From Thioalkalivibrio sp. ALJ24 (GTDB lineage Bacteria; Pseudomonadota; Gammaproteobacteria; Ectothiorhodospirales; Ectothiorhodospiraceae): a DNA stretch of 64,000 nucleotides. The notes beneath the pieces were generated by a model. That model was given only the letters and a program-made list of their open reading frames with translations, was not told the DNA's origin and made no database searches. Shown piece after piece: positions 1 to 64,000 of the stretch. Each line of letters begins with the position of its first letter. Positions within the stretch are counted from its first letter, which is position 1. A program made the translations under genes and the position numbers. Location of the stretch: positions 248,001 through 312,000 of the forward strand of contig NZ_KB898724.1 of NCBI RefSeq assembly GCF_000377785.1. Direction: 5' to 3'.

Positions 1-272
1 CCACCACCTACTTCCCGCTGCTGGTGCCGGAATGCCTGCTGGTGGAGCCGACCGAGAGCGAGTCCAAGGAGACCCTGGACGCCTTTGTCGAGGCGATGGC
101 CTGCATCCTGGCCGAATCGGCGGACGACATCGACACCATCAAGTCGTCGCCGCACAACCTGCCGAACCGCCGCTTCAACGAGGTGGCGGCGGCCAAGGCA
201 CTCGACCTGGTGTACCAGGAACCTGCGGACGACTCCGCCGACGCACAACCGCGCAGCGGTACCCACGGCTGA
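1..272 (+). CDS. gcvPB: Glycine dehydrogenase (decarboxylating) subunit 2, C-terminal end (partial)
   Basis: C-terminal part of the beta subunit of the P-protein of the glycine cleavage system, which decarboxylates glycine with pyridoxal phosphate and passes the aminomethyl group to lipoyl-GcvH. The frame is open from base 3 to a TGA at 270-272. The segment reading TTYFPLLVPECLLVEPTESE, followed by ESKETLD, is the conserved end of this family; the active-site lysine lies outside the window. A separate beta subunit implies a two-gene gcvPA/gcvPB form instead of one long gcvP. The last ~15 residues are a variable polar tail. A rho-independent terminator follows, so this is the last gene of its transcript. 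The lipB and lipA genes elsewhere in the window supply lipoate to the same system. Confidence 0.9.
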   Translation, partial: TTYFPLLVPECLLVEPTESESKETLDAFVEAMACILAESADDIDTIKSSPHNLPNRRFNEVAAAKALDLVYQEPADDSADAQPRSGTHG

Positions 273-303
273 CGCGCCCGGTTTCTGCGGTCGATGTCAC
301 GAG

Positions 304-333
304 AACGCCCCCGATCCGGGGGCGTTTCTGTTT
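304..333 (+). terminator. Rho-independent terminator after gcvPB
   Basis: Perfect 9-bp stem AACGCCCCC / GGGGGCGTT (304-312 and 318-326) with a 5-base loop, followed by a T-rich stretch (TTTCTGTTT). It lies 30 bases after the gcvPB stop. Confidence 0.85.
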
Positions 334-406
334 GCGCGCGTGTCGGTGCCTCAGTGCCATGCTAGGGTAAAAGACCGAGGAGACTGAGCAGGAAGGTACC
401 GATTCG

Positions 407-3310
407 GTGATCCCGCAAGCCGAAACCGTGACTCCGGAGCCGGACGCGTTCGCACGGGCAGCCGTGGGTCTGGTGGTGCTGGATGCGGCGGGTCGTATCG
501 ACCGTGCGAATCCTCGGTTTGCGGCCTGGCTGGGGCGTCCGGCCGGGGATCTGGTCGGATGCCCGCTGGGGGAACTCGTCCGGCCCGTGGAACGGGAACG
601 ACTGGAAGAGGCCCTGCGGGAGGTCCGGCACGATGGCGCAGCCGAAAGGGACCTGCAACTGCGCCTCGCCACCGAGGATGACGATGCCCTGGCCGTGCGG
701 GTAACCTTGACCCGCGGGGGACACGAGGGGGTGCTGGCCACCGTGCAGCGCACGGGCGAGCCGCCCCTTCCCGAGGACCCGCCCGCGGCCGGCGAGCATC
801 ATCCCACCGGTGTCCTTGAGGGCCGTCTGTTGCAGAGCCTGGAGGAAGGGGTGTTCGGGGTCGACCGCGGCGGCCGCTACACCTTTCTCAATCCGGCGGC
901 CTGTCGACTGCTGGGATTTGCCTCGGAGGCGCAGGTGCTGGGACGCGATTCCCACGCAACCTCGCATCATTCTCACCTCGACGGTTCTCCCTACCCCCAC
1001 GAGGAATGCCCGATCCATCGGGTATTGCGCAGCGGAGAACCGGTGGAGGCCTGGGAGGACACCTTCTGGCGCGCGGACGGGAGCCCGTTTCCGGTGCGGG
1101 TGTACGCGGCGCCACTGTGGGGCGTGCACGGTGCAATCGAAGGCGTCGTCGTCTCGTTCCAGGACGAAACCGTGCGCCAGGAGCGGGAGGGCCGTCTGGC
1201 CAAGGCGGCGCGCAACCTGCCCGGTGCGATCTTCCAGTACCGCCAGTATCCCGACGGCCACGCCGTCTTTCCGTACGCCAGCGACGGGGCGCAGCAGGTC
1301 TTCGGTGTGAGCGCGGAGCAGGTGATGCGCGACCCGGCGGTCGCGTTTTCCCGCGTGCACGACGACGACCTGGTGCAGGTGCAGGCCAGCATCGCGGCCT
1401 CGGTGCGCGAGATGCAGCCCTGGCACGTCCGCTTCCGCGTACGCCACCCGGCGAATGGCTGGATCTGGGTCGAGGGGCGCTCCACCCCCGAGGCCCTGAC
1501 GGACGGCAGCGTGCTGTGGCACGGGGTGATGATCGACATCAGCGAGAGGATGGCGGCGGAACAGGCCCTGCGCGAGCGCGAGCGGGAACTGTCCGAGGCG
1601 CAGGCCATGGCGCATGTGGGCAGCTGGGTGTGGGAGCTGGCGGAAGACCGGATGTACTGGTCGGACGAGGTGTACCGCATCCTGGGCCAGACCCGCGACG
1701 AGCAGGGGGCGAGCCTGCAGCGCTTCCTGGACGCGGTGCACCCGGACGATCGCGCGCGGGTGGATGCAGCAGTGCGGGCAGGTCTGGAAGGCGAACCCTA
1801 TGACCTCCACTTCCGCGTGCAGTGTCCGCACGGCGCCGAGCGACAGGTGCACCTGCGGGCTGCCGTGGAGCTGGACGAGCACGGTCGGCCGTCACGCCTG
1901 GTGGGGACCGGACAGGATCTGACCGAATGGTTCGAGCTGGAAGAGAACCAGCGCCGGTTGATCGACATCCTCGAAGGTACGCCGGACGTGGTCGCGATGC
2001 ATGACCCCGACGGCGCGATGCTGTTCATGAATGCGGCGGGCCGGCATCTGTTCGGGCTGCCGGAGGCGCCGGCGGAGCCGTGGTGCTCCGGGACGGGCTG
2101 GGATACCCGTGGGCTCCCCGGTGAGGAGGGGCTGGAGGCCACGGTCCATCGCTTCCAGCCGCCGTGGGCGGCGCGCAGGACCCTCGAGGAGGCGATGCCG
2201 GTGGCATTGCGGGACGGCGTGTGGGAGGGCGAGACCGCGGTGGTGGACCGAGACGGGCGCGAGGTGCCGGTGTCGCAGGTCATCGTCGTGCGGCGCGACG
2301 ACCGCGGAGAGGTAAGCCAGATTTCGACCATCATTCGGGACATTTCCGGGCGCAAGGCGATCGAGGATGCCCTGCGCGAGAGCGAGACCCGCTTCCTCCA
2401 GCTGGCCTCCAGCGTCGAGGAGGTGTTCTGGCTGCGCGAGGAGGACCGCCTGCTGTACGTGAACCCGGCTTTCGACGCCCTCTGGGGTCTCAGTCGGGAG
2501 CGGCTGTATGCTGAACCTGAAGCGCTGCTGGGCCCGGTGCATGCCGATGATCGGGCCCACGTCGCCGACGTGATCCGCACGCAAACCGGGCGACGGACGG
2601 GCGGAGAGGAGACCTTCCGGCTGCTGCGCCCCGACGGCGACGTTCGCTGGGTCCGTCTGCGCTGCTATCCGGTGGCCGATGTCGAGGGCAACGTGACGCG
2701 CAGCGCGGCGACCGCGGTGGATGTGACCGAACTCAAGCACACCCAGCAGCAGCTGGAACACGCGAACGCGGAACTCGAACGCCAGGCGTTCTTCGACCGG
2801 CTGACGGGGGCCGCCAACCGGCGCTATTTCGAGAGCCTGCTGGATCGCGAAGCCGAGCGAGCGGAGCGTTACGGGACACCGTTTGCGCTGGTGATGTTCG
2901 ACCTCGACCACTTCAAGCGGGTCAATGACACCTGGGGCCACGATACCGGCGACGTGGTGCTGCAGGAGGTCGCGCGGATCGCGGATGAGCGCCTGCGCGA
3001 GCCGGATGTGCTGGGGCGCTGGGGTGGCGAGGAATTCATGATCCTGCTGCCCGGGGATTCCGTGGCGCAGGCCGGAGTGGCGGCCGAGGCGGTGCGGGCG
3101 CGGGTCGCGGAACACGGGTTCCCGCAGGTCGGACAGGTCACCATCTCGCTCGGCGTGGCCGGCCACCGTCCGGGCGAACCCCGCAAGGAGCTGCTGCGCC
3201 GGGTGGACGAGGCGCTGTACCGCGCCAAGCGGGAGGGGCGCAACCGGGTGGTGATGGCCGGCGACGGGTTCGATACCGCCGACGGTTGTACGGGACACGG
3301 CGCCGAGTAA
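407..3310 (+). CDS. Multi-PAS sensor diguanylate cyclase (GGDEF)
   Basis: Predicted soluble enzyme of 967 residues that makes cyclic di-GMP from GTP in response to signals sensed by PAS domains. Six PAS-type modules can be followed, at roughly residues 12-115, 131-255, 267-385, 393-510, 515-650 and 660-780. Several end in PAC-like phrases such as GVMIDISERM and ISTIIRDISGRK. They lead into a GGDEF domain (about 795-955) with the active-site sequence GGEEF at 873-877. The product-inhibition site RxxD is present as REPD, exactly five residues before GGEEF, so the enzyme is probably both active and feedback-inhibited. There is no EAL domain and no membrane segment. The start is GTG at 407, behind a purine-rich AGGAAGG. 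It stands alone between the gcvPB terminator and convergent znuA. The ligands are unknown; redox or oxygen sensing is only a guess from PAS content. Confidence 0.88.
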   Translation: MIPQAETVTPEPDAFARAAVGLVVLDAAGRIDRANPRFAAWLGRPAGDLVGCPLGELVRPVERERLEEALREVRHDGAAERDLQLRLATEDDDALAVRVTLTRGGHEGVLATVQRTGEPPLPEDPPAAGEHHPTGVLEGRLLQSLEEGVFGVDRGGRYTFLNPAACRLLGFASEAQVLGRDSHATSHHSHLDGSPYPHEECPIHRVLRSGEPVEAWEDTFWRADGSPFPVRVYAAPLWGVHGAIEGVVVSFQDETVRQEREGRLAKAARNLPGAIFQYRQYPDGHAVFPYASDGAQQVFGVSAEQVMRDPAVAFSRVHDDDLVQVQASIAASVREMQPWHVRFRVRHPANGWIWVEGRSTPEALTDGSVLWHGVMIDISERMAAEQALRERERELSEAQAMAHVGSWVWELAEDRMYWSDEVYRILGQTRDEQGASLQRFLDAVHPDDRARVDAAVRAGLEGEPYDLHFRVQCPHGAERQVHLRAAVELDEHGRPSRLVGTGQDLTEWFELEENQRRLIDILEGTPDVVAMHDPDGAMLFMNAAGRHLFGLPEAPAEPWCSGTGWDTRGLPGEEGLEATVHRFQPPWAARRTLEEAMPVALRDGVWEGETAVVDRDGREVPVSQVIVVRRDDRGEVSQISTIIRDISGRKAIEDALRESETRFLQLASSVEEVFWLREEDRLLYVNPAFDALWGLSRERLYAEPEALLGPVHADDRAHVADVIRTQTGRRTGGEETFRLLRPDGDVRWVRLRCYPVADVEGNVTRSAATAVDVTELKHTQQQLEHANAELERQAFFDRLTGAANRRYFESLLDREAERAERYGTPFALVMFDLDHFKRVNDTWGHDTGDVVLQEVARIADERLREPDVLGRWGGEEFMILLPGDSVAQAGVAAEAVRARVAEHGFPQVGQVTISLGVAGHRPGEPRKELLRRVDEALYRAKREGRNRVVMAGDGFDTADGCTGHGAE

Positions 3311-3347
3311 CGAGCCTGCCTGCGCGCGGGCGCCTTGCGACGCGGGT

Positions 3348-4388
3348 TTATTCGCGCTTCATGCAGTCCAGGAAGCCGTCCGCCAGATCCTCCATCAGTT
3401 CGAACCAGGCCTCCGGGCCGGGCCGGATGTCCACGCCGACCGGGTCCAGTTGCCCCAGGCGCGTCGCGTGACCTTCCACGATGGTCTCGGCCAGCGCCGG
3501 GCGGAACTGCGGCTCGGTGAACAGGCAGGTGACATCGTCCCCGGACAGGCGGTCGCGCAGTTCGCTGATGCGCCGCGCCCCCGGACTGCGGGACGGGTCG
3601 ATGGTGATGGAGCCGGCCGCGTTCAGGCCGTAATGCGCCTCGAAATACTGGTAGGCGTCGTGGAACACCACGAAGGGCTCGTCACCGACCGGCTCCAGGC
3701 GCTCCTTCAGTTCGGTATCGAGCGCGTCGATGCGTTCCAGCATGCGGTCGCGGTTGTCTTCCAGAGCGCCGGCCTTGTCGGGGAAATTCTCGCTGAGTCG
3801 GTCGGCAAGCTGCGTCACGATCGCCCGGGCGTTGTCGGGTGACAGCCAGATGTGGGCGTCCTGGTGGCCATGTGCGTGATCATGCCCATGGTCGTGGTCA
3901 TGTCCGTGGTCGTGGTCATAGTCATGGTCATGCCCGTGATCATGGTCATCGCCAGGCCCTTCTTCGTGGGTCTCGTCATGCGCCGCATCATGGTCGTGAT
4001 CGTGGTCATGCGGTTCCCAGACCCCGCCCGAGCGCGTGGGCAGCAGATCGAGCTCCATGTCCTCCATCAGGGTGACGACCGTGGTACCTTCTCCCCGATT
4101 GCGCAGGGGTGATTCGAGGAAGGTTTCCAGATCCGGGCCGACCCAGACCACCACGTCGGCGTTCTGCAGGCGCCGGGCCTCGGACGGGCGCATGGAGTAG
4201 CCATGCGGGGAGGCATCGGGCGGGAGCAGGACATCGGCCTCCATCACGTCGTCGACCAGTCCCGCGACCAGTCCGTGGATCGGGAGGATGCTGGTAACGA
4301 CCCGCGGACCGTCCGCCTGTGCCGGGGCGGCCAGTGTGGCGCTGGCGAGCAGGGTGCCGGCGAGCAGGGGGAAACGTTGGCGCATCAT
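3348..4388 (-). CDS. znuA: Periplasmic zinc-binding protein of the ZnuABC importer
   Basis: High-affinity zinc receptor that hands Zn2+ to the ZnuB permease. The 346 residues start at MMRQRF (4388; 4385 also possible) with a signal peptide ending near APAQA. Residues about 127-176 form a very long loop of alternating His and Asp, typical of zinc-specific cluster A-I proteins and thought to collect or sense metal. Ligand positions match the family: His in DASPHGYS, in DAHIWLSP and in VFHDAYQYF. Cys in DVTCLFTEPQFRP and the C-terminal GFLDCMKRE match the ZnuA disulfide. It is transcribed away from znuCB, with a Zur-like site in the short gap. A longer open frame reaches back through znuC on the other strand, but it has no family similarity there. 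Confidence 0.93.
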   Translation of the reverse strand: MMRQRFPLLAGTLLASATLAAPAQADGPRVVTSILPIHGLVAGLVDDVMEADVLLPPDASPHGYSMRPSEARRLQNADVVVWVGPDLETFLESPLRNRGEGTTVVTLMEDMELDLLPTRSGGVWEPHDHDHDHDAAHDETHEEGPGDDHDHGHDHDYDHDHGHDHDHGHDHAHGHQDAHIWLSPDNARAIVTQLADRLSENFPDKAGALEDNRDRMLERIDALDTELKERLEPVGDEPFVVFHDAYQYFEAHYGLNAAGSITIDPSRSPGARRISELRDRLSGDDVTCLFTEPQFRPALAETIVEGHATRLGQLDPVGVDIRPGPEAWFELMEDLADGFLDCMKRE

Positions 4389-4414
4389 GACCGGGGCTCC
4401 GTCTGGGATCTGGA

Positions 4415-4429
4415 TGTTATACAATACCA
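4415..4429. promoter_or_regulatory. Zur-like operator between znuA and znuC
   Basis: The 15-mer TGTTATACAATACCA resembles the gammaproteobacterial Zur consensus (TGTTATA..TATAACA); five of seven symmetric positions pair. It is an AT-rich island in GC-rich DNA, 27 bases from the znuA start and 3 bases before the annotated znuC ATG. Binding by Zur with zinc would repress both transcripts. The zur gene is not in the window. Confidence 0.65.
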
Positions 4430-4431
4430 CC

Positions 4432-5304
4432 ATGTTTGCGAACGTCCACAACTGGTTGCGCGGCGAGCGTGCAGGCCGCCACCCCCGGCCACGCCCGGCG
4501 CGCGGTTCCGGGCCGCTGGTAGGGGCCCGCGAGGTGACGGTGCAGCGGGGCGGGCGGACGATCCTCGACCGCGTGTCGATGGCCGTGCACCCGGGCGAGG
4601 CGGCGATGATCATCGGGCCCAACGGGGCGGGCAAGACCAGTCTGCTGCGCGTGCTGATGGGGCTGTGGCAGCCGGATGGCGGTCGGGTCGAACGCGCCCC
4701 GGATCTGCGGGTCGGGTACATGCCCCAGCGGCTGCAGATCGAACCGGTGCTGCCGCTGTCGGTCAATCGCTTCCTGCGCATGCGCCAGCGACTGCCGCGG
4801 CGTGAACTGCTGGCCAAGCTGGAACGGGTGGGGGTCGGACACCTGATCGATTCGCCGATCCAGTCCCTGTCCGGCGGCGAGACCCAGCGGGTGCTGCTGG
4901 CGCGGGCATTGCTGGGCGAGCCCGATCTGCTGGTGCTGGACGAACCGGCCCAGGGGGTCGACGTGGTCGGGCAGGGCGACGTGTTCGCGATGCTGGACGA
5001 CATTCGTCGCGAAACCGGCTGCGGGGTGCTGATCGTCTCGCACGACCTGCATTTCGTGATGGCCGGTGCCGAGACGGTGATCTGCCTGAACCAGCATGTC
5101 TGCTGCACCGGAAACCCCGAGGAGGTCTCGCGTCATCCGGAATACCGGCGCCTGTTCCCCAGCGTGGACCTGCGGGGCCTGGCGGTCTACACCCATGATC
5201 ACAACCACGTGCACGGCCTGCACGGCGAGGTGCGCCCGCTGGATGGAGAGGGCACGGACGCCTCCTGCGACGATCCGCAACATGGTCCGGGGTGCCGCCA
5301 CTGA
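4432..5304 (+). CDS. znuC: Zinc ABC transporter ATP-binding protein
   Basis: ATPase subunit driving zinc import through ZnuB. The 290 residues carry Walker A (GPNGAGKTS), signature LSGGETQRVLLARAL, Walker B (LLVLDEPAQGVD) and the switch histidine (IVSHDLHFV), in the order expected for a short-chain ABC ATPase. The C-terminal tail has several His and Cys (YTHDHNHVHGLHGE, then GPGCRH), as in other ZnuC proteins, and may touch zinc. The start is uncertain. The ATG at 4432 has no ribosome-binding site because the Zur-like box is directly upstream, and family members usually begin near the segment GPLVGAREVTV about 30 residues later. The transcript may be leaderless, or a downstream non-ATG start may be used. 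It is coupled to znuB by a TGATG overlap. Confidence 0.92.
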   Translation: MFANVHNWLRGERAGRHPRPRPARGSGPLVGAREVTVQRGGRTILDRVSMAVHPGEAAMIIGPNGAGKTSLLRVLMGLWQPDGGRVERAPDLRVGYMPQRLQIEPVLPLSVNRFLRMRQRLPRRELLAKLERVGVGHLIDSPIQSLSGGETQRVLLARALLGEPDLLVLDEPAQGVDVVGQGDVFAMLDDIRRETGCGVLIVSHDLHFVMAGAETVICLNQHVCCTGNPEEVSRHPEYRRLFPSVDLRGLAVYTHDHNHVHGLHGEVRPLDGEGTDASCDDPQHGPGCRH

Positions 5305-6128
5305 TGGACATCGCCGGCTGGCTGGACGACTTCCTGGTGCGGGCCGTGCTCGCGGGGCTGATGGTGGCCGCCGTGGCCGGGCCGCTGGGGGCCTTCGTGG
5401 TGTGGCGGCGCATGGCCTATTTCGGCGACACGGTGTCGCACTCGGCACTGCTGGGGGTGGCCCTGGGTTTCCTGCTGGGGCTCAATCTCAACCTGATGGT
5501 GACGCTGGTCTGCATCGCCATCGCGGTGCTCCTGGTGATCCTGCAGCGCTATCAGGAGCTGGGCTCGGACACCCTGCTGGGGATCCTCGCGCACAGCGCG
5601 CTGTCGCTGGGGATCGTGGCCGTGGCCTTCGTCGAGGGGCTGCGGGTGGACCTGATGGCCTATCTGTTCGGCGACATCCTCGCGGTGGGGCGCGACGACC
5701 TGCTGGCGATCGCCATTGGCGGGCTGATCGCGCTGGTGCTGCTGATCGCGCTGTGGCGGCCTCTGCTGGCGCTGACCGTGCACGAGGAACTGGCGCGGGT
5801 GGAGGGCGTGCGGGCCCTGCCGGTGCGCCTGGGCATGATGCTGCTGATCGCGCTGGTGATCGCGGCGGCGATGCAGGTGGTGGGCGTGCTGCTGATCACG
5901 GCGCTGATGATCATCCCGGCGGCCACTTCACGACGCTTCGCCCGCACCCCCGAGCAGATGGCGATCCTCGCCGGGGTCCTGGGCATGCTCGCGGTGGGCG
6001 CCGGGATCGCGGGGTCGTTCCACTGGGATACCCCCACCGGGCCGAGCATCGTGGTCGCGGCCCTGCTGGGGTTCATCCTGGTGCAGCTGCTGCCCGCGCG
6101 GCTGCTGCCGCGCTTCGGCACGCGCTGA
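5304..6128 (+). CDS. znuB: Zinc ABC transporter permease
   Basis: Inner-membrane channel subunit of the ZnuABC zinc importer, 274 residues with about eight hydrophobic helices. The opening FVVWRRMAYFGDTVSHSALL is the signature of the ABC-3 (ZnuB/MntB) permease family. The ATG at 5304 overlaps the znuC TGA by one base, giving translational coupling; a GTG at 5292 in the same frame is less likely. It converges on folA with only 6 bases between the stops, so transcription from the two sides must end within the neighbouring genes. Confidence 0.93.
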   Translation: MDIAGWLDDFLVRAVLAGLMVAAVAGPLGAFVVWRRMAYFGDTVSHSALLGVALGFLLGLNLNLMVTLVCIAIAVLLVILQRYQELGSDTLLGILAHSALSLGIVAVAFVEGLRVDLMAYLFGDILAVGRDDLLAIAIGGLIALVLLIALWRPLLALTVHEELARVEGVRALPVRLGMMLLIALVIAAAMQVVGVLLITALMIIPAATSRRFARTPEQMAILAGVLGMLAVGAGIAGSFHWDTPTGPSIVVAALLGFILVQLLPARLLPRFGTR

Positions 6129-6134
6129 TCCGGC

Positions 6135-6641
6135 TCAGCGCCGCTCCAGACGCTCGAAGGTGAACGCGCAGGCGTGGTGCTCGTCGGCCGGGTGGTATTC
6201 CGACTCGGTCAGCGTCCATTCCGCGGGATCGATGGCGGGGAAATACGTATCGCCGGGATGGCGTTCGTGCACCCGGGTCAGGTGCAGGACCCGGGTGCGC
6301 GGCAGGGCCTCGGCGAACAGCCCGGCACCGCCGATGACGAACGCCGGCCCCGAATCGATATTCGCCAGCGCTTTGTCCAGGTCGGGAAAGACCTCGACGC
6401 CCTCGGGTTGCTGCCAGTCGGTCTGTCGGGACAGGACCAGGTTGCGGCGCCTCGGCAGCGGTCGGCCGATGGATTCGAACGTGCGCCGGCCCATGATCAC
6501 CGGATGGCCGGCGGTCACCCGCTTGAAGTGCCGCAGGTCGTCCGGCAGCCGCCACGGCAGGTCGTTGTCGCGCCCGATCACGTGATCCGGGTCCAGCGCC
6601 ACGATGATATGGATCTCGGGTCCCCGGGCCTCAGGCTGCAT
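6135..6641 (-). CDS. folA: Dihydrofolate reductase
   Basis: NADPH-dependent reduction of dihydrofolate to tetrahydrofolate. The 168-residue length is normal for the chromosomal enzyme. Family landmarks are IIVALDPDHVIGRDNDLPWR, the acidic-site region LPDDLRHFK, GHPVIMGRRTFESIGRPLP and FVIGGAGLFAEAL. The start is the ATG at 6641, which lies inside the last codons of the HicB-like gene (11-base overlap); the frame is open further upstream, but the extra sequence is unlike DHFR. It is the last gene of the minus-strand unit lgt-thyA-hicB-folA. ThyA produces dihydrofolate and FolA recycles it, so the pairing is functional. Confidence 0.95.
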   Translation of the reverse strand: MQPEARGPEIHIIVALDPDHVIGRDNDLPWRLPDDLRHFKRVTAGHPVIMGRRTFESIGRPLPRRRNLVLSRQTDWQQPEGVEVFPDLDKALANIDSGPAFVIGGAGLFAEALPRTRVLHLTRVHERHPGDTYFPAIDPAEWTLTESEYHPADEHHACAFTFERLERR

Positions 6642-6849
6642 CGATTCGCACGGTTTCGCTGGAATGGTGCGGTTCGGGAATCGGCTCGCCTTCGTCGTGC
6701 AGGGCTTCCAGGTGCATGGTGATCGCCTCGCGAATCGCGGCCATGACTTCCTCGCGGCTGTCACCGGTCGCGATGCAGCCGGGAAGATCCGGCACATAGG
6801 CTCCCCAGCCGCCGTCGCCCTGCTGGATAATGACCGTGTATTGTTTCAT
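6631..6849 (-). CDS. Solitary HicB-like protein
   Basis: A 72-residue protein of the HicB antitoxin/UPF0150 type, with the core VIIQQGDGGWGAYVPDLPGC followed by IATGDSREEV and a helix EVMAAIREAITMHLEAL. This is the RNase H-like fold of HicB without the usual C-terminal DNA-binding domain. No HicA toxin reading frame is next to it: the 42 bases to thyA hold no gene, and folA overlaps its end. It may be an orphan antitoxin or an unrelated small regulator using the same fold. It sits between thyA and folA and overlaps folA by 11 bases, so it is co-translated with the folate genes. Confidence 0.85.
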   Translation of the reverse strand: MKQYTVIIQQGDGGWGAYVPDLPGCIATGDSREEVMAAIREAITMHLEALHDEGEPIPEPHHSSETVRIDAA

Positions 6850-6891
6850 GGTCGCCTCCCGGTCCTCAGAACCAATCTAGCGCATGGCTGG

Positions 6892-7725
6892 CTAGATGGC
6901 GATGGGGGCGCGGATGGCGGGGTGGGACTGGTAGTCGCGGACCTCGATGTCGTCGAAGCGGAACGCGAACAGGTCGCGCACCTCCGGGTTGAGGTGCAGG
7001 GTCGGCAGCGGCAGCGGGTCGCGCTCCAGCAGGGTGTCGACCTGCTCGGCGTGGTTGGCGTAGAGGTGCGCATCGCCCAGGGTATGGACGAATTCGCCCG
7101 GCTCCAGGTCGACCACCTGCGCGATCATGTGGGTCAGCAGGGCATAGCTGGCGATGTTGAAGGGCACGCCGAGGAACACGTCGGCACTGCGCTGGTAGAG
7201 CTGGCAGGACAGCCGGCCGTCGGCCACGTAGAACTGGAACAGGGCGTGGCAGGGGGCGAGGGCCATGCGGCCCTCGGCCGCGTTCTCCTGCGGGGCGCGG
7301 GTCTCGTCCGGCAGTTCGGCGACGTTCCACGCGGATATCACGTGGCGCCGGGAGTGCGGCCGGGTGCGGAGGTTGTCCAGCAGCTCCGTCAGCTGATCGT
7401 GGGTGCCTCCGTCGGGCAGCGGCCAGGAACGCCACTGGGCGCCGTAGATCGGGCCCAGTTCACCGCCCTCGGTGGCCCATTCATCCCAGATGGTTACCTT
7501 GTTGTCGCGCAGGTAGCCCACGTTGGTGTCCCCCGCGAGGAACCACAGCAGCTCGTGGATGACCGAGCGCAGATGGGTCTTCTTGGTGGTGACCAGGGGG
7601 AAGCCCTGCGCCAGGTCGAAGCGCATCTGGTAGCCGAACACCGAGCGCGTCCCGGTGCCGGTGCGGTCCGGGCGGTCGCTGCCGTGGTCGCGGATGTGGC
7701 GGACGAGGTCCAGATATTGCCGCAT
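6892..7725 (-). CDS. thyA: Thymidylate synthase
   Basis: Methylates dUMP to dTMP with 5,10-methylene-tetrahydrofolate, giving dihydrofolate for FolA downstream. The 277 residues begin [15 protein letters not shown] and hold the catalytic cysteine at about 159 in [13 protein letters not shown]. Other conserved blocks are [42 protein letters not shown] and HLYANHAEQ. Relative to the E. coli enzyme there is a short extra stretch before the catalytic cysteine. The gene follows lgt after a 9-base gap, as in many Gammaproteobacteria. Confidence 0.97.
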
Positions 7726-7734
7726 GGTGCGTCC

Positions 7735-8553
7735 TCAGGGCTTGCCGGAGGTGTCCGGGCGGGGTTCGGGCAGGGGGTTGCGGCGCGACCATACGATCAG
7801 GCCGAGGCCGAACAGGATCACCGGCAGTGACAGGACCTGGCCCATGGTGACCCAGCCGAAGGCGAGATAGCCGATGTGCGCGTCCGGTTCGCGCACGAAT
7901 TCCACCACGAAGCGGAACGCGCCGTACAGAGTCAGGAACAGGCCCGAGATCAAACCGGTCCGCCGCGGCTGGCGCGACACCAGCCACAGCACCACGAACA
8001 GGATCACGCCTTCGAGAAAGGCCTGGTAGAGCTGCGAGGGATGACGGGGCACGTAGTCGGCCGCGGGGAAGACCATCGCCCACGGCAGGTCGGTGGGCTT
8101 GCCCCACAGCTCGCCGTTGATCCAGTTGCCTACGCGGCCGGCACCCAGCCCAATGGGGATCAGCGGGGCGACGAAATCGGTCAGGCGGAAGAACGGCTGG
8201 TGCAGATGTCGGGCGTACAGCCAGGCGGTGACCAGCACGCCGATCAGCCCGCCGTGGAAGGACATCCCGCCCTCCCACAGCCGGATCAGGCTGACCGGAT
8301 CGGCCAGCACGCCGTCGAGGTTGTAGAACAGCGCATAACCCAGGCGGCCGCCGATGATCACGCCGATCGCGCCCCAGAACAGCAGGTCGCCGACCTGGCG
8401 CGGCTCCAGCGGATCCCAGTCACGCGAGCGCGCGCGCCAGACCCCCAGCCCCCAGAAGGCCAGGAATCCGATGACGTACATCAGCCCGTACCAGTGGATG
8501 CTGATCGGGCCCAGGGAGAACGCGACCGGATCGATAAACGGGTGAGTGGGCAT
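7735..8553 (-). CDS. lgt: Phosphatidylglycerol-prolipoprotein diacylglyceryl transferase
   Basis: Inner-membrane enzyme that moves diacylglyceryl from phosphatidylglycerol to the lipobox cysteine of prolipoproteins, the first step of lipoprotein maturation. The 272 residues have about seven membrane segments. They carry the family motifs [37 protein letters not shown] and [13 protein letters not shown]. The start was placed at MPTHPFIDP (8553) by family comparison; a start ten residues earlier is possible. First gene of the lgt-thyA-hicB-folA unit, divergent from the YyaL-type gene. RlpA in this window is one likely substrate. Confidence 0.95.
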
Positions 8554-8668
8554 GGGCGCTTGCGATGGCCGAAAGAGCCGCACATCCTACCGGTCCTGCA
8601 GGGCATTCGCACGCATCGGGACCGTCTCCGTCCCGGCTTTCGCCACCCATCTTTCCAGGGAGGTCGCC

Positions 8669-10705
8669 ATGAACCGTCTCGCCGGCGCCAGCAGCCCGTA
8701 TCTGCAACAGCACGCGGACAATCCGGTCGACTGGTATCCGTGGGGCGAGGAGGCCCTGGAGCGGGCGCGGACCGAGGACAAGCCAATCCTGCTGTCGATC
8801 GGGTACTCCGCCTGCCACTGGTGCCACGTGATGGCGCATGAATCCTTCGAGGATCCGGCGACCGCCGAGGTCATGAACCGCCGTTACGTGAACATCAAGG
8901 TGGATCGCGAGGAGCGTCCGGATCTGGATCGCATCTACCAGAACGCGCACATGCTGCTGGCGCAGCGCCCGGGCGGCTGGCCGCTGACGGTGTTCCTGAC
9001 CCCGGACCAGGTGCCGTTCTTCGCCGGGACCTACTTCCCGAATACCCCGCGGCACGGCCTGCCGTCGTTTGTCGACCTGCTCAACCGTGTGGCCGATTTC
9101 CTCGCCGAACACCCGGAGGAGATCCGGCGCCAGAACGATTCGCTGCAGCAGGCGCTCACGCGGATCTACAACCCCGAGGGCGGCAGCATCCCGGCGCTGA
9201 GCGTGGTGGACAAGGCCCGCGCGGAACTGGCGCAGAGCTTCGACGCGGAGCATGGCGGTTTCGGCGATGCGCCCAAGTTTCCGCATCCGGCCTCGCTCGA
9301 CTGGCTGGCCTGGCATGCGGCCCGCCACGGCGACGGCGAGTCCCGCCGCATGCTGGACACCACCCTGGACGCGATGGCCGCTGGCGGGCTGTTCGACCAG
9401 GTCGGCGGCGGTTTCTGTCGCTATTCGGTGGACACCCGCTGGATGATCCCGCATTTCGAGAAGATGCTGTATGACAACGGGCCGCTGCTGGGGCTGTACG
9501 CCGAGCGCGCGGCACGCGGCGACGCCCGTTCGCGGCGGGTCGCGGAGCAGACGGTGGCATGGCTCGAGCGCGAGATGCGGGATGCCAGCGGGGCCTTCTG
9601 TTCCAGCCTGGACGCCGATTCCGAAGGCGAGGAAGGGCGCTTCTACGTCTGGGACCCGGAGACCGTGGAGGCGCTGCTGCCGGCCGAGGAATGGGCGGTC
9701 GCGGCGCGCGTGTGGGGTCTGCAGGGGCCGCCCAACTTCGAGGGCCGCTGGCACCTGCATGAAGTAGCGCCGCCGGACACCGTCGCGGATGCCCTGGGGA
9801 TCGCCCCGGAGGAGGCGGCGTCCCGCCTGGACCGGGCGCGCGAACGACTGCTGCAGGCACGCGAGGAGCGCATGCGCCCGCATCGCGACGACAAGCTGCT
9901 GGCGGGCTGGAACGCGCTGATGATCACCGGTCTGGCGCGCGCCGCCCGCGCGCTGGATCGCCCCGACTGGCTGGCGCTGGCACAGGACGCAATGGCGGCT
10001 GTGCGGCGCCTGCACTGGCACGACGGCCGCCTGTACGCCAGCTATCGCGCGGGGGCGACCTCGGCCATGCCGCGCGCCTGCCTCGACGACTATGCCGCGC
10101 TGCTGGAGGCGACCCTGGCGCTGCTGGAGACCGAATGGGACAGCGAGCTGCTGGACTGGGCCGTGACCCTGGCCGGTACCCTGATGGAGGACTTCCACGA
10201 TGACGCCAGCGGCGGCTTCTTCTACACCGCGCGCGACCACGAGGCCCTGATCCAGCGGCCCAAGGTGTATTCCGACGACGCCATGGCCGCCGGCAACGGG
10301 ATCGCCACGCAGTGCCTGATCCGGCTGGGGCACCTGCTGGCCGAGCCGCGCTACCTGGAGGCGGCCGAGGGCACCCTGGCCAATGCCGGACCGATGATCG
10401 AACAGGCGCCGATGGGCCACATGAGCCTGCTGGTGGCGCTCGACATGCATTATCACGCCCCGCCGCTGGTGGTCCTGCGCGGGCAGGGCGAGGCGCTCGC
10501 CGAGGCGCACCGCACGCTGGCCGGCGCGGATGGCGCGGCGCGGGTGTTCCCGATTCCCGACGACGCCACCGGCCTGCCGGAGGCACTGGCCGGCAAGGCC
10601 CCGCGCGCGGGCGGGCCGCGCGCCTGGCTGTGCCGCGGTCTGCACTGCGAACCCCCGGTGGACGACCCCGCGACGCTGGCGCAGCGTCTGGCGGCGGGTG
10701 AATGA
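8669..10705 (+). CDS. YyaL/SSP411-type protein with thioredoxin-like domain (DUF255)
   Basis: A 678-residue cytosolic protein of the broadly conserved YyaL/spermatogenesis-associated protein 20 family. The N-terminal thioredoxin-like domain (about 1-165) starts [20 protein letters not shown] and has the CxxC site in [17 protein letters not shown]. The rest is an (alpha/alpha)6-barrel-like region, with [20 protein letters not shown] and [13 protein letters not shown], resembling N-acylglucosamine 2-epimerase-type folds. The reaction is not known for the family; redox or carbohydrate roles have been suggested. The start is fixed by AGGGAGG at 8657-8663, six bases before the ATG; the frame stays open 41 codons upstream without family similarity. 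A single gene divergent from lgt, followed by a 16-bp tandem repeat. Confidence 0.9.
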
Positions 10706-10710
10706 CGCCC

Positions 10711-10742
10711 CCGGAGTAACACTGAGCCGGAGAAACACTGAG
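10711..10742. repeat. Tandem duplication of a 16-bp unit
   Basis: CCGGAGTAACACTGAG at 10711-10726 is followed directly by CCGGAGAAACACTGAG at 10727-10742, differing at one base. It begins six bases after the YyaL-type stop, in the 115-bp gap before the rhodanese gene. No function is evident. Confidence 0.85.
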
Positions 10743-10820
10743 CTTGAAATCGGCGGCGAAGCCCTCAAACTGCAAGGGTTATCCAACCGTCAAAACTTCA
10801 CCGAACAAAAGGAATGCCCC

Positions 10821-11234
10821 ATGAGCGAAAAGCTGATGAAGGACTTCGTCGCCGCGGCGCGCGAGAACATCCGTGAGATCTCCCCGGAGGAGCTGCACGA
10901 GGCGCGGCAGAAGGGCGAGGACTGGACCCTGGTCGACGTGCGCGAGCCCTACGAATACGAACGCGCCCACGTGCCGGATTCGCTGCTGATCCCGCGCGGC
11001 CTGCTGGAAGGTGCCGCCGACCCCAATACCCCCCATCGCATCGAGGCGCTGTACTCCGCGCGCGAAAAGCCCGTCGCCATCATCTGCGCCACCGGCGGCC
11101 GCGCCGCCCTGTCGGTGCTGCGCCTGCAGGAGATGGGCTTCACCAACGTGGTCAACGTCGCCGGCGGCATGAAATCCTGGGAAGGCGAGGACCTGCCGGT
11201 CGAATCCGGCGCCTACACCGGCCAGCTGCCGTAG
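10821..11234 (+). CDS. Single-domain rhodanese-like sulfurtransferase
   Basis: 137-residue rhodanese homology domain, possibly a persulfide carrier. Conserved blocks are EISPEELHEARQKGEDWTLV followed by DVREPYEYERAHVPDS, the active-site loop IICATGGRAALS with its single cysteine, and NVAGGMKSWE at the end. The loop is of the single-cysteine rhodanese type. ATG 10821 follows AAAAGGA with normal spacing. The longer open frame starting at 10530 overlaps the previous gene and is not supported. There is no signal peptide, so it acts in the cytosol. A persulfide dioxygenase and a DsrE-like protein elsewhere in the window fit an active sulfur economy, but no direct link is visible. Confidence 0.9.
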   Translation: MSEKLMKDFVAAARENIREISPEELHEARQKGEDWTLVDVREPYEYERAHVPDSLLIPRGLLEGAADPNTPHRIEALYSAREKPVAIICATGGRAALSVLRLQEMGFTNVVNVAGGMKSWEGEDLPVESGAYTGQLP

Positions 11235-11259
11235 GCCCGAGCCGCCCTTTCCTGCCCGA

Positions 11260-11300
11260 CCGGGCCGCTGCAGCCAGCCGGCGGTTGCCTCCGGCCCGGT
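11260..11300. terminator. Inverted repeat after the rhodanese gene, terminator-like
   Basis: ACCGGGCC (11260-11267) is the exact complement of GGCCCGGT (11293-11300), with 25 bases between. There is no T-tract. The distal arm runs into the first PhoB-like half site. Confidence 0.4.
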
Positions 11301-11325
11301 CACCCAAACGTCACGCGCCGGTCAA
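11297..11325 (+). promoter_or_regulatory. Three tandem PhoB-like half sites (Pho box) upstream of olsB
   Basis: The heptamers CGGTCAC (11297-11303), ACGTCAC (11308-11314) and CGGTCAA (11319-11325) are separated by exactly 4 bases each, so GTCA recurs every 11 bp at 11299, 11310 and 11321. This 7+4+7+4 direct-repeat layout is the hallmark of PhoB sites (E. coli half site CTGTCAT). The last half site ends 56 bases before the olsB ATG. A weak -10 candidate, TAGTCT, lies at 11347-11352. The call rests on spacing and core; a weight-matrix score was not computed. Confidence 0.65.
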
Positions 11326-11381
11326 GGCGCTGCAAGCCGATGGCCGTAGTCTCCCGAGGCATGACCCGTGGAGACTTCGCC

Positions 11382-12191
11382 ATGTCCGATTCGCCCCTTC
11401 ATGCGACACATTCCGCCGATCCCGGTTACGAATGGCGCGTGGCCCGTGACCGCGAAGAACTGAGGGCAGCCCAGCGTCTGCGTTTCCGGGTCGCGGCGGA
11501 GCATCGCGGTCGCTACCTGCCGGCGCGTCTGGCCGGGCTGGATCGTGACCCGCTGGATGCCTGGGGCCACCATCTGCTGGTATTCGCCCGCGGCACGCGC
11601 GAACCGGTGGCCTGTGCCCGTCTGCTGGTGGAGGAGACCGCGGCTGCGGCGGGCGGCTTCCCGGGCCTCGAGGACTTCGATCTCGGCCCGCTGATGGCCC
11701 TGTCCGGTCGCGGCGCGGAGCTCGATCGCGTCCGTTTCCTGCCCGGGTTCGAGGAGCGTGAAGCAGCGGTCGCCGCGCTCTGGCGCGGGGTGACCCGTCT
11801 GCTGGAAAGCCTCGACTGCCGCTACCTGATCGCGCGCACGTCGCTGCCTCTGGATCGCCATACGCCGGCCAGCCTTGCCTGGTTGCGCAATTTCCGTCGC
11901 ACCCCGTCGCGGTGCCGCGTGGGCCCGCGCAAACCGCTTCCCAATGCCCTGACGATCTGGCACGGCATGCCGTCGGCGGAGGGCCTGCCGCCGCTGGCCC
12001 GGTCGTGGCTGGCCTTCGGGGCGAAGGTCGCCGGCGAGCCATCGCGTGACGTCAGCGGAGATGCGGCCAGCCTCCTGATGCTGCTGCGGCGCGCCGATAT
12101 CCCCGCACGCTTTCGCTCGGCGGAGCCGTGGCATTCTGGGGCTGGCAGCGACGCCGCCGGCCCGGGGCGTTTCGCCTCGGGGGAATGGTGA
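11382..12191 (+). CDS. olsB: OlsB-type ornithine N-acyltransferase (GNAT fold)
   Basis: Predicted to transfer a 3-hydroxyacyl group from acyl-ACP to the alpha-amino group of ornithine, giving lyso-ornithine lipid, the first step of phosphorus-free ornithine lipid synthesis. The 269 residues contain the OlsB/autoinducer-synthase-like pattern YEWRVARDREELRAAQRLRF, then AWGHHLLVFARG, EPVACARLL and DLGPLMALSGRGAELDRVRF. ATG 11382 lies behind GGAG; an upstream in-frame ATG at 11340 would add 14 residues. Its TGA overlaps the start region of the glycosyltransferase gene. The C-terminal ~60 residues are low-complexity. An olsA-like gene lies about 2.6 kb downstream, and a Pho-box-like element precedes the gene. 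Another long-chain N-acyl amino acid synthase activity cannot be excluded. Confidence 0.82.
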   Translation: MSDSPLHATHSADPGYEWRVARDREELRAAQRLRFRVAAEHRGRYLPARLAGLDRDPLDAWGHHLLVFARGTREPVACARLLVEETAAAAGGFPGLEDFDLGPLMALSGRGAELDRVRFLPGFEEREAAVAALWRGVTRLLESLDCRYLIARTSLPLDRHTPASLAWLRNFRRTPSRCRVGPRKPLPNALTIWHGMPSAEGLPPLARSWLAFGAKVAGEPSRDVSGDAASLLMLLRRADIPARFRSAEPWHSGAGSDAAGPGRFASGEW

Positions 12192-12193
12192 TC

Positions 12194-13399
12194 ATGGCGG
12201 CGAGCCCGCGCGTGGCCGTGGTGACCGAGACCTGGCCACCCGAGATCAATGGCGTGGCCCTGACCCTGCACCGCCTGGTGGAAGGGATCCGCGAAGGTGG
12301 CTGGCAGGCCGGGGTCGTGCGTCCCCGCCAGGCGGTGGACCGGGCGCGCGGTCCGCAGCCGGTGGCGGAGGAAGACGAATACCGGGTACCGGGGTTGCCG
12401 CTCCCGGGCTATCCGGGCCTGCGCATGGGGTTGCCGGTGCGTCAGCGTCTGCTGCGACGCTGGTCACGCCTGCGGCCCGATGTCGTGCATGTGGCCACCG
12501 AGGGCCCGCTGGGGCACGCGGCACTGAGCGCCGCCCGTCGCCTCGGCATCCCCGTCAGTTCGGCCTTTCACACCCGATTCGATGGCTACGCCCGGCATTA
12601 CGGCATGCGCTGGGCCGAGCCTCTGGCGCTGGAGATGCTGCGGCGCTTTCACAATCGTTGCCATGCCACCCAGGTCCCGACCCGGACCCTGGCCAGAGAA
12701 CTGGAGTCGCACGGCTTCCACGGTGTACGGGTGCTGGCGCGGGGGGTGGATTCTGCGATGTTTCACCCCGGCCGGCGGTCGTGGTCCCTGCGCCAGGAAT
12801 GGGGTGGCGGCGTGGACGCGCCGGTGCTGATGAGCGTGGGGCGGCTGGCGCCGGAGAAATCACCCGAAGACGTCATTCGCGCCTGGGAAGCGGTCCGCAC
12901 CCGCCTGCCGAATGCGCGTCTGGTTATGGTCGGGGACGGACCGTCGCGTCCCGCCCTGGAGGCCCGCCACCCCGAGGTGATCTTTGTCGGCATGCGTACC
13001 GGCGAGGACCTCGCGGCCCATTACGCGAGCGCCGACCTGTTCGTGTTCGCCTCACGATCCGAGACCTTCGGTAACGTGGTGATCGAAGCGATGGCCAGTG
13101 GTCTGCCGGTGCTGGCCTTTGACCGCGCCGCGGCGCGCGAACACCTGCGCGACGGCGAGAACGGCGTGCGGGTGCCGGTCAGCGGTCATGCGGATCGGGA
13201 CAGCGAGGCGTTCGCCGGTGTGGCACTGCGTCTGGCGGAAAAGCGTCGGCGTGACCGCCTGGCCTGGAAGGGCATGGGCGAGGCCGCCCGCCTGCGGGCC
13301 GAGGGACTGGACTGGTCCTGCATCGTGGCCCATTTCGCCGCCCAGCTGGAAGAACTCCTTGCGGAGGAGGGGCGCCATGCGTCTGCTGCAGCGGGTTGA
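12194..13399 (+). CDS. GT4 family glycosyltransferase (MgtA/SQD2-like)
   Basis: Predicted retaining glycosyltransferase with the GT-B fold, 401 residues, likely using a nucleotide sugar to glycosylate a lipid at the inner membrane. The N-terminal acceptor domain starts ASPRVAVVTETWPPEINGVA, typical of the SQD2/PimB/MgtA-like branch. The C-terminal domain has SVGRLAPEKSPEDVIRAW and the E-x7-E motif in SETFGNVVIEAMASG. The ATG at 12194 has GGGGGA at a good distance; an ATG at 12185 would overlap the olsB stop. It also overlaps the PAP2 gene by 23 bases, so olsB, this gene and PAP2 form one translational unit. Diacylglycerol is the attractive acceptor given the PAP2 phosphatase next door, but the sugar and acceptor cannot be read from the sequence. 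Confidence 0.85.
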   Translation: MAASPRVAVVTETWPPEINGVALTLHRLVEGIREGGWQAGVVRPRQAVDRARGPQPVAEEDEYRVPGLPLPGYPGLRMGLPVRQRLLRRWSRLRPDVVHVATEGPLGHAALSAARRLGIPVSSAFHTRFDGYARHYGMRWAEPLALEMLRRFHNRCHATQVPTRTLARELESHGFHGVRVLARGVDSAMFHPGRRSWSLRQEWGGGVDAPVLMSVGRLAPEKSPEDVIRAWEAVRTRLPNARLVMVGDGPSRPALEARHPEVIFVGMRTGEDLAAHYASADLFVFASRSETFGNVVIEAMASGLPVLAFDRAAAREHLRDGENGVRVPVSGHADRDSEAFAGVALRLAEKRRRDRLAWKGMGEAARLRAEGLDWSCIVAHFAAQLEELLAEEGRHASAAAG

Positions 13400-13925
13400 C
13401 CATCTCGACGGCCGTGTCGCTCGCCGCTGTAACCGGTTCGCGCGGCATCCGCTCGTCAGTCGGTTCTTTGCCGTCGTCTCGCGACTGGGCAATGGCGGGG
13501 CCTGGTACGCGATCATGCTTGCACTGCCGGCGATCCATGGGTACTGGGCGTGGACGGTCAGCCTGCACATGATGGCCGTGGGTCTGGTGTCGATGCCGCT
13601 CTACCGGGTACTCAAGCAGGGGGCCGGCCGGCCGCGGCCTTACCGGCGCCACGATGATCTGTTGCCGGGGGTGCCTCCGCTGGACGAGTTCAGCTTTCCG
13701 TCCGGGCACACCATGCACGCCGTGGGTTTCACGGTCGTGCTGGTGGCCTGGCTGCCGGCCTGGGCCTGGCTGGTGGTGCCGTTCGCGCTGCTGGTGGCCA
13801 TGTCGCGCCTGGTGCTGGCACTGCACTATCCCAGCGACGTGGCGGTGGGGGCGCTGATCGGCGCATTGATCGCCGGTGCCAGCCTGGCGCTGGTTCCGTG
13901 GTTGCCTCTGCCGGTTCCGGTCTGA
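13377..13925 (+). CDS. PAP2-family membrane phosphatase
   Basis: 182-residue inner-membrane acid phosphatase of the PAP2 superfamily. All three catalytic signatures are present: KQGAGRPRPYR (K-x6-RP), SFPSGHTMH (PSGH) and SRLVLALHYPSD (SR-x5-H-x3-D). About four hydrophobic segments surround them. The ATG at 13377 lies behind GGAGGAGG and overlaps the preceding glycosyltransferase gene. Family members dephosphorylate phosphatidic acid, phosphatidylglycerophosphate or undecaprenyl diphosphate. In this operon phosphatidic acid to diacylglycerol is the most economical reading, providing the acceptor for the glycosyltransferase; this is inference. Confidence 0.88.
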   Translation: MRLLQRVDHLDGRVARRCNRFARHPLVSRFFAVVSRLGNGGAWYAIMLALPAIHGYWAWTVSLHMMAVGLVSMPLYRVLKQGAGRPRPYRRHDDLLPGVPPLDEFSFPSGHTMHAVGFTVVLVAWLPAWAWLVVPFALLVAMSRLVLALHYPSDVAVGALIGALIAGASLALVPWLPLPVPV

Positions 13926-13944
13926 GGCGCACGGGCGAGCGCGC

Positions 13945-14645
13945 TCAGGCGCCCGTGCGGTGTTCGCGGCCGAAGCGCTGGTGGAGATAGGCGGTGGCCA
14001 GCAGGACCAGACCCAGGCCCATGAAGGACAGTGCCCGCAGTACGCCGGAAAGACCGGCAAGGTCGATCAGGAAGACCTTGAGGATCACCACCACCAGCAG
14101 GGTCATGCCCACTCCGTAGATCTCGCGACTGGCATAACGGATGCCCCCGGCCAGGCCGGCCAGGGCCATCAGCAGCCAGGCCAGCGAGTGGCTGTAGAGT
14201 TCACCACCCGGCAGCCCCGCGCTGTAGTGCACGGTGCCGTGCCACAGATGGCGAACCTGCAGGGTCACGAACAGCCAGCCGCCCACAGCAGCGGCCACGC
14301 CCAGCAGTATCCTCCATGCAGCATCGAACCACTGGCGCCCCCGGCAGCCACAGCAGCGCCGGTAAGGCATAGGCCCGCCACAGGAGGCCGGGGCCTGCCG
14401 ACGGTGGGCGTGAACCGGACGGTGCAGCGGGGCGTGCCCCTGCGGATGCGGGGTGCCGGGGCGGGCTCGGTGTCGGCCGTGGTGGTTCCCGCGGCCTGCG
14501 GGGCGTGTGCCTCCAGCGTCGTCAGGCGGGCCTCCAGCGCGCTCACGCGTTGGCGCAGCCGCCAGGCGATCACGGTCGCCACCGGGCCCAGTCCCGGCAG
14601 CACGATCACGCCGAGCAAAAAGAGTCGTTCCATCCAGTCGAGCAC
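13945..14645 (-). pseudogene. Decayed remnant of a DUF2339 membrane protein gene
   Basis: Both ends of a DUF2339 protein are recognisable, but the middle is gone and the frames do not match. The N-terminus (GTG 14645 behind AGGGAG) reads VLDWMERLFLLGVIVLPGLG with a following coiled coil, RLRQRVSALEARLTTLEAHA, and stays open to 14265. The C-terminus is in another frame: LAWLLMALAGLAGGIRYASR, then GVGMTLLVVVILKVFLIDLA and LSGVLRALSFMGLGL, ending at 13945. A third frame in between (around 14370) reads AYALPALLWLPGA, another DUF2339-like scrap. Intact family members are several hundred residues longer with many membrane helices. At least one large deletion and two frameshifts are needed. It lies opposite to and between the PAP2 and olsA genes of the lipid locus. 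Confidence 0.75.
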
Positions 14646-14810
14646 GCCGCACTCCCTGCCGCACCCGGGCCGGGATCCCGGGATCGGGCTCATCCTAAAA
14701 CGCTTCGGCAAGGCCTGCAGTCCCCCGGCGCGGACGGGTCTCGTTTACCATGGGCGGCGCGATCGGGGCACGCGCAATCCCGCGGTGGTCCCGCAACACA
14801 AGGGACGGGC

Positions 14811-15581
14811 ATGAGAGGTACGGCAAGAGGGGTATTTCGGCTGATTCGGATCGTGGGGCATCTGCTGTTTGGCGTCTGGATCACCTGGCGGCTGCAGCGA
14901 CGGCAGGCGGGCCTCGAGGCGCATTCGCAGGTACGGCGGGCCTGGTACCGGCGCGCGCTGCGGCTGGCGGGGGTGCAGTTCGAGGTTACCGGGACGGCGC
15001 CGGGCGCGCCCTCGCTGGTGGTCGCGAATCACGTGTCCTGGCTGGACATCCCGTTGCTGGGAGCCGCGCTGGATCCGTGTTTCCTGTCCAAGGCGGAGAT
15101 CGCCCGCTGGCCGGTGATCGGCTGGCTGGCGCGGCGCCACGGGACCCGGTTCATCCGGCGTGGCGCCCACGAGGCGCGCGCCCACGTGGACGCGATGCGC
15201 GAGGGACTGGATGCGGGGCGCCACTTCGCGGTGTTTCCGGAGGGGACGACCACCCGGGGCCACGGCATGCGGCGCTTCCACCCGCGGCTGTTCGCCGCGG
15301 TCACCGACACCGCACACCCGGTGCAGCCGGTGGCGCTGGATTACGAGACCCGCAACGATGGCGTGGTGCCGGTCTCGTTCGCCGGTCCCGACCGTCTGGT
15401 GCCCAACGTGTGGCGACTGCTGTGCCGACCGTCCACCCGGGTGACGGTGCGCGTGCTGGACCCACTGGAAGGCGGGGAGCGGCCCCGAAGGGAGCTGGCC
15501 GAGCGCTCGCGCGCGCAGATCGTCGAGGCGCTGGAGCTGCCCGCCGAGCCGATCCAGGACCCGCGGCCGGGACAGGGCTGA
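14811..15581 (+). CDS. olsA: PlsC-domain lysophospholipid/lyso-ornithine lipid acyltransferase
   Basis: 256-residue 1-acylglycerol-3-phosphate acyltransferase-family enzyme. Motif I is NHVSWLD (H-x4-D), motif III is FPEGTTTRG, and between them lies FLSKAEIARWPVIGWLARRH followed by GTRFIRRG. An N-terminal hydrophobic helix (residues 8-25) anchors it. The opening RGVFRLIRIVGHLLFGVWIT resembles the OlsA-like branch, which O-acylates lyso-ornithine lipid; a PlsC-type phosphatidate role is possible, since some enzymes do both. The start is the ATG at 14811; the long frame upstream is the complement of the pseudogene. Context with olsB favours ornithine lipid completion. It converges on apaH with 26 bases between stops. 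Confidence 0.78.
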   Translation: MRGTARGVFRLIRIVGHLLFGVWITWRLQRRQAGLEAHSQVRRAWYRRALRLAGVQFEVTGTAPGAPSLVVANHVSWLDIPLLGAALDPCFLSKAEIARWPVIGWLARRHGTRFIRRGAHEARAHVDAMREGLDAGRHFAVFPEGTTTRGHGMRRFHPRLFAAVTDTAHPVQPVALDYETRNDGVVPVSFAGPDRLVPNVWRLLCRPSTRVTVRVLDPLEGGERPRRELAERSRAQIVEALELPAEPIQDPRPGQG

Positions 15582-15607
15582 CCCCCCGGGTCGCGCTCAG
15601 ATCCCGA

Positions 15608-16444
15608 TCATGTCGCGGGGCAGGTGACCCGTTCGACGGGCGCGGTCTGCGGCGTGGCACCGTCCAGACGTGCCAGGCTCATCGCGTTCCCCCATACGCA
15701 GCCGCTGTCCAGCGCCAGCCAGTCGGGGCCGCGGCGGTGACCCAGCGCGGCCCAGTGGCCGAACACCACCGGGGTGCCGCGGCTGCGTCGCCCGGGGTGG
15801 TCGAACCACGGTACCAGGCTGGTTGGCGCCTCCTCGGGCGGGCCATTGCTGGCGAACTCCAGCGTGGCGTCGGCGTCGGCCCCGACCATGCGCATGCGGG
15901 TGAAGCCGTTGATGGTGAAACGCAGGCGATCGAAGCCCGCGAGAGTCGGGTCCCAGCGCGTCGGCGTGTCGCCGTACATCACCTCCAGCAGGGCGCGGCG
16001 CCGGTCGCGGTCGCGCAGCTCGGCCTCCACCCGCCGGGCCTCGGCGGCGGCGGTCTCCCGGTCCCATGCCGGCGGGATGCCGGCGTGCACCAGGTTCCAG
16101 CCGCTGGCGGAATCCGTGTGCAGCAACGGCCGCGTGGCCACCCATTCCAGCAGCTCCGCGGCATCCGGGGCGTCCAGCACGTCGCGCAGGGTGTCACGGC
16201 GGCCCGGTTCGCGCAGCCCATCGGCGGCGGCCAGCAGGTGCAGGTCGTGATTGCCCAGCACCGTCGTCGCGGCCGCGCCCAGCGAGCGCACGCGCCGCAG
16301 GCAGCCGGCCGAATCGGGGCCGCGGTTGACCAGATCGCCGACCAGCCAGAGGTGATCACGGGCGGGATCGAATCCTACGCGTTCCAGCAGGCGTTCCAGC
16401 GGATCCAGGCAGCCCTGCAGGTCGCCGACGGCGTACAGTGCCAT
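15608..16444 (-). CDS. apaH: Symmetrical bis(5'-nucleosyl)-tetraphosphatase
   Basis: Hydrolyses Ap4A to two ADP and decaps Np4-capped RNA; metallophosphatase fold, cytosolic. The 278 residues carry YAVGDLQGCLDPLERLL, WLVGDLVNRGPDS, VLGNHDLHLL, LVHAGIPPAWD and VFGHWAALG, which are the family motifs in order. It ends the adk-to-apaH minus-strand series and follows apaG by 6 bases. Confidence 0.95.
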   Translation of the reverse strand: MALYAVGDLQGCLDPLERLLERVGFDPARDHLWLVGDLVNRGPDSAGCLRRVRSLGAAATTVLGNHDLHLLAAADGLREPGRRDTLRDVLDAPDAAELLEWVATRPLLHTDSASGWNLVHAGIPPAWDRETAAAEARRVEAELRDRDRRRALLEVMYGDTPTRWDPTLAGFDRLRFTINGFTRMRMVGADADATLEFASNGPPEEAPTSLVPWFDHPGRRSRGTPVVFGHWAALGHRRGPDWLALDSGCVWGNAMSLARLDGATPQTAPVERVTCPAT

Positions 16445-16450
16445 GGGCGC

Positions 16451-16834
16451 TCAGTGCAGCGCGCGCGGTACGGACAGGGTGAAGGGCGGGATCGGGGCCT
16501 CGAAGGTGTGGCCCTGTTCGTCCTGCATCTCGTAGCTGCCTTCCATCATGCCTACCGGGGTCTCGATCACGGTGCCGCTGGTGTATTCGAAGGACTCGCC
16601 GGGGGCGATGTGCGGCTGTTCCCCGACCACGCCTTCGCCGCGTACCTCCTGGGTCTGGTCGCGGCCGTCGCGGATGATCCAGTGGCGGTTGAGCAGCTGC
16701 ACGCTGCGTTCGCCGGCGTTGCGGATCACCACGTGGTAGGCGAAGACGTAGCGGTCTTCCTCGGGTTCCGACTGGTCTTCGACATAGGCGCTGGAGACCT
16801 CGATCTCCACCGGCTGTTCCTGTTGCATCGTCAT
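16451..16834 (-). CDS. apaG: ApaG domain protein
   Basis: 127-residue protein with a single fibronectin-III-like ApaG domain. Signature segments are YVFAYHVVIRNAGERSVQLL, NRHWIIRDGRDQTQEVRGEG and IETPVGMMEGSYEM. Its biochemical role is not settled. Its ATG overlaps the glk stop as ATGA, so the two are translationally coupled. Confidence 0.95.
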   Translation of the reverse strand: MTMQQEQPVEIEVSSAYVEDQSEPEEDRYVFAYHVVIRNAGERSVQLLNRHWIIRDGRDQTQEVRGEGVVGEQPHIAPGESFEYTSGTVIETPVGMMEGSYEMQDEQGHTFEAPIPPFTLSVPRALH

Positions 16835-17865
16835 GGGGCAGGGGCTCCGTGGTCCCGGGCCCGGGAAGCGGCCACCGCCGCCCCCAGCAGACCCGGCTCG
16901 GGATGGATGATCAGTTCCACCGGCAGGCGTTCCAGCAGGTCTTCCATCGGCGGGCGTGCGCGGAAGGCCTCGCGGAAGGCCGGTGCGAGAAAATGGTCGG
17001 CCCAGCGCGGGGCAATGCCGCCGCCGATAAAGACGCCGCCGCGTGGCAGGGCCGTCAGGGCCATGTCGGCCAGCTGGCCGGCATACAGGGTCACGAAGCG
17101 GCGTATCACCGCCAGCGCGGCCGCGTGGCCGGTGTCGGCCAGCGTGCTGATTGCGGCGGCGGGCTCGGCGGCGGCCAGCGCGCGCCCCAGCTCCGGGTCG
17201 TCACGGCGCTCCAGCTCGAAGCGCCCGATGCGCGCGATGCCGCGCCCGCTGAGCAGATGTTCCCGGGTGCAAAGGCCGGCCTCGGCGGTGACGAAGGCAG
17301 CCAGTTCGTTCTCCTCGGCATCGGCCGGGGAGAAACGCGCGTGGCCGCCTTCACCCGGATGGATCGCCGGCGGAACGGGTTCGCCGTCTCCGGTCGTGTT
17401 CGGGGTTACCAGACAGGTGCCCAGCCCGGTGCCCGCGCCGGTGACCAGCCGCGGTCCGCTCGGATCCGCTTCGCCCTGCTGCAGGATCAGCCGGTCTTCC
17501 GGCGTCAGGGCCTCCAGACAGGCGCCGACCGCCGCGAAATCGTTGAGCAGGGCGACCGGCACGCCGGCGCTCGCCGCCAGGTCGCTGGCGGTGAGCGCCG
17601 GCCAGTCGAGGTTGGTGACGCGCGCGTGTTCTCCGTGCACCGGACCGGCCACCGCCAGTCCGGCACCCCGGAACTGCACCCCGGCCTGTTCCGGCCGCGC
17701 CAGCCAGTCCGCGAGGATCGCGTCCGGTCCGGGGTACTCGCGGCTGGGGTAGCGGGTGATGGCGTGCAGGTGCCAGGTTCCGTGCGCGTACTCGGCCCGC
17801 GCCAGGCGGGTGTTGGTCCCGCCGACGTCGGCGACGATCAGCTGCATGCGTTCCCTGCCGGTCAT
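16831..17865 (-). CDS. glk: Glucokinase
   Basis: ATP-dependent phosphorylation of glucose to glucose 6-phosphate, hexokinase/ROK-like fold. The 344 residues show the N-terminal phosphate loop IVADVGGTNTRLARAEY, the adenosine region GAGTGLGTCLV, the active-site region ALLNDFAAVGACLEAL, the catalytic block EGGHARFSPADAEENELAAF and GGVFIGGGIAPRW. M7 (MQLIVADVGG) is an alternative start. It lies inside the conserved rsmA-apaG-apaH order, which in E. coli has no glucokinase, and overlaps apaG by 4 bases. An 87-base gap separates it from rsmA, so it may have its own promoter. Confidence 0.93.
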   Translation of the reverse strand: MTGRERMQLIVADVGGTNTRLARAEYAHGTWHLHAITRYPSREYPGPDAILADWLARPEQAGVQFRGAGLAVAGPVHGEHARVTNLDWPALTASDLAASAGVPVALLNDFAAVGACLEALTPEDRLILQQGEADPSGPRLVTGAGTGLGTCLVTPNTTGDGEPVPPAIHPGEGGHARFSPADAEENELAAFVTAEAGLCTREHLLSGRGIARIGRFELERRDDPELGRALAAAEPAAAISTLADTGHAAALAVIRRFVTLYAGQLADMALTALPRGGVFIGGGIAPRWADHFLAPAFREAFRARPPMEDLLERLPVELIIHPEPGLLGAAVAASRARDHGAPAP

Positions 17866-17952
17866 GGCTCCATGGTAACGCGAACGTCCCTCGCCGGGAG
17901 AAAGACGGATGCGGCGCGGGGCCGTGCAGGTGCCCGGGTGTATGTGCTCGGG

Positions 17953-18798
17953 TCACTCGGCCGGGTCGGGGGCGGGATCGCGGGTGCGCCGGGCGAGGGC
18001 ATCGAAGCCGGCGATGTCCACGGTCTCCGGGCGCTGGCCCGGATCGAGGCCGGCGGCCTCGATGTCCGTGGCCTCCAGCAGGCCGGCGAGTCCGCGGCGC
18101 AGGGTCTTGCGCCGGCTGGAGAAGGCGCGGTTGACCAGGGCGGCGAAGGCCGGCAGGCGGTCGGCCGGTACCTGCGGCTCAGTGTCGGGGACGATACGCA
18201 CCACCGCGGAGTGCACCTTCGGCGGCGGGCGGAAGGCCCCCGGCGGGACCCCGAGAAGTTCGGTGGCGCGGGCGCGGGCGGCGACCATCACGCTCAGGCG
18301 CCCGTAGCGCTTGCTGCCGGGGCCGGCGGTGATGCGTTCCACCACCTCGCGCTGCAGCAGGAAATGCATGTCGCGGATGCGTTCGCTCTGCCCCAGCAGG
18401 TGGAACAGCAGCGGGGTCGAGATGTTGTAGGGCAGGTTGCCGACTACCCGCCAGCCATCGTGCGGGGTCTCGCCGAGATCCGCCAGGTCCAGCGCCAGGG
18501 CGTCGCCGGTGTGCAGGATCAGGCGTTCGGGCGGAAAACGTTCGCGCAGGGCAGCGGCCAGGTCGCGGTCGATCTCCACCGCCTCGAGCCGTTCCAGCCG
18601 TTCCAGTAACGGCCCGGTCAGGGCTCCGCGCCCGGGGCCGATCTCCAGCATGCGGTCCTGTGGCCGTGGATCGATCGCGCGCACGATGCGCTGCAGGATC
18701 GCCGGGTCGTGCAGGAAGTTCTGCCCGAAGCGGCGGCGCACCGGCCCGGGTGCGTCTTCGGAGACGGCTTCGCGCCGGGAACCGCGGCGCCGGCTCAC
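17953..18798 (-). CDS. rsmA: 16S rRNA (adenine1518/1519-N6)-dimethyltransferase
   Basis: Also called KsgA: dimethylates two adjacent adenines in the 3' terminal hairpin of 16S rRNA using S-adenosylmethionine, a late 30S assembly checkpoint. Motifs in the 281 residues: RRFGQNFLHD, the SAM loop EIGPGRGALTGPLL, the target-base motif NLPYNIST, and AFRPPPKVHSAVVR. The start is GTG 18798, whose TG is shared with the pdxA stop (GTGA). The open frame extends upstream through pdxA on another frame, but that part is unrelated. The N-terminal 25 residues are Arg-rich and may bind RNA. Confidence 0.95.
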   Translation of the reverse strand: MSRRRGSRREAVSEDAPGPVRRRFGQNFLHDPAILQRIVRAIDPRPQDRMLEIGPGRGALTGPLLERLERLEAVEIDRDLAAALRERFPPERLILHTGDALALDLADLGETPHDGWRVVGNLPYNISTPLLFHLLGQSERIRDMHFLLQREVVERITAGPGSKRYGRLSVMVAARARATELLGVPPGAFRPPPKVHSAVVRIVPDTEPQVPADRLPAFAALVNRAFSSRRKTLRRGLAGLLEATDIEAAGLDPGQRPETVDIAGFDALARRTRDPAPDPAE

Positions 18799-19790
18799 CG
18801 GGCGCCCCCCGCGGCCAGCCGGCAGGCCAGCGCCTCGGCGGCCGCCAGGCTGCCGGGGTCGGCGTGGCCGGTGCCGGCCAGGTCCAGTGCCGTGCCGTGA
18901 TCCACGGACGTGCGCACGAAGGGCAGGCCGAGGGTCACGTTGACCGCCTCGCCGAAGCCGGCATGTTTGAGCACCGGCAGTCCCTGGTCGTGGTACATCG
19001 CGAGCACTGCATCCGCCGTGGCCAGCGCGCGCGGGGTGAAGGCGGTGTCGGCCGGCAGCGGGCCGACCAGCTGCATGCCGCGCTCGCGCAGGCGGTTGAG
19101 TACCGGCTCGATGACGTTCTGTTCTTCCTGCCCCAGCACGCCGCCTTCGCCGGCATGCGGATTGAGGCCGAGCACGGCGATGCGCGGCCGCGCGAGGCCG
19201 AAATCGCGGCGCAGGTCGTGGTCGAGGATATGCAGGGTGCGTTCCAGGGCCGGCGCGGAGATCGCGTCGGGGACCTCGCGCAGGGGCAGATGCGTGGTCA
19301 CCAGGGCGACCCGCAGGTCGCCGGCAACCAGCATCATCACCGGGCGGCCCGATCCGGCGCGCTCGGCCAGCCATTCGGTGTGACCGGTGAAATCGTGGCC
19401 GGCGCGGTGGATCACGCCCTTGTGTACCGGTGCCGTGACCATCGCGTCGAACCGGCCCTCAAGGCAGCCGTCGGCAGCCGCGGCCAGCAGAGCCAGCACG
19501 TGGCCGGCGTTGGCCGGCTCCAGCTGTCCCGGGACCACGCGGGCCTCCACGGGCTGTTCCAGCAGCTCGAGGGTGCCGGCGGGGGTGGCCCGGCGCGGGG
19601 CCTCGGGGTCGAAGCCGCGCAGGGTCAGGTCGATGCCGAGTTCGCGCGCGCGCCGCTCGAGCACGCCGGGGTCGCCGATGGCGACCCGCTGGGCGTTGCC
19701 CGCGGAGCGTGCCAGCATGGCCAGCAGGTCGGGCCCGATACCGGCGGGTTCGCCGGCGGTCAGGGCCAGCCGCGGGACGGGTTCGGTCAT
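18795..19790 (-). CDS. pdxA: 4-hydroxythreonine-4-phosphate dehydrogenase
   Basis: Fifth step of deoxyxylulose-5-phosphate-dependent pyridoxal phosphate synthesis: NAD-dependent oxidation of 4-phosphohydroxy-L-threonine. The 331 residues begin LALTAGEPAGIGPDLLAMLA and contain the metal/substrate blocks VTAPVHKGVIHRAG, FTGHTEWLAE, VLGLNPHAGEGGVLG and MYHDQGLPVLKHAGFGEAVN. Overlaps rsmA by 4 bases and follows surA by 4 bases. Confidence 0.96.
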   Translation of the reverse strand: MTEPVPRLALTAGEPAGIGPDLLAMLARSAGNAQRVAIGDPGVLERRARELGIDLTLRGFDPEAPRRATPAGTLELLEQPVEARVVPGQLEPANAGHVLALLAAAADGCLEGRFDAMVTAPVHKGVIHRAGHDFTGHTEWLAERAGSGRPVMMLVAGDLRVALVTTHLPLREVPDAISAPALERTLHILDHDLRRDFGLARPRIAVLGLNPHAGEGGVLGQEEQNVIEPVLNRLRERGMQLVGPLPADTAFTPRALATADAVLAMYHDQGLPVLKHAGFGEAVNVTLGLPFVRTSVDHGTALDLAGTGHADPGSLAAAEALACRLAAGGAR

Positions 19791-19794
19791 TCGT

Positions 19795-21270
19795 TCAGGA
19801 TGCGAGTTCGTCGACGCGATATTCGACGTAGGCGCCTTCCCGCAGGCGGCGCAGCCACAGCTCCATCTCGTCTTCGCGCTTGCGGTTCTGCAGTACTTCG
19901 CGGGCGCGGGCGCGGATCTGCTCGCGGGTGGTGTCCACCTCGCGGCGGTCCAGCACCTCGATGATGTGCCAGCCGAATTCGCTCTGCACCGGCTCGCTGA
20001 TCTCGCCCGGCGGCAGCTGGTTCATGGCCTGTTCGAAGCCGGGGACCAGCTCCCCGGGGCTGATCCAGCCCAGACGGCCACCCTGGGCCGCGGAGCCCGG
20101 GTCGTCGGAGTTGCCGCGGGCCAGGTCGCCGAAGTCGTCGCCCTCCTGCAGACGGTTGTACAGCGAGCGGATCTGACGTTCGGCCTCTTCCTCGCTGCGC
20201 ACCTGATCGGGGCTGATGAGGATGTGGCGTACCTCGGTCTGCTGCACGGTGGTCTGGTCACCGCCCTCGCGGTCTTCGAGGCGGATGATGTGGAAGCCCT
20301 GAGGCGAGCGCAGCACGTCGCTGACCGCGCCGGAACGCATCAGGATCGCCTGGCGCGCGAGCAGTGCCGGCAGTTCGGCCGGTTCGCGCCACCCGAGGTC
20401 ACCGCCTTCCATGGCCGCCGGGCCGTCGGAGGCCTCGGTTGCGACGACGGCGAAGTCCTCGCCTTCACGCACCCGGCGGCGCAGCTCCTCGGCCTTTTCG
20501 CGGGCCTCGCGGATCTCGCTGCTGGAGGCGTCCTGCGGGACCGCCACCAGGATGTGCGACAGGCGGTAGCGCACGTCGCGGTCGATGGCCCCGCTCTCGG
20601 AGGCGATCAGGTCGTCGATCTCCTGATCGGAGACCCGCACCTGGCGGTCCACCTGGCGGCTGCGCAGCTGGTTGATGGTCAGTTCCGTGCGGATCTGTTC
20701 GCGGAAGGCCTCGAAGTCCACGCCGTCCTGCATCAGGGCCTGGCGCAGCTGCGGCAGGGTCAGCCGGTTCTCGCGGGCGATGCTCTCCATGGCCCGGTTG
20801 AGGGTCATCTCGTCGATGTTGATGCCGATCCGGCGGGCTTCCTGCAGCTGTACGCGTTCGGTCACCAGCTGTTCCATCACCTGCCGCGCGAGGGTGTTCT
20901 GGTCCGGGGGTTGCTGTCCCTGTTCGGACATCTGCTGGGCGACCAGATTCATGCGCTCCACCAGCTCGCGCTGGGTGATCACGTCTTCCTCGACAATGGC
21001 GAGGATGCGGTCGGTGAACTGATCTTCTTCCGGCGGGGTGATGGCCGGGGCGGGGGTCCCCGCATCGCTGGCGGCGCCCGGGGTGACCGGTGCCTGCACG
21101 CCGGCATCGGGTGCGGCGGCCTCGCCCGCCCCGTCATCGGGCATCGACAGCGGCGCCTGCTGGGCGTGGGCCAGCGGGGAAAGGGTCAGGGCCAGTCCGG
21201 CCAGCAGCAGGGGGCGGGCAAGCATGCCCGCACGGCGACCGACGGTTCTAGCGGTCGGGATGTGCATCAT
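19795..21270 (-). CDS. surA: Periplasmic chaperone / peptidyl-prolyl isomerase SurA
   Basis: Outer-membrane protein chaperone that escorts unfolded beta-barrels, including LptD upstream, to the BAM complex. From ATG 21270 it has 491 residues: a signal peptide ending SPLAHA, a Pro/Ala/Asp-rich linker, the SurA N-terminal helical core (ILAIVEEDVITQRELVERMN through QLRSRQVDRQVRVSDQEIDD), and two parvulin domains starting RLSHILVAVP and EVRHILISPD, each with a GG-D/R-LGW segment. The Pro/Ala linker before the core is longer than in E. coli. The start is uncertain: TTG 21279, ATG 21270, 21267 and 21225 are all in frame; the first three overlap the lptD end. Confidence 0.93.
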   Translation of the reverse strand: MMHIPTARTVGRRAGMLARPLLLAGLALTLSPLAHAQQAPLSMPDDGAGEAAAPDAGVQAPVTPGAASDAGTPAPAITPPEEDQFTDRILAIVEEDVITQRELVERMNLVAQQMSEQGQQPPDQNTLARQVMEQLVTERVQLQEARRIGINIDEMTLNRAMESIARENRLTLPQLRQALMQDGVDFEAFREQIRTELTINQLRSRQVDRQVRVSDQEIDDLIASESGAIDRDVRYRLSHILVAVPQDASSSEIREAREKAEELRRRVREGEDFAVVATEASDGPAAMEGGDLGWREPAELPALLARQAILMRSGAVSDVLRSPQGFHIIRLEDREGGDQTTVQQTEVRHILISPDQVRSEEEAERQIRSLYNRLQEGDDFGDLARGNSDDPGSAAQGGRLGWISPGELVPGFEQAMNQLPPGEISEPVQSEFGWHIIEVLDRREVDTTREQIRARAREVLQNRKREDEMELWLRRLREGAYVEYRVDELAS

Positions 21271-23479
21271 ATCCGGCAATACCTTCGCTCAGGATGCTGT
21301 CGACTCCACCGTCGAAACGGGCCAGTCCGTCCAGCGTGATCTGGAAATGGATCGCGTTGTCGTAGTTCAGGTCGGAATCCAGCGAACGTCGGGCGACCAC
21401 CCGCAATCCATAACAGCAACTACGATACTGGAGACCGGCCAGAAGTTCGAGATCGCGCTCGCTGCGCAGGCTGTAGTTCCAGCGGCCGATCAGATCGATC
21501 CGGTCGCCCGCGGGCCACAACACGGAGACATCGGTCTGTTCCAGCTGGTCGGCCCGCTGGCGGTAGCCGAGGTTGATGTGGCGCCGTTCGTCGGGGTTCC
21601 AGGAGACGCTCAGGGCGGCCAGGGAGGTGTCCTCTTGCTCGCGGTTGTAGAGCACCGAACCCCGCCCGTCCCAGGCGTCGCCGACCCGCAGGCGGCCCTC
21701 GACCGCCAGATCGGAGTGGCGCTCTTCCAGTGCGGGGTCGCCGGGGTTGCGGCGGACCTCGCGGTCGCGGAAGTAGCGAATCTCGCCGATCGAGAGTTGC
21801 GCGCGTTCCTGACCGCTGGCGGTGTCCAGGATGCGGCTGGTCAGCGCAGCGGTCAGCTGATGGGTGTCGCCCACCCGGTCGGCGCCGGTGAAACGGTCCA
21901 GACTGAACAGGTTGTCGAAGCTGAATTCGCGTTCGCCGGTGTCGAAAACCGGGATGTCGTCCTGATCACGAAAGGGCACATAGCCGTAGAAAAGCCGCGG
22001 CTCCAGGGTCTGCAGCCGTTCGCCGTCGGCCAGGTCGCGTTCGAAGATCAGGCCGCTGTCCAGCGAGGCATGCGGCACGGTGCGGCGGATGGACTCGGGG
22101 CCGGGTTCGCCCCGGCGGTCCAGGTCGTATGCGGTGTAGCGCACGCCGGCGCTCGGCTCGACGAACAGCCCGCCGGTGTCGTAACGCCAGGCCACCTTCG
22201 GGTCGAGGTCGAAGCGCGTGCCCGTGGGCCGGTCCGAGACCCGCTCCTGGCGGGCGAAGCGCACCAGTTCAGCGTCCAGGTCCCAGGTGACTCCCCCGCC
22301 GGCCCATTCGCCGGCGTACTCGCCGGCCTCGAGCGTGATCTGGGGCAGGCGCTGGTAGGGTTCGCGGCGCTCGGCGACGTCGGTGTCGACGATCTGGTAA
22401 TCCTCGATACGGGTGCGCAGGCGATACTGCGGCCGGTTCCAGGTCAGGTCGGCGCGCCGGCGCAGGTCGCGCACCGAGCCGGAGTAGCGGTCGGCGGAGC
22501 CGAAATCGCGGAAATAGTCGGGATCGGAGACGTCCGCGGCGTCGATGTCCAGCCGCAGGTCCGAGGTCAGGCGGGTGCGGTGTTCCCAGGCGACGAACTG
22601 GCGATCCTCGCCGGTCTCGCGATCGTCCGGCAGGTAGCGGAAATCGATCATGCCCTCGTGTGACGGTCGCAGGTAGCGGAACTCGGTACCCAGCTTGACC
22701 CCGCGGTCGGCCATGATGCGCGGCGTGAACGTGGCGTCGTAATTGGGGGCGATGTTCCAGTACCACGGCAGGGACAGATCGGCACCGGTGCGCCCGCCGG
22801 TGCCGAAACTGGGCAGCAGGAAGCCGGACTTGCGCCGGTCGTCCAGGGGGAAATCGATATACGGGGTGTAGGCCACCGGGACGTTGCGCACGCGCAGCAC
22901 GGCGTGGCGGGCGACGCCCCGACCGCTTTCCTGGTCGAGATCGAGGCGGGCCGCGTCCAGGCGCCAGGAGTCGCGGTCCACCGGGCAGGTGGTGTATTGC
23001 GCCTGCTCGAAGCGGTGACGGTCACGATCGAGCTGCATGCCGGTGCCGGCCTCGCCGCGTGCCGGGACCGAACGCACCATGTAGTCGATGCGGGTCAGCT
23101 CGCCGGTGTCGTCGTCGATGCCGAAACGGCCGTCCTCGCCCTCCAGCAGCAGGTCGCCGTCGAACAGCCGGACCGCACCTTCGGTACGGGCCACCCCGCG
23201 TGCGCGGTCGTAGTCGAGGACCTCGGCATCCAGACGCTGGCGGTCGCGGAACAGCCCCACGTCCCCCTCGGCGCGGACCCGGTCGCCTTCGCGCAACACG
23301 TGATCGGCATCGATCTCGCGCACCCCGGGCGGCAGCTCGCGCAGCTCGGGCCACACGGCCTCCGGGGCAAAGGCGCAGCCGGGCGGGCGTTCACCGCCGA
23401 ACGCGGTGTCCGCCGCGCCGGCTGCCGGTGCCGCTGCCATCAGCAGCAGGGACACGGCCGCGGCGCGCGCCGGCTGCAT
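21248..23479 (-). CDS. lptD: LPS-assembly outer membrane protein LptD
   Basis: Outer-membrane beta-barrel that, with LptE, inserts lipopolysaccharide into the outer leaflet. The 743 residues start with a signal peptide (AAAVSLLLMAAAPAAGAA). Next comes an OstA/LptA-like jellyroll (about 50-200; VREIDADHVLREGDRVRAEG, RGVARTEGAVRLFDGDLLLE) and then the barrel, with the signature VPVAYTPYIDFPLDDRRKSG and FLLPSFGTGGRTGADLSLPW. The cysteines allow the usual long-range disulfides: one near residue 35, one in QYTTCPVD, and a pair in YRSCCYGL near the C-terminus. It follows adk by 6 bases and overlaps surA, an unusual adk-lptD junction. Confidence 0.95.
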   Translation of the reverse strand: MQPARAAAVSLLLMAAAPAAGAADTAFGGERPPGCAFAPEAVWPELRELPPGVREIDADHVLREGDRVRAEGDVGLFRDRQRLDAEVLDYDRARGVARTEGAVRLFDGDLLLEGEDGRFGIDDDTGELTRIDYMVRSVPARGEAGTGMQLDRDRHRFEQAQYTTCPVDRDSWRLDAARLDLDQESGRGVARHAVLRVRNVPVAYTPYIDFPLDDRRKSGFLLPSFGTGGRTGADLSLPWYWNIAPNYDATFTPRIMADRGVKLGTEFRYLRPSHEGMIDFRYLPDDRETGEDRQFVAWEHRTRLTSDLRLDIDAADVSDPDYFRDFGSADRYSGSVRDLRRRADLTWNRPQYRLRTRIEDYQIVDTDVAERREPYQRLPQITLEAGEYAGEWAGGGVTWDLDAELVRFARQERVSDRPTGTRFDLDPKVAWRYDTGGLFVEPSAGVRYTAYDLDRRGEPGPESIRRTVPHASLDSGLIFERDLADGERLQTLEPRLFYGYVPFRDQDDIPVFDTGEREFSFDNLFSLDRFTGADRVGDTHQLTAALTSRILDTASGQERAQLSIGEIRYFRDREVRRNPGDPALEERHSDLAVEGRLRVGDAWDGRGSVLYNREQEDTSLAALSVSWNPDERRHINLGYRQRADQLEQTDVSVLWPAGDRIDLIGRWNYSLRSERDLELLAGLQYRSCCYGLRVVARRSLDSDLNYDNAIHFQITLDGLARFDGGVDSILSEGIAGYDAHPDR

Positions 23480-23485
23480 CGCGAT

Positions 23486-24127
23486 TCAGGCCAGCAGGCC
23501 GCGGATTTCGTCGAAGATCAGCTCCATGTCCCGCGTGCCGTCGATGTGCCGGAGCAGGCCATTCCCGTCGTAGTACTCGATCAGCGGGCGGGTCTGTTCC
23601 TCGTAGACCTTGAGACGGTTGACCACGGTCTCTTCGGTGTCATCGGCACGATGGATCAGGTTGCCGCCACACTGGTCGCAGACGCCTTCCTTCTGCGGCG
23701 GGAAGGTGTGGGTGTTGAACACCGCACCGCAGCTCTCGCAGGAGACCCGGCCGGTCAGACGCTGCTTGAGTTCGTCGAACGGCACGTCGATCTGGATCGC
23801 GCGGTCGAGCGGGCGCTCGATGTCGGCCAGCATGCCGTCCAGGGCCTCGGCCTGGGCGCAGTTGCGCGGGAACCCGTCGAGGATGAAGCCCTTTTCCGCA
23901 TCGGGCTCCTGCAGACGGTCGCGGATCAGGCCCAGCACCAGGTCGTCGGGGACCAGCTGGCCGGCGTCCATGGCGCTCTTCGCCTTCAGGCCCAGCTCGG
24001 TCTCGGCCGCCACCGCCGCGCGCAACAGGTCGCCGGTGGAGATCTGGGGGATGCCGAAGTGGCTGACCATCTTCTTGGCCTGGGTGCCCTTGCCGGATCC
24101 GGGGGCGCCCATCAGGACGATTCGCAT
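23486..24127 (-). CDS. adk: Adenylate kinase, zinc-lid type
   Basis: Reversible phosphate transfer ATP + AMP to 2 ADP. The 213 residues begin [20 protein letters not shown] with a P-loop; AMP-binding [13 protein letters not shown] and [15 protein letters not shown] follow. The LID carries four cysteines (C130, C133, C150, C153 in CESCG and CDQCG), a structural zinc site that the E. coli enzyme lacks but many Gram-positive and some proteobacterial enzymes have. ATG 24127 is fixed by AGGAG at good spacing. First gene of the minus-strand run through apaH and divergent from ppa. A zinc-requiring essential kinase links well with the ZnuABC importer in the same window. Confidence 0.96.
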
Positions 24128-24246
24128 AATTGACTCCTGCCGTGTGCCGCACGAGTGGACCGCGCCGGCACGTGGATTGGGTATCGAAAACGCAGGCGGA
24201 CTTATACCGACTGACCGGAGGCCTCGCAAGCGAGCACCGGGAACCG

Positions 24247-24274
24247 TTCACCTGTTGCGCAGTCCCGTTATAAT
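24247..24274 (+). promoter_or_regulatory. Sigma70-type promoter of ppa
   Basis: A perfect TATAAT at 24269-24274 with TTCACC 16 bases upstream at 24247-24252, in otherwise GC-rich DNA, 32 bases before the ppa ATG. Confidence 0.6.
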
Positions 24275-24305
24275 GCCGCGCCAACCAATCAAGCGGAAAG
24301 AGACG

Positions 24306-24842
24306 ATGGATCTGAATCAGATTGAAGCCGGGAAGGATCTGCCCGATGACATGAACGTGGTCATCGAGATCCCCGCCCATGGCCAGCCGGTCAAGTACGA
24401 GGTGGACAAGGACAGCGGAGCGCTGATGGTCGACCGTTTCATGACGGTGGCCATGTTCTATCCCTGCAACTATGGCTTCGTGCCGCAGACCCTGTCGGAG
24501 GACGGCGACCCGGTGGACGTGCTGGTGATCACCCCGGTGCCGCTGCTGCCCGGTTCGGTGGTGCGTGCGCGTCCGGTGGGCGTGCTGCAGATGTCCGACG
24601 AGGCCGGTCCGGATGCCAAGATCCTGGCGGTGCCGCTGACCAAGCTGCATCCGGGGTACGAGAGCGTGAAAGGGCCCGAAGATGTGTCGCAGGAGCTGCT
24701 CGACAGCATCAAGCACTTCTTCGAGCACTACAAGGAGCTCGAGGCCGGCAAGTGGGTGAAGGTCGAGGGCTGGGCGGACGCCGAGGCCGCCAGGACGGAG
24801 ATTCTTGCCAGCCACAAGCGTTTTCAGAAGAGCAAGATCTGA
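24306..24842 (+). CDS. ppa: Inorganic pyrophosphatase (family I)
   Basis: Mg-dependent hydrolysis of pyrophosphate to phosphate, pulling biosynthetic reactions forward. The 178 residues match the hexameric bacterial type: [40 protein letters not shown], the catalytic aspartates in [13 protein letters not shown], and [11 protein letters not shown]. The ATG at 24306 follows a purine-rich CGGAAAG. Own promoter, divergent from adk. Confidence 0.97.
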
Positions 24843-24872
24843 AGCAGGCCGCGCGCCCGTTGGCCTGCGCGG

Positions 24873-24906
24873 TGCGGACCGGGGGGATGCTGCCCCCCGG
24901 TCCGCA
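24873..24906 (+). terminator. Strong hairpin after ppa
   Basis: Perfect 14-bp stem (24873-24886 with 24893-24906; TGCGGACCGGGGGG and its complement) and a 6-base loop, 31 bases after the ppa stop. There is no T-tract, so it may act as an intrinsic terminator of the GC-rich kind, an RNA end protector, or a rho-assisted site. Confidence 0.6.
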
Positions 24907-24961
24907 TGCGCGCGTGCGGCGCACCCCGGGGTGGCCCTGATGGCCGCAGGCGGGTGCGTGC

Positions 24962-26881
24962 ATGGATGAGCGCGATGCCTACGGCAAGGAGCAGTTCGAT
25001 CGCCAGCGGTATGTGACGCGGGTCGTGCTGGCCCTGGTGCTGCTGGCGGCCATGCTGGGCGCGATCGGCTGGCACACGGCCGGCCTGCAGATGGGCGCTC
25101 ACGAGCACTTTACCACCCTGTCCGAGAACAACCGGCTGCGCATCGAGCCCATCCCGCCCAGCCGCGGCGTGATCCGAGACCGTAACGGCGTGCTGCTGGC
25201 CGGCAACCGGGCCTCCTATCAGCTGGAGATCACGGTGGAGCAGGCGGGGGATCTGGATGCCCTGCTGGAACGGCTGGAAGATTTTGTCGAACTGTCCGAC
25301 GCGGACATCGAGCGGTTTCACCGCGGGGTGGGGCAGCGTCGCCCGTTCCAGCCGGTGCTGCTTAAGGCCGGGCTGGATGACGAGACCGTGGCCCATCTGT
25401 CGGTGGCGCGCCACGAGCTGCCCGGCGTCGAGGTGGAGGCGCGCCCCCTGCGCTACTATCCCGCCGGCGAGGCCTTCTCGCATGCCGTGGGCTATGTCGG
25501 CCGGATCACCCGCGAGGATCTGCAGCGCGTGGATCGGCGGGCCTACGCCGCGACCTCCCATATCGGCAAGACCGGCATCGAACGCTACTACGAGGACCTG
25601 CTGCATGGCCGTCCCGGATATCGGCAGGTGGAGGTCAACGCCCAGGGGCGGACCATCCGCGAGCTGGAGGTGACCCCGCCCGAGCCGGGGACCGATATCC
25701 ATCTGACCCTGGACTACAACCTGCAGCTGGCGGCCCGTCGTGCGCTGGGAGACCAGCGCGGGGCCATCGTGGCGATCGAACCAGCCACCGGTGACGTGCT
25801 TGCGATGGTCAGCGCCCCGGGCTTCGACGCCAATCCGTTCGTGAAGGGTCAGTCGCAGGAGGAATTCGCTACCTTGCGCGGCGACCCCATGCGGCCGTTG
25901 TTCAACCGGGTGCTGCACGGACGCTATCCCCCGGGTTCCACCATCAAGCCCATCGTGGCGCTGGCGGGGCTGCACGAGGAGGAAACCACGGCGGAGCGCG
26001 AGATGTTCGCCCGCGGCTACTACCAGTTGCCGGGCGACGACCGGCGTTTCCGCGACTGGCGGCGTGAGGGCCATGGCCGGGTGGACATGTCGCGGGCGAT
26101 CGCGGTGTCCTCGGACGTCTATTTCTACGACCTCGGCCATGAACTGGGCATCGACCGGATCACGCCCATGCTGGAGGCCTTCGGCATCGGCGAGCCCACC
26201 GGCCTGGACATCATCGGCGAGAGCACCGGCATCCGGCCGGGACGTGACTGGAAGCGCTCCACCCACGGTACCGTCTGGTACCCGGGCGAGACGCTGATCA
26301 CCGCCATCGGGCAGGGCTACATGCTCAGCACGCCGCTGCAGATGGCCGATTTCACGACCACCCTGGCGAACCGGGGCACGCGTCTGCGCCCGCGCCTGCT
26401 GCAGGCGATGGGCGATGGCCGCGACGACGCGATGGCCGAGACCCTGCTGCCGCGCGAACGCGCCCCGGTGGAGGTGGAACCGCAGCACTGGGACGTGATC
26501 CACGATGCCCTGGTGGAGGCGGTACACGAACCGCATGGCACCGCATGGGGCAGCATCGGCAGCACGCGTCCGGAATACACCATCGCCGGCAAGACCGGGA
26601 CCTCGCAGGTCTTCGGTCTGGAGCAGGACGAGGAGTACGACCAGGACGAACTGCCGCGGCACCTGTGGGACCACGCGCTGTTCACGGGCTACGCCCCGGC
26701 GGAGGATCCGCAGATCGCGGTGGCCGTGCTGGTGGAGCATGGTGGCAGCGGCGGCCGGGTGGCCGCGCCCAAGGCGCGCGAGGTGATGGATGCCTGGCTG
26801 CTGCGCGGCGGCGGTCTGGGAATCGAGGACGCGGTCGCGGACGCGGCCGAGGATCCGGATGACGAGGGGGACGGGGAATGA
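24962..26881 (+). CDS. mrdA: Penicillin-binding protein 2 (elongasome transpeptidase)
   Basis: Cross-links peptidoglycan during side-wall growth as the partner of RodA. The 639 residues have one N-terminal membrane helix (about 19-40), a PBP dimerisation domain beginning PIPPSRGVIRDRNGVLLAGN, and a transpeptidase domain with the catalytic SxxK at S326-K329 (PPGSTIKP), a second-motif region AIAVSSDVYFYDLG, and KTGT at 544-547. The C-terminal ~25 residues are very acidic. ATG 24962. It overlaps rodA as ATGA and opens the elongation cluster mrdA-rodA-mltB-rlpA-dacA. Confidence 0.97.
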   Translation: MDERDAYGKEQFDRQRYVTRVVLALVLLAAMLGAIGWHTAGLQMGAHEHFTTLSENNRLRIEPIPPSRGVIRDRNGVLLAGNRASYQLEITVEQAGDLDALLERLEDFVELSDADIERFHRGVGQRRPFQPVLLKAGLDDETVAHLSVARHELPGVEVEARPLRYYPAGEAFSHAVGYVGRITREDLQRVDRRAYAATSHIGKTGIERYYEDLLHGRPGYRQVEVNAQGRTIRELEVTPPEPGTDIHLTLDYNLQLAARRALGDQRGAIVAIEPATGDVLAMVSAPGFDANPFVKGQSQEEFATLRGDPMRPLFNRVLHGRYPPGSTIKPIVALAGLHEEETTAEREMFARGYYQLPGDDRRFRDWRREGHGRVDMSRAIAVSSDVYFYDLGHELGIDRITPMLEAFGIGEPTGLDIIGESTGIRPGRDWKRSTHGTVWYPGETLITAIGQGYMLSTPLQMADFTTTLANRGTRLRPRLLQAMGDGRDDAMAETLLPRERAPVEVEPQHWDVIHDALVEAVHEPHGTAWGSIGSTRPEYTIAGKTGTSQVFGLEQDEEYDQDELPRHLWDHALFTGYAPAEDPQIAVAVLVEHGGSGGRVAAPKAREVMDAWLLRGGGLGIEDAVADAAEDPDDEGDGE

Positions 26882-27996
26882 TCAGCGTGACCGGGCGCGA
26901 ACTTTCGGTCGGGCAATGGGCCCTGCGCAGCCTGCGTCTGGACGGGGCCCTGCTGCTGCTCCTGATCCTTCTGCTGCTGCTCGGGCTGGTGGTGCTGTTC
27001 AGTGCCACCGGCGAGAGCCTGGCCGCGCTGGAACGGCAGGTGCTGCGGATCGGTTTCGGGGTGGCGGCGATGCTGCTGATTGCGCAGGTGCCGGTACGGG
27101 TGCTGCGCGCGCTGGCACCCTGGCTGTTCGTCGGCGGCCTGGTGCTGCTGGTGGCGGTGCTGTTCTTCGGCGAGATCGGCAAGGGCGCGCGGCGCTGGCT
27201 GGACGTGGGGCTGGTGCGCTTCCAGCCCTCCGAGATCATGAAGCTGGCGGTGCCGATGATGGTCGCCTGGTACCTGTCGCTGCGGCAGGAGGCCCCGCGC
27301 GCGCGGGATCTGCTGGTGGTGGTGCCGATGATTCTGGTTCCGGTGTGGCTGATCATGGAACAGCCGGATCTGGGCACCGCGATGCTGGTGGCGGCGGCCG
27401 GCCTGCTGGTGATCTATCTGGCCGGTCTTTCCTGGCGCTGGTTCGCCGGGCTGGCCGTGGCCGCGGCCGCGGCGGCCCCGGTGCTGTGGCTGCAGATGCA
27501 CGACTACCAGCGCCAGCGGGTGCTGACCCTGTTCAATCCCGAGTCGGATCCGCTGGGGACCGGCTACCACATCATCCAGTCGCAGATCGCGATCGGTTCC
27601 GGGGGACTGTACGGCAAGGGCTGGCTCAACGGGACCCAGTCGCAGCTGGATTTCCTGCCGGAGCGGTCCACCGATTTCATCTTCGCGGTGTATGCCGAGG
27701 AGTTCGGCTTTATCGGCGTGGTGCTGATGCTGGCCCTTTACTTCGCCATCGTCGGGCGCGCGCTGTGGCTGGCGGCGCTGGCGCAGGACCGGTTCGCCCG
27801 TCTGCTGGGCGGCAGCATCGCCCTGACCTTCGCGGTCTACATGGTCGTCAACATCGGCATGGTCACCGGATTGTTGCCGGTGGTGGGGGTTCCGCTGCCT
27901 CTTGTGAGCTATGGCGGAACATCACTGGTGACGCTCATGGTGGCCTTCGGTATTCTCATGAGCATTGCCTCCGAAAAACGTCTGGTGAACCGATGA
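26878..27996 (+). CDS. rodA: RodA peptidoglycan glycosyltransferase (SEDS family)
   Basis: Polymerises lipid II into glycan strands in the elongasome together with PBP2. The 372 residues form about ten membrane helices. SEDS signatures include GKGARRWLDVGLVRFQPSEI, the catalytic-loop region MEQPDLGTAMLVAAAGL, ERSTDFIFAVYAEEFGFIGV, and GLLPVVGVPLPLVSYGGTS near the end. Its start overlaps the mrdA stop and its stop overlaps the mltB start, both as ATGA. Confidence 0.97.
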   Translation: MISVTGRELSVGQWALRSLRLDGALLLLLILLLLLGLVVLFSATGESLAALERQVLRIGFGVAAMLLIAQVPVRVLRALAPWLFVGGLVLLVAVLFFGEIGKGARRWLDVGLVRFQPSEIMKLAVPMMVAWYLSLRQEAPRARDLLVVVPMILVPVWLIMEQPDLGTAMLVAAAGLLVIYLAGLSWRWFAGLAVAAAAAAPVLWLQMHDYQRQRVLTLFNPESDPLGTGYHIIQSQIAIGSGGLYGKGWLNGTQSQLDFLPERSTDFIFAVYAEEFGFIGVVLMLALYFAIVGRALWLAALAQDRFARLLGGSIALTFAVYMVVNIGMVTGLLPVVGVPLPLVSYGGTSLVTLMVAFGILMSIASEKRLVNR

Positions 27997-28997
27997 AGCC
28001 CCTTGATCCACGCCGCCCGCTGGCGATCGTTGCCGCCTGTGTGCTCGCCCTGTCCGCGTCGGCCGCGGCCTCCGAATACCGGGCCGGCGAGACCCCTTAT
28101 CTTGAACGTTCGGAGGTCCGGGACTTCATCGACGAAAAGGTCGAGGCGGGCTTTGAACGCGAATGGCTGGAAGAACTGTTCGAGGAGGCGCAGCCGCGCC
28201 AGGACATCATCGACAGCATCTCCAGCCCGGCCGAAGCCCTGCCGTGGAAGGACTATCGGCCGATCTTCGTGAACGAACGCCGGGTGCGCCGCGGGCGCGA
28301 GTTCATGGAGGAGCAGGCGGAATGGCTGGAGCGCGCCGAGGAGCGCTTCGGCGTCGAACCGGAGATGATCACGGCGATCATCGGCATCGAGACCGATTAC
28401 GGACGCAACACCGGCAGTACCCGCGTGCTGGATGCCCTGGTGACGCTCGGGTTCGACTACCCGCCGCGGGCGGCTTTCTTCCGCAGCGAGCTGGGCCACC
28501 TGCTGGAGCTGGTGGAGGAGGAAGACCTCGAGATCCTCGAGCTGAACGGTTCCTATGCCGGCGCAATGGGCTACGGCCAGTTCATCTCCTCCAGCTACCG
28601 CCATTACGCGGTGGATTTCGATGACTCCGGGCGGCGTGATCTGCTGGGCTCCTGGCCCGACGCGATCGGCAGCGTGGCGAACTACTTCGCCGAGCACGAC
28701 TGGCGCTGGGGGCAGCCGGTGGTGGTCCGCGCCGAGGTCGACGATCATCCCGAGGAGCTCGTCGAGCAGGGCTACACCGCCCGCTTCGACCTGAACGAGC
28801 TGGCCGAACACGGCGTGCGCCCGGCCGACCCCGACTCGGTCGATCCGGACCGTGATTATTCGCTGGTCCATCTGGAGGCCGACGAGGGCGACGTCTATTA
28901 TCTGGGCTATCCGAATTTCTACGTGATCACGCGATACAACCGGAGCCCGCTGTATGCGATGGCCGCCCATGAGCTGGCGCAGGCACTGTACGACTGA
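27993..28997 (+). CDS. mltB: Membrane-bound lytic transglycosylase B
   Basis: Cleaves peptidoglycan to 1,6-anhydromuropeptides. The 334 residues carry an N-terminal signal (LAIVAACVLALSASAAASEY) without a lipobox cysteine, so unlike E. coli MltB this one looks soluble-periplasmic. The catalytic glutamate is in EMITAIIGIETDYGRNTGST, with ALVTLGFDYPPRAAFFRSEL and SYAGAMGYGQFISSSYRHYA further on. It overlaps rodA by 4 bases, tying glycan cutting to elongation. The long open frame starting at 26790 spans rodA in another frame and is not a fusion. Confidence 0.94.
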   Translation: MKPLDPRRPLAIVAACVLALSASAAASEYRAGETPYLERSEVRDFIDEKVEAGFEREWLEELFEEAQPRQDIIDSISSPAEALPWKDYRPIFVNERRVRRGREFMEEQAEWLERAEERFGVEPEMITAIIGIETDYGRNTGSTRVLDALVTLGFDYPPRAAFFRSELGHLLELVEEEDLEILELNGSYAGAMGYGQFISSSYRHYAVDFDDSGRRDLLGSWPDAIGSVANYFAEHDWRWGQPVVVRAEVDDHPEELVEQGYTARFDLNELAEHGVRPADPDSVDPDRDYSLVHLEADEGDVYYLGYPNFYVITRYNRSPLYAMAAHELAQALYD

Positions 28998-29010
28998 TCC
29001 GCGCGTTGCA

Positions 29011-29955
29011 ATGCGGTTCGGTGCCGGCGGGGCAACGCTGGCGCTCGGGCTGATCCTCGCCGGCTGTTCGGGGACCCCGGATCGCGACCGTCCGCTGGGA
29101 GATGCGGCCTACGACAGCTATCCCGAGCCCGACGAGGTCCCCCGCGATCTGGCACTGCTCCCGGATGCCGAGCCCACCGACGAACCGCCCAGCCGGTACG
29201 GCAATCCGCCCGAATACGAGGTCTTCGGCCAGCGTTACGTGACCCTGTCCTCCGCGGACGGCTTCGAGGAGGAGGGAGTGGCCTCCTGGTATGGCACGAA
29301 GTTCCACGGCCGCCGTACTTCCAGTGGCGAGCCCTACGACATGTACGCGATGACCGCCGCGCACAAGAAGCTGCCGCTGCCAAGTTTCGTGGAAGTCGAG
29401 CACCTGGAGAACGGGAATCGGGTAGTGGTGCGGGTGAATGATCGTGGCCCGTTCGTGGACGACCGCATCATCGACCTTTCCTATGCCGCGGCCCATCGTC
29501 TGGGCATGACCGACGAGGGCGTGGCGCCGGTGCGGATCCGCGCGGTGGGGCCGGGCGACGTGAACGGCGAGCCGCAGGTCGCGGAGCAGGAGGCGTCCGA
29601 GGCCGAGGCGCCGGAACGGGTGGCGGAGCCGAACTCGCGCCAAAATACGGGTCGCAACGAGGCGACCGGGACCCGGCAGGTCGCGGCGGTGCCGGATGAC
29701 GCGTCGATCGGTAACGGGGCGGCGCGTTATATCCAGGTCGGGGCCTTCGGCGAGCGCACGAGCGCACAGCGGCTGCGCGAAAGCCTGCAGGCGGAGGGTT
29801 TTCGCGTCAGCGAGATCGGGCGAGTGGAGACCGCGGCCGGGCAGGAGCTTCATCGCGTGCGCGTCGGCCCGCTGCATGATGACAAGGCGGTCCGGGAGAC
29901 CGCCCGGAAACTGGAGTCGGTGGCGCCCGGCGATCTGCGTATCGTGACCGATTAG
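29011..29955 (+). CDS. rlpA: RlpA septal/rare lipoprotein with SPOR domain
   Basis: Lytic transglycosylase-type outer-membrane lipoprotein. The 314 residues begin with a lipoprotein signal and lipobox LILAGC. The double-psi beta-barrel spans GVASWYGTKFHGRRTSSGEP, MTAAHKKLPLPS and RVVVRVNDRGPFVDDRIIDL; the C-terminal SPOR domain (about 235-310, YIQVGAFGERTSAQRLRESL) binds denuded glycan. A polar Glu/Ala/Asn linker separates the two. Start chosen at ATG 29011 from the signal peptide; the frame is open 19 codons upstream. Lgt in this window would lipidate it. Confidence 0.93.
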   Translation: MRFGAGGATLALGLILAGCSGTPDRDRPLGDAAYDSYPEPDEVPRDLALLPDAEPTDEPPSRYGNPPEYEVFGQRYVTLSSADGFEEEGVASWYGTKFHGRRTSSGEPYDMYAMTAAHKKLPLPSFVEVEHLENGNRVVVRVNDRGPFVDDRIIDLSYAAAHRLGMTDEGVAPVRIRAVGPGDVNGEPQVAEQEASEAEAPERVAEPNSRQNTGRNEATGTRQVAAVPDDASIGNGAARYIQVGAFGERTSAQRLRESLQAEGFRVSEIGRVETAAGQELHRVRVGPLHDDKAVRETARKLESVAPGDLRIVTD

Positions 29956-30026
29956 GGACCCCGGTGGCGCGCGGGTCTGGTATCTTGGGGACCCCTGCGA
30001 CCCACCATCGGAGATCACGTCGGTTC

Positions 30027-31262
30027 ATGAAGGCATTGATTCGCATCATCCTGGTTTTATCTGTTTTCGCTCTGGTTTTTCCGCTGGCGGCCAGTGCCGT
30101 CGAGCTGGAGCTGCCGCGGCCCGGTAGCGGCCCCTCGGCGCCGGGCAGCATCCCGTCCCCGCCGTCCGATGTCACGGCGTCCAGTTATGTGCTCAAGGAC
30201 TTCGAATCGGGGGCGGTACTGGCGGAGCGCAATGCGACCGAGCGGCGCGAACCGGCCAGCCTGACCAAGCTGATGACGGCGTACGTGGTCTTCGGTGAGA
30301 TCCGTGACGGGCGCATGTCGCTGGACGAAGAAGTGACCATCAGTGAACGCGCCTGGCGTACCGGCATGCAGGGTGCGTCGCGGATGTTCATCGAGGTGGG
30401 CGAGGAGGTCGCGGTCGAGGACCTGCTGCGCGGCATGATCATCCAGTCCGGCAACGATGCCTCCACGGCGCTGGCGGAACGGGTGGCCGGCTCGGAGGGT
30501 GCGTTCGTCGACATGATGAACAACCAGGCCCGGCGCCTGGGCATGCGCGACTCCTATTTCGCCAACCCGCACGGCTTGCCGGAGGAGGAGTCCCAGTACA
30601 CCACCGCGGCCGACATGGCGGTCCTCGCACGGGCGCTGATCCGTGAATTCCCCGACCTCTACGGCCTGTATTCCGAGCGGTCCTTCGAATATGCGGATAT
30701 CGAGCAGAGCAACCGCAATCTCCTGCTGTGGCGGGATGCCGGTTTCGACGGGTTGAAGACCGGCTGGACCTCGGCGGCCGGCTACAACCTGGTGTCCTCG
30801 GCCGACCGCAACGACCGGCGGCTGGTGTCGGTGGTGATGGGCATCGAGGCCTCGGATCACGCGACCGGCGGTACGCGGCGCGCGAATGAATCCCAGGCGC
30901 TGGTGAACTGGGGCATGCGCTTTACCGCCACCCGGCAGCTGTTCAACGGGGGCGAGGCACTGGGGACGCCAAGGGTGTACCGCGGCAGCGAACAGGAGGT
31001 CCCGGTTGGACTGGCGGAGGATTTCTGGGTGGTGATCCCGCCGGACGAGGGCGAAGAGCTGTCGGCCACGATGGAAATCGATCACCCGCTGGAGGCGCCC
31101 CTGTCCGCCGGCCAGAGGGTGGGTCGCGTGGTCGCCACTCTGGACGGGGAAACGGTGCACGAGCAGCCTCTGATCACGCTGCAGGACGTCGACACTGGCG
31201 GTTTCGTGCGGCGTGGCTGGGACGGCGCGGCGCTGTGGGTGCAGTCGGTGTGGCCGTTCTGA
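30027..31262 (+). CDS. dacA: D-alanyl-D-alanine carboxypeptidase (PBP5/6 type)
   Basis: Removes the terminal D-Ala from muropeptide stems. The 411 residues: signal peptide ending ASAVE, a Pro/Ser-rich spacer, S11 peptidase domain with SLTK at 78-81, SGN at 141-143 and KTG at 244-246, followed by the PBP5 C-terminal domain. An amphipathic membrane anchor is expected at the end (GWDGAALWVQSVWPF). ATG 30027 follows a weak GGAGA. The released D-alanine fits with dat directly downstream. Confidence 0.96.
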   Translation: MKALIRIILVLSVFALVFPLAASAVELELPRPGSGPSAPGSIPSPPSDVTASSYVLKDFESGAVLAERNATERREPASLTKLMTAYVVFGEIRDGRMSLDEEVTISERAWRTGMQGASRMFIEVGEEVAVEDLLRGMIIQSGNDASTALAERVAGSEGAFVDMMNNQARRLGMRDSYFANPHGLPEEESQYTTAADMAVLARALIREFPDLYGLYSERSFEYADIEQSNRNLLLWRDAGFDGLKTGWTSAAGYNLVSSADRNDRRLVSVVMGIEASDHATGGTRRANESQALVNWGMRFTATRQLFNGGEALGTPRVYRGSEQEVPVGLAEDFWVVIPPDEGEELSATMEIDHPLEAPLSAGQRVGRVVATLDGETVHEQPLITLQDVDTGGFVRRGWDGAALWVQSVWPF

Positions 31263-31269
31263 GGCAGTC

Positions 31270-32181
31270 ATGAGCGTCGCGCTGTTCAATGGCGAATTCC
31301 TGCCGCTGGAGTCGGTACGGATTTCGCCGCTGGATCGGGGCTTCCTGTTCGGGGACTCGGTTTACGAGGTGATCCCCAGCTATGGCGGCCGGTTCTTTCT
31401 GCTCGATGCGCATCTGGACCGTCTCGCGCGCTCGCTGGAGGCGATTCGCCTGCCGGATCCGCTCGATCGTGCGCAATGGGAAGAACAGCTGACCGCGCTG
31501 CTGCACCACAACGGCGCCGGGGCGGGGGCGGCGGAGGGTGCGGACGGTCCGCCGCCGGATCTGGGGGTCTATCTGCAGGTCACTCGCGGCGTGGCCCCGC
31601 GTGATCATGCCTTTCCCGAGAACCCCCGGCCCACGGTGCTGGGCATGGTGAGCCCGATCCGACCGCTGGCCCCGACGGTGCGCGAAGAGGGCCTGAACGC
31701 GGTCACCCGCACGGATGATCGCTGGGGCCGCTGTGACATCAAGGCCACGACCCTGCTGGCGAACGTGCTGGCGCGTCAGGAAGCGGCGGAGGCCGGCGCG
31801 GCGGAGGCATTGCTGCTGCGCGACGGTCGCCTGACCGAGGGTGCGGCCAGCAACGCCTTCGTGGTGCGCGACGGGACGGTGATCACGCCACCGCTGGATC
31901 CCGGCCTGCTGCCCGGCGTGACGCGCGGCTTCGTCCTCGAGCTGGCCCGGCGCGCGGGCCTGCCGGTGGCGCAGCGGGCGGTAACCGATGCGGAACTGCG
32001 CGCCGCCGACGAGGTCTGGCTCAGCAGTTCCACCCGCGAACTGCTCCCGGTGACCCGCATCGACGGCCAGCCGGTGGGCAGTGGCCGACCGGGCCCCGTG
32101 TGGGCCCGTCTGCACGCCGACTACCAGGCCGCCAAGGCCGAAGCCACGCGCCAACCGCCGGAGGCCCTGTCCCATGAGTGA
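31270..32181 (+). CDS. dat: D-amino acid aminotransferase
   Basis: PLP class IV aminotransferase interconverting D-alanine and D-glutamate with their keto acids, supplying peptidoglycan D-amino acids. The 303 residues begin MSVALFNGEFLPLESVRISP; LDRGFLFGDSVYEVIPSYGG is the conserved opening. The PLP lysine is in RWGRCDIKATTLLANVLARQ and the phosphate-binding region is LTEGAASNAFVVRDG. Branched-chain aminotransferase or 4-amino-4-deoxychorismate lyase are the alternative family members, but placement between dacA and ybeD favours D-amino acids. Starts 8 bases after the dacA stop and overlaps ybeD by 8 bases. Confidence 0.9.
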   Translation: MSVALFNGEFLPLESVRISPLDRGFLFGDSVYEVIPSYGGRFFLLDAHLDRLARSLEAIRLPDPLDRAQWEEQLTALLHHNGAGAGAAEGADGPPPDLGVYLQVTRGVAPRDHAFPENPRPTVLGMVSPIRPLAPTVREEGLNAVTRTDDRWGRCDIKATTLLANVLARQEAAEAGAAEALLLRDGRLTEGAASNAFVVRDGTVITPPLDPGLLPGVTRGFVLELARRAGLPVAQRAVTDAELRAADEVWLSSSTRELLPVTRIDGQPVGSGRPGPVWARLHADYQAAKAEATRQPPEALSHE

Positions 32182-32449
32182 TGAACAGGAACGCGAGACC
32201 CTGATCGAATTTCCCTGCCGCTTCCCGATCAAGGTCATGGGGGATTCGCACCCCGAGCTGATGGAAGCGGTCGAATCCTGCGTGAAAGAACACGTGGATG
32301 ACCCGGACGACGCGGTGATCCAGCAGCGCGCCTCCAGCGGCGGCCGCTTCGTCGGCATCACCGTGACCTTCACCGCGACCAGCCAGCTGCAGCTGGACCG
32401 TCTTTACCGGGCGTTGGGGCAGTGCAACCGGGTCCGGATGATCCTCTGA
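32174..32449 (+). CDS. ybeD: DUF493 family protein YbeD
   Basis: 91-residue protein with an ACT-like ferredoxin fold, usually found between dacA and lipB. Segments: [40 protein letters not shown] and [18 protein letters not shown]. Role unproven; genomic association suggests a regulatory link with lipoate metabolism. Overlaps both neighbours. Confidence 0.94.
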
Positions 32450-33150
32450 GCCGGGTCCGGATCTGCCAGCTCGGCGAGCAGCCCTACCTGCCGGTCTGGC
32501 GGGCGATGCGGCTGCATGCGAGCGAGCGTGGCCCGGACACCCCGGATCAGCTGTGGTGCGTGCGCCACCCGCCGGTCTTTACCCAGGGGCGCAACGGTCG
32601 CGCCGAGCATCTTCTGGATCCCGGTGCGGTGCCGGTGGTGGGCATCGACCGTGGCGGCCAGGTCACCTGGCACGGGCCGGGCCAGCTGGTGGTGTACACC
32701 CTGCTGGACCTGCCGCGTCGCGGCCTCGGCGTGCGCGCTCTGGTCGAGCGTCTGGAACAGGCGGTGATCGACACCCTGGCGCACTGGGACATCGCGGCGG
32801 CGCGCCGGTCGGGCGCCCCCGGGGTCTACGTGGGAGACGCCAAGATCGCCGCGCTGGGACTGCGGGTGCGCCGCGGGATCAGCATCCATGGGCTGGCGCT
32901 GAACGTGGACCCGGCGCTGTCGGCCTTCGGTCGAATCCATCCCTGCGGTTACGCCGGGCTCGCGACCACCTCGGTGGCCGCGGAGGGCGGTCCTCGGGAT
33001 CCGGAGGTCGTCAGGCGGGCGCTGCTGCGGGCGCTGCTCGCGCGGCTGGCCGTTGACCGGGATGCGCCGCCGCCCGTCGGCGAGCCCGCGGCGGAACTGC
33101 CGCAGGAACTGATCCGCTGCCTCGCACGGCCGCTGGCTACGCCGGCCTGA
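32422..33150 (+). CDS. lipB: Octanoyl-[ACP]:protein octanoyltransferase
   Basis: Transfers octanoyl from acyl carrier protein to lipoyl domains (GcvH, 2-oxoacid dehydrogenases), forming a thioester with its cysteine. The 242 residues contain [17 protein letters not shown], the lysine in [15 protein letters not shown], and the catalytic cysteine in [13 protein letters not shown]. The GTG at 32422 is the only reasonable start in frame, giving a 28-base overlap with ybeD; a CTG at 32446 cannot be excluded. Converges on lipA, which completes the cofactor. Confidence 0.94.
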
Positions 33151-33181
33151 CCCGGCCCCGCGCAAGGCGGACAGGGCCGGG
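33151..33181. terminator. Bidirectional hairpin between lipB and lipA
   Basis: CCCGGCCC (33151-33158) pairs exactly with GGGCCGGG (33174-33181) in the 43-bp gap between the convergent stops. There is no T-tract on either side. Confidence 0.55.
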
Positions 33182-33193
33182 CACTCAGGGAGT

Positions 33194-34162
33194 TCAGACC
33201 GCCTCGGACGCCTCGGTGACGCCCTGCGCCTGCAGGTCGGCGTGGTAGGAGGAGCGGACCATGGGGCCGCTGGCCACCTGCCGGAAGCCCATCTCGCGGG
33301 CGCGCTCGCCAAGCTCGTCGAACTCGTCCGGCGTGAGGAAGCGGGTGACCGGCAGGTGGTGCCGCGAGGGCTGCAGATACTGGCCGAGGGTCAGCATGTC
33401 GCATCCATGGTCGCGCAGATCCTGCAGGACCTGCAGCAGTTCGTCGCGTTCCTCGCCCAGACCCAGCATCAGCCCGGACTTGGTGGGGACGCCCGGATGC
33501 TGCTCCCGGAAACGACGAAGCAGGTCCAGCGACCACTGGTAATCGGCGCCCGGGCGCGCCTCGCGGTACAGCCGCGGCACGGTCTCGAGGTTGTGGTTGA
33601 AGACGTCCGGCGGGGCCTGGCGCATGATCTCCAGCGCGCGATCCATGCGCCCGCGGAAGTCGGGGACCAGGACTTCGATCTTCGTTTGCGGGGTGCGGCT
33701 GCGGATCTCGCGGATGCAGTCGACGAAGTGGCCGGCGCCGCCGTCACGCAGGTCGTCGCGGTCCACGGAGGTGATCACCACGTACTTCAGGCCGAGGACC
33801 TCGATGGTCTCGGCCAGATGCCGGGGTTCTTCCGGGTCCAGGGGGTCCGGGCGGCCGTGGGCCACGTCGCAGAATGGACAGCGCCGGGTGCAGACCTCGC
33901 CCATGATCATGAACGTGGCCGTGCCATGGTTGAAGCATTCACCAAGGTTGGGGCAGCTGGCCTCCTCGCACACGGTGACCAGTTTCTGTTTGCGCAGCAG
34001 GCCCTTGATGCGCTGGACCTCGGGGCGCGCCTGGCTCTGAGCGCGGATCCACGAGGGTTTGCGCTGCGGACGCGTGGTCGGGTTGATCTTCACCGGGATG
34101 CGCGAAACCTTGTCGGCGGCGCGCTGTTTTTCGCCCGGCTGGGGGCGGCGGGTTGCGGTCAT
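33194..34162 (-). CDS. lipA: Lipoyl synthase
   Basis: Radical SAM enzyme inserting two sulfurs into protein-bound octanoyl. The 322 residues hold both iron-sulfur sites: the auxiliary cluster [12 protein letters not shown] and the SAM cluster [13 protein letters not shown]. The C-terminal serine that ligates the auxiliary cluster is expected in [32 protein letters not shown] and [16 protein letters not shown] are conserved. Convergent to lipB, and the first gene after the two HDOD regulators on the minus strand (28-base gap). Confidence 0.97.
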
Positions 34163-34190
34163 GGTTCGGGTTCCTGCGGCCTTCGGTGGA

Positions 34191-35414
34191 TTACTCCGGC
34201 GAGAGTACCTGCATCAGCGACTCGATCCGCGGCCGGGCCTTCTCGACCGCGGCCAGGTTGCCCTCGTCATCCAGGCTGAAGCCGAGGCGCCGGATCGCCT
34301 GGAGGTTTTTCAGCGGGATGGCCCGTGCCCTTTCCGCCTCGGAAGCATCACGCAGACAGGCGTTGCGCGCGATGCGCACCAGGTCGGTCAGCGATGCCGC
34401 GTCGGGCTCTTCGGGTCCGCCGGAATCACGGATTGCCGCAATGATATCGGATGCCAGCCCCCATTGCTGACCAACCAGTTCGCCGGTCATGGATTCCAGG
34501 CGCCGGATCATGTGCTCCACCTTGACGGCATCGGGCTGATCCTTGCTGGCGGCGATCTCCCCCAGCACCGGCAATGCACCCACGCGATGCAGCAGGCCGG
34601 CAAGCAGGGCACGCTCGCGGTCGGCCGCGCCCGATTCCTCGGCCAGCACGTAGGCGATGGCGGAGACCCGGGTGGACTGGCGCCACAGCTGCTCCATCAG
34701 GGCCCGATAGGGGCTCTTGCGGTCGATGAAGACCTGGCGCGCCGCCAGTGCGAGGACCAGCTGTCGGGTGCGTTCCAGCCCCAGACGGGTGATGGCGTCG
34801 CTCAGTCGGGCGATCTCGTAGCGCGAGCCCATGGCCGGGCTGTTGGCGACCGCAAGCAGGCGAGCGGTCACGCTGGGGTCGCGTTCGACGATCTCGGTCA
34901 CCCGGGAGATGTCGATCTCGGGGTCTTCGATCGCCTGCTGCAGGTGCAGCGCCACGTCGGGCAGCTGTGGCAGGGCGAGGTCGCCGGTCTGGGTCTTCTG
35001 GAAGAGGGTGGCCAGCAGGGAACCTTCCTCGGCCGAGAGCTCGACCTCGCCGACCTCCATGGCATCACCGGCGTAGTTGAGCTGGGTCTCGTAGACGTTG
35101 CGGTCGAAACGGACCAGGGTGCTGGGCTGCGCGGCCACCGCATGGCTGCGGTAGTCGTGCTGGGCAAACAGCGGTTCCAGTGCCGCCTTGTCGCTGTCTG
35201 CGACCGAGCGAGCCTTGTCGCCGCGGGCGATTACCAGCTTCCCTTTCAGCAGGAACAGCAGGTGGCGGTATTCCTCGCGTGCATAGACCTTCTGCCCCGG
35301 TTTGAGGTCGACCACCCGGGCATGGCGGATCAGCTCGCGGCGGCCGCTTTCGCCCATATCCGCGAAGGGCTTCAGGCGCGGTACGACGGGATCCAGGGTC
35401 AGGGCTTCATGCAT
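34191..35414 (-). CDS. HDOD-domain protein with cyclic-nucleotide-binding-like N-terminus
   Basis: 407 residues of unknown cellular role. Residues about 15-110 resemble a cNMP-binding beta-barrel ([33 protein letters not shown]) but lack the arginine-containing phosphate-binding cassette. Residues about 135-330 are an HDOD domain ([60 protein letters not shown]), an HD-like fold without the metal-binding HD pair. HDOD proteins often serve as signalling scaffolds. It overlaps its upstream paralogue by 8 bases, with the same architecture, so the two probably work together, perhaps as a heterodimer. Confidence 0.85.
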
Positions 35415-36618
35415 TGAACAGGAGCTTCAGTTCGTTGAGGTCGTCGTTGCGTTCTTCCAGGAACGGAATCGGGTCGCCGGTGGCCGGCGGTTCGATCCCG
35501 AGGACCTCGAAGGCCGCCACTTCGCCGGCATCCGGGTGCGGTTTGTCGCTGTAGCGCAACGCGGCCCACTCGGCAACAATGCAGATGCTGGCGTAATCCG
35601 GCTGCGGGGCGCGATAGGACCAGTCGTAGGCATGTTCGGCCACGGCCACGAGATCTTCACCCAGGTCCCAGTAGTTGATGACCAGCACCCCCGCAAGGTT
35701 CCGCAGGCGGTTGACCAGGGCCTGCAGGCGTTCGGCGCTCGGGTGTTCCTCGCGCATCTCGGCGAACTGGATGATGGGGACCGCGCCGATGCCCGCCACC
35801 AGCCCGCCCAGCAGGGCACGTTCACGGTCGAGCAGGCGCAGGGAATCGGCCAGCAGATAGGCGAACGCGGAATTGAGCACGCCTTCGCTCCACACCTCGG
35901 TCATGGCCTCGCGGGTGGCGGCGTGCTTCGCCTTGAAGGTCTGGCGCAGGGCCATGTTCATCGCCAGCATGCGAGTATTGCGAAAGCCCAGCCGGGTGAC
36001 CGCCTCGCGTACCGACTGGATCTGCTGTGCGCCACGAAACAGCGGGCTGTTGGTGGCGTGCAGCAGGGCACCGGCGATGGTGCCGTCGCGCTGGATGACC
36101 TCGGTGAGATCGTCAATGTCCGCCTCCGGATCGTTGGTCAGTTCCTGGATCCGCAGGGCGACCTCCGGCATGGTTGGCAGTTCCAGCCGGTTACTGGTGA
36201 TCAGGTCGTAGAGCTCGCTGAAGAAGGCGCCCTCGGTGTCGTCCAGCTCGGTGTCGCTGACCACCAGCGAGGAGGAGTGGGCCCGTTCGAGGGCCGTCCT
36301 GGGCATGGCCAGAATGCGGCACGGCTGCTCCGTCAGTACGAAATCCTGATGGCCGGGGCTGCCCTCGAACAGTTCCAGCGGGGTGTCCTCGTCGGCGCCA
36401 TCAAGGCGGACCCGCTCCGGGGTCCCGCCGACCACGCGCACCAGCTGGCCCGAAAGCAGGAACAGGTGGTGTTCGTCGACGGCGTCCGGGCGCAGACGTT
36501 TGCCGGCCGGCAGCTCCCGTACCTCGCACTGGGCGGCGACCTCCTCTCGAGCTCGCTCTGACAGTCCGGAAGCGGGATCGAGCTGTTCGAGCAGCGGGCT
36601 GAGGGTCGCTGTATCCAT
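35407..36618 (-). CDS. HDOD-domain protein with cyclic-nucleotide-binding-like N-terminus (paralogue)
   Basis: 403 residues with the same layout as the next gene: degenerate cNMP-like domain at about 30-115 (VRELPAGKRLRPDAVDEHHL, FLLSGQLVRVVGG) and HDOD domain at about 140-330 (LPTMPEVALRIQELTNDPEA, VIQRDGTIAGALLHATNSPL, ALLGGLVAGIGAVPIIQF). The HD metal ligands are absent. The two proteins differ enough to be an old duplication. It starts at ATG 36618, with a good -10 box at 36659-36664. Ligand and partner unknown. Confidence 0.85.
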   Translation of the reverse strand: MDTATLSPLLEQLDPASGLSERAREEVAAQCEVRELPAGKRLRPDAVDEHHLFLLSGQLVRVVGGTPERVRLDGADEDTPLELFEGSPGHQDFVLTEQPCRILAMPRTALERAHSSSLVVSDTELDDTEGAFFSELYDLITSNRLELPTMPEVALRIQELTNDPEADIDDLTEVIQRDGTIAGALLHATNSPLFRGAQQIQSVREAVTRLGFRNTRMLAMNMALRQTFKAKHAATREAMTEVWSEGVLNSAFAYLLADSLRLLDRERALLGGLVAGIGAVPIIQFAEMREEHPSAERLQALVNRLRNLAGVLVINYWDLGEDLVAVAEHAYDWSYRAPQPDYASICIVAEWAALRYSDKPHPDAGEVAAFEVLGIEPPATGDPIPFLEERNDDLNELKLLFNA

Positions 36619-36658
36619 GGGCTGGGCCGTAATCCGTACGCGTTCCGAACAAACTTTG

Positions 36659-36664
36659 ATTATA
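36659..36664 (-). promoter_or_regulatory. -10 element for the HDOD pair
   Basis: Perfect TATAAT on the minus strand, 40 bases before the HDOD start, in a rare AT-rich patch. No good -35 is seen at 17 bases; CGGTTG or GCGGTT would be the nearest. A hairpin ACCGC-GAGA-GCGGT (36682-36695) lies just upstream. Confidence 0.45.
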
Positions 36665-36719
36665 TCACTGTTTGCGCAACCAACCGCGAGAGCGGTGCGG
36701 GTTTTCCGCGGGGGAACGC

Positions 36720-37229
36720 TCAGGCGCGGCGGGGCTGTCCGGTCAGGCGGTCATCGGCGTCGATCAGGCCGTGTTGCAGCAGGAAGGCCCGGGCGTCGCC
36801 GGCATCCTCGCGAAACCAGGCCGTGGTGCTGCCCAGGCGGAAGCTGTAGCCCCAGGCATCCATGTCCCGCATCAGCCGTTCGCGGCCCACCCCGGGAAGG
36901 TTGTCGGCCAGCAGGATCTGCAGATAGCACACGCCGCATTCCTCGAGATCGTCACCCCCGGCGTTGGTGTGCAGGCTGGCACGGCGTGCCGGGTCCATGC
37001 ACAGCGTGTGGCCGGCCTCGTGCAGGGCAGAATGGAGCGGGGTATCCGGGCGCACATGCACCCTGTGGCCGATGATGCCGGCCTCCGGCTCGCCCCACCA
37101 GGAGCCCGGGAGCGGGGCCCCGGCCGGGTGCATCACCAGCTCCAGACCGTAGTGGTCCAGCAGCGCGGCGAGGGCATGTGTCAGCTCCGGGGCACCGCAG
37201 TACAGGATGTCGTCGGACCCGGGGGTCAT
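36720..37229 (-). CDS. Unrecognised protein with HExxH motif (putative metalloprotease-like)
   Basis: 169 residues, no confident family. A HExxH sequence, SALHEAGHTLCMD, is followed by a third candidate ligand region about 15-25 residues on (HTNAGGDDLEECGVCYLQIL). This resembles small zincin-like domains in which a Glu or His supplies the last zinc ligand. Other features: HVRPDTPLH, a WGYSFRLGSTTAWF segment, no signal peptide and no membrane segment. Start ATG 37229; the frame runs open to 37343 but would overlap the upstream gene. It overlaps that gene by 4 bases (ATGA), so the two are co-translated. Proteolytic activity is a guess from the motif only. Confidence 0.75.
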   Translation of the reverse strand: MTPGSDDILYCGAPELTHALAALLDHYGLELVMHPAGAPLPGSWWGEPEAGIIGHRVHVRPDTPLHSALHEAGHTLCMDPARRASLHTNAGGDDLEECGVCYLQILLADNLPGVGRERLMRDMDAWGYSFRLGSTTAWFREDAGDARAFLLQHGLIDADDRLTGQPRRA

Positions 37230-37630
37230 GGGTCGGCGTCGTGGCCCAGCCCGCGCTGCCGACCGGCGGCCCGCCGTGGGCACTCGTCGGGGTGCTCGCG
37301 ACACCACCGGTCGACCCGCTCGGTCAGGTCGTCCTGAAAGCACAGCAGGTAGAAGCGGGCCTGCTCGCGGTTGACGATCTCCGGACGCCCGAGGGCATCG
37401 ACCACGCCTGTCCGCAGTGCGGCGATGATGGCGTTCGCAGCCTTTTTCTGCGGCCAGGAGGTGATCTCCTGCCAGGCCCGGGGTTCGAAGTACAGGCGCA
37501 GCAGGTCGGGCCGGGTGGTCAGCAGCATGCGCGTGACGTTGCGCAGCGTGGTCTCGGCCTCGCCCCAGTCCTCTACCAGTCCGCCTTCCAGCAGGCGATG
37601 GATCTCCTCGCGACCCTTGGGTGACAGCAT
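37226..37630 (-). CDS. Hypothetical protein, possible regulator
   Basis: 134 residues, unrecognised, mostly helical and charged. Visible sequence: LLEGGLVEDWGEAETTLRNV, then TRMLLTTRPDLLRLYFEPRA and a cysteine-containing end (DRWCREHPDECPRR). The Arg-rich tail could bind nucleic acid. It lies between a BolA-family gene (18-base gap) and the HExxH gene (4-base overlap), forming a three-gene unit. Real coding is supported by the coupled overlap and by normal codon use, not by homology. Confidence 0.7.
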   Translation of the reverse strand: MLSPKGREEIHRLLEGGLVEDWGEAETTLRNVTRMLLTTRPDLLRLYFEPRAWQEITSWPQKKAANAIIAALRTGVVDALGRPEIVNREQARFYLLCFQDDLTERVDRWCREHPDECPRRAAGRQRGLGHDADP

Positions 37631-37648
37631 GACGGCGACGCTGGCCGT

Positions 37649-37891
37649 TCAGCCTTCCGCCTCGGCTTCCTCCGGCGTCAGGGCAACGATCGACAGGGCG
37701 TGCAGTTCGCCGCTGTCGATCTTCTCGCGTACGGTGGCGTAGACGGTCTGGTGTTTCTTCACGCGGGACATGCCCTCGAACTGCGGGCTGATGACCCGCG
37801 CCTCGAACTTGCCTTCACCCCCGGTCACTTCGACCGACCGGGCATCGGGCAGGCCCGCGCGGATGAGTTCGGCAACCTGACTGGCTTCCAT
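37649..37891 (-). CDS. ibaG: BolA/IbaG family protein
   Basis: 80-residue BolA-like protein, likely binding a [2Fe-2S] cluster together with a monothiol glutaredoxin and acting in iron-sulfur trafficking or acid response. Landmarks: VAELIRAGLPDARSVEVTGG, EGKFEARVISPQFEGMSRVK and KHQTVYATVREKIDSGELHA; the His in VKKHQTVY is the conserved one. The single-domain short form and LSIVALTPEEA ending favour IbaG over BolA. ATG 37891 is fixed by AGGAGA six bases away. Confidence 0.9.
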   Translation of the reverse strand: MEASQVAELIRAGLPDARSVEVTGGEGKFEARVISPQFEGMSRVKKHQTVYATVREKIDSGELHALSIVALTPEEAEAEG

Positions 37892-37939
37892 GGGGATTCT
37901 CCTGATTGAATGCACTGTCGGCACGGGATCCGGACCGCG

Positions 37940-37968
37940 ATGATAGCGGTCGCCCGCGGACGACAGAA
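37940..37968 (-). promoter_or_regulatory. Candidate promoter of ibaG
   Basis: On the minus strand TATCAT (37940-37945) lies 17 bases after TTCTGT (37963-37968), 48 bases before the ibaG start. It begins just after the terminator-like palindrome. Confidence 0.4.
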
Positions 37969-37988
37969 GAGCCCCCGCATGCGGGGGG
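37964..37988 (-). terminator. Terminator-like perfect palindrome
   Basis: CCCCCGCATGCGGGGG (37972-37987) is a perfect 16-bp palindrome. On the minus strand it is followed by CTCTTCTG, a pyrimidine-rich tail. No coding gene ends here on that strand. Confidence 0.5.
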
Positions 37989-38110
37989 AGACCCGGGGCC
38001 CGAAGCGGTGGAACTTGAGGCGGCCTGCAGGGCTCCACCGCACATGGAAACGTCGCGTGGCGCCGGATGGCGGGCAAAGCCAGCACTCGCGGTGTCGGTG
38101 GTTGGTCACG
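37966..38110 (-). ncRNA. Candidate small RNA, about 145 nt
   Basis: Minus-strand segment between a -10-like TATCAT (38116-38121) and a terminator-like palindrome (37972-37987). Another -10-like TATCAT for ibaG lies just after the terminator, so the segment would be its own transcript. A perfect 8-bp stem GCGGTGGA/TCCACCGC (minus strand, about 38037-38044 and 38008-38015) sits inside it. No known RNA family was recognised. The open frames across it are Pro/Arg-rich and look non-coding. Confidence 0.35.
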
Positions 38111-38126
38111 CGCTCATGATACGGGC

Positions 38127-38150
38127 TAGTATTTCAGCAAGTCCTAATAC
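38127..38150 (+). promoter_or_regulatory. Promoter/operator region of the persulfide dioxygenase gene
   Basis: TAGTAT (38127-38132) is a usable -10 sequence. It overlaps an inverted repeat GTATT (38129-38133) / AATAC (38146-38150) separated by 12 bases, a possible operator of a dimeric repressor. The coding start is 17 bases further, with GGAGG between. Confidence 0.4.
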
Positions 38151-38167
38151 ACGTCGGAGGACACGAC

Positions 38168-38920
38168 ATGATCTTCAAGCAGCTGTTCGAACCAGAATCC
38201 TCGACCTACACCTATCTGCTGTCCTGCCCGGATACCGGCAAGACCGCGCTGATCGATCCGGTCCTCGAAACGGTGGACCGTGATCTGGAGGTCCTGCAGC
38301 AAATGGGCCTGAGCCTGGATTACGCGATCGAGACCCATATCCACGCGGACCACATCACCGGCGGCAAGATGCTGCGCGAGAAGACCGGCTGCCAGCTGGC
38401 CGGCCCGGCGCTGGACGAGCTGCCCTGCCGCGATATCGGCATCCGCGAAGGCGAGCCCTTCCGCGTGGGCAACCTGGTCGTGAATCCGCTGTTCACTCCG
38501 GGGCACACCGATACCCACCATGCGTATCTGCTGGATCACGTGGGGCTGAAGATGCTGTTCTCGGGTGATGCGCTGCTGATCGAGGCCTGCGGCCGGACCG
38601 ACTTCCAGTCGGGTGACCCGCACACCCTCTATCGGTCGATCCACGACAAGTTCTTCACCCTGCCGGACGAGACCCTGGTCTACCCCGGTCACGACTACGA
38701 AGAACGCCAGATCACGACCATCGGGCAGGAGAAGATGCGCAATCCGCGTCTGGGCAAGGACAAGCCGGAAGAAGAGTTCGTGAAGATCATGAACGAGATG
38801 GATCTGCCCTATCCGAAGAAGATCGACTGGGCGCTGCCTGGGAACGAGGGCTGCGGCATCTGCCCGGACAACATGCCGGAGGACAAGAAGCACCTGTGCG
38901 ATTCGAACGCTCAGGGTTGA
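38168..38920 (+). CDS. Persulfide dioxygenase (ETHE1/sulfur dioxygenase-like)
   Basis: Metallo-beta-lactamase-fold enzyme predicted to oxidise glutathione persulfide to sulfite with O2 at a mononuclear iron. The 250 residues: H57-x-H59-x-D61-H62 (THIHADHITGG), H113 (PLFTPGHTDTHHAYLL), D134 (MLFSGDALLIEACGRTDFQS) and a later His in VYPGHDYEERQ. The GRTDFQSGD stretch is the typical glutathione-binding region of ETHE1-type enzymes. A C-terminal extension of ~45 residues holds four or five cysteines (GCGICPDN, KKHLCD), unlike the short human form, and might bind metal or sulfur. RBS GGAGG is seven bases before the ATG. Single gene ended by a strong terminator. Confidence 0.88.
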   Translation: MIFKQLFEPESSTYTYLLSCPDTGKTALIDPVLETVDRDLEVLQQMGLSLDYAIETHIHADHITGGKMLREKTGCQLAGPALDELPCRDIGIREGEPFRVGNLVVNPLFTPGHTDTHHAYLLDHVGLKMLFSGDALLIEACGRTDFQSGDPHTLYRSIHDKFFTLPDETLVYPGHDYEERQITTIGQEKMRNPRLGKDKPEEEFVKIMNEMDLPYPKKIDWALPGNEGCGICPDNMPEDKKHLCDSNAQG

Positions 38921-38977
38921 GGCCCTGAGCCACGGCAGGCGGCGTCCGCGGGCGCTGTCTGCCGAAGGCGTTTCCCG

Positions 38978-39024
38978 ACCCGGCCGTCGGGGCCGTGAGC
39001 CCCGGCGGGCCGGGTTTTTTCTTT
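38978..39024 (+). terminator. Rho-independent terminator after the persulfide dioxygenase gene
   Basis: Long stem beginning ACCCGGCC (38978-38985) and ending GGCCGGGT (39008-39015), near-continuous through the GGGGC/GCCCC core, followed by TTTTTTCTTT. The best intrinsic terminator in the window. Confidence 0.9.
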
Positions 39025-39047
39025 CGGTGGCACCGCCGCGACAGTGC

Positions 39048-39053
39048 TACACT
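39048..39053 (+). promoter_or_regulatory. -10-like element upstream of ribH
   Basis: TACACT, directly after the terminator and 58 bases before ribH. The -35 is weak. No FMN riboswitch structure was recognised in the leader. Confidence 0.35.
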
Positions 39054-39111
39054 GTGCGTTTTCGTTGTGACCTTCGCGATCGCCGCATCGCGACGCAAAA
39101 GGGAAGACCCC

Positions 39112-39589
39112 ATGCACGAGATCGAGACCCTGGAAGGGCAGTTCACCGACGCCGGCGGGCGTCGTTTTGGCCTGCTGCTGGCGCGTTTCAACAGCCTGGT
39201 GGTGGAGCGGCTGCTGGAAGGCGCGGTGGATACCCTGCGCCGCCACGGCGTGCCGGACGCGAACATGACCATCGCCCGGGTTCCCGGGGCCTTCGAGCTG
39301 CCGCTCGCGGCCCGCACCATGGCGGGCTCCGGCCGCTACGACGCCATCATCGCCCTGGGCTGCGTGATCCGCGGGTCCACGCCGCATTTCGATTATGTGG
39401 CGGGCGAGGCCGCCAAGGGTCTGGCCCAGGTACAGATGGAGGCCGACCTGCCGATCAGCTTCGGCGTGCTGACCACCGATTCCATCGAACAGGCCATCGA
39501 ACGCGCCGGGACCAAGGCGGGCAACAAGGGGGCGGATGCCGCCATGGGGGCCATCGAGATGGTCAGCCTGATGCCGCGCCTGCGTACCG

Positions 39590-39597
<8 letters not shown>
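39112..39597 (+). CDS. ribH: 6,7-dimethyl-8-ribityllumazine synthase
   Basis: Condenses the pyrimidine with dihydroxybutanone phosphate in the penultimate step of riboflavin synthesis; forms a capsid-like 60-mer or a pentamer. 161 residues: [58 protein letters not shown] with the catalytic His, and [32 protein letters not shown]. It overlaps nusB by 8 bases, the common ribH-nusB pair. Confidence 0.96.
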
Positions 39598-40147
<550 letters not shown>

Positions 40148-40178
40148 GGCGGGTCCTCCACCATCCGGTGCGCGGCGC

Positions 40179-41174
40179 ATGGCGTCCCCGTCCCTGTCCG
40201 AATTCGATCTGATCCGGCGTTACTTTCGGCCGGCCGGCCCCTACGGGGATCCGGTCGCGGACGCGCGCGTGGTCCTCGGTGTGGGGGACGATGCCGCATT
40301 GCTGCGCCCGGACCCCGGCCACGAGGTGGTCGTCAGTACCGACACCGTGGTGGAGGGCCGGCATTTCTTTCCCGACCATCCGCCGGCGAGCCTCGGGCAC
40401 AAGGCCCTGGCCGCGAGTCTCAGTGACCTGGCGGCGATGGGTGCGGAGCCGCTGGGCGTGTTGCTGTCGCTGGCGGTTCCGCAGGCCGAAGATGCGTGGC
40501 TGAGGCCCTTCAGCGAGGGATTTCTGCGGCTGGCGCGGGAAACGCGCGCTCCGCTGGTGGGGGGCGATACCGTGCGCGGTCCGCGGTCCGCCGGGGTCAC
40601 CGTGCTGGGCCAGGTGCCCGCGGGATGCGCCCTGCGTCGCGACGGGGCCCGTCCCGGTGACCGGCTGGTAGTGACCGGCGAGCTGGGGGGTGCCGCGGCC
40701 GGTCTGGCGGCCGAGACGCGGCGCCGCGAGCAGGGTGCGGCTCCGCCGGATGCCGGCGCCACGGTCGTTCAACGGCTGTTCTGGCCACAGCCCCGACTGG
40801 CGGCGGGGCGCGTGTTGCGGGACCATGCGCGGGCCGCGATCGATCTGTCCGACGGTCTGCTCGCCGATCTTGGCCATGTCTGCGCCGCCTCCGGCTGCGG
40901 GGCCCGCGTCGACTCGCCCTCGGTGCCGCTGGATCCTGTTCTCGCCGGGGCGGATGCGGCGCTGGCGCGGGACTGGGCGCTGGGAGGGGGCGACGATTAC
41001 GAGCTGCTGCTGGCGGTGCCGCCGGAGGTGGAGCTGGCGCCGCTGGCGGAGGCGGCCGGTGTTGCGCTTCACGTGATCGGGGAGTTCACCGCAGGCGATG
41101 CAATCCGCGTGGTGGACGACGCGGGGGCGACCCTGGACGCCGGGCGTCCGGGGCACGATCATTTCGCGGACTGA
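40179..41174 (+). CDS. thiL: Thiamine-monophosphate kinase
   Basis: Phosphorylates thiamine monophosphate to the active diphosphate. The 331 residues begin SLSEFDLIRRYFRP; the metal/ATP aspartates are in GVGDDAALLRP, VSTDTVVEGRHF and SDLAAMGAEPLGVLLSLAVP; LVGGDTVRGP and AAIDLSDGLLADLGHVCAAS follow, and LGGGDDYELLLAVP closes the AIRS-like fold. The ATG at 40179 was chosen on family grounds. Usual place after nusB and before pgpA. Confidence 0.95.
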   Translation: MASPSLSEFDLIRRYFRPAGPYGDPVADARVVLGVGDDAALLRPDPGHEVVVSTDTVVEGRHFFPDHPPASLGHKALAASLSDLAAMGAEPLGVLLSLAVPQAEDAWLRPFSEGFLRLARETRAPLVGGDTVRGPRSAGVTVLGQVPAGCALRRDGARPGDRLVVTGELGGAAAGLAAETRRREQGAAPPDAGATVVQRLFWPQPRLAAGRVLRDHARAAIDLSDGLLADLGHVCAASGCGARVDSPSVPLDPVLAGADAALARDWALGGGDDYELLLAVPPEVELAPLAEAAGVALHVIGEFTAGDAIRVVDDAGATLDAGRPGHDHFAD

Positions 41175-41201
41175 CTGAACACCGAGACGAGGGCCGACCC
41201 C

Positions 41202-41762
41202 ATGGTTCCAGGGATGACGAAAACGACGATGCCGTCGGCACGCACCGTGTTCGGCGACCCCATCCACCTGCTGGCCTTCGGCTTCGGCTCCGGGCTGTCG
41301 CGCTGGGCCCCCGGGACCACCGGATCGCTGGCGGCGCTGGTGCTGTATTTCGCTATCATGAACTTCCCCGAGTGGGCCTATCTGGCGATCACCGTCATCG
41401 TGACCATGGCCGGGTTCCACATCTGCGGGGAGAGCGCACGTCGCCTGGGCGTGCACGACCATTCCGGGATCGTGTGGGACGAGTGGGCGGGGATGCTGGT
41501 GACCCTGGCCTTCATTCCGCCCGGGATCACCCTGGCCGGTGACCCGACCGGCCTGGTCTGGGTTGCGCTGGGTTTCTTCCTGTTCCGTCTGTTCGACATC
41601 CTCAAGCCCTGGCCGGCGCGTTATTTCGACGAGAAGTGGCACGACGGCACCGGCATCGTGATGGACGACGTGGTGGCCGGGCTGTACGCGGGCCTTGCCC
41701 TGATGCTGATCGTGCTGGCGGCGCAGGAGACCGGACTGGCGGTGGGTGCCCCGCCGGCCTGA
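41202..41762 (+). CDS. pgpA: Phosphatidylglycerophosphatase A
   Basis: Membrane phosphatase making phosphatidylglycerol. 186 residues, four hydrophobic stretches. Motifs: AFGFGSGLSRWAPGTTGSLA, GVHDHSGIVWDEWAGMLVTL with the metal-binding acidic residues, FRLFDILKPWPARYFDEKWH and GIVMDDVVAGLYAGLAL. ATG 41202 has GAGGG; the ATG at 41214 is an alternative. Last gene of ribH-nusB-thiL-pgpA, converging on the metallo-beta-lactamase gene. Confidence 0.95.
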   Translation: MVPGMTKTTMPSARTVFGDPIHLLAFGFGSGLSRWAPGTTGSLAALVLYFAIMNFPEWAYLAITVIVTMAGFHICGESARRLGVHDHSGIVWDEWAGMLVTLAFIPPGITLAGDPTGLVWVALGFFLFRLFDILKPWPARYFDEKWHDGTGIVMDDVVAGLYAGLALMLIVLAAQETGLAVGAPPA

Positions 41763-41779
41763 TTCGAGGGCCGCAGGGT

Positions 41780-42673
41780 CTACAGCGTTACCGTAACGCC
41801 CTCGCGAGCGAGGTGGATGGCCGGCTCCTGCGCGGGGTCGGGCGGCGGGTTGCGTTCCAGGGCCTCGGCGAACACGCGGTCGAGTTCGTCGTCGTCGCGG
41901 GTGGGCTCGTGGTGGGTCAGCCACACCTGTCCGACCCCGGCTTCACGCGCGGCCCGGATGCTGGCGTCGAAGGTGCCGTGGCCCCAGCCGGTGCGCCGGG
42001 GGTATTCCTCCGGGGTATAGGCGGAGTCGATGATCAGGGCATCGGCCCCGCGGAAGAAATCGATGATGGCCGCGCGTCGTTCCTGCACCAGCGCCTCGTA
42101 TTCGGCGTGGCCCTCCTCGCCGGGGGCATGGATGTTGTACGGCCATTCGTGGTCGCCGGTGAACACCAGCGTGCGGCCGCCGGATTCGAGGCGATACGCG
42201 AAGTCGAGCACCGGGTGGCCCATGATCATGGAGGTGACGGTTACGCTGCCTGCCTGCGTGGTCTCGCCCTCGCGCAGCGTGACATAGTCCATGGTGGCGG
42301 CCAGCTCGTTGTTGCGCACCGGGAAGAATGCGTAGTCCATCTGACGCGAGAGGACCTCGCGGATGTCACGCTGGTTGACCGGGTCCGCCGCACCATGGAT
42401 GCGGATGCGGTTGCCGGCCACGAAGATCGGGATGAAGAACGGCAGTCCCTGGATGTGATCCCAGTGGGTGTGGGTGATGAAGATGCTGGCTTCCAGTGGC
42501 ATGTCCGCAAGCAGCTGCCGCGCCAGCTGGAAGATGCCGGTACCGGCGTCGAGGATGATCAGCTCGTCATGGGCTCCGCGCACCTCGATGCAGGTGGTGT
42601 TGCCACCGTAACGCAGGGTCTGCGGTCCGGGCACGGGAATGGAGCCGCGTACGCCCCAGAATGTAAACTTCAT
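41780..42673 (-). CDS. Metallo-beta-lactamase-fold hydrolase
   Basis: 297 residues, predicted dinuclear metal hydrolase. HTHWDH at 68-73 is the HxHxDH site; further ligand candidates are in MIMGHPVLDF, LVFTGDHEWPYN and WLTHHEPTRDDDELD. The opening KFTFWGVRGSIPVPGPQTLR and YGGNTTCIEVR is a well-known subgroup, often fused to or adjacent to cyclases and other signalling proteins, suggesting a cyclic-nucleotide or RNA-type phosphodiester substrate. ATG 42673 overlaps the HDOD stop as ATGA; the longer open frame through the HDOD gene is not a fusion. Confidence 0.85.
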   Translation of the reverse strand: MKFTFWGVRGSIPVPGPQTLRYGGNTTCIEVRGAHDELIILDAGTGIFQLARQLLADMPLEASIFITHTHWDHIQGLPFFIPIFVAGNRIRIHGAADPVNQRDIREVLSRQMDYAFFPVRNNELAATMDYVTLREGETTQAGSVTVTSMIMGHPVLDFAYRLESGGRTLVFTGDHEWPYNIHAPGEEGHAEYEALVQERRAAIIDFFRGADALIIDSAYTPEEYPRRTGWGHGTFDASIRAAREAGVGQVWLTHHEPTRDDDELDRVFAEALERNPPPDPAQEPAIHLAREGVTVTL

Positions 42674-43542
42674 GGCCGCTCGTCCTGTGACTGCATGAAA
42701 TGGCGGACGTGTTCCAGCTCCGGTCCGAGGTCGCCCAGGGCCTCCATCAGCTCCGGCAGGTCCGCGCCGAAACGTTCGCGAATGCCCGCCGGAAAAGGTT
42801 CCACCACCGGGTTCCCCGAGTCTCCGAAGTCCAGACGGCGCACGATCTGGTTGGCCGCGAACACCGTGTCCCGCAGCAGTGACCACTCGCCCTGCCGGTC
42901 GGGACTGTGGTGATAGCGTACCGCACCGGACAGGATGCCGGGCAGGCGCCAGTGCCCCATCAGCAGCCCGCCCAGCTCGGCATGGTCCACCCCGAGCAGA
43001 CGCGCCTCTTCCGCCTGCAGCGGTGCCGATCCCCCCGCCGCTGCAGCGAGCACCGGTCGGTAGTCCTCCCCGGCATGGCGGGTCAGCACGATCTTGCCGA
43101 AATCGTGCAGCAGGCCGGCGACGAAATGATCGGTGGTCTCGCCTTCGGGGACTTCCACGAGACGTGCGAGACGGCGTGCGATGGTGGCCACGCCCAGCGA
43201 ATGTTCGAGGAAGCGGCGGGTGTCCATGCCGGCATCGTTGCGGGCCGGCAGCATGCCCACTGCGGTGATGCTGATGGCCAGATTGCGCAGCGTGTTGAGG
43301 CCCGCGACCACCAGTGCCCGGGATACCGAACTGACCGGACGTTCCAGGCCGAACCACGGGGAATTGACCAGCTTGAGCACCCGCACGGTCAGCACCGGGT
43401 CGCGTTCCAGCGTTGCGACCAGCTCGCGCGCGGAGCTGTTGGGGTCTTCCGTCAGCTCGAGGATGCGCTGGACCGATGCCGGAAAGCCCGGCATGCGGTC
43501 AACCAGTCGGGTGTAGCGCGTGAGGCATTCATCCCCGGGCAT
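42670..43542 (-). CDS. HDOD-domain signalling protein
   Basis: 290 residues consisting almost only of an HDOD domain: MPGFPASVQRILELTEDPNS, TLERDPVLTVRVLKLVNSPW, RALVVAGLNTLRNLAISITA. Unlike the two HDOD proteins at 34-37 kb, this one keeps an HD pair in HFVAGLLHDFGKIVLTRHAG and a later HH (AVRYHHSP), so a metal site may exist. It precedes and overlaps the metallo-beta-lactamase gene; a joint role in signalling is likely but undefined. Confidence 0.85.
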   Translation of the reverse strand: MPGDECLTRYTRLVDRMPGFPASVQRILELTEDPNSSARELVATLERDPVLTVRVLKLVNSPWFGLERPVSSVSRALVVAGLNTLRNLAISITAVGMLPARNDAGMDTRRFLEHSLGVATIARRLARLVEVPEGETTDHFVAGLLHDFGKIVLTRHAGEDYRPVLAAAAGGSAPLQAEEARLLGVDHAELGGLLMGHWRLPGILSGAVRYHHSPDRQGEWSLLRDTVFAANQIVRRLDFGDSGNPVVEPFPAGIRERFGADLPELMEALGDLGPELEHVRHFMQSQDERP

Positions 43543-43762
43543 GGCATGTTCTCCTGCGCTTTCTCGGTGGGGTGTTCATTGGCGCTTGCCGACCACGGTC
43601 CCGGCCCCATGGTACTGGCTGTCGGCCTCCGGGCGTGAGGCGGAGTTCACGGCATGGTCCGTCGACCGACTGAACCCGCGGCGCCATTGCGACTCCATTC
43701 ATCCGCGTTGGCCATGCCGGTGTGGATGTCGGTCGCGGGTCGCGCAGACCAGCGGCAAGGGT
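43543..43762. other. Intergenic region without a recognised gene
   Basis: 220 bases between the HDOD start and the HD-GYP stop, both on the minus strand. It should hold the HDOD promoter and the end of the HD-GYP transcript. No convincing hairpin with a T-tract, no -10/-35 pair and no coding sequence were found. Confidence 0.6.
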
Positions 43763-45412
43763 TCAGTCGCGCCACAGGCCGGGCAGGCGGGCGGTGTCGA
43801 CCTCGTCGATCTGGCGCGGGTCCAGCTGCTGCTCGGCATAGCGCCGGTAGACCCCCTCGTCGATGAAGACCCGGAACAAGTCCGGGTCGAGCTGGCCGTC
43901 CTCGACCATGCGCCCCATGATGGTCAGGGCCTGCGACAGGGGCATGGGCTGCTTGTACGGCCGATCGGGGGCGGTCAGCGCCTCGAACACATCGGCGATG
44001 CCCATGATGCGGGCCGGGATCGACAGCTGTTCGCGTGTGAGCCCGCGCGGGTATCCGCGTCCGTCCATGCTTTCGTGGTGGCCCAGCGCGTACTCCGGCA
44101 CCCGCCGCAGATGGGCGGGGAAGGGGAGTTGCTCGAGCATCTGCATGCCCACGGTCATGTGACCCTCCATGATCCCGCGTTCCTCGTCATTGAGCGTGCC
44201 GCGCCGGATGCACAGGTTGCGGATCTCGTCCTCGTCCAGCAGCGGGCGGCGATTGCCGTCCAGACTGTCCCAGCCGCGATTGGCCAGGGCCTCGATGCGG
44301 GCGATGTCCTCGTCGGTCATGAATTCGCCGCCGGTATTGGATCGGCGCAGGAATTCGAGATCCCGGGTCAGGGCCTCGCGGCGTTCGGCGCTGGCGCGAT
44401 CCACCTCCTGCAGGGCCTGTTTGCCGCCCGTCTGGCGGGCCAGGGCCTCGCGCAGCTGGCGGATCTCGTGGTCGCGCGCGAGGATCTCGAGCCGGTCCCC
44501 GATGGCGTCGACGCGGTCGAAGATGCCCTCCAGCTTGGTCGACTTCTCCATGACGTGGTGCGGCGTGACCACCTTGCCGCAGTCGTGCAGCCAGGCGGCG
44601 GTGCGCAGTTCGTAGTAGTCGTCGTCCCCGAAGTGGAAATCGCGCACTGCGGGATCGCGCGACTCGCTGGCCGCCTCGGCCAGCAGCAGGGTGGCCTCGG
44701 GGACCCGCCGGCAGTGGGCCCCGGTGGACGGGGACTTGGCATCGATGGCGGTGGCGATCACCTGCACGAAGTGATCGAACAGTTCCCGCAGCTCGTCGAT
44801 CAGGCGCTGGTTGGTGAGCGCCACGGCGGCCTGCGAGGCCAGTGAGCGGGCGAGGTCACGGTCCTGTTCATCGAAAGGCCGGATGTCGCCGTCGACGGTC
44901 TTGTTCAGCAGCTGCAGGGCCGCGATCACCTGGCCTTCGTGGTTGCGCAGGGGAACGCTCAGAACCGAGCAGGTGCGGTATCCCGTGCGCTGGTCGAAGG
45001 CCCGGGTGCCGGAGAAATCGAAGCCCTGTTCGCGGTAGGCGTCGGCGATCAGGGCCGTGCGGTCGTTGAGCACCGACCAGACCACCACCGCCTGATCGTT
45101 GGGCTCACCGTCCTCGCGGTAAAGCGGGACCGGGGGCAGCTGGCCATCCACCGGATCTCCGGTGCCGCCGAGATGCAGGTCCAGGGTGTCGTTCTGCACC
45201 AGCGCGAATTCGAGCTGGTTACGTCCGGGTTCCAGCAGATAGATCGATCCGGCATCCGCGCCGGTCAGCGCCCGGGCGTTGCTCAGGATCTGTTCCAGCA
45301 GTTGCGGCTTGTTGCGCTCGGCCGACAGCGCAACGCCGATCTCGTTGAGACGGCGGACGCGTTCCAGCAGCGCATCCCGGGCGTGCTCGGTGGTCTGCGG
45401 CATCTCCCCCAT
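43763..45412 (-). CDS. GAF / HD-GYP cyclic-di-GMP phosphodiesterase-like protein
   Basis: 549 residues. A GAF domain (about 10-200; RVRRLNEIGVALSAERNKPQ, ADAGSIYLLEPGRNQLEFAL, YRTCSVLSVPLRNHEGQVIA) senses a small ligand. The HD-GYP domain has HD at 276-277 (WLHDCGKVVTPHHVMEKS), HHE at 445-447 and GYP in HHESMDGRGYPRG, then ARIMGIADVFEALTAPDRPY. The HD and HHE parts are 169 residues apart, about 100 more than usual, owing to a charged helical insert (REALARQTGGKQALQEVDRA, SAERREALTRDLEFLRRS). All main metal ligands are kept, so c-di-GMP hydrolysis is plausible. Starts considered: ATG 45412 or 45403. Confidence 0.87.
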   Translation of the reverse strand: MGEMPQTTEHARDALLERVRRLNEIGVALSAERNKPQLLEQILSNARALTGADAGSIYLLEPGRNQLEFALVQNDTLDLHLGGTGDPVDGQLPPVPLYREDGEPNDQAVVVWSVLNDRTALIADAYREQGFDFSGTRAFDQRTGYRTCSVLSVPLRNHEGQVIAALQLLNKTVDGDIRPFDEQDRDLARSLASQAAVALTNQRLIDELRELFDHFVQVIATAIDAKSPSTGAHCRRVPEATLLLAEAASESRDPAVRDFHFGDDDYYELRTAAWLHDCGKVVTPHHVMEKSTKLEGIFDRVDAIGDRLEILARDHEIRQLREALARQTGGKQALQEVDRASAERREALTRDLEFLRRSNTGGEFMTDEDIARIEALANRGWDSLDGNRRPLLDEDEIRNLCIRRGTLNDEERGIMEGHMTVGMQMLEQLPFPAHLRRVPEYALGHHESMDGRGYPRGLTREQLSIPARIMGIADVFEALTAPDRPYKQPMPLSQALTIMGRMVEDGQLDPDLFRVFIDEGVYRRYAEQQLDPRQIDEVDTARLPGLWRD

Positions 45413-45563
45413 CCGGCCCTGTGCTTCAGGCCGCGAGCATGGACCGGGCGCCCGACGAGGTCCAGCACCCGCACACCCGGTGCGTGCCGGCCTTGCCACG
45501 ACAGATGCCCCACGGTCGGAATTTCCCTAAACTTGCGGCCTTTGTGACCCCCGGGCCGAAACG

Positions 45564-46061
45564 GTGAGATTCTACCTCATTGACCGTCAGTTTTTCCGTC
45601 ACCCGCAGCATTATCTGCGTCAGGTCGGCGTGGCCTTTCTGGTCATCGCCGGTCTGGTGGTCGGTCTGGGGATGGTCACCGAGGTGGTGGTGGTCGCCGC
45701 CATCGGCTCCAGCGCCTTCATCACTTTTGCGATGCCGCATTATCCGACGGCGGTGGCGCGCCGTCTGGTCGGCGGGCACCTGCTGTGCATTGCCGTGGGG
45801 TGGCTGTGGTCGGTGCCGTATGCCGCGGGCTTTTTCGGAGGGGGCGATGCGGCCCTGGCGATGGCCGCCGGGGCGGCGCTGGCGAGTGCCAGTCTGCTGA
45901 TGCTGATCACCGACACCGCCCATCCTCCGGCGGCCGGCAACGCGATCGCATTCGCCATCCTCGGGATGTCCCTGCCCCACGTGCTGTTCTCGGTAGTGGC
46001 GGTGGTGCTGCTGGCCCTGATCCGCTATGTGCTGCGCGGCTGGCTGCGTAATCTGGTCTGA
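45564..46061 (+). CDS. HPP family integral membrane protein
   Basis: 165 residues with four hydrophobic helices and the HPP signature LITDTAHPPAAGNAIAFAIL. Some cyanobacterial and plant HPP proteins carry nitrite into the organelle or cell, but the substrate here cannot be read off the sequence. The family usually has this helix bundle with or without CBS domains; none here. GTG start at 45564 without a clear Shine-Dalgarno. Divergent from the HD-GYP gene, converging on the STAND regulator with 8 bases between stops. Confidence 0.88.
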   Translation: MRFYLIDRQFFRHPQHYLRQVGVAFLVIAGLVVGLGMVTEVVVVAAIGSSAFITFAMPHYPTAVARRLVGGHLLCIAVGWLWSVPYAAGFFGGGDAALAMAAGAALASASLLMLITDTAHPPAAGNAIAFAILGMSLPHVLFSVVAVVLLALIRYVLRGWLRNLV

Positions 46062-46069
46062 TCCCGGGT

Positions 46070-49000
46070 TCAGGTCCCGTGCGGGCGTCCGAGGCTCAGG
46101 GCCTCGGCCCCCGGATGGCCGATGATGCACTGGTCGACGCGCCGCAGTTCCCGTCCGGCCCAGTGCTGCCAGCGGGGATCGCTGGCGTGGCGGCGGATGT
46201 CGAGCAGGACCTGACGTTCCACGTTCGGATTACCCTGCCTGCGGGCCTCGGCCCGCGCCCGTTCCATCTCCTGCCAGCCTTCCGGGTCACGCCCCGTGCT
46301 GATCTCCAGCAGGCTGCGGGCCCGCTGGTGTCGGATCGTGGGCTGGAAGCACCGGTCGCCGCGCTGCAGGCAGCTCTGCAGCGCGGCATCGGCCACCGCC
46401 ATGCGTTCGTGCGGATCGTCCCGGTCGCTGAAGCGCAGGGCATCCAGCAGGAACAGCCGGAACAGGGTGCTTACACCGTCCATCACGCCGCGCATGGCCT
46501 CGACCTGCTCGCGGAGCACCTCCACTGCCTGCGGATCCCCCAGGCGCGCGCGGGCCCAGCCCGACACCGCGATGGCACCCGTCAGCCACAGCGGATAGTC
46601 GTAGGCCTCGGCGATGTCGTACGCCTTGCGCGAGGCCGCCAGGGCCTCCTGCGGGCGATCGGCGAAGAAGCCCAGTGCCGAGCGGTAGCTGTAGACGAAC
46701 GCCTGCGTGGGCCGGTGGTCAACCTGGTCGGCCCGCTGACAGGCCTGATCCATCTCCACCCAGGCGCGTTCGTGGTTGCCGGCGAACAGCAGGGTCCAGG
46801 ACATGAAGGCCCTTGCGACGATGGCGGGGTTCTCCGTGTGGCGGGTGACCAGACGTGTGTGGTCGGCGGGTCGGTCCAGTTCGAGTGCGCGCGTCTGGTA
46901 CTCCAGCGCCTGCCGGAAATGCCCGGTCCAGAAATGCGTGTTGCCCTGCACGTAGCGCGCGGCGAGCCGCAGCAGGCGGTCACCCGAACGCTCGGCCACT
47001 GCCTCGATCTCGTTCGCCAAGCGTTGCGCCTCATGGAAGTCCTGGCAGGAACCGGCCCCGTGCCACAGTCCCGACAGAACCCGGAAATGCTGCACCGGAT
47101 CGCGCTCCGGATCTGACAGCTCTGCGGCCTGTTTGAACAGGGCGTGGGCCGACCTCGAGCCGTAGCCCGCGAGGGCGAGGTTGGCGGTGCCGAGGCCGCT
47201 GAGTGCACGCAGGGTGTCGGCCTCGTTGCTGGCGGCGCTTCCGGACAGGTCGTTCTGCAGGCAGTGCAGGGCGTCCTGGAAATGCTGCGCGGCCTCGGGG
47301 AGCATGCTCCGGGCGAAGGCCTGCTCCCCGGCTTCGAGCCATTGTGTCACCGCTTCTCGGTAACGTCCGGCCTGATGCAGATGGAGGGCCACCTCCGCGC
47401 CGCTCGGGCTGCTGCCGGGGTGTTCGGCATCCTCCTGGAGCAGGTTCGCCAGCCGGTCGTGCAGCCGGGCCCGTTCCGAGCGCAGCATCGCCTCCAGGGC
47501 ACTCTGGCGGAACAGCGCATGGCGGAAGCGGAACAGGGTGCCCCCGGCGGCCCCGACGGCCTCCACGATGCCCTTGCGCATCAGGCGCCCGAGTTGCTGG
47601 CGGACCTGGTCGGTGGAGCGTTGCACCAGACGGGCGAGGGTGTTGATGCTGAAGTCCCGTCCGATGACCGCGGCTGCCCGCGCCAGATCCCGCGCGGGTC
47701 CCAGCTGCTCCATGCGCGCGATCAGCAGGTTGGTCAGTCCGGGGGGCAGATCGTCTCCCGGGCTGTCGGGATCGCGGTCCTCCAGGGCGAAGCGAGTCAG
47801 CTCCTCGAGGAACAGGGGCACGCCTTCGCCCCGCGACACCAGCTCCCGGCGTATGGTCGGCGAAAGGGCGCCGTGCGGGTCGAGGGCGGCGACCAGCTGA
47901 CCGGCGGCTGCGTGGTCCAGACCCTGCAGCACGAGGGACTCTACCTCCACGTCGCGCCAGGCACTGCGATAGCTCATTCGCGCGGTCAGGACCGCCATGA
48001 ACGCGGTGTCCCGGGCGCGATGGTGCAACCGGCGCAGGAATTCGGAAGTCCCCGAGTCAATCCAGTGCAGGTCGTCGACGATCAGCAGTGAAGGCTGCGG
48101 GCGGATGGCGGCATTTGCCAGGTCGACCAGCGCGTCCAGCAGGTGGTCGCGGTCGATATCACCCGCGCGGAACAGTTCCCGGTCGGGCGTGGCCGGTTCG
48201 GTCAGCCAGCGGGCAATGCCCAGCGCGCGTCCGGACGGCTGGCCGTGTTCGCGAAAACGCCGCGCCAGCCAGCGCGCTGCGGCGTGTGGGCGACTGCGGG
48301 CGCGGGCCCACTGGCTCAGCAGCTGACGGACGGGCCCCAGCAGCTGGCGCGACGTGTCCTCACGACACTTGAGGGCCACGGTGGCTGCGCGGTCTCCGCA
48401 CTGCTCTGCCAGACCCCGGGCCAGGCGACTCTTGCCCATGCCGGCCTCGCCCTGGATCAGCACCCATCGGGCGGCGCCCGCCCGGGCCTGCTCCCATTCG
48501 CCTTGCAGGCGTTGGAGCTCCGCATCGCGACCGACCAGCGGTGCCAGCCGCGTCGGGGAACGCGCGTCGACGCGGTCCCGCGGACCCGGATCACGGGTCA
48601 CCCGGAAGCCACCCGGACGCTGCTCCATGGGCTCGAATTCAAAGAAGCCGTCGAGGTGTTCGCGCAGCACCGCCGAGGTCCACACCAGCCCCGGCCGCAG
48701 CGCGCGGGCGATGGCCTGGATACGGGCGGTGAAGCGTCCGGCCGGATCGGGGATCTCGGGATCGGCCCCGGTGACCACGGTGTCGATATCGACCGCGATC
48801 CGCAGTTCGACCCCGGGAGGCGCCGTCTGCAGGGCCTGCCACGCCGCTCGCACCGCATCCACCATTGCCTCCTCGCGTCCCGCCGGGTACCCGAAGTAGG
48901 CCAGCAGGCCCTGTCCCGGGGCACGCACCACATGCCCGTGATGGGTCAGGAACAGTCCGTCCAGCGATTCCAGCGCCGCATGGATTCGGTCGCACTGTTC

Positions 49001-49894
49001 TTCGATATCCAGGGTTTCCGGTGCCTGCAGGTCGCACACCACCAGAACCAGGTGGCGCCGTTCCTGACGCAGGGGGGTCGCGGGCAGCGAGGAGGGGTCC
49101 CCGGTGGCGACATCGTAAAGCCCGTCGAGCTGTTCGCGGATCTCGGCCAGGGCCGGATCCGGGGCGCGGCCCTCGGTCTCCTCCAGGCCCTGTTGCAGAC
49201 GACGAAAGTGTTCTTCCGCACGGGCCGGCTGCCCGGCCAGCAGCAGGCCACGGAGGAAGGTTACGTTCAGGGTCTCGTCGAGTGGTTCCAGATCGAGCAG
49301 ACGACGAATCTCGGGGATCCCGCGTTCCGGTTCGCCAGCGCGGCGGAGGAGTTCCAGCACCCGTTCGGCCGTGGACCGGGCGCGGGCCCACAGGGTGCCC
49401 TGGCGCTGCCGCACCCAGGCCTCGAGCCCGGGCAGGTTGTCGTTCACGGGTGTGGTGGCGAGGAAATGGCCGCGGTACAGCCGCAGGCGCGCCAGTTCCC
49501 GCTCGGCCAGGGTCAGGATCCGTTCGGTGTCGCCTTCTTCGGCCGGCACCGGGTCCGGCGTCGGGTCGTGAGCGAGCTCGAGGAAGTCGACGTGGCACTG
49601 TTCGTCCACGCGGAAACCGACATCGCGGGTCCCGGCCTGCAACTTGTCCGCCAGGCTGTCGCCCAGCTGGCGGCGGATCTGGAACAGGCCCTGGCGCAGG
49701 TTGACGCGGGCACCGTTGAGGTCGAGATCGGGCCAGAACAGGGCGGCAAGATCACGCCGGGGGACCTGTCGCGGGCTTTCGGCGATCAGGTGGACCAGCA
49801 GGAGCCCGGCCTTGGTCCCGGAAAGGGCGGAGACTTCGCGCCAGTCCACACTGACCCGGGCAGAACCGAGCGTCGTGATTTCCAGTTGCGCCAA
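46070..49894 (-). CDS. Giant regulator: BTAD, degenerate class III cyclase domain, STAND ATPase, TPR
   Basis: 1,274 residues. N-terminus: OmpR/SARP-like winged helix and bacterial transcriptional activator domain (about 1-240; LEITTLGSARVSVDWREVSA, FWPDLDLNGARVNLRQGLFQ, YRGHFLATTPVNDNLPGLEA). Next comes a class III nucleotide-cyclase fold (about 285-430) that has lost its metal-binding aspartates: VVCDLQAPETLD where FADIxGST is normal and GQGLLAYFGYPAGREEAM where GDGxxAxFG is normal. A STAND/AAA ATPase follows (GEAGMGKSRLARGLAEQ; SLLIVDDLHWID), then about 500 residues of TPR-like helices. The TTG start at 49894 was preferred because GGAGGG is six bases upstream; ATG 49924 adds ten residues. 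Predicted ATP-dependent transcription regulator; targets and ligand unknown. Confidence 0.82.
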   Translation of the reverse strand: MAQLEITTLGSARVSVDWREVSALSGTKAGLLLVHLIAESPRQVPRRDLAALFWPDLDLNGARVNLRQGLFQIRRQLGDSLADKLQAGTRDVGFRVDEQCHVDFLELAHDPTPDPVPAEEGDTERILTLAERELARLRLYRGHFLATTPVNDNLPGLEAWVRQRQGTLWARARSTAERVLELLRRAGEPERGIPEIRRLLDLEPLDETLNVTFLRGLLLAGQPARAEEHFRRLQQGLEETEGRAPDPALAEIREQLDGLYDVATGDPSSLPATPLRQERRHLVLVVCDLQAPETLDIEEQCDRIHAALESLDGLFLTHHGHVVRAPGQGLLAYFGYPAGREEAMVDAVRAAWQALQTAPPGVELRIAVDIDTVVTGADPEIPDPAGRFTARIQAIARALRPGLVWTSAVLREHLDGFFEFEPMEQRPGGFRVTRDPGPRDRVDARSPTRLAPLVGRDAELQRLQGEWEQARAGAARWVLIQGEAGMGKSRLARGLAEQCGDRAATVALKCREDTSRQLLGPVRQLLSQWARARSRPHAAARWLARRFREHGQPSGRALGIARWLTEPATPDRELFRAGDIDRDHLLDALVDLANAAIRPQPSLLIVDDLHWIDSGTSEFLRRLHHRARDTAFMAVLTARMSYRSAWRDVEVESLVLQGLDHAAAGQLVAALDPHGALSPTIRRELVSRGEGVPLFLEELTRFALEDRDPDSPGDDLPPGLTNLLIARMEQLGPARDLARAAAVIGRDFSINTLARLVQRSTDQVRQQLGRLMRKGIVEAVGAAGGTLFRFRHALFRQSALEAMLRSERARLHDRLANLLQEDAEHPGSSPSGAEVALHLHQAGRYREAVTQWLEAGEQAFARSMLPEAAQHFQDALHCLQNDLSGSAASNEADTLRALSGLGTANLALAGYGSRSAHALFKQAAELSDPERDPVQHFRVLSGLWHGAGSCQDFHEAQRLANEIEAVAERSGDRLLRLAARYVQGNTHFWTGHFRQALEYQTRALELDRPADHTRLVTRHTENPAIVARAFMSWTLLFAGNHERAWVEMDQACQRADQVDHRPTQAFVYSYRSALGFFADRPQEALAASRKAYDIAEAYDYPLWLTGAIAVSGWARARLGDPQAVEVLREQVEAMRGVMDGVSTLFRLFLLDALRFSDRDDPHERMAVADAALQSCLQRGDRCFQPTIRHQRARSLLEISTGRDPEGWQEMERARAEARRQGNPNVERQVLLDIRRHASDPRWQHWAGRELRRVDQCIIGHPGAEALSLGRPHGT

Positions 49895-49984
49895 TGCATG
49901 CCCTCCCGCAGCGAGTGGCATCATATCAGGGTTCCCGGGTCGACTGAATGACCCTCACGGGAGGCTGGTTTGTAGCGGGTCCCG

Positions 49985-50515
49985 TCAGTCGATGCGGATG
50001 GTGGTGTAGCCCTGGCGCTCGTAGCCCATGATCGACAGGAAGGTATTGCCGACCAGTTCGATCCCGGGCAGCAGATCCCCGGCCTCGAGGTCGAAGCGGC
50101 GGGTCGCGATGGAGCAGGCCTCCATGTGCACGTTGTCCAGTTCCAGCAGTGCGTCCAGGCGTTCGTGGAGACGTTCCACGTTGGCCACGTCGGCGAAGTC
50201 CAGATGATCGGTGGACTCGGCCACCAGGCCGGCGGCCCCGCCGCGGAAGGCGAAGACCATGTGCGGTTCGAGGCCCTGACGCTGCATGTCCTCGCGGGTT
50301 TCGAGGATCACGTCCAGACGGCCCATCAGCGCCTCGGGGTCGCCCAGGGTGACGTCCCACAGGATGCGTCCTTCGTCCATTCCCTCGATCGCACGTTCGT
50401 CACCGGGCTTGTCGGCGGCTGCGGGCAGGGCCCATGTCAGCAGGAGCAGGCCCAGCAGGGGCAGAGTCATCAGAGCACGGGGCAGGTGCGTGACGGTCAA
50501 GGGACGGCGGGACAT
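49985..50515 (-). CDS. Secreted DsrE-like protein
   Basis: 176 residues with a signal peptide (ALMTLPLLGLLLLTWALPAA) and a predicted DsrE/F-like sulfur-relay fold: WDVTLGDPEALMGRLDVILE, GLEPHMVFAFRGGAAGLV and a single mature-chain cysteine in NVHMEACSIATRRFDLEAGD. Periplasmic DsrE-family members occur in sulfur oxidisers and might carry persulfide, but the function is not established. The ATG 50515 has GGAGG at six bases, so the start is firm. It lies downstream of thpR and upstream of the STAND regulator, 60 bases before the latter's alternative start. Confidence 0.65.
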   Translation of the reverse strand: MSRRPLTVTHLPRALMTLPLLGLLLLTWALPAAADKPGDERAIEGMDEGRILWDVTLGDPEALMGRLDVILETREDMQRQGLEPHMVFAFRGGAAGLVAESTDHLDFADVANVERLHERLDALLELDNVHMEACSIATRRFDLEAGDLLPGIELVGNTFLSIMGYERQGYTTIRID

Positions 50516-50537
50516 GGCGAACCTCCGGGGTGCGGGT

Positions 50538-51085
50538 CTATCCCGAGGATAGCAGGTGCCGCTCGGCGAGCACGCGATAGGCGCCGGGCCGGCCGTCGCG
50601 GCCGGACTCGATCAGCACCAGATGATCCGCGTGCCAGTGCACCGGTTGCTGCGGCCCGGGGGCCGGCGGCGGGGTCGTGGCATGGCGACGCAGGGTCACA
50701 TGCGGACGGAACGGGCGCTCCTCCAGCGCGATGCCGGCCGCGCGGCAGGCCCCGGCGGCCGCCAGAGCCAGTGCCTCCAGTGCCGGCGGGGTGTGCGCGG
50801 GACCGATCCAGCCAACCCGGGCCCGCCGGAAATGACCGTAGCGATCCAGGCACAGCTCGGCCGCGCCGTCCGGGAAGGTCTCCAGGGCCTCGGCCAGCCG
50901 GTCGGCGATCGTGACCGTGACGTCGCCGGCGAAGGCCAGGGTCAGGTGCAGGTGCGCATGCGGTACGGGGCGGCCCGGGCCCGGAAGATCCCGGGCGAGG
51001 GCATGCAGGGCGTCGCGGGTGGCGGGGTCGGGCCACAGGGCGAAGAAGACCCGGCGGCGGCTCGGGGCGAGGGTGTTGGCGGACA

Positions 51086-51086
<1 letters not shown>
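50538..51086 (-). CDS. thpR: RNA 2',3'-cyclic phosphodiesterase (2H family)
   Basis: 182 residues with the two HxTx motifs of the 2H phosphoesterases, HLTLAF and HVTLRR. The family opens RNA 2',3'-cyclic phosphates and can reverse-ligate tRNA halves in vitro. RRVFFALWPDPATRDALHAL is the typical start. ATG 51086 overlaps the cbrB stop (TGATG), so it is the tail of the dksA-to-cbrB unit. Confidence 0.92.
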
Positions 51087-52398
<1,312 letters not shown>

Positions 52399-52402
<4 letters not shown>

Positions 52403-55335
52403 GACGGATCTCCTCCCGGGAGCGTGAGCAGGAAGCGGGCGCCGCCCTCGGGGCGGTTGGCGGCCGTCAGGGTACCACCGTGGTCCTGCACGATGGAGTA
52501 GGCGACCGGCAGGCCCAGGCCCGTGCCCTTGCCGGTGGGCTTGGTGGTGAAGAACGGCTCGAACAGCCGGTCGAGGCTGTCGGGGTCGATGCCCGCGCCC
52601 TCGTCCTCCACCGCGACCCGGATGCGGCCGTCGCGGCGTTCCGCGCTCACGCGCACCGTGGCCCCCTCGGGCGAGGCCTGTTCGGCGTTGGTCAGCAGGT
52701 TGATGAACACCTGCAGCAGGGGCCCGCGGGCCCCGCGGACCTGCAGCCCCGGGGTGTCGAGCCCGGAGGTCACGAAATGCAGGTCCTTGCGGCCAGCCAG
52801 CCGGGTCAGGCGGATGGCCTCATGGATCAGTTCCCCGGGGTCGAGGTCCTCGAAGCGGCTGCCGGCCGGTTCCTCGGCATGGGCGAAGGTGATCAGCGAC
52901 TGCACGATGTCGTTGATGCGCCGGGTCTGCGCAAGGATGTCATCGGCGATGGCGCGGATCTCGTCGGGATCCTGCTCCAGCGGCAGAGTCTGCGCGAGCG
53001 AAGCGATGCCGGTCAGCGGATTGCCGATCTCGTGGGCGACCCCGGCAGCGAAACGGCCGATGGAGGCCAGCCGGTCGCCGTGGGCGATCTCGGCTTCCAG
53101 CTGGGCGCGGTCGGTGACGTCCTCGATCAGGATGATGCGGCCCTCGCGCCGGCCCGCAGAGTCCAGCAGGTCGGACTTGTGCAGGTTCAGACGGCGCCCG
53201 CCGTCTTCCAGTTCCAGGTGCAGCTTGTACCACTGGCGGTCGGAGCTTTCGATGAACGCGGTCAGCAGGCCGCGCCAGGGCCGCGGCAGGCTGTCCAGCG
53301 GATGCCCGGTGGCGGTGTCCGGCGGGATGCCGGTGAGCCGGCCGAGGGCCTGGTTCCAGCCGGTGATCTCGCCGCTGGCGGTCAGGCTGGCCACGCCCAG
53401 CGGCAGCTCGTGCAGGATCTGGCGGTGAAAGCGCCGCAGCGCGTCCAGCTCCGCGGCCAGCCCGGACAGTGGCAGGGCGCGGGTCTCCAGCTGTTCTTCC
53501 ACCCGCCGCAGGCTCTCGCCCAGGGTATGGCGCCCGGCGGCATCCAGACGCAGGTGCTGGTCGACGATCATGCGCGCCAGTACCGGGCCCAGCAGCCCGG
53601 ACAGGTTGCGTTCTATGCGTTCGCGCAGGCGTCGCAGGTCGCTGCGCGAACGCGTGTGTCGCGGCAGGCCCAGCTCGTCCAGCGCCCGCTGCATCTCGTG
53701 GCGCGCGGGTCCCGGACCCAGGGTGGCGGCCAGCGCGGTCTCCATCTCGCCAACGTCACCGGCCAGTGGCAGGCCGCCGCCGGCGGTCGTGGTCTCGCCC
53801 GGGCAGCACGCACGTCCGGCCTCCGTTTCCTCCGCATTCGGACGGGTCAGCAGCGAAACCGCCACGAACAGGACCGCATTCAGGCCCAGGCTGAGGGTCA
53901 GGGCGAAGCTCCACGGATCCGTCGCCTCGGCCCGCAGCACCGCCTGCGGGTCCGGCAGGCCGGGCAGGATGCCGGCACTGCCCAGCAGCGGCATCACCAG
54001 GGTAAACAGCCATGCGGCGATGCCTGCGCTCAGGCCGACCAGGAAGCCGATGCGGGTGGCGCGGGGCCAGAACAGCAGGCCGGCCAGCCCCGGCAGCAGC
54101 TGGGCCACGGCCGCGAACGAGATCAGGCCCAGTTCCACCAGGCCTTCCACCACCTGCAGCACCCCGTAGAAGCCATAGCCCAGACCGATGATCAGGACTA
54201 CCCACACGCGCCGGGCCCATAGCAGCCGGTGATACAGGTTGCTGCCCGGGGCGTCGTCTTCCTGCAGGCGGCCGATGGGGGTGAGGTAGTTGGTGCCCAT
54301 GTGGGCCAGGGCGAGGGTGGTCACGATCATCATCGCACTGGCGGCGGAGACCCCGCCGATGAACACCAGCAGCGCCAGCGACGCCGAATCCAGCATGCCG
54401 GCGATGCCGATGGCGTAGTAGTTGGGGTCAATACCCAGACCGGCCGCCTCGCCGGCCCAGTAGAGCACCGGCATCGGCAGGTTCAGCAGCAGCAGAAAGG
54501 CCGGGAAGGCCCAGGCCGCGCGGTTCAGGGCGCGCGGATCGATGTTCTCGGTGAACAGCATGTGGAACTGCCGCGGCAGCAGGAACGCGGCGGCGAAGGC
54601 CAGCACCATCATCGCGAACCAGCCGCCCTCGCGCACCGGGGCGTAGAGTGCCTCGGTGGCGCCGGGGTTGGACTCCAGCCAATGATTCAGCCCCGACGGA
54701 CCGCCGAACACCGCGAACAGCGCGACTGCGGCGATGCCGAGGATCGCGATCAGCTTGATCACGGACTCGAAGGCGATCGCCAGCACCAGCCCGGCGTGTT
54801 TCTCGCGCGGGGCGATGTGGCGGGCTCCGAACAGGATGGCGAACGCGGCGATGGTGGCCGAGAAGGCCAGTGCCAGCAGGTGCGGCGGGGTCTCGGCGGT
54901 CAGCACCGCCGCCGACTCGGTCACCGCCTTGATCTGCAGCGCGATGTAGGGGAGCACCCCCGCGAGCATGAACAGCGCGACCGTCGGACCGGTCAGGCGG
55001 CTGCGGTAGCGAAACGCGAACAGGTCCGCCAGCGAGCTCAGCTGGTGTTCGCGGGTCAGGCGCAGCAGCGGGCGCAGCAGCCACGGGGTCGCGGCGAAGG
55101 CCAGGGTCACCCCGAGGTAGATGGTCAGGTACAGATAGCCCTGTTCCGCGAGAAAGCCGATGTTGCCGTAGAACGTCCAGGAGGTCGCATAGACCCCCAG
55201 CGACAGGCTGAACACCCACGGGCTGGCCGCCCACCGGGCGACCCGGGGGATGCGGTCGGCGACGAAGGCGATGCCGAACAGCACCGCCAGATAGGCCACG
55301 CCCACCGCATAGATCAGCCCCAGGCTAAGGGTCAC
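52399..55335 (-). CDS. cbrA: Transporter-linked sensor histidine kinase, CbrA-like
   Basis: 978 residues. The N-terminal half (about 1-500) is a sodium:solute symporter (SLC5) domain of 12-13 helices (FSLSLGVYATSWTFYGNIGF, EKHAGLVLAIAFESVIKLIA, SAASAMMIVTTLALAHMGTN). It is followed by a linker with a cysteine pair (GRACCPGE), a STAC-like helical region, a PAS domain (FHRQILHELPLGVASLTASG) and the kinase core: H-box GVAHEIGNPLTGIASLAQTL with His768, N-box VFINLLTNAEQASPEG, and G-boxes (VEDEGAGIDPDSLD, GKGTGLGLPVAYSIVQDHGG). Same gene order as Pseudomonas dksA-gluQ-cbrX-cbrA-cbrB. In CbrA the transporter part takes up histidine; here the substrate is unknown. Confidence 0.93.
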
Positions 55336-55495
55336 GCCGCCGCCCCGTGGCCAGTGCCACCACCAGGATGAACCCGGCCCAGATCGCGAACGGCCACCAC
55401 CATGCGGGCGCGGCCCCGGCCAGCCACGGCACCAGCGGGCTGAAGAACAGCAGCACGCCCAGCAGCGTGATCAGGACGCCGTGCGAGGTGTCCAT
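55325..55495 (-). CDS. cbrX: Small membrane protein CbrX-like
   Basis: 56 residues, two hydrophobic helices (GVLITLLGVLLFFSPLVPWL, WWWPFAIWAGFILVVALATG), basic tail GRRRDP. It overlaps the cbrA start by 11 bases and begins one base from the gluQ stop. Position and size match the small gene translationally coupled to cbrA in Pseudomonas. The start is the ATG at 55495; the longer open frame is the complement of gluQ. Confidence 0.8.
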   Translation of the reverse strand: MDTSHGVLITLLGVLLFFSPLVPWLAGAAPAWWWPFAIWAGFILVVALATGRRRDP

Positions 55496-55496
55496 C

Positions 55497-56432
55497 TCAG
55501 TCCGTCGCCTCCGCCGGCCAGTGCAGTTCCGTCTGCAGCGGCAGGCGCCGTTCCAGAGGCCGGTGCTGCAGGCGCTCGAGGGCCTCCTGCAACTGGACCT
55601 CCGGGGCATCCGGGCAGTGCGGATCGGAGGGGGTGAGGTCGATCATTTCCAGCAGCCGTGCCAGCACCGCGCGGGCGGCGTCGTCGCGCACCGCGGCGGC
55701 CCCGGTGTGCTTGGACAGCTTGTCGCCGTCGTCGCTCACCAGCACCGGGTGGTGGGCATGCGCCGGCGCGGCCAGCCCCAGTGCCGCATACAGCTGCAGC
55801 TGACGGGCGGTCGATCCCAGCAGGTCGATGCCGCGTACCACGTCGGTTACGCCCAGCTCGTGATCGTCGATCACCGTCGCCAGTTGATAGGCATGCAGGC
55901 CGCCGGCGCGGCGGATCACGAAGTCGCCGCCGAGCGCCACCAGATCCAGACACAGCGGTCCCTGATACCGGTCTTCCATGGACCAGTGCCGGGTCACGGT
56001 GCGGGCACGGATCGCACGGCCCTCGCGTCCGGCGGGCAGGCCCGGGCGGCAGGTGCCCGGGTAGACCGGGCCCTCCCAGCCGGCCACGCCGGCGGCCCGG
56101 ACCTCGCGCCGGGTGCAGGCGCAGGCAAAGGCATGGCCGGATCGCAGCAGGTGGTCGACGGCTGCGGCGTAGGCGTCGTCGCGGTTCGACTGGCGGGTGA
56201 CCGGACCGTCCCAGTCCAGGGCCAGGGCGTCCAGGGTGACGAGGATCGCGTCCTCGGCTCCGGCGCGGACGCGCGGGAGGTCGATGTCATCGATGCGCAG
56301 ATGCCAGCGCCCGCCGGCCGCGCGGGCGTCCAGCCAGGAGATCACGGCGGCCAGCACGGAACCGGCATGCAGGGGGCCCGAAGGGGTGGGCGCGAAGCGG
56401 CCGACGTACGGGCGGTCGGGCGCGGATGACAT
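55497..56432 (-). CDS. gluQ: Glutamyl-Q tRNA(Asp) synthetase
   Basis: Transfers glutamate to queuosine in the tRNA-Asp anticodon; homologous to the catalytic half of GluRS without an anticodon-binding domain. 311 residues: VGRFAPTPSGPLHAGSVLAA, IDDIDLPRVRAGAEDAIL, a zinc site CAC plus YPGTC (CxC-x(n)-YxxxC), GGLHAYQLATVIDDHELGVT and KLSKHTG. ATG 56432. Between dksA and cbrX in the Pseudomonas-like order. Confidence 0.94.
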   Translation of the reverse strand: MSSAPDRPYVGRFAPTPSGPLHAGSVLAAVISWLDARAAGGRWHLRIDDIDLPRVRAGAEDAILVTLDALALDWDGPVTRQSNRDDAYAAAVDHLLRSGHAFACACTRREVRAAGVAGWEGPVYPGTCRPGLPAGREGRAIRARTVTRHWSMEDRYQGPLCLDLVALGGDFVIRRAGGLHAYQLATVIDDHELGVTDVVRGIDLLGSTARQLQLYAALGLAAPAHAHHPVLVSDDGDKLSKHTGAAAVRDDAARAVLARLLEMIDLTPSDPHCPDAPEVQLQEALERLQHRPLERRLPLQTELHWPAEATD

Positions 56433-56456
56433 GCCGGGCGAAGCGGGGGACGGGCG

Positions 56457-56481
56457 GGTGCGGCCCGGTGCGGGCCGCACC
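56457..56481 (-). terminator. Hairpin between dksA and gluQ
   Basis: Perfect 10-bp stem GGTGCGGCCC (56457-56466) / GGGCCGCACC (56472-56481) with a 5-base loop. No T-tract, so it could attenuate or only stabilise the dksA message. Confidence 0.5.
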
Positions 56482-56499
56482 GGGTCGCGCCGGGTCCCG

Positions 56500-56949
56500 T
56501 CACGCCATCTGCTTTTCCTTGATCTCGGCGAGCTGCTTGCAGTCGATGCAAAGCGTGGCCGTCGGACGGGCCTCCAGCCGACGGATGCCGATCTCCACGC
56601 CGCAGGCCTCACAGTAGCCGTAGTCGCCGCTCTCGATCGAGCGCAGGGCCTCGTCGATCTTCTTGCTCAGCTTGCGTTCGCGGTCGCGCTCGCGCAGCTC
56701 CAGCCCGAATTCCTCTTCCTGGGTCGCGCGGTCCGCCGGATCGGCGAAATTGGCCGCGTCCTGGCGCATGTGCCCCACCGTGCGATCCACCTCCTGAGCC
56801 AGTTCCTCGCGCCACGCCTCCAGAAGCTGGCGGAAATGCTCGAGCTGGTCCGGATTCATGTACTCTTCGTCCGGCTTCGCCTCGTAGGGCGCGATGCCCC
56901 CGGCGACCATGTGTTTCGTGGACGGCTTGCGGTCGGCGTCTTCAGCCAT
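56500..56949 (-). CDS. dksA: RNA polymerase-binding transcription factor DksA
   Basis: Binds the secondary channel of RNA polymerase and, with ppGpp, resets transcription from rRNA to amino acid genes. 149 residues: coiled-coil tip D70-x-x-D73-x-A75 (DPADRATQEEEF), zinc finger cysteines C113, C116, C134 and C137 (CEACG, CIDC). Start ATG 56949; the frame extends 11 codons more. First gene of the dksA-gluQ-cbrX-cbrA-cbrB-thpR unit. Confidence 0.96.
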   Translation of the reverse strand: MAEDADRKPSTKHMVAGGIAPYEAKPDEEYMNPDQLEHFRQLLEAWREELAQEVDRTVGHMRQDAANFADPADRATQEEEFGLELRERDRERKLSKKIDEALRSIESGDYGYCEACGVEIGIRRLEARPTATLCIDCKQLAEIKEKQMA

Positions 56950-57074
56950 GCGGGTACTCTCCGGCTCGAAATGAAGGCGCACTTAGTACCAGAGACCGGG
57001 GGCGCAGGCAAGCCGTATGCCATCTTTTCATTTCATCAACATGTTCTGATTCACGCGTGGAGGCACTGATTCTC

Positions 57075-57845
57075 ATGGCAACCCTGCAGGCCCTGATCTT
57101 CGACGTCGACGGCACCCTGGCCGACACCGAGCGCGACGGCCACCGGGTGGCCTTCAACCGGGCCTTTGCCGAGGCCGGACTGGACTGGGAATGGAGCGTG
57201 GAGCGCTATGGCGAGCTGCTGCGCGTGACCGGCGGCAAGGAACGCATCCGCCAGTACCTGACGGAAGACCACCCCGGGGTGCTGGAAGAACCGGGTATCG
57301 ATGACCGCATCCGGGCCCTGCACGAGGCCAAGACCCGCCACTACGTCGCGATGCTGGAGGGCGGTGCGATCCCGCTGCGCCCGGGGGTAGAGCGCCTGCT
57401 GGACGAGGCCGCCGCGGCCGGGCTGCGCCTGGCGATCGCGACCACTACCACACCGGCGAACGTGACCGCGCTGCTGCGCGCGACCCTGGGCGAGGACGGG
57501 CCGGCGCGCTTCGAGGTGATCGCGGCCGGGGATATCGTCCCGGCGAAGAAGCCGGCGCCGGACATCTACACCCATGCGCTTGCGGAGATGGGCCTGACGG
57601 CCGCGGAGGCGCTGGCGCTGGAGGATTCGGACAACGGCGTGCGCTCGGCACGTGATGCCGGGCTGGAGGTGGTGGTCACCACCAACGATTACACCCGTGA
57701 CCAGGATTTCAGCGGGGCGCTGGCGGTGCTGGACGGCTTTGGCGAACCGGGCGCCCCGGCGCGGTCACTGGCCGGGGCCGAGCTGCCCGGCGACGTGGTG
57801 GACGTGGCCACCCTGCGCCGCTGGTTCGACCACGCCCGGCCGTGA
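57075..57845 (+). CDS. HAD-superfamily phosphatase, CbbY/beta-PGM-like
   Basis: 256 residues. Motif I LIFDVDGTLADTERDGHRVA, motif II IATTTTPANVTALL, motif III lysine in VPAKKPAPDIY and motif IV LALEDSDNGVRSARDAGL. This is the CbbY branch, which in autotrophs removes xylulose-1,5-bisphosphate, an inhibitor of Rubisco. Whether it is the Calvin-linked CbbY cannot be decided without the cbb genes. ATG 57075; a GTG at 57057 is possible. A REP-like element follows its stop. Confidence 0.88.
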   Translation: MATLQALIFDVDGTLADTERDGHRVAFNRAFAEAGLDWEWSVERYGELLRVTGGKERIRQYLTEDHPGVLEEPGIDDRIRALHEAKTRHYVAMLEGGAIPLRPGVERLLDEAAAAGLRLAIATTTTPANVTALLRATLGEDGPARFEVIAAGDIVPAKKPAPDIYTHALAEMGLTAAEALALEDSDNGVRSARDAGLEVVVTTNDYTRDQDFSGALAVLDGFGEPGAPARSLAGAELPGDVVDVATLRRWFDHARP

Positions 57846-57846
57846 A

Positions 57847-57917
57847 ATCGGCCGGAGGGCCGGCCTCCTACCGGTGGCAGGGTTTCATCCGTCGTAGGAG
57901 GCCAGCCTCTGGCCGAT
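57847..57917. repeat. REP-like inverted pair (BIME-type element)
   Basis: 57847-57871 (ATCGGCCGGAGGGCCGGCC then TCCTAC) and 57894-57917 (GTAGGAGGCC then AGCCTCTGGCCGAT) are near-perfect inverted copies, each able to form its own hairpin with GTAGGA at one end. Each unit resembles the GTAGGAG-headed extragenic palindromes common in Pseudomonas and other Gammaproteobacteria. They lie between the CbbY stop and rnfE stop, as is typical for such elements, and may also end transcription. Confidence 0.8.
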
Positions 57918-57937
57918 CCAGCGCGGCCGATCCGGCC

Positions 57938-58627
57938 CTAGCCGGCGGAAGGACCGGTCTCCGCCGCGGCGTCTTCGGCCGGCTCGGGGCCGCTCTCCAT
58001 GGCTGCGTCGATCCAGTTCTTCACCGCGATCAGCAGGCCCATGGCGAGGAAGGCCCCGGGCGGCAGCAGCGCCAGCAGGAAGCCGTGTTCCTCGGGGAAG
58101 AACTCGATCCGCAGGGCATGGCCCCATTCGCCCAGCAGCAGGTGGAAGTCGGCGAACAGCGTGCCCTGGCCCAGCAGCTCGCGCAGCGCGCCCAGCGCGA
58201 TCAGCACGCCGGTGAAGCCCAGCCCCATCATCAGCCCGTCCAGCGCGGCGCGCGGGACCGAGTTGCGCGAGGCAAAGGCCTCGGCGCGGCCGATGATCGC
58301 GCAGTTGGTCACGATCAGCGGGATGAAGATCCCGAGGATCAGGAACAGGCCGTGGAACCAGGCGTTCATCGCCAGTTCGATCGCGGTCACGATGGACGCG
58401 ATGATCAGCACGTAGACCGGGATACGGATCTCCGAGCGCACGTGCTCGCGGATCAGCGACACGATCACGTTGGAGAGCAGCAGGGTCAGGGTGGTGGCGA
58501 TGCCCAGGCCCACGGCGTTGACCACCGTGCCGGAGATCGCCAGCAGGGGGCACAGCCCCAGCAGCTGCACCAGGCCCGGATTGTTGTGCCACAGACCGTC
58601 ACGGATGATGTCGGCGGGGGTGCTCAT
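57938..58627 (-). CDS. rnfE: Ion-translocating oxidoreductase complex subunit E
   Basis: 229-residue membrane subunit of the Rnf complex, an NADH:ferredoxin oxidoreductase that couples electron transfer to Na+ or H+ movement. Conserved: [40 protein letters not shown] and [20 protein letters not shown]. Last gene of rnfABCDGE, overlapping rnfG by 4 bases. Sequence similar to RnfA, with which it forms an inverted pair in the membrane. Confidence 0.96.
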
Positions 58628-59310
58628 GGCGTTGTCTCCTGATCATCGTCGGGCGTGAGCGGCTCGATCACGGCCGCTCCCTCGCCGGGTTCGGTCGCCA
58701 GCAGTTCCTCGCGATGGGCTTCAAAATACTCCAGTGACCGGCGAACCGCATGCACCACTGCGCGCGGGGTGATGGTGGCGCCGGTGAACTGGTCGAAGGC
58801 GCCACCGTCGCGGCGCACGGTCCATTCGTCGGGCGGCGGGTCGCCCAGGCGACGGCCCTCGAAGTCGTGGATCCAGTCCGAGCGTCCGGCCTCGATGGCA
58901 TCGCCCAGGCCCGGCGTCTCGCGGTGTTCCGAGACCCGCACGCCCAGCAGTTCGCCCTCGCGGTCGATGCCCACCAGCAGGTGGATATCGCCGCTGTAGC
59001 CGTCCGGGGCGACTGCGGAGACCACCAGGCCGATCACGTCGTCGTCGGCGTCGCGTGCAAACCAGGCCGGCAGGTTCGTGCCGCCGAGGTCCTCGTGGCT
59101 GAGGGTCGTGGTGTCGGTTACCGGTTCGTTGACGTAGTCCAGCTCGCCCAGCAGATCGGCGATGCGCTGGCGGTTGACCTCCATCCGGTTGGCCTCGATG
59201 CGCGCCTCGGTCCCGCTCTGCACCAGCGCGACCAGCCCGGTGCCCACCCCGGCGAAGGCGGCCAGCAGTGCGGTGGTGATCGCGATGTCTCGAGGACTGA
59301 GCCCGGTCAC
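58624..59310 (-). CDS. rnfG: Ion-translocating oxidoreductase complex subunit G
   Basis: 228-residue subunit with one N-terminal helix and a periplasmic FMN-binding domain. The flavinylation motif is [14 protein letters not shown] (TGAT, Thr bound covalently to FMN by ApbE). [20 protein letters not shown] and TPGLG are the domain's typical segments. Overlaps rnfD and rnfE by 4 bases each. Confidence 0.95.
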
Positions 59311-60368
59311 GGTCCGGCCCCCGGGGGTGGTCCGTTACCGCTTGAATGGCCGTAGATGCGTGGCCGGGTGAAGTGATCCAGGGTGGGCGCGACCATGTTC
59401 ATGAGCAGCACCGCGAAGGCCACCGCGTCCGGGTAGCCGCCCCAGGCGCGGATCACGTAGATCAGCAGGCCGATGCCGGCACCGTAGAGGATGCGCCCCA
59501 GCTTGGTGGTGGCCGCGGATACCGGGTCGGTCGCGATGAAAAACGCCCCCAGGATTACCGCGCCACTGAACACGTGGAACGCCGGCGAGGCGTGGGCGCC
59601 GGGATCCAGGATCCAGAAGAACCCTGCGGGGATGGCCACTCCGAGGATCACCGCCAGCGGGATCTCCCAGCGGATCACGCGGCGGAACAGCAGGTACAGC
59701 CCGCCCAGCAGGAAGAAATTGCCGATCCATTCCCAGCCGGTCTCGGTGAAGCTGCCGAACACCGGGCTGGCGGTGACCTCGGAGACCGTGCGCCCGGAGA
59801 CCAATCCCTCGCGCAGCGCGTCCAGCGGTGTGGCGCGCGTGATCGCATCCCATTCCATCCCCGCCGGCAGACTGCCGGTGAGCACTGTCTGCAGGCTCTG
59901 CCAGAGCCCCAGCGGCATCTGCGGCAGGGTCTCGGGGGCCGGCCACAGTGCCATCTCGCGCGGGAACGAGACCAGCACCACCACGTAGCCGACCATCGCC
60001 GGATTGAACGGGTTGTAGCCCAGCCCGCCGTAGAGATGTTTGGCGACCACGATGGCAAAGGCGATGCCGATCAGCGTGATCCAGAACGGCGCCAGCGGCG
60101 GGATGGCCAGGGCGAACAGCCAGCCGGTCACGATGGCCGAGTTGTCGGCCAGGGTGGGCCCCACCGGGCGCCGGCGCAGGGCGACCATGGCCGCCTCCAG
60201 CGCCACCGCGAAGCCCACCGCCAGGGCGACGTTGATCAGTACCCCCCAGCCGAAGAACCAGGTCATCGCGAGGGTACCGGGGATCAGGGCCAGCAGGACC
60301 TGCTGCATCACCCCGCCCACCGAGTGGCGCGGGATCACGTGCGGCGAGGATTCGGTGCGAAAGCGCAT
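59307..60368 (-). CDS. rnfD: Ion-translocating oxidoreductase complex subunit D
   Basis: 353-residue membrane subunit with about ten helices and a second covalent FMN site expected near ITRATPLDALREG (SxAT-like, here RATP). Other anchors: MRFRTESSPHVIPRHSVGGV, LADNSAIVTGWLFALAIPPL, AKHLYGGLGYNPFNPAMVGY and VFSGAVILGAFFIATDPVSA. The ATG at 60368 shares a base with the rnfC TGA. Confidence 0.95.
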   Translation of the reverse strand: MRFRTESSPHVIPRHSVGGVMQQVLLALIPGTLAMTWFFGWGVLINVALAVGFAVALEAAMVALRRRPVGPTLADNSAIVTGWLFALAIPPLAPFWITLIGIAFAIVVAKHLYGGLGYNPFNPAMVGYVVVLVSFPREMALWPAPETLPQMPLGLWQSLQTVLTGSLPAGMEWDAITRATPLDALREGLVSGRTVSEVTASPVFGSFTETGWEWIGNFFLLGGLYLLFRRVIRWEIPLAVILGVAIPAGFFWILDPGAHASPAFHVFSGAVILGAFFIATDPVSAATTKLGRILYGAGIGLLIYVIRAWGGYPDAVAFAVLLMNMVAPTLDHFTRPRIYGHSSGNGPPPGAGP

Positions 60369-62098
60369 CAGCGTCCGTGCTCCTGGCGGTCGTCCGTGGC
60401 GTCGGTGGTGTCCGCAGCATCCGTGTCTTCGGAGCGGCCGGTCGCGCCGGTCTCCGCGGGTTCGGTTCCCGGGCCGGTGTCGTCGGGGGTGTCGGAGTGG
60501 TTCCCGGAGTGGCCCTCGGGAGCATCCCCGGTGGAACCCTCGGAAGAATCGGTGGCGTCCGCCTGGCCCTTGCGCGCCGCCTTGCGTGCCCGCGAGCGTT
60601 CCAGCGCCGCCTGGATGGCGGCCTGCTTGTCGTCGTCCTGGCCTTCCTTGCTCTTCACCGCGGCCTTCTTCTTCGCCAGTTTCTCGGCCTTTTCGCGCTC
60701 CTCGCGTTCCAGCCGGGCCTGACGGAATTCGTAGCGGTCGCGTGCCACATCCGATTTCTGGCGTTCCTTCTCGCGGGTCCAGATCTCGTGCTTGGCATAG
60801 CGGTAGTACTGCACCAGCGGGATGTTGCTGGGGCAGACATGCGCGCAGCAGCCGCATTCGATGCAGTCGAACAGGCCGTAGTCCTGGATGGCGTCAAAGT
60901 CCTTGGCCTTCGCCTGCCAGTACAGCTGCTGCGGCAGCAGCCGGGCAGGGCACACCGCCGCGCATTCGCCGCAGCGGATGCAGGGCATGCGCGGGCCGGG
61001 GGAGGGGGTGTCCTGCGGGCGTGTGGCCAGCAGGCAGTTGGTGCCCTTGATCACCGGCAGGGCGTCGTCGTGCACCGCGAAGCCCATCATCGGCCCGCCC
61101 ATCACCAGCCGGTCGACCTCGGCGTCGTAGCCGCCGGCCGCGGCCACCAGTTCGGCGAACGGCGTGCCGATCAGCGCGTTGACGTTGCGCGGCCTGTGCA
61201 CTCCGGGCCCGGTGACGGTGACCATGCGCGAGACCAGCGGCCGGCCCTGGATGACTGCGTCGCAGATCGCGCGGAAGGTCCCCGGGTTGTGGCAGACCAT
61301 GCCCAGATCGGCCGGAAGCCCGCCGCTGGGGACCTCGCGACCGGTCAGGACCTGGATCAGCTGACGCTCCCCGCCGGTGGGATAGATGGTGGGGATGGAG
61401 ACCAGCTCCAGGCGGTCCGCCAGTTCCGCGGGCGCGGTCTCGGTCAGGACGCGCATGGCCTCCGGCATGCTGTCTTCCACCGCGAACAGGATACGCTCCA
61501 CCCCCAGCAGGTGGGCGACGATACGGATGCCTTCGAAGACCGCCTCGGGCGCGGTGCGCATCAGCATGTCGTCGGCGCTGATCCAGGGTTCGCACTCGGC
61601 GCCGTTGACGATCAGGGTGTGGATGTTCTGCCCGGCACGCGGGTTGAGCTTGACCGCGGTGGGGAACGCCGCCCCGCCCAGGCCCACCACGCCCGCCTCG
61701 CGGATGCGCTCGCGCAGCCGGCGGCTGTCGCGGGTGTCCCAGTCCAGCCATGGCTCCATGCGGGTGTCGCCCCATTCGTCGCGGCCGTCTGCGCGGATCA
61801 CCACGCAGGGGGCGGACAGGCCCGAAGGGTGCGGGACCGGGTACTCGCCGATGTCCTCCACCACGCCCGAGGTGGGGGCGTGCACGTGCGCCGCGATGTA
61901 GCCGGCGGCCTGACCGATGCGCTGGCCCTTGGTCACGCGGTCGCCGACCTGCACGCAGGGCTCGGTGGGATCGCCGATGTGCTGGCACAGCGGGACCGTC
62001 AGGCGTTCGGGCACGCCCATGGTCAGCACCGGCTCGGCGGTGCTCGCTTCCGTGTTGTCGGCCAGTTTCAGGCCGCCATGAAAACGGTGCAGCTGCAT
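60368..62098 (-). CDS. rnfC: Ion-translocating oxidoreductase complex subunit C
   Basis: 576-residue peripheral subunit binding NADH/FMN and two [4Fe-4S] clusters. GVVGLGGAAFPTAVKLNPRA and ILIVNGAECEPWI-like HTLIVNGAECEPWISADDML form the nucleotide domain. Clusters are CIRCGECAAVCPARLLP and CIECGCCAHVCPSNIPLVQY. After residue ~450 there is a charged coiled coil (Glu/Arg/Lys/Ala) and then an acidic, Thr/Gly/Asp-rich tail of about 60 residues without fixed structure. ATG 62098; the open frame extends upstream over rnfB without similarity. Confidence 0.95.
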   Translation of the reverse strand: MQLHRFHGGLKLADNTEASTAEPVLTMGVPERLTVPLCQHIGDPTEPCVQVGDRVTKGQRIGQAAGYIAAHVHAPTSGVVEDIGEYPVPHPSGLSAPCVVIRADGRDEWGDTRMEPWLDWDTRDSRRLRERIREAGVVGLGGAAFPTAVKLNPRAGQNIHTLIVNGAECEPWISADDMLMRTAPEAVFEGIRIVAHLLGVERILFAVEDSMPEAMRVLTETAPAELADRLELVSIPTIYPTGGERQLIQVLTGREVPSGGLPADLGMVCHNPGTFRAICDAVIQGRPLVSRMVTVTGPGVHRPRNVNALIGTPFAELVAAAGGYDAEVDRLVMGGPMMGFAVHDDALPVIKGTNCLLATRPQDTPSPGPRMPCIRCGECAAVCPARLLPQQLYWQAKAKDFDAIQDYGLFDCIECGCCAHVCPSNIPLVQYYRYAKHEIWTREKERQKSDVARDRYEFRQARLEREEREKAEKLAKKKAAVKSKEGQDDDKQAAIQAALERSRARKAARKGQADATDSSEGSTGDAPEGHSGNHSDTPDDTGPGTEPAETGATGRSEDTDAADTTDATDDRQEHGR

Positions 62099-62108
62099 GG
62101 TTGCGGTA

Positions 62109-62681
62109 TCAGGCGGAGGCCCGCGGTTCGTCGCGCGGCCGTTCGATGGGCGAGGGTTCGGGTTCCGACCAGCCCCATTCGCTGATGTCGGTCTCCACCG
62201 GCACCATGTAGATGCAGTCCACGGGGCAGGGTTCGATGCACAGCTCGCAGCCGGTGCATTCTTCCTCGATGACGGTGTGCATCTGCTTGGCCGCGCCGAC
62301 GATCGCATCCACCGGGCAGGCCTGGATGCACAGGGTACAGCCGATGCACAGGTTCTCGTCGATCACCGCGACGGTCTTTTCCTGTTCCTCTTCCTCCAGC
62401 GGCTTGGGCTCGCGGTCGAGCAGATCGGCCAGGGCCTGAACCGTGGCCTGCCCGCCGGGCGGGCAGCGGTTGATGTCGGCCTCGCCGGCGGCGATGGCCT
62501 CGGCGTAGGGGCGGCAGCCGGGGTAGGAACACTGCCCGCACTGGGTCTGTGGCAGCAGCGCGTCGATCTGGTCCACCACCGGGTTGCTCTCCACGCGAAA
62601 GCGCTGCGCGGCGTAGCCCAGCACCAGGCCGAACAGGCCGGCCAGCGCGGTGATGGCGAGTATGGCGATCAGGATATCCAT
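62109..62681 (-). CDS. rnfB: Ion-translocating oxidoreductase complex subunit B
   Basis: 190-residue iron-sulfur subunit receiving electrons from ferredoxin. N-terminal anchor helix, then the [4Fe-4S] domain [20 protein letters not shown], with the fourth cysteine in NRCPPGG, and two ferredoxin-like clusters [16 protein letters not shown] and [17 protein letters not shown]-terminal tail of Pro/Glu/Arg. One base from the rnfA stop. Confidence 0.96.
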
Positions 62682-62682
62682 G

Positions 62683-63261
62683 TCAGGTGGTCACCAGCCC
62701 GGAGAAGCCCATGAAGCCCAGCGACATCAGGCCCGCGGTGACCATCGCGATCGCGCTGCCACGAAACGCCACTGGAACGTCGGCGACCGCGATGCGTTCG
62801 CGGATCGCCGAGAACAGGATCAGCACCAGCGAGAAGCCGACCGCCGCGCCAAAGCCGTACAGCGCCGACTCGACGAAGTTGTGCGCCTCCTGCACGTTCA
62901 GCAGGGCCACGCCCAGCACCGCGCAGTTGGTAGTGATCAGCGGCAGGAAGATCCCCAGCACGTTGTACAAAAGCGGCGAGGTCTTGCGCACCACCAGCTC
63001 GGTGAACTGGACCACGGCCGCGATCACCAGGATGAACGCGATGGTCCGCAGGTATTCGAGGTCCAGCGGGGCGAGGACGAATTCGTTGATGACATAGGAG
63101 GTCACCGCCGACAGCGTCAGCACGAAGGTCGTGGCCAGGCCCATGCCGGTGGCCGTCTCGACCTTGCGCGAGACCCCCATGAACGGACAGAGACCCAGGA
63201 ACTTCACCAGGACGAAGTTGTTCACCAGGATCGTGCTGATGAGGATCAGTACGTATTCCAA
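62683..63261 (-). CDS. rnfA: Ion-translocating oxidoreductase complex subunit A
   Basis: 192-residue membrane subunit with six helices. [20 protein letters not shown] and [20 protein letters not shown] carry the cysteines thought to bind an intramembrane [2Fe-2S] cluster with RnfE. The start is TTG at 63261, eight codons before the conserved LVNNFVL and fixed by GGGAG six bases upstream; no ATG or GTG is available. A weak promoter (TTGAGG, 19 bases, TACTAT on the minus strand) precedes it. Confidence 0.95.
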
Positions 63262-63368
63262 GTCGGCTCCCGCCCGTGATTTCCGAGTAAAAGAGTCAAC
63301 ATAGTATCGACCCCGGTGGATGGCACCTCAACCCTGCCCCGGCCACGGTCTTGCGCCGGGCTGCCGGT

Positions 63369-64000
63369 TCAGGTGGTGCTGCCCCAGTTGGCGGCCAGTT
63401 CGGCCAGGGTGGCGATCGGATGATCGCTGGCTGTGTCCGTCCCGGTCGCCGACCCGCCGGACGCCGGCAGGCATGCGGTTCGCAGCCAGCCCTGGCGCGC
63501 GGCATCCAGCTGACGGCTGTCCGGTGACAGGACCAGCACCTGTTCGGGCTCGAGGCCGCTCTCGGTTACCAGACGACCGAAGCTGCCGGCATCCCGCCGA
63601 CCGCCCATGCGGGTGTCGAAAAAGCCGGCCAGGCGGGCCTCGAAATTGCGGTCCGGGCCGCGCCGCAGCCATTCGCGCTGGGTCGTCACCGGTGTGGCGC
63701 CGAAGCTGTAGATCGCGATGCCGGCCCGCGCCAGCCGTGTCAGGGCGGCTACCGTGTCCGCGTCCAGCTCGGGGCGCAGGGCCCCCTGTTCCAGGATCTC
63801 GGTCCAGATCAGGCCTTCGAGCTGGCGCAGCGGGCTGATGTCCTGACCCGCGCGGATCCAGGCGTCGATGCGCACGCGCAGTTCGGCCTCGTCCATCTCG
63901 CGCCCGGCATAGGCCCGCAGGTCGGCCAGGGTGCGCCGCACCAGCGGGTCGTCCGCGCGCTGTTCCAGGAACGGGCCCAGCTCCTCGCGGGCGCGTGGTT
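63369..64000 (-). CDS. mtnC: Enolase-phosphatase E1 (partial, N-terminus outside window)
   Basis: Bifunctional enzyme of the methionine salvage pathway: enolises and dephosphorylates 2,3-diketo-5-methylthiopentyl-1-phosphate. The open frame runs from the window end, through EELGPFLEQRADDPLVRRTL, to the TGA at 63369. The HAD-type segments QLEGLIWTEILEQGALRPEL, AIYSFGATPVTTQREWLRR (motif II region with a Ser/Thr), FFDTRMGGRRDAGSFGRLV and VLVLSPDSRQLDAARQGWLR (motif IV) are present. The first aspartate motif lies outside the window. Divergence or a long gap separates it from rnfA (107 bases). Confidence 0.85.
   Translation of the reverse strand, partial: PRAREELGPFLEQRADDPLVRRTLADLRAYAGREMDEAELRVRIDAWIRAGQDISPLRQLEGLIWTEILEQGALRPELDADTVAALTRLARAGIAIYSFGATPVTTQREWLRRGPDRNFEARLAGFFDTRMGGRRDAGSFGRLVTESGLEPEQVLVLSPDSRQLDAARQGWLRTACLPASGGSATGTDTASDHPIATLAELAANWGSTT

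Follow-up and report, generated by a model that had tools for sequence, protein, structure and literature searches.

A predicted phosphate-regulated lipid-remodelling operon with a PAP2-fed glycolipid branch and an aberrant OlsB-like protein in Thioalkalivibrio sp. ALJ24

Lipid-renovation pathways, as described in the available text of two reports (PMC4796936, PMC9239053), use PlcP to obtain the diacylglycerol (DAG) for their glycolipids, PlcP being a phospholipase whose substrates are completed phospholipids. According to the accessible portion of a further report (PMC8528852), Agt2 (PA0842) of Pseudomonas aeruginosa is a Pho-regulated diacylglycerol glucuronosyltransferase with a Pho box upstream of its gene, and the PlcP of that organism is PA3219, which lies away from PA0842. 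Our literature search found no paper joining Thioalkalivibrio and ornithine lipid and none joining a Pho box, PAP2 and a glycosyltransferase; no lipid data were found in the part of the Thioalkalivibrio K90mix genome paper that was accessible.

Here we analysed a 64-kb window of the Thioalkalivibrio sp. ALJ24 genome (the whole stretch of DNA, 64,000 nucleotides), in which a first-pass annotation had proposed a single regulon for ornithine lipid and a glycolipid. Our own reading, to which we assign a probability of roughly 0.7, is that the locus is a PhoB-activated membrane-remodelling operon with a PAP2-fed glycolipid branch, whose amino-lipid arm is disturbed in this lineage. The most probable role of the cluster is to replace phospholipids with sugar lipids under phosphate starvation, with the phosphatase as an uncommon partner in making them. 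It comprises the following features:

11297..11340, + strand: predicted Pho box of four 11-bp half-sites, CGGTCACCCAA / ACGTCACGCGC / CGGTCAAGGCG / CTGCAAGCCGA, found with a pstS-derived matrix
11347..11352, + strand: putative -10 element TAGTCT, 6 nt past the fourth half-site
11382..12191, + strand: GNAT-fold N-acyltransferase in the olsB position (PF13444, 43.2 bits)
12194..13399, + strand: GT4 glycosyltransferase of Agt2 type, predicted UDP-sugar:diacylglycerol transferase (Pfam domains and identity to a P. aeruginosa gene, 48%)
13377..13925, + strand: PAP2-family membrane phosphatase, predicted phosphatidate phosphatase (PF01569, 78.1 bits)
13945..14711, - strand: DUF2339 remnant (PF10101) between PAP2 and the olsA-like gene
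14811..15581, + strand: PlsC-domain acyltransferase, olsA-like, outside the operon (PF01553, 81.8 bits)

All four genes named by the first-pass annotation (GNAT, GT4, PAP2 and PlsC-domain acyltransferase) were recovered by domain search, and the first three form a unit as it had described: 2 bp after the GNAT stop at 12191 comes the ATG taken as the GT4 start (12194; the longest open frame, from a GTG at 12128, would run into the GNAT gene), and GT4 and PAP2 overlap by 23 bp. The olsA-like gene does not belong to this unit, given the gap of about 0.9 kb after PAP2. This gap holds a C-terminal piece of a DUF2339 protein, in a frame from 13945 to 14664 that matches only PF10101 profile positions 538-659 of 659, overlapped by a second frame (14265-14711) without a family match. 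The presence of this remnant beside the displaced olsA is a sign of local rearrangement. The piece has no match above 45 bits in loci L012-L016 or L060, and the window contains neither a tRNA nor a recognised RNA element to account for the displacement.

The gene order in relatives is olsB-olsA-GT4-PAP2, with all four genes together at 16 of the 29 relatives' loci (the best 30 matches minus our own), and the combination is thus a conserved arrangement; the pairing with PAP2 is kept in the Thioalkalivibrio group and in some other Gammaproteobacteria. The first-pass annotation knew of no described locus that combines these genes; the combination proved real, and we found no description of it in the literature either.

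The three GTCA cores that the first-pass annotation had placed at exact 11-bp steps stand at 11299, 11310 and 11321, forming tandem 11-bp half-sites, and the fourth slot reads CTGCAAGC, a form found in the same slot of 9 of 30 pstS promoters. These cores had been taken for a PhoB-binding site, and matrix scoring agrees. With a 56-bp matrix whose only source was those 30 pstS promoters (own genome plus 29 others; the pst arrays were chosen by best match to a consensus, and an 80% identity filter left 12 of them), 11297 on the plus strand scored 18.1 bits and was the sole outstanding site on either strand of the 64-kb window, the next-best reaching 3.1; in 100 windows shuffled inside 200-bp blocks the best score per window averaged 5.1 and peaked at 13.3. 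Across the 2.8-Mb genome the GTCA triple gave 6 matches at 4 places and a reversed control pattern none, the other places being pstS, pstC and C3:112105. Given these genome-wide counts and the matrix score against its controls, a chance origin of the triplet is unlikely, and 11297-11340 holds up as a predicted Pho box, well above chance. The triple at C3:112105 falls in the gap that separates a GH3 gene from uvrB, both on the minus strand, and touches the end of uvrB. A stricter pattern, TGTCA-N6-TGTCA, occurs at 4 places in the genome and at none in the 64-kb window.

The putative -10 element is a poor match in itself and is kept in L012-L016 and L060; it sits in the proper register, NATA(A/C)T being found at the matching distance of 6 nt in 27 of 30 pstS promoters. 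The genome encodes its own PhoB (TIGR02154, 342.4 bits, cut-off 296.2), PhoR (by Pfam domain), PstS (254.5 bits, cut-off 206.6) and PstC (205.4 bits, cut-off 196.45). The matrix found no Pho site inside the operon before GT4 (best score -19 in 11901-12194) and none in the 211 bp before the olsA-like gene (best score -20 in 14601-14811), and a separate site at either place was rejected.

Related loci were compared in two sets, the best 80 of 285 and the best 30 matches minus our own (29 loci, with flanks of 1.5 kb), which share organisms, so that their counts are not additive. At 51 of 79 loci from the former set (L079 was excluded, its GT4 start being too close to a contig end) the best pst-matrix site of the entire locus falls within 260 bp upstream of GT4 or GNAT, a limit chosen after the site scores had been inspected, as against 1.2 expected, 5 with the reversed matrix and 0-5 with 20 permuted matrices. 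At the remaining 28 of the 79 it is elsewhere or weak: L022 and L090 have no site above 1.5 bits in the matrix scan. The best sites of L020, L030 and L031 were assigned by position only; that of L077 precedes its PlcP-like gene, and that of L018 is close to where a called frame starts, the class-III aminotransferase domain of this frame beginning at residue 148. As a positive control, the matrix picked out a site (27.2 bits) immediately before the P. aeruginosa gene in the PA0842 position, for which the Pho box has been published. GTCA pairs at 11 bp occur within 450 bp upstream of GT4 at 27 of the best 80 of 285 loci, and the reversed pattern at 1 of 80. Whether relatives keep the repeats had been set as a test by the first-pass annotation, and the outcome was mixed: L012-L016 have TACA in one slot and for that reason no perfect GTCA pairs at the 11-bp step, yet they keep the array in the same slots, where it is the top matrix site.

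The window GT4 protein is identical at 187 of 390 positions (48%, 303 bits) to the protein encoded downstream of plcR in P. aeruginosa, which we take to be PA0842/Agt2 from its place behind plcH-plcR; the two have an E-x7-E motif in common. Together with its GT4 domains, this close relation assigns the protein to the Agt-type family, and the earlier proposal of a glycosyltransferase acting on diacylglycerol is thereby supported, with the enzyme predicted to be a DAG glycosyltransferase of the Agt2 type. We also weighed a reading in which it glycosylates phosphatidylglycerol (PG) as GpgS (GlcNAc-phosphatidylglycerol synthase) does with PGP or undecaprenyl diphosphate as the substrate of PAP2, the effect being a change of surface charge and not a saving of phosphorus. 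The top NCBIfam model for GT4 is indeed GlcNAc-PG synthase, GpgS is a cd03814 GT4 in the available text of its report (PMC12713373), and PAP2 weakly matches the undecaprenyl-diphosphatase model (its top NCBIfam hit, 46 bits, cut-off 250) and PgpB; however, the GT4 score of 132 bits is far below the curated cut-off of 480, and the protein at the Agt2 position, for which the published activity is on DAG and to which GT4 is so closely related, scores alike (135 bits). No deacetylase or flippase gene was found among the window neighbours scanned, and the Pho-box footprint extends across loci, which leaves the PG acceptor with little probability.

Among solved chains, LpxE (6ebu) is nearest to PAP2 by sequence. 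Residues K80-x6-R87P88, P108SGH111 and S143R144-x5-H150-x3-D154 are invariant in all five aligned proteins, the window's included, and we take K-x6-RP, PSGH and SR-x5-H-x3-D to be the motifs of the PAP2 family, whose enzymes act on other lipid phosphates too. PAP2 adjoins GT4 at 29/29 loci of the smaller set (best 30 minus own) and at 50 of the best 80 of 285, the other 30 lacking this adjacency. A search with the PlcP-like protein of L077, where that gene takes the place before GT4 and has a Pho site in front of it, gave no match at E<=1e-15 in our genome and a match in 23 of 58 searched genomes; the query is an LpxH-related metallophosphatase scoring under the LpxH cut-off, and its identity as PlcP rests on its position and this LpxH-related domain. 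PlcP-like genes adjoin GT4 at 2 of the best 80 of 285 loci and 2 of the 29, and they co-occur with PAP2 in several genomes of the genus, so the two are not exclusive. Judging from the intact motifs, the adjacency to GT4 and the lack of a PlcP-like match in the genome, it is plausible, as the first-pass annotation suggested, that PAP2 is a predicted phosphatidate phosphatase serving as DAG source for the glycosyltransferase.

An OlsB-type acyltransferase, by contrast with what had been claimed, is not what this genome appears to encode. On two OlsB models, with cut-offs of 350 and 320, the window GNAT reached 48 and 43 bits, against 159-174 on the first for seven homologues (L012, L026, L046, L048, L062, L200, L202). 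The cut-offs appear clade-biased, since these seven and Variovorax proteins (169-175) miss them while Shinella (507) and Microvirga (387) proteins pass the one at 320. At 75 positions invariant in 11 relatives the window protein has 32 altered (29 substitutions, 3 gaps) and 43 kept, against 0-2 altered in the other 11 rows, and in another 11 loci compared likewise it has 38 of 82 altered (next highest L046, 12 of 56); its identity to three outgroup loci is 32-35%, which is 14-24 points short of the 49-57% of seven congeners, although several congener rows lie close to one another, which lowers private changes by construction in both comparisons. The same gap is at most about 6 points for GT4, PAP2 and OlsA. 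Rewritten parts include the GRTC and GCAS stretches and the C-terminal strand region. The genome holds two other PF13444 proteins, which were rejected as OlsB; they match an exosortase-type model, at 203.8 and 110.1 bits against a cut-off of 111.95. The window GNAT is thus best described as an aberrant OlsB-like protein, with much of the family signature lost.

A full-length open frame that retains R34, D56, D59, R80, E113 and R116, which we take to be equivalent to the charged core of AHL synthases, argues against simple decay of the gene, a reading in which ornithine lipid was lost in this lineage and selection is left only on the promoter, GT4 and PAP2. Nor does decay sit easily with the regional pattern of divergence, where a congener is matched in 0.67-0.70 of columns over residues 151-210 but in no more than 0.31 over 121-150 and 0.40 over 211-240 (seven rows are pooled in the outgroup fraction, which therefore cannot be set one-to-one against the window's), or with hydropathy at the 111 changed columns, which slightly tracks the congeners (r 0.26, permutation p 0.003). 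Set against this are the outgroup gap, so much wider than in the three other genes, and the displacement of olsA beside the DUF2339 remnant, and we give decay somewhat less than even odds. The predicted structure (mean pLDDT 82.8) has a GNAT/AHL-synthase-like fold with the charged core, its top five solved-structure matches being FeeM, TofI and LasI (TM-scores 0.46-0.48 by query length). Because this core is kept and other conserved stretches are rewritten, the enzyme might instead have switched acyl acceptor, in which case the product of the Pho operon, beside a PAP2-fed glucuronosyl-diacylglycerol, would be an N-acyl amino lipid that is free of phosphorus and is not ornithine lipid; we advance this tentatively, as an unlikely possibility.

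The olsA-like protein, in turn, scored 120 and 99.6 bits on OlsA models (cut-off 300), and the best scores of L012, L026, L046, L048 and L200 (122-137) are similarly short. It is 59-66% identical to the second operon gene of seven congeners, consistent with orthology, and has 1 of 46 invariant positions changed; GT4, PAP2 and OlsA look normal in this genome, unlike GNAT. Such an undegraded OlsA, the presence of the Pho box and glycolipid genes, the four-gene combination of relatives and a predicted GNAT fold still closest to FeeM and AHL synthases would all suit an intact Pho locus making both ornithine lipid (from OlsB and OlsA) and glycolipid in this strain. That reading is rather improbable in view of the low GNAT score and altered invariant positions, an olsA that is not part of the unit and has no Pho site close before it, and the lack of another OlsB candidate among the three PF13444 proteins. 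The proposed single regulon for both lipids accordingly suits the relatives more than it does this strain.

In the model that we favour, the remodelling operon with its disturbed amino-lipid arm, phosphate starvation would lead PhoB to bind the four-half-site box at 11297-11340 and to activate transcription from the putative -10 element at 11347. By homology and context, PAP2 would convert phosphatidate to diacylglycerol and inorganic phosphate, taking over the part that PlcP plays in the known PlcP-Agt pathway, and the Agt2-type GT4 would transfer glucuronate (or glucose) from a UDP-sugar onto the diacylglycerol, giving a phosphorus-free glycolipid. In close relatives the same promoter would also drive an intact olsB-olsA pair, yielding amino lipid and glycolipid from one operon. 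In the window lineage, with olsA outside the operon and an OlsB-like protein that combines the AHL-synthase-like core with a largely vanished family signature, the latter may be either losing its function or acylating an acceptor other than ornithine.

Compared with described systems, the locus resembles that of Agt2 (PA0842) in protein identity (48%) and in a matrix-detected Pho site directly upstream; it differs in that plcH-plcR precede the gene in P. aeruginosa, whereas the window GT4 is overlapped by PAP2 in a genome without a detected PlcP-like gene. Like GpgS in the available text of its report (PMC12713373), the window GT4 is predicted to be a GT4 enzyme that builds a lipid head group, and GpgS is its top-scoring curated model, but at 132 bits against a cut-off of 480 and with no deacetylase or flippase among the window neighbours scanned. 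The OlsB/OlsA pathway is matched in the GNAT and PlsC domains and in the GNAT-then-PlsC order of relatives; here the proteins of window and relatives stay below curated cut-offs, and the window GNAT has lost much of its signature besides. With the PlcP-Agt operons of marine and other proteobacteria, as described in the accessible parts of two reports (PMC4796936, PMC9239053), the locus shares a Pho box, a glycosyltransferase and a DAG-yielding enzyme, but it would obtain its DAG through PAP2, with phosphatidate as the predicted substrate, instead of through PlcP, and the relatives' operon has the olsBA pair built in. A PAP2 partner could take DAG from phosphatidate, ahead of phospholipid synthesis, and in relatives the ornithine-lipid-type genes sit under the promoter of the glycolipid genes, which would offer a genetic handle on how the acyl pool is divided between amino lipids and glycolipids. 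The window lineage may serve as a natural experiment, since one arm of such an operon changes there while the promoter and the glycolipid arm stay.

The lipid locus of this 2.8-Mb genome (window on contig C1, 248001-312000) is, judged by its sequence, a predicted Pho operon joined with ols genes and fed by PAP2, in which the enzyme at the OlsB position shows a change particular to this lineage. A rhodanese gene and a gene that we take, from its sequence type and without a family search, to be YyaL-like sit upstream, and a calcineurin-type phosphoesterase gene lies downstream on the opposite strand.

Features of the lipid locus (window coordinates)
11297-11340, + strand: Pho box of four 11-bp slots
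11382-12191, + strand: GNAT acyltransferase gene at the OlsB position
12194-13399, + strand: GT4 glycosyltransferase gene
13377-13925, + strand: PAP2 phosphatase gene
13945-14711, - strand: DUF2339 remnant that matches the profile at its C-terminal end only
14811-15581, + strand: PlsC-domain gene (olsA-like)

The first-pass annotation had proposed a Pho-regulated locus preceded by GTCA cores at 11-bp steps, and all three cores are indeed exact. Across the whole own genome this triple gave 6 matches at 4 places, and its reversed control gave 0. At two of the four places the triple sits in a promoter, that of pstS and that of a pstC-pstA pair, both in one stretch with the PhoB and PhoR genes; another place is the lipid locus at 11297. 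The remaining triple (C3:112105-112130, or 1606-1631 of fetched locus L133) falls in the stretch that separates uvrB from a GH3 gene, two minus-strand genes, with no obvious Pho gene behind it. In another fetched locus, L132 (8497-12466), the called PstC and PstA have 756 and 558 aa, the models 296 and 272, and the frames match the models at their C-terminal parts.

All 30 pstS promoters in our set (own genome plus 29 others; 35 of 58 genomes had a pstS match and 30 loci were given) could be read as four 11-bp slots, with NATA(A/C)T exactly 6 nt after the slots in 27. The fourth slot is CTGCAAGC in 9 of the 30, letter-identical to that of the window box. A 56-bp matrix made from 12 non-redundant pstS arrays, with the lipid-locus sequence excluded, scored 18.1 bits at 11297 on the plus strand; the next best site in the 64 kb reached 3.1 bits, and the maximum over 100 rounds of block-shuffled windows was 13.3 bits. 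In six Thioalkalivibrio loci (L012-L016 and L060), equivalent slots with TAGTCT precede the GNAT gene and form the best matrix site of the locus (9.8-20.2 bits). These six relatives keep the slot array, although L012-L016 lack perfect 11-bp GTCA pairs.

The same matrix was applied to 79 loci of a wider GT4 set (best 80 of 285 matches; L079, with its GT4 at a contig end, was omitted). The top site of the whole locus, on both strands, fell ≤260 bp upstream of GT4 or GNAT in 51 loci and missed in 28, compared with a chance expectation of 1.2, 5 for the reversed matrix and 0-5 for 20 permuted matrices over the same 79 loci, where the 260-bp limit was set after the locus scores had been seen and the loci are mutually related. 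This footprint agrees with a plainer count, in which 11-bp GTCA pairs occurred ≤450 bp upstream of GT4 in 27/80 loci and the reversed pattern in 1/80 (best 80 of 285).

Other arrangements were seen among the fetched loci. The site in L077 (Methylococcaceae, 4127-8536) stands before a PlcP-like gene that directly precedes an Agt2-type GT4, followed by a diacylglycerol kinase and a second GT4; this cassette is a related DAG-handling gene group. In the Hydrogenophaga locus L018 (2131-8241), a Pho-like site of 19.8 bits stands ~2.9 kb ahead of GT4, where a class-III aminotransferase gene lies, and GT4 is followed by the gene for a PhoX alkaline phosphatase. Three same-genus genomes (L201, L202 and L204) carry GT4-PAP2 separately from a GNAT/PlcP-like group, with a Pho-like site for each; their examined stretches gave no OlsA match.

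The window GT4 is 48% identical (tblastn) to a Pseudomonas aeruginosa protein whose gene comes immediately after cerN, plcH and plcR. Passages of PMC5150637 give PlcR, PlcH and CerN as PA0843, PA0844 and PA0845; because it lies behind plcR, the matching gene occupies the PA0842 position, an identity by position and not by record name. Directly upstream of it is a matrix site of 27.2 bits, the best of that stretch. According to passages of PMC8528852, PA0842 is Agt2, its expression in E. coli yields glucuronosyl-DAG, the purified protein uses DAG with UDP-glucuronate and to some extent UDP-glucose, phosphate stress raises the level of Agt2 protein, and PA0842 has a published Pho box. The likeness to Agt2, together with this biochemistry, points to DAG as the most likely acceptor of the window GT4; glucuronate would be our first guess for its sugar.

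A PAP2 gene lies ≤300 bp behind GT4 in all 29 relatives' loci (L093-L121, 29 genomes; higher-scoring matches only, the lower-scoring ones having had no locus) and in 50/80 wider loci (best 80 of 285), and the adjacency also occurs in Acinetobacter. The window PAP2 has intact catalytic motifs, and the solved chain matching it best by sequence is LpxE. The L077 PlcP-like protein, a candidate PlcP named from its position and from an LpxH-related metallophosphatase domain that scores under the LpxH cut-off, found a match in 23 of 58 searched genomes and, at E≤1e-15, none in the strain's own. The strain therefore appears to have no obvious PlcP, and because this query finds no match, PAP2 acting on phosphatidate would be the simplest source of DAG. 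Several relatives have both PAP2 and a PlcP-like gene, so the presence of PAP2 is compatible with that of PlcP; a PlcP-like gene adjoining GT4 is rare (2/80, best 80 of 285, and 2/29).

In relatives the gene order is GNAT-OlsA-GT4-PAP2, and L048, L076 and L083 have GT4-PAP2, then GNAT-OlsA. The proposed four-gene combination is conserved in relatives, with all four together in 16/29 relatives' loci and 12/80 wider loci (best 80 of 285; the sets overlap), but in the window olsA stands apart at 14811, and the matrix found no Pho site in the preceding 211 bp. Window OlsA, 59-66% identical to seven congeners and changed at 1 of 46 invariant positions, looks like a normal ortholog. Judged by GT4, six Thioalkalivibrio loci come closest among the named relatives, at 56-58% identity (best 80 of 285). 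The DUF2339 remnant, which has no match at the corresponding place in L012-L016 or L060, may be a trace of the event that displaced olsA; its region holds an additional overlapping frame at 14265-14711.

The GNAT did not bear out its reading as an ordinary OlsB. It scored 48 bits on a first OlsB model, versus 159-174 bits for seven homologues (L012, L026, L046, L048, L062, L200 and L202), and 43 bits on a second (cut-off 320; Shinella 507, Microvirga 387). The curated OlsA/OlsB cut-offs are too strict for this clade, because the relatives' proteins miss them too; failing a cut-off alone therefore means little, and the case is built on how the window protein compares with those of relatives. 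Identity to three outgroup loci is 32-35% for the window GNAT versus 49-57% for seven congeners, a gap that is about 6 points at most for GT4, PAP2 and OlsA. Among the 75 columns that 11 relatives keep invariant, the window GNAT differs in 32, by substitution in 29 and by a gap near the C-terminus in 3; F38, E41, M42, C62, Y94, G115, T117, C118, G151-C152-A153, Y209, R211, F226 and D230 are among those altered, and each other row alters ≤2. Across the 11 loci of a second set, the window alters 38/82 GNAT columns and the next row at most 12/56 (L046); the window's changes there are 9/132 in GT4 (L046 also 9), 3/50 in PAP2 and 1/46 in OlsA.

Retained in the window GNAT are R34, D56, D59, R80, E113 and R116, which we take to correspond to the charged residues that AHL synthases require. 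A structure predicted from the relatives' alignment (mean pLDDT 82.8) has FeeM and AHL synthases as its nearest folds, with TM-scores that are modest, and divergence is uneven along the chain, with slight hydropathy conservation. We lean towards a GNAT in decay, and favour less the alternative that it has taken on a new acceptor.

The open PubMed Central literature yielded no description of a Pho box, PAP2 and glycosyltransferase combination and no Thioalkalivibrio with ornithine lipid, the amino lipid initially proposed here beside a glycolipid; passages of PMC8528852 report ornithine lipid in P. aeruginosa under phosphate stress. PlcP-Agt lipid renovation is an established pathway in the portions of PMC4796936, PMC8528852 and PMC9239053 that treat it, and compared with it the present locus would be a variant, fed by PAP2 and fused to ols genes.
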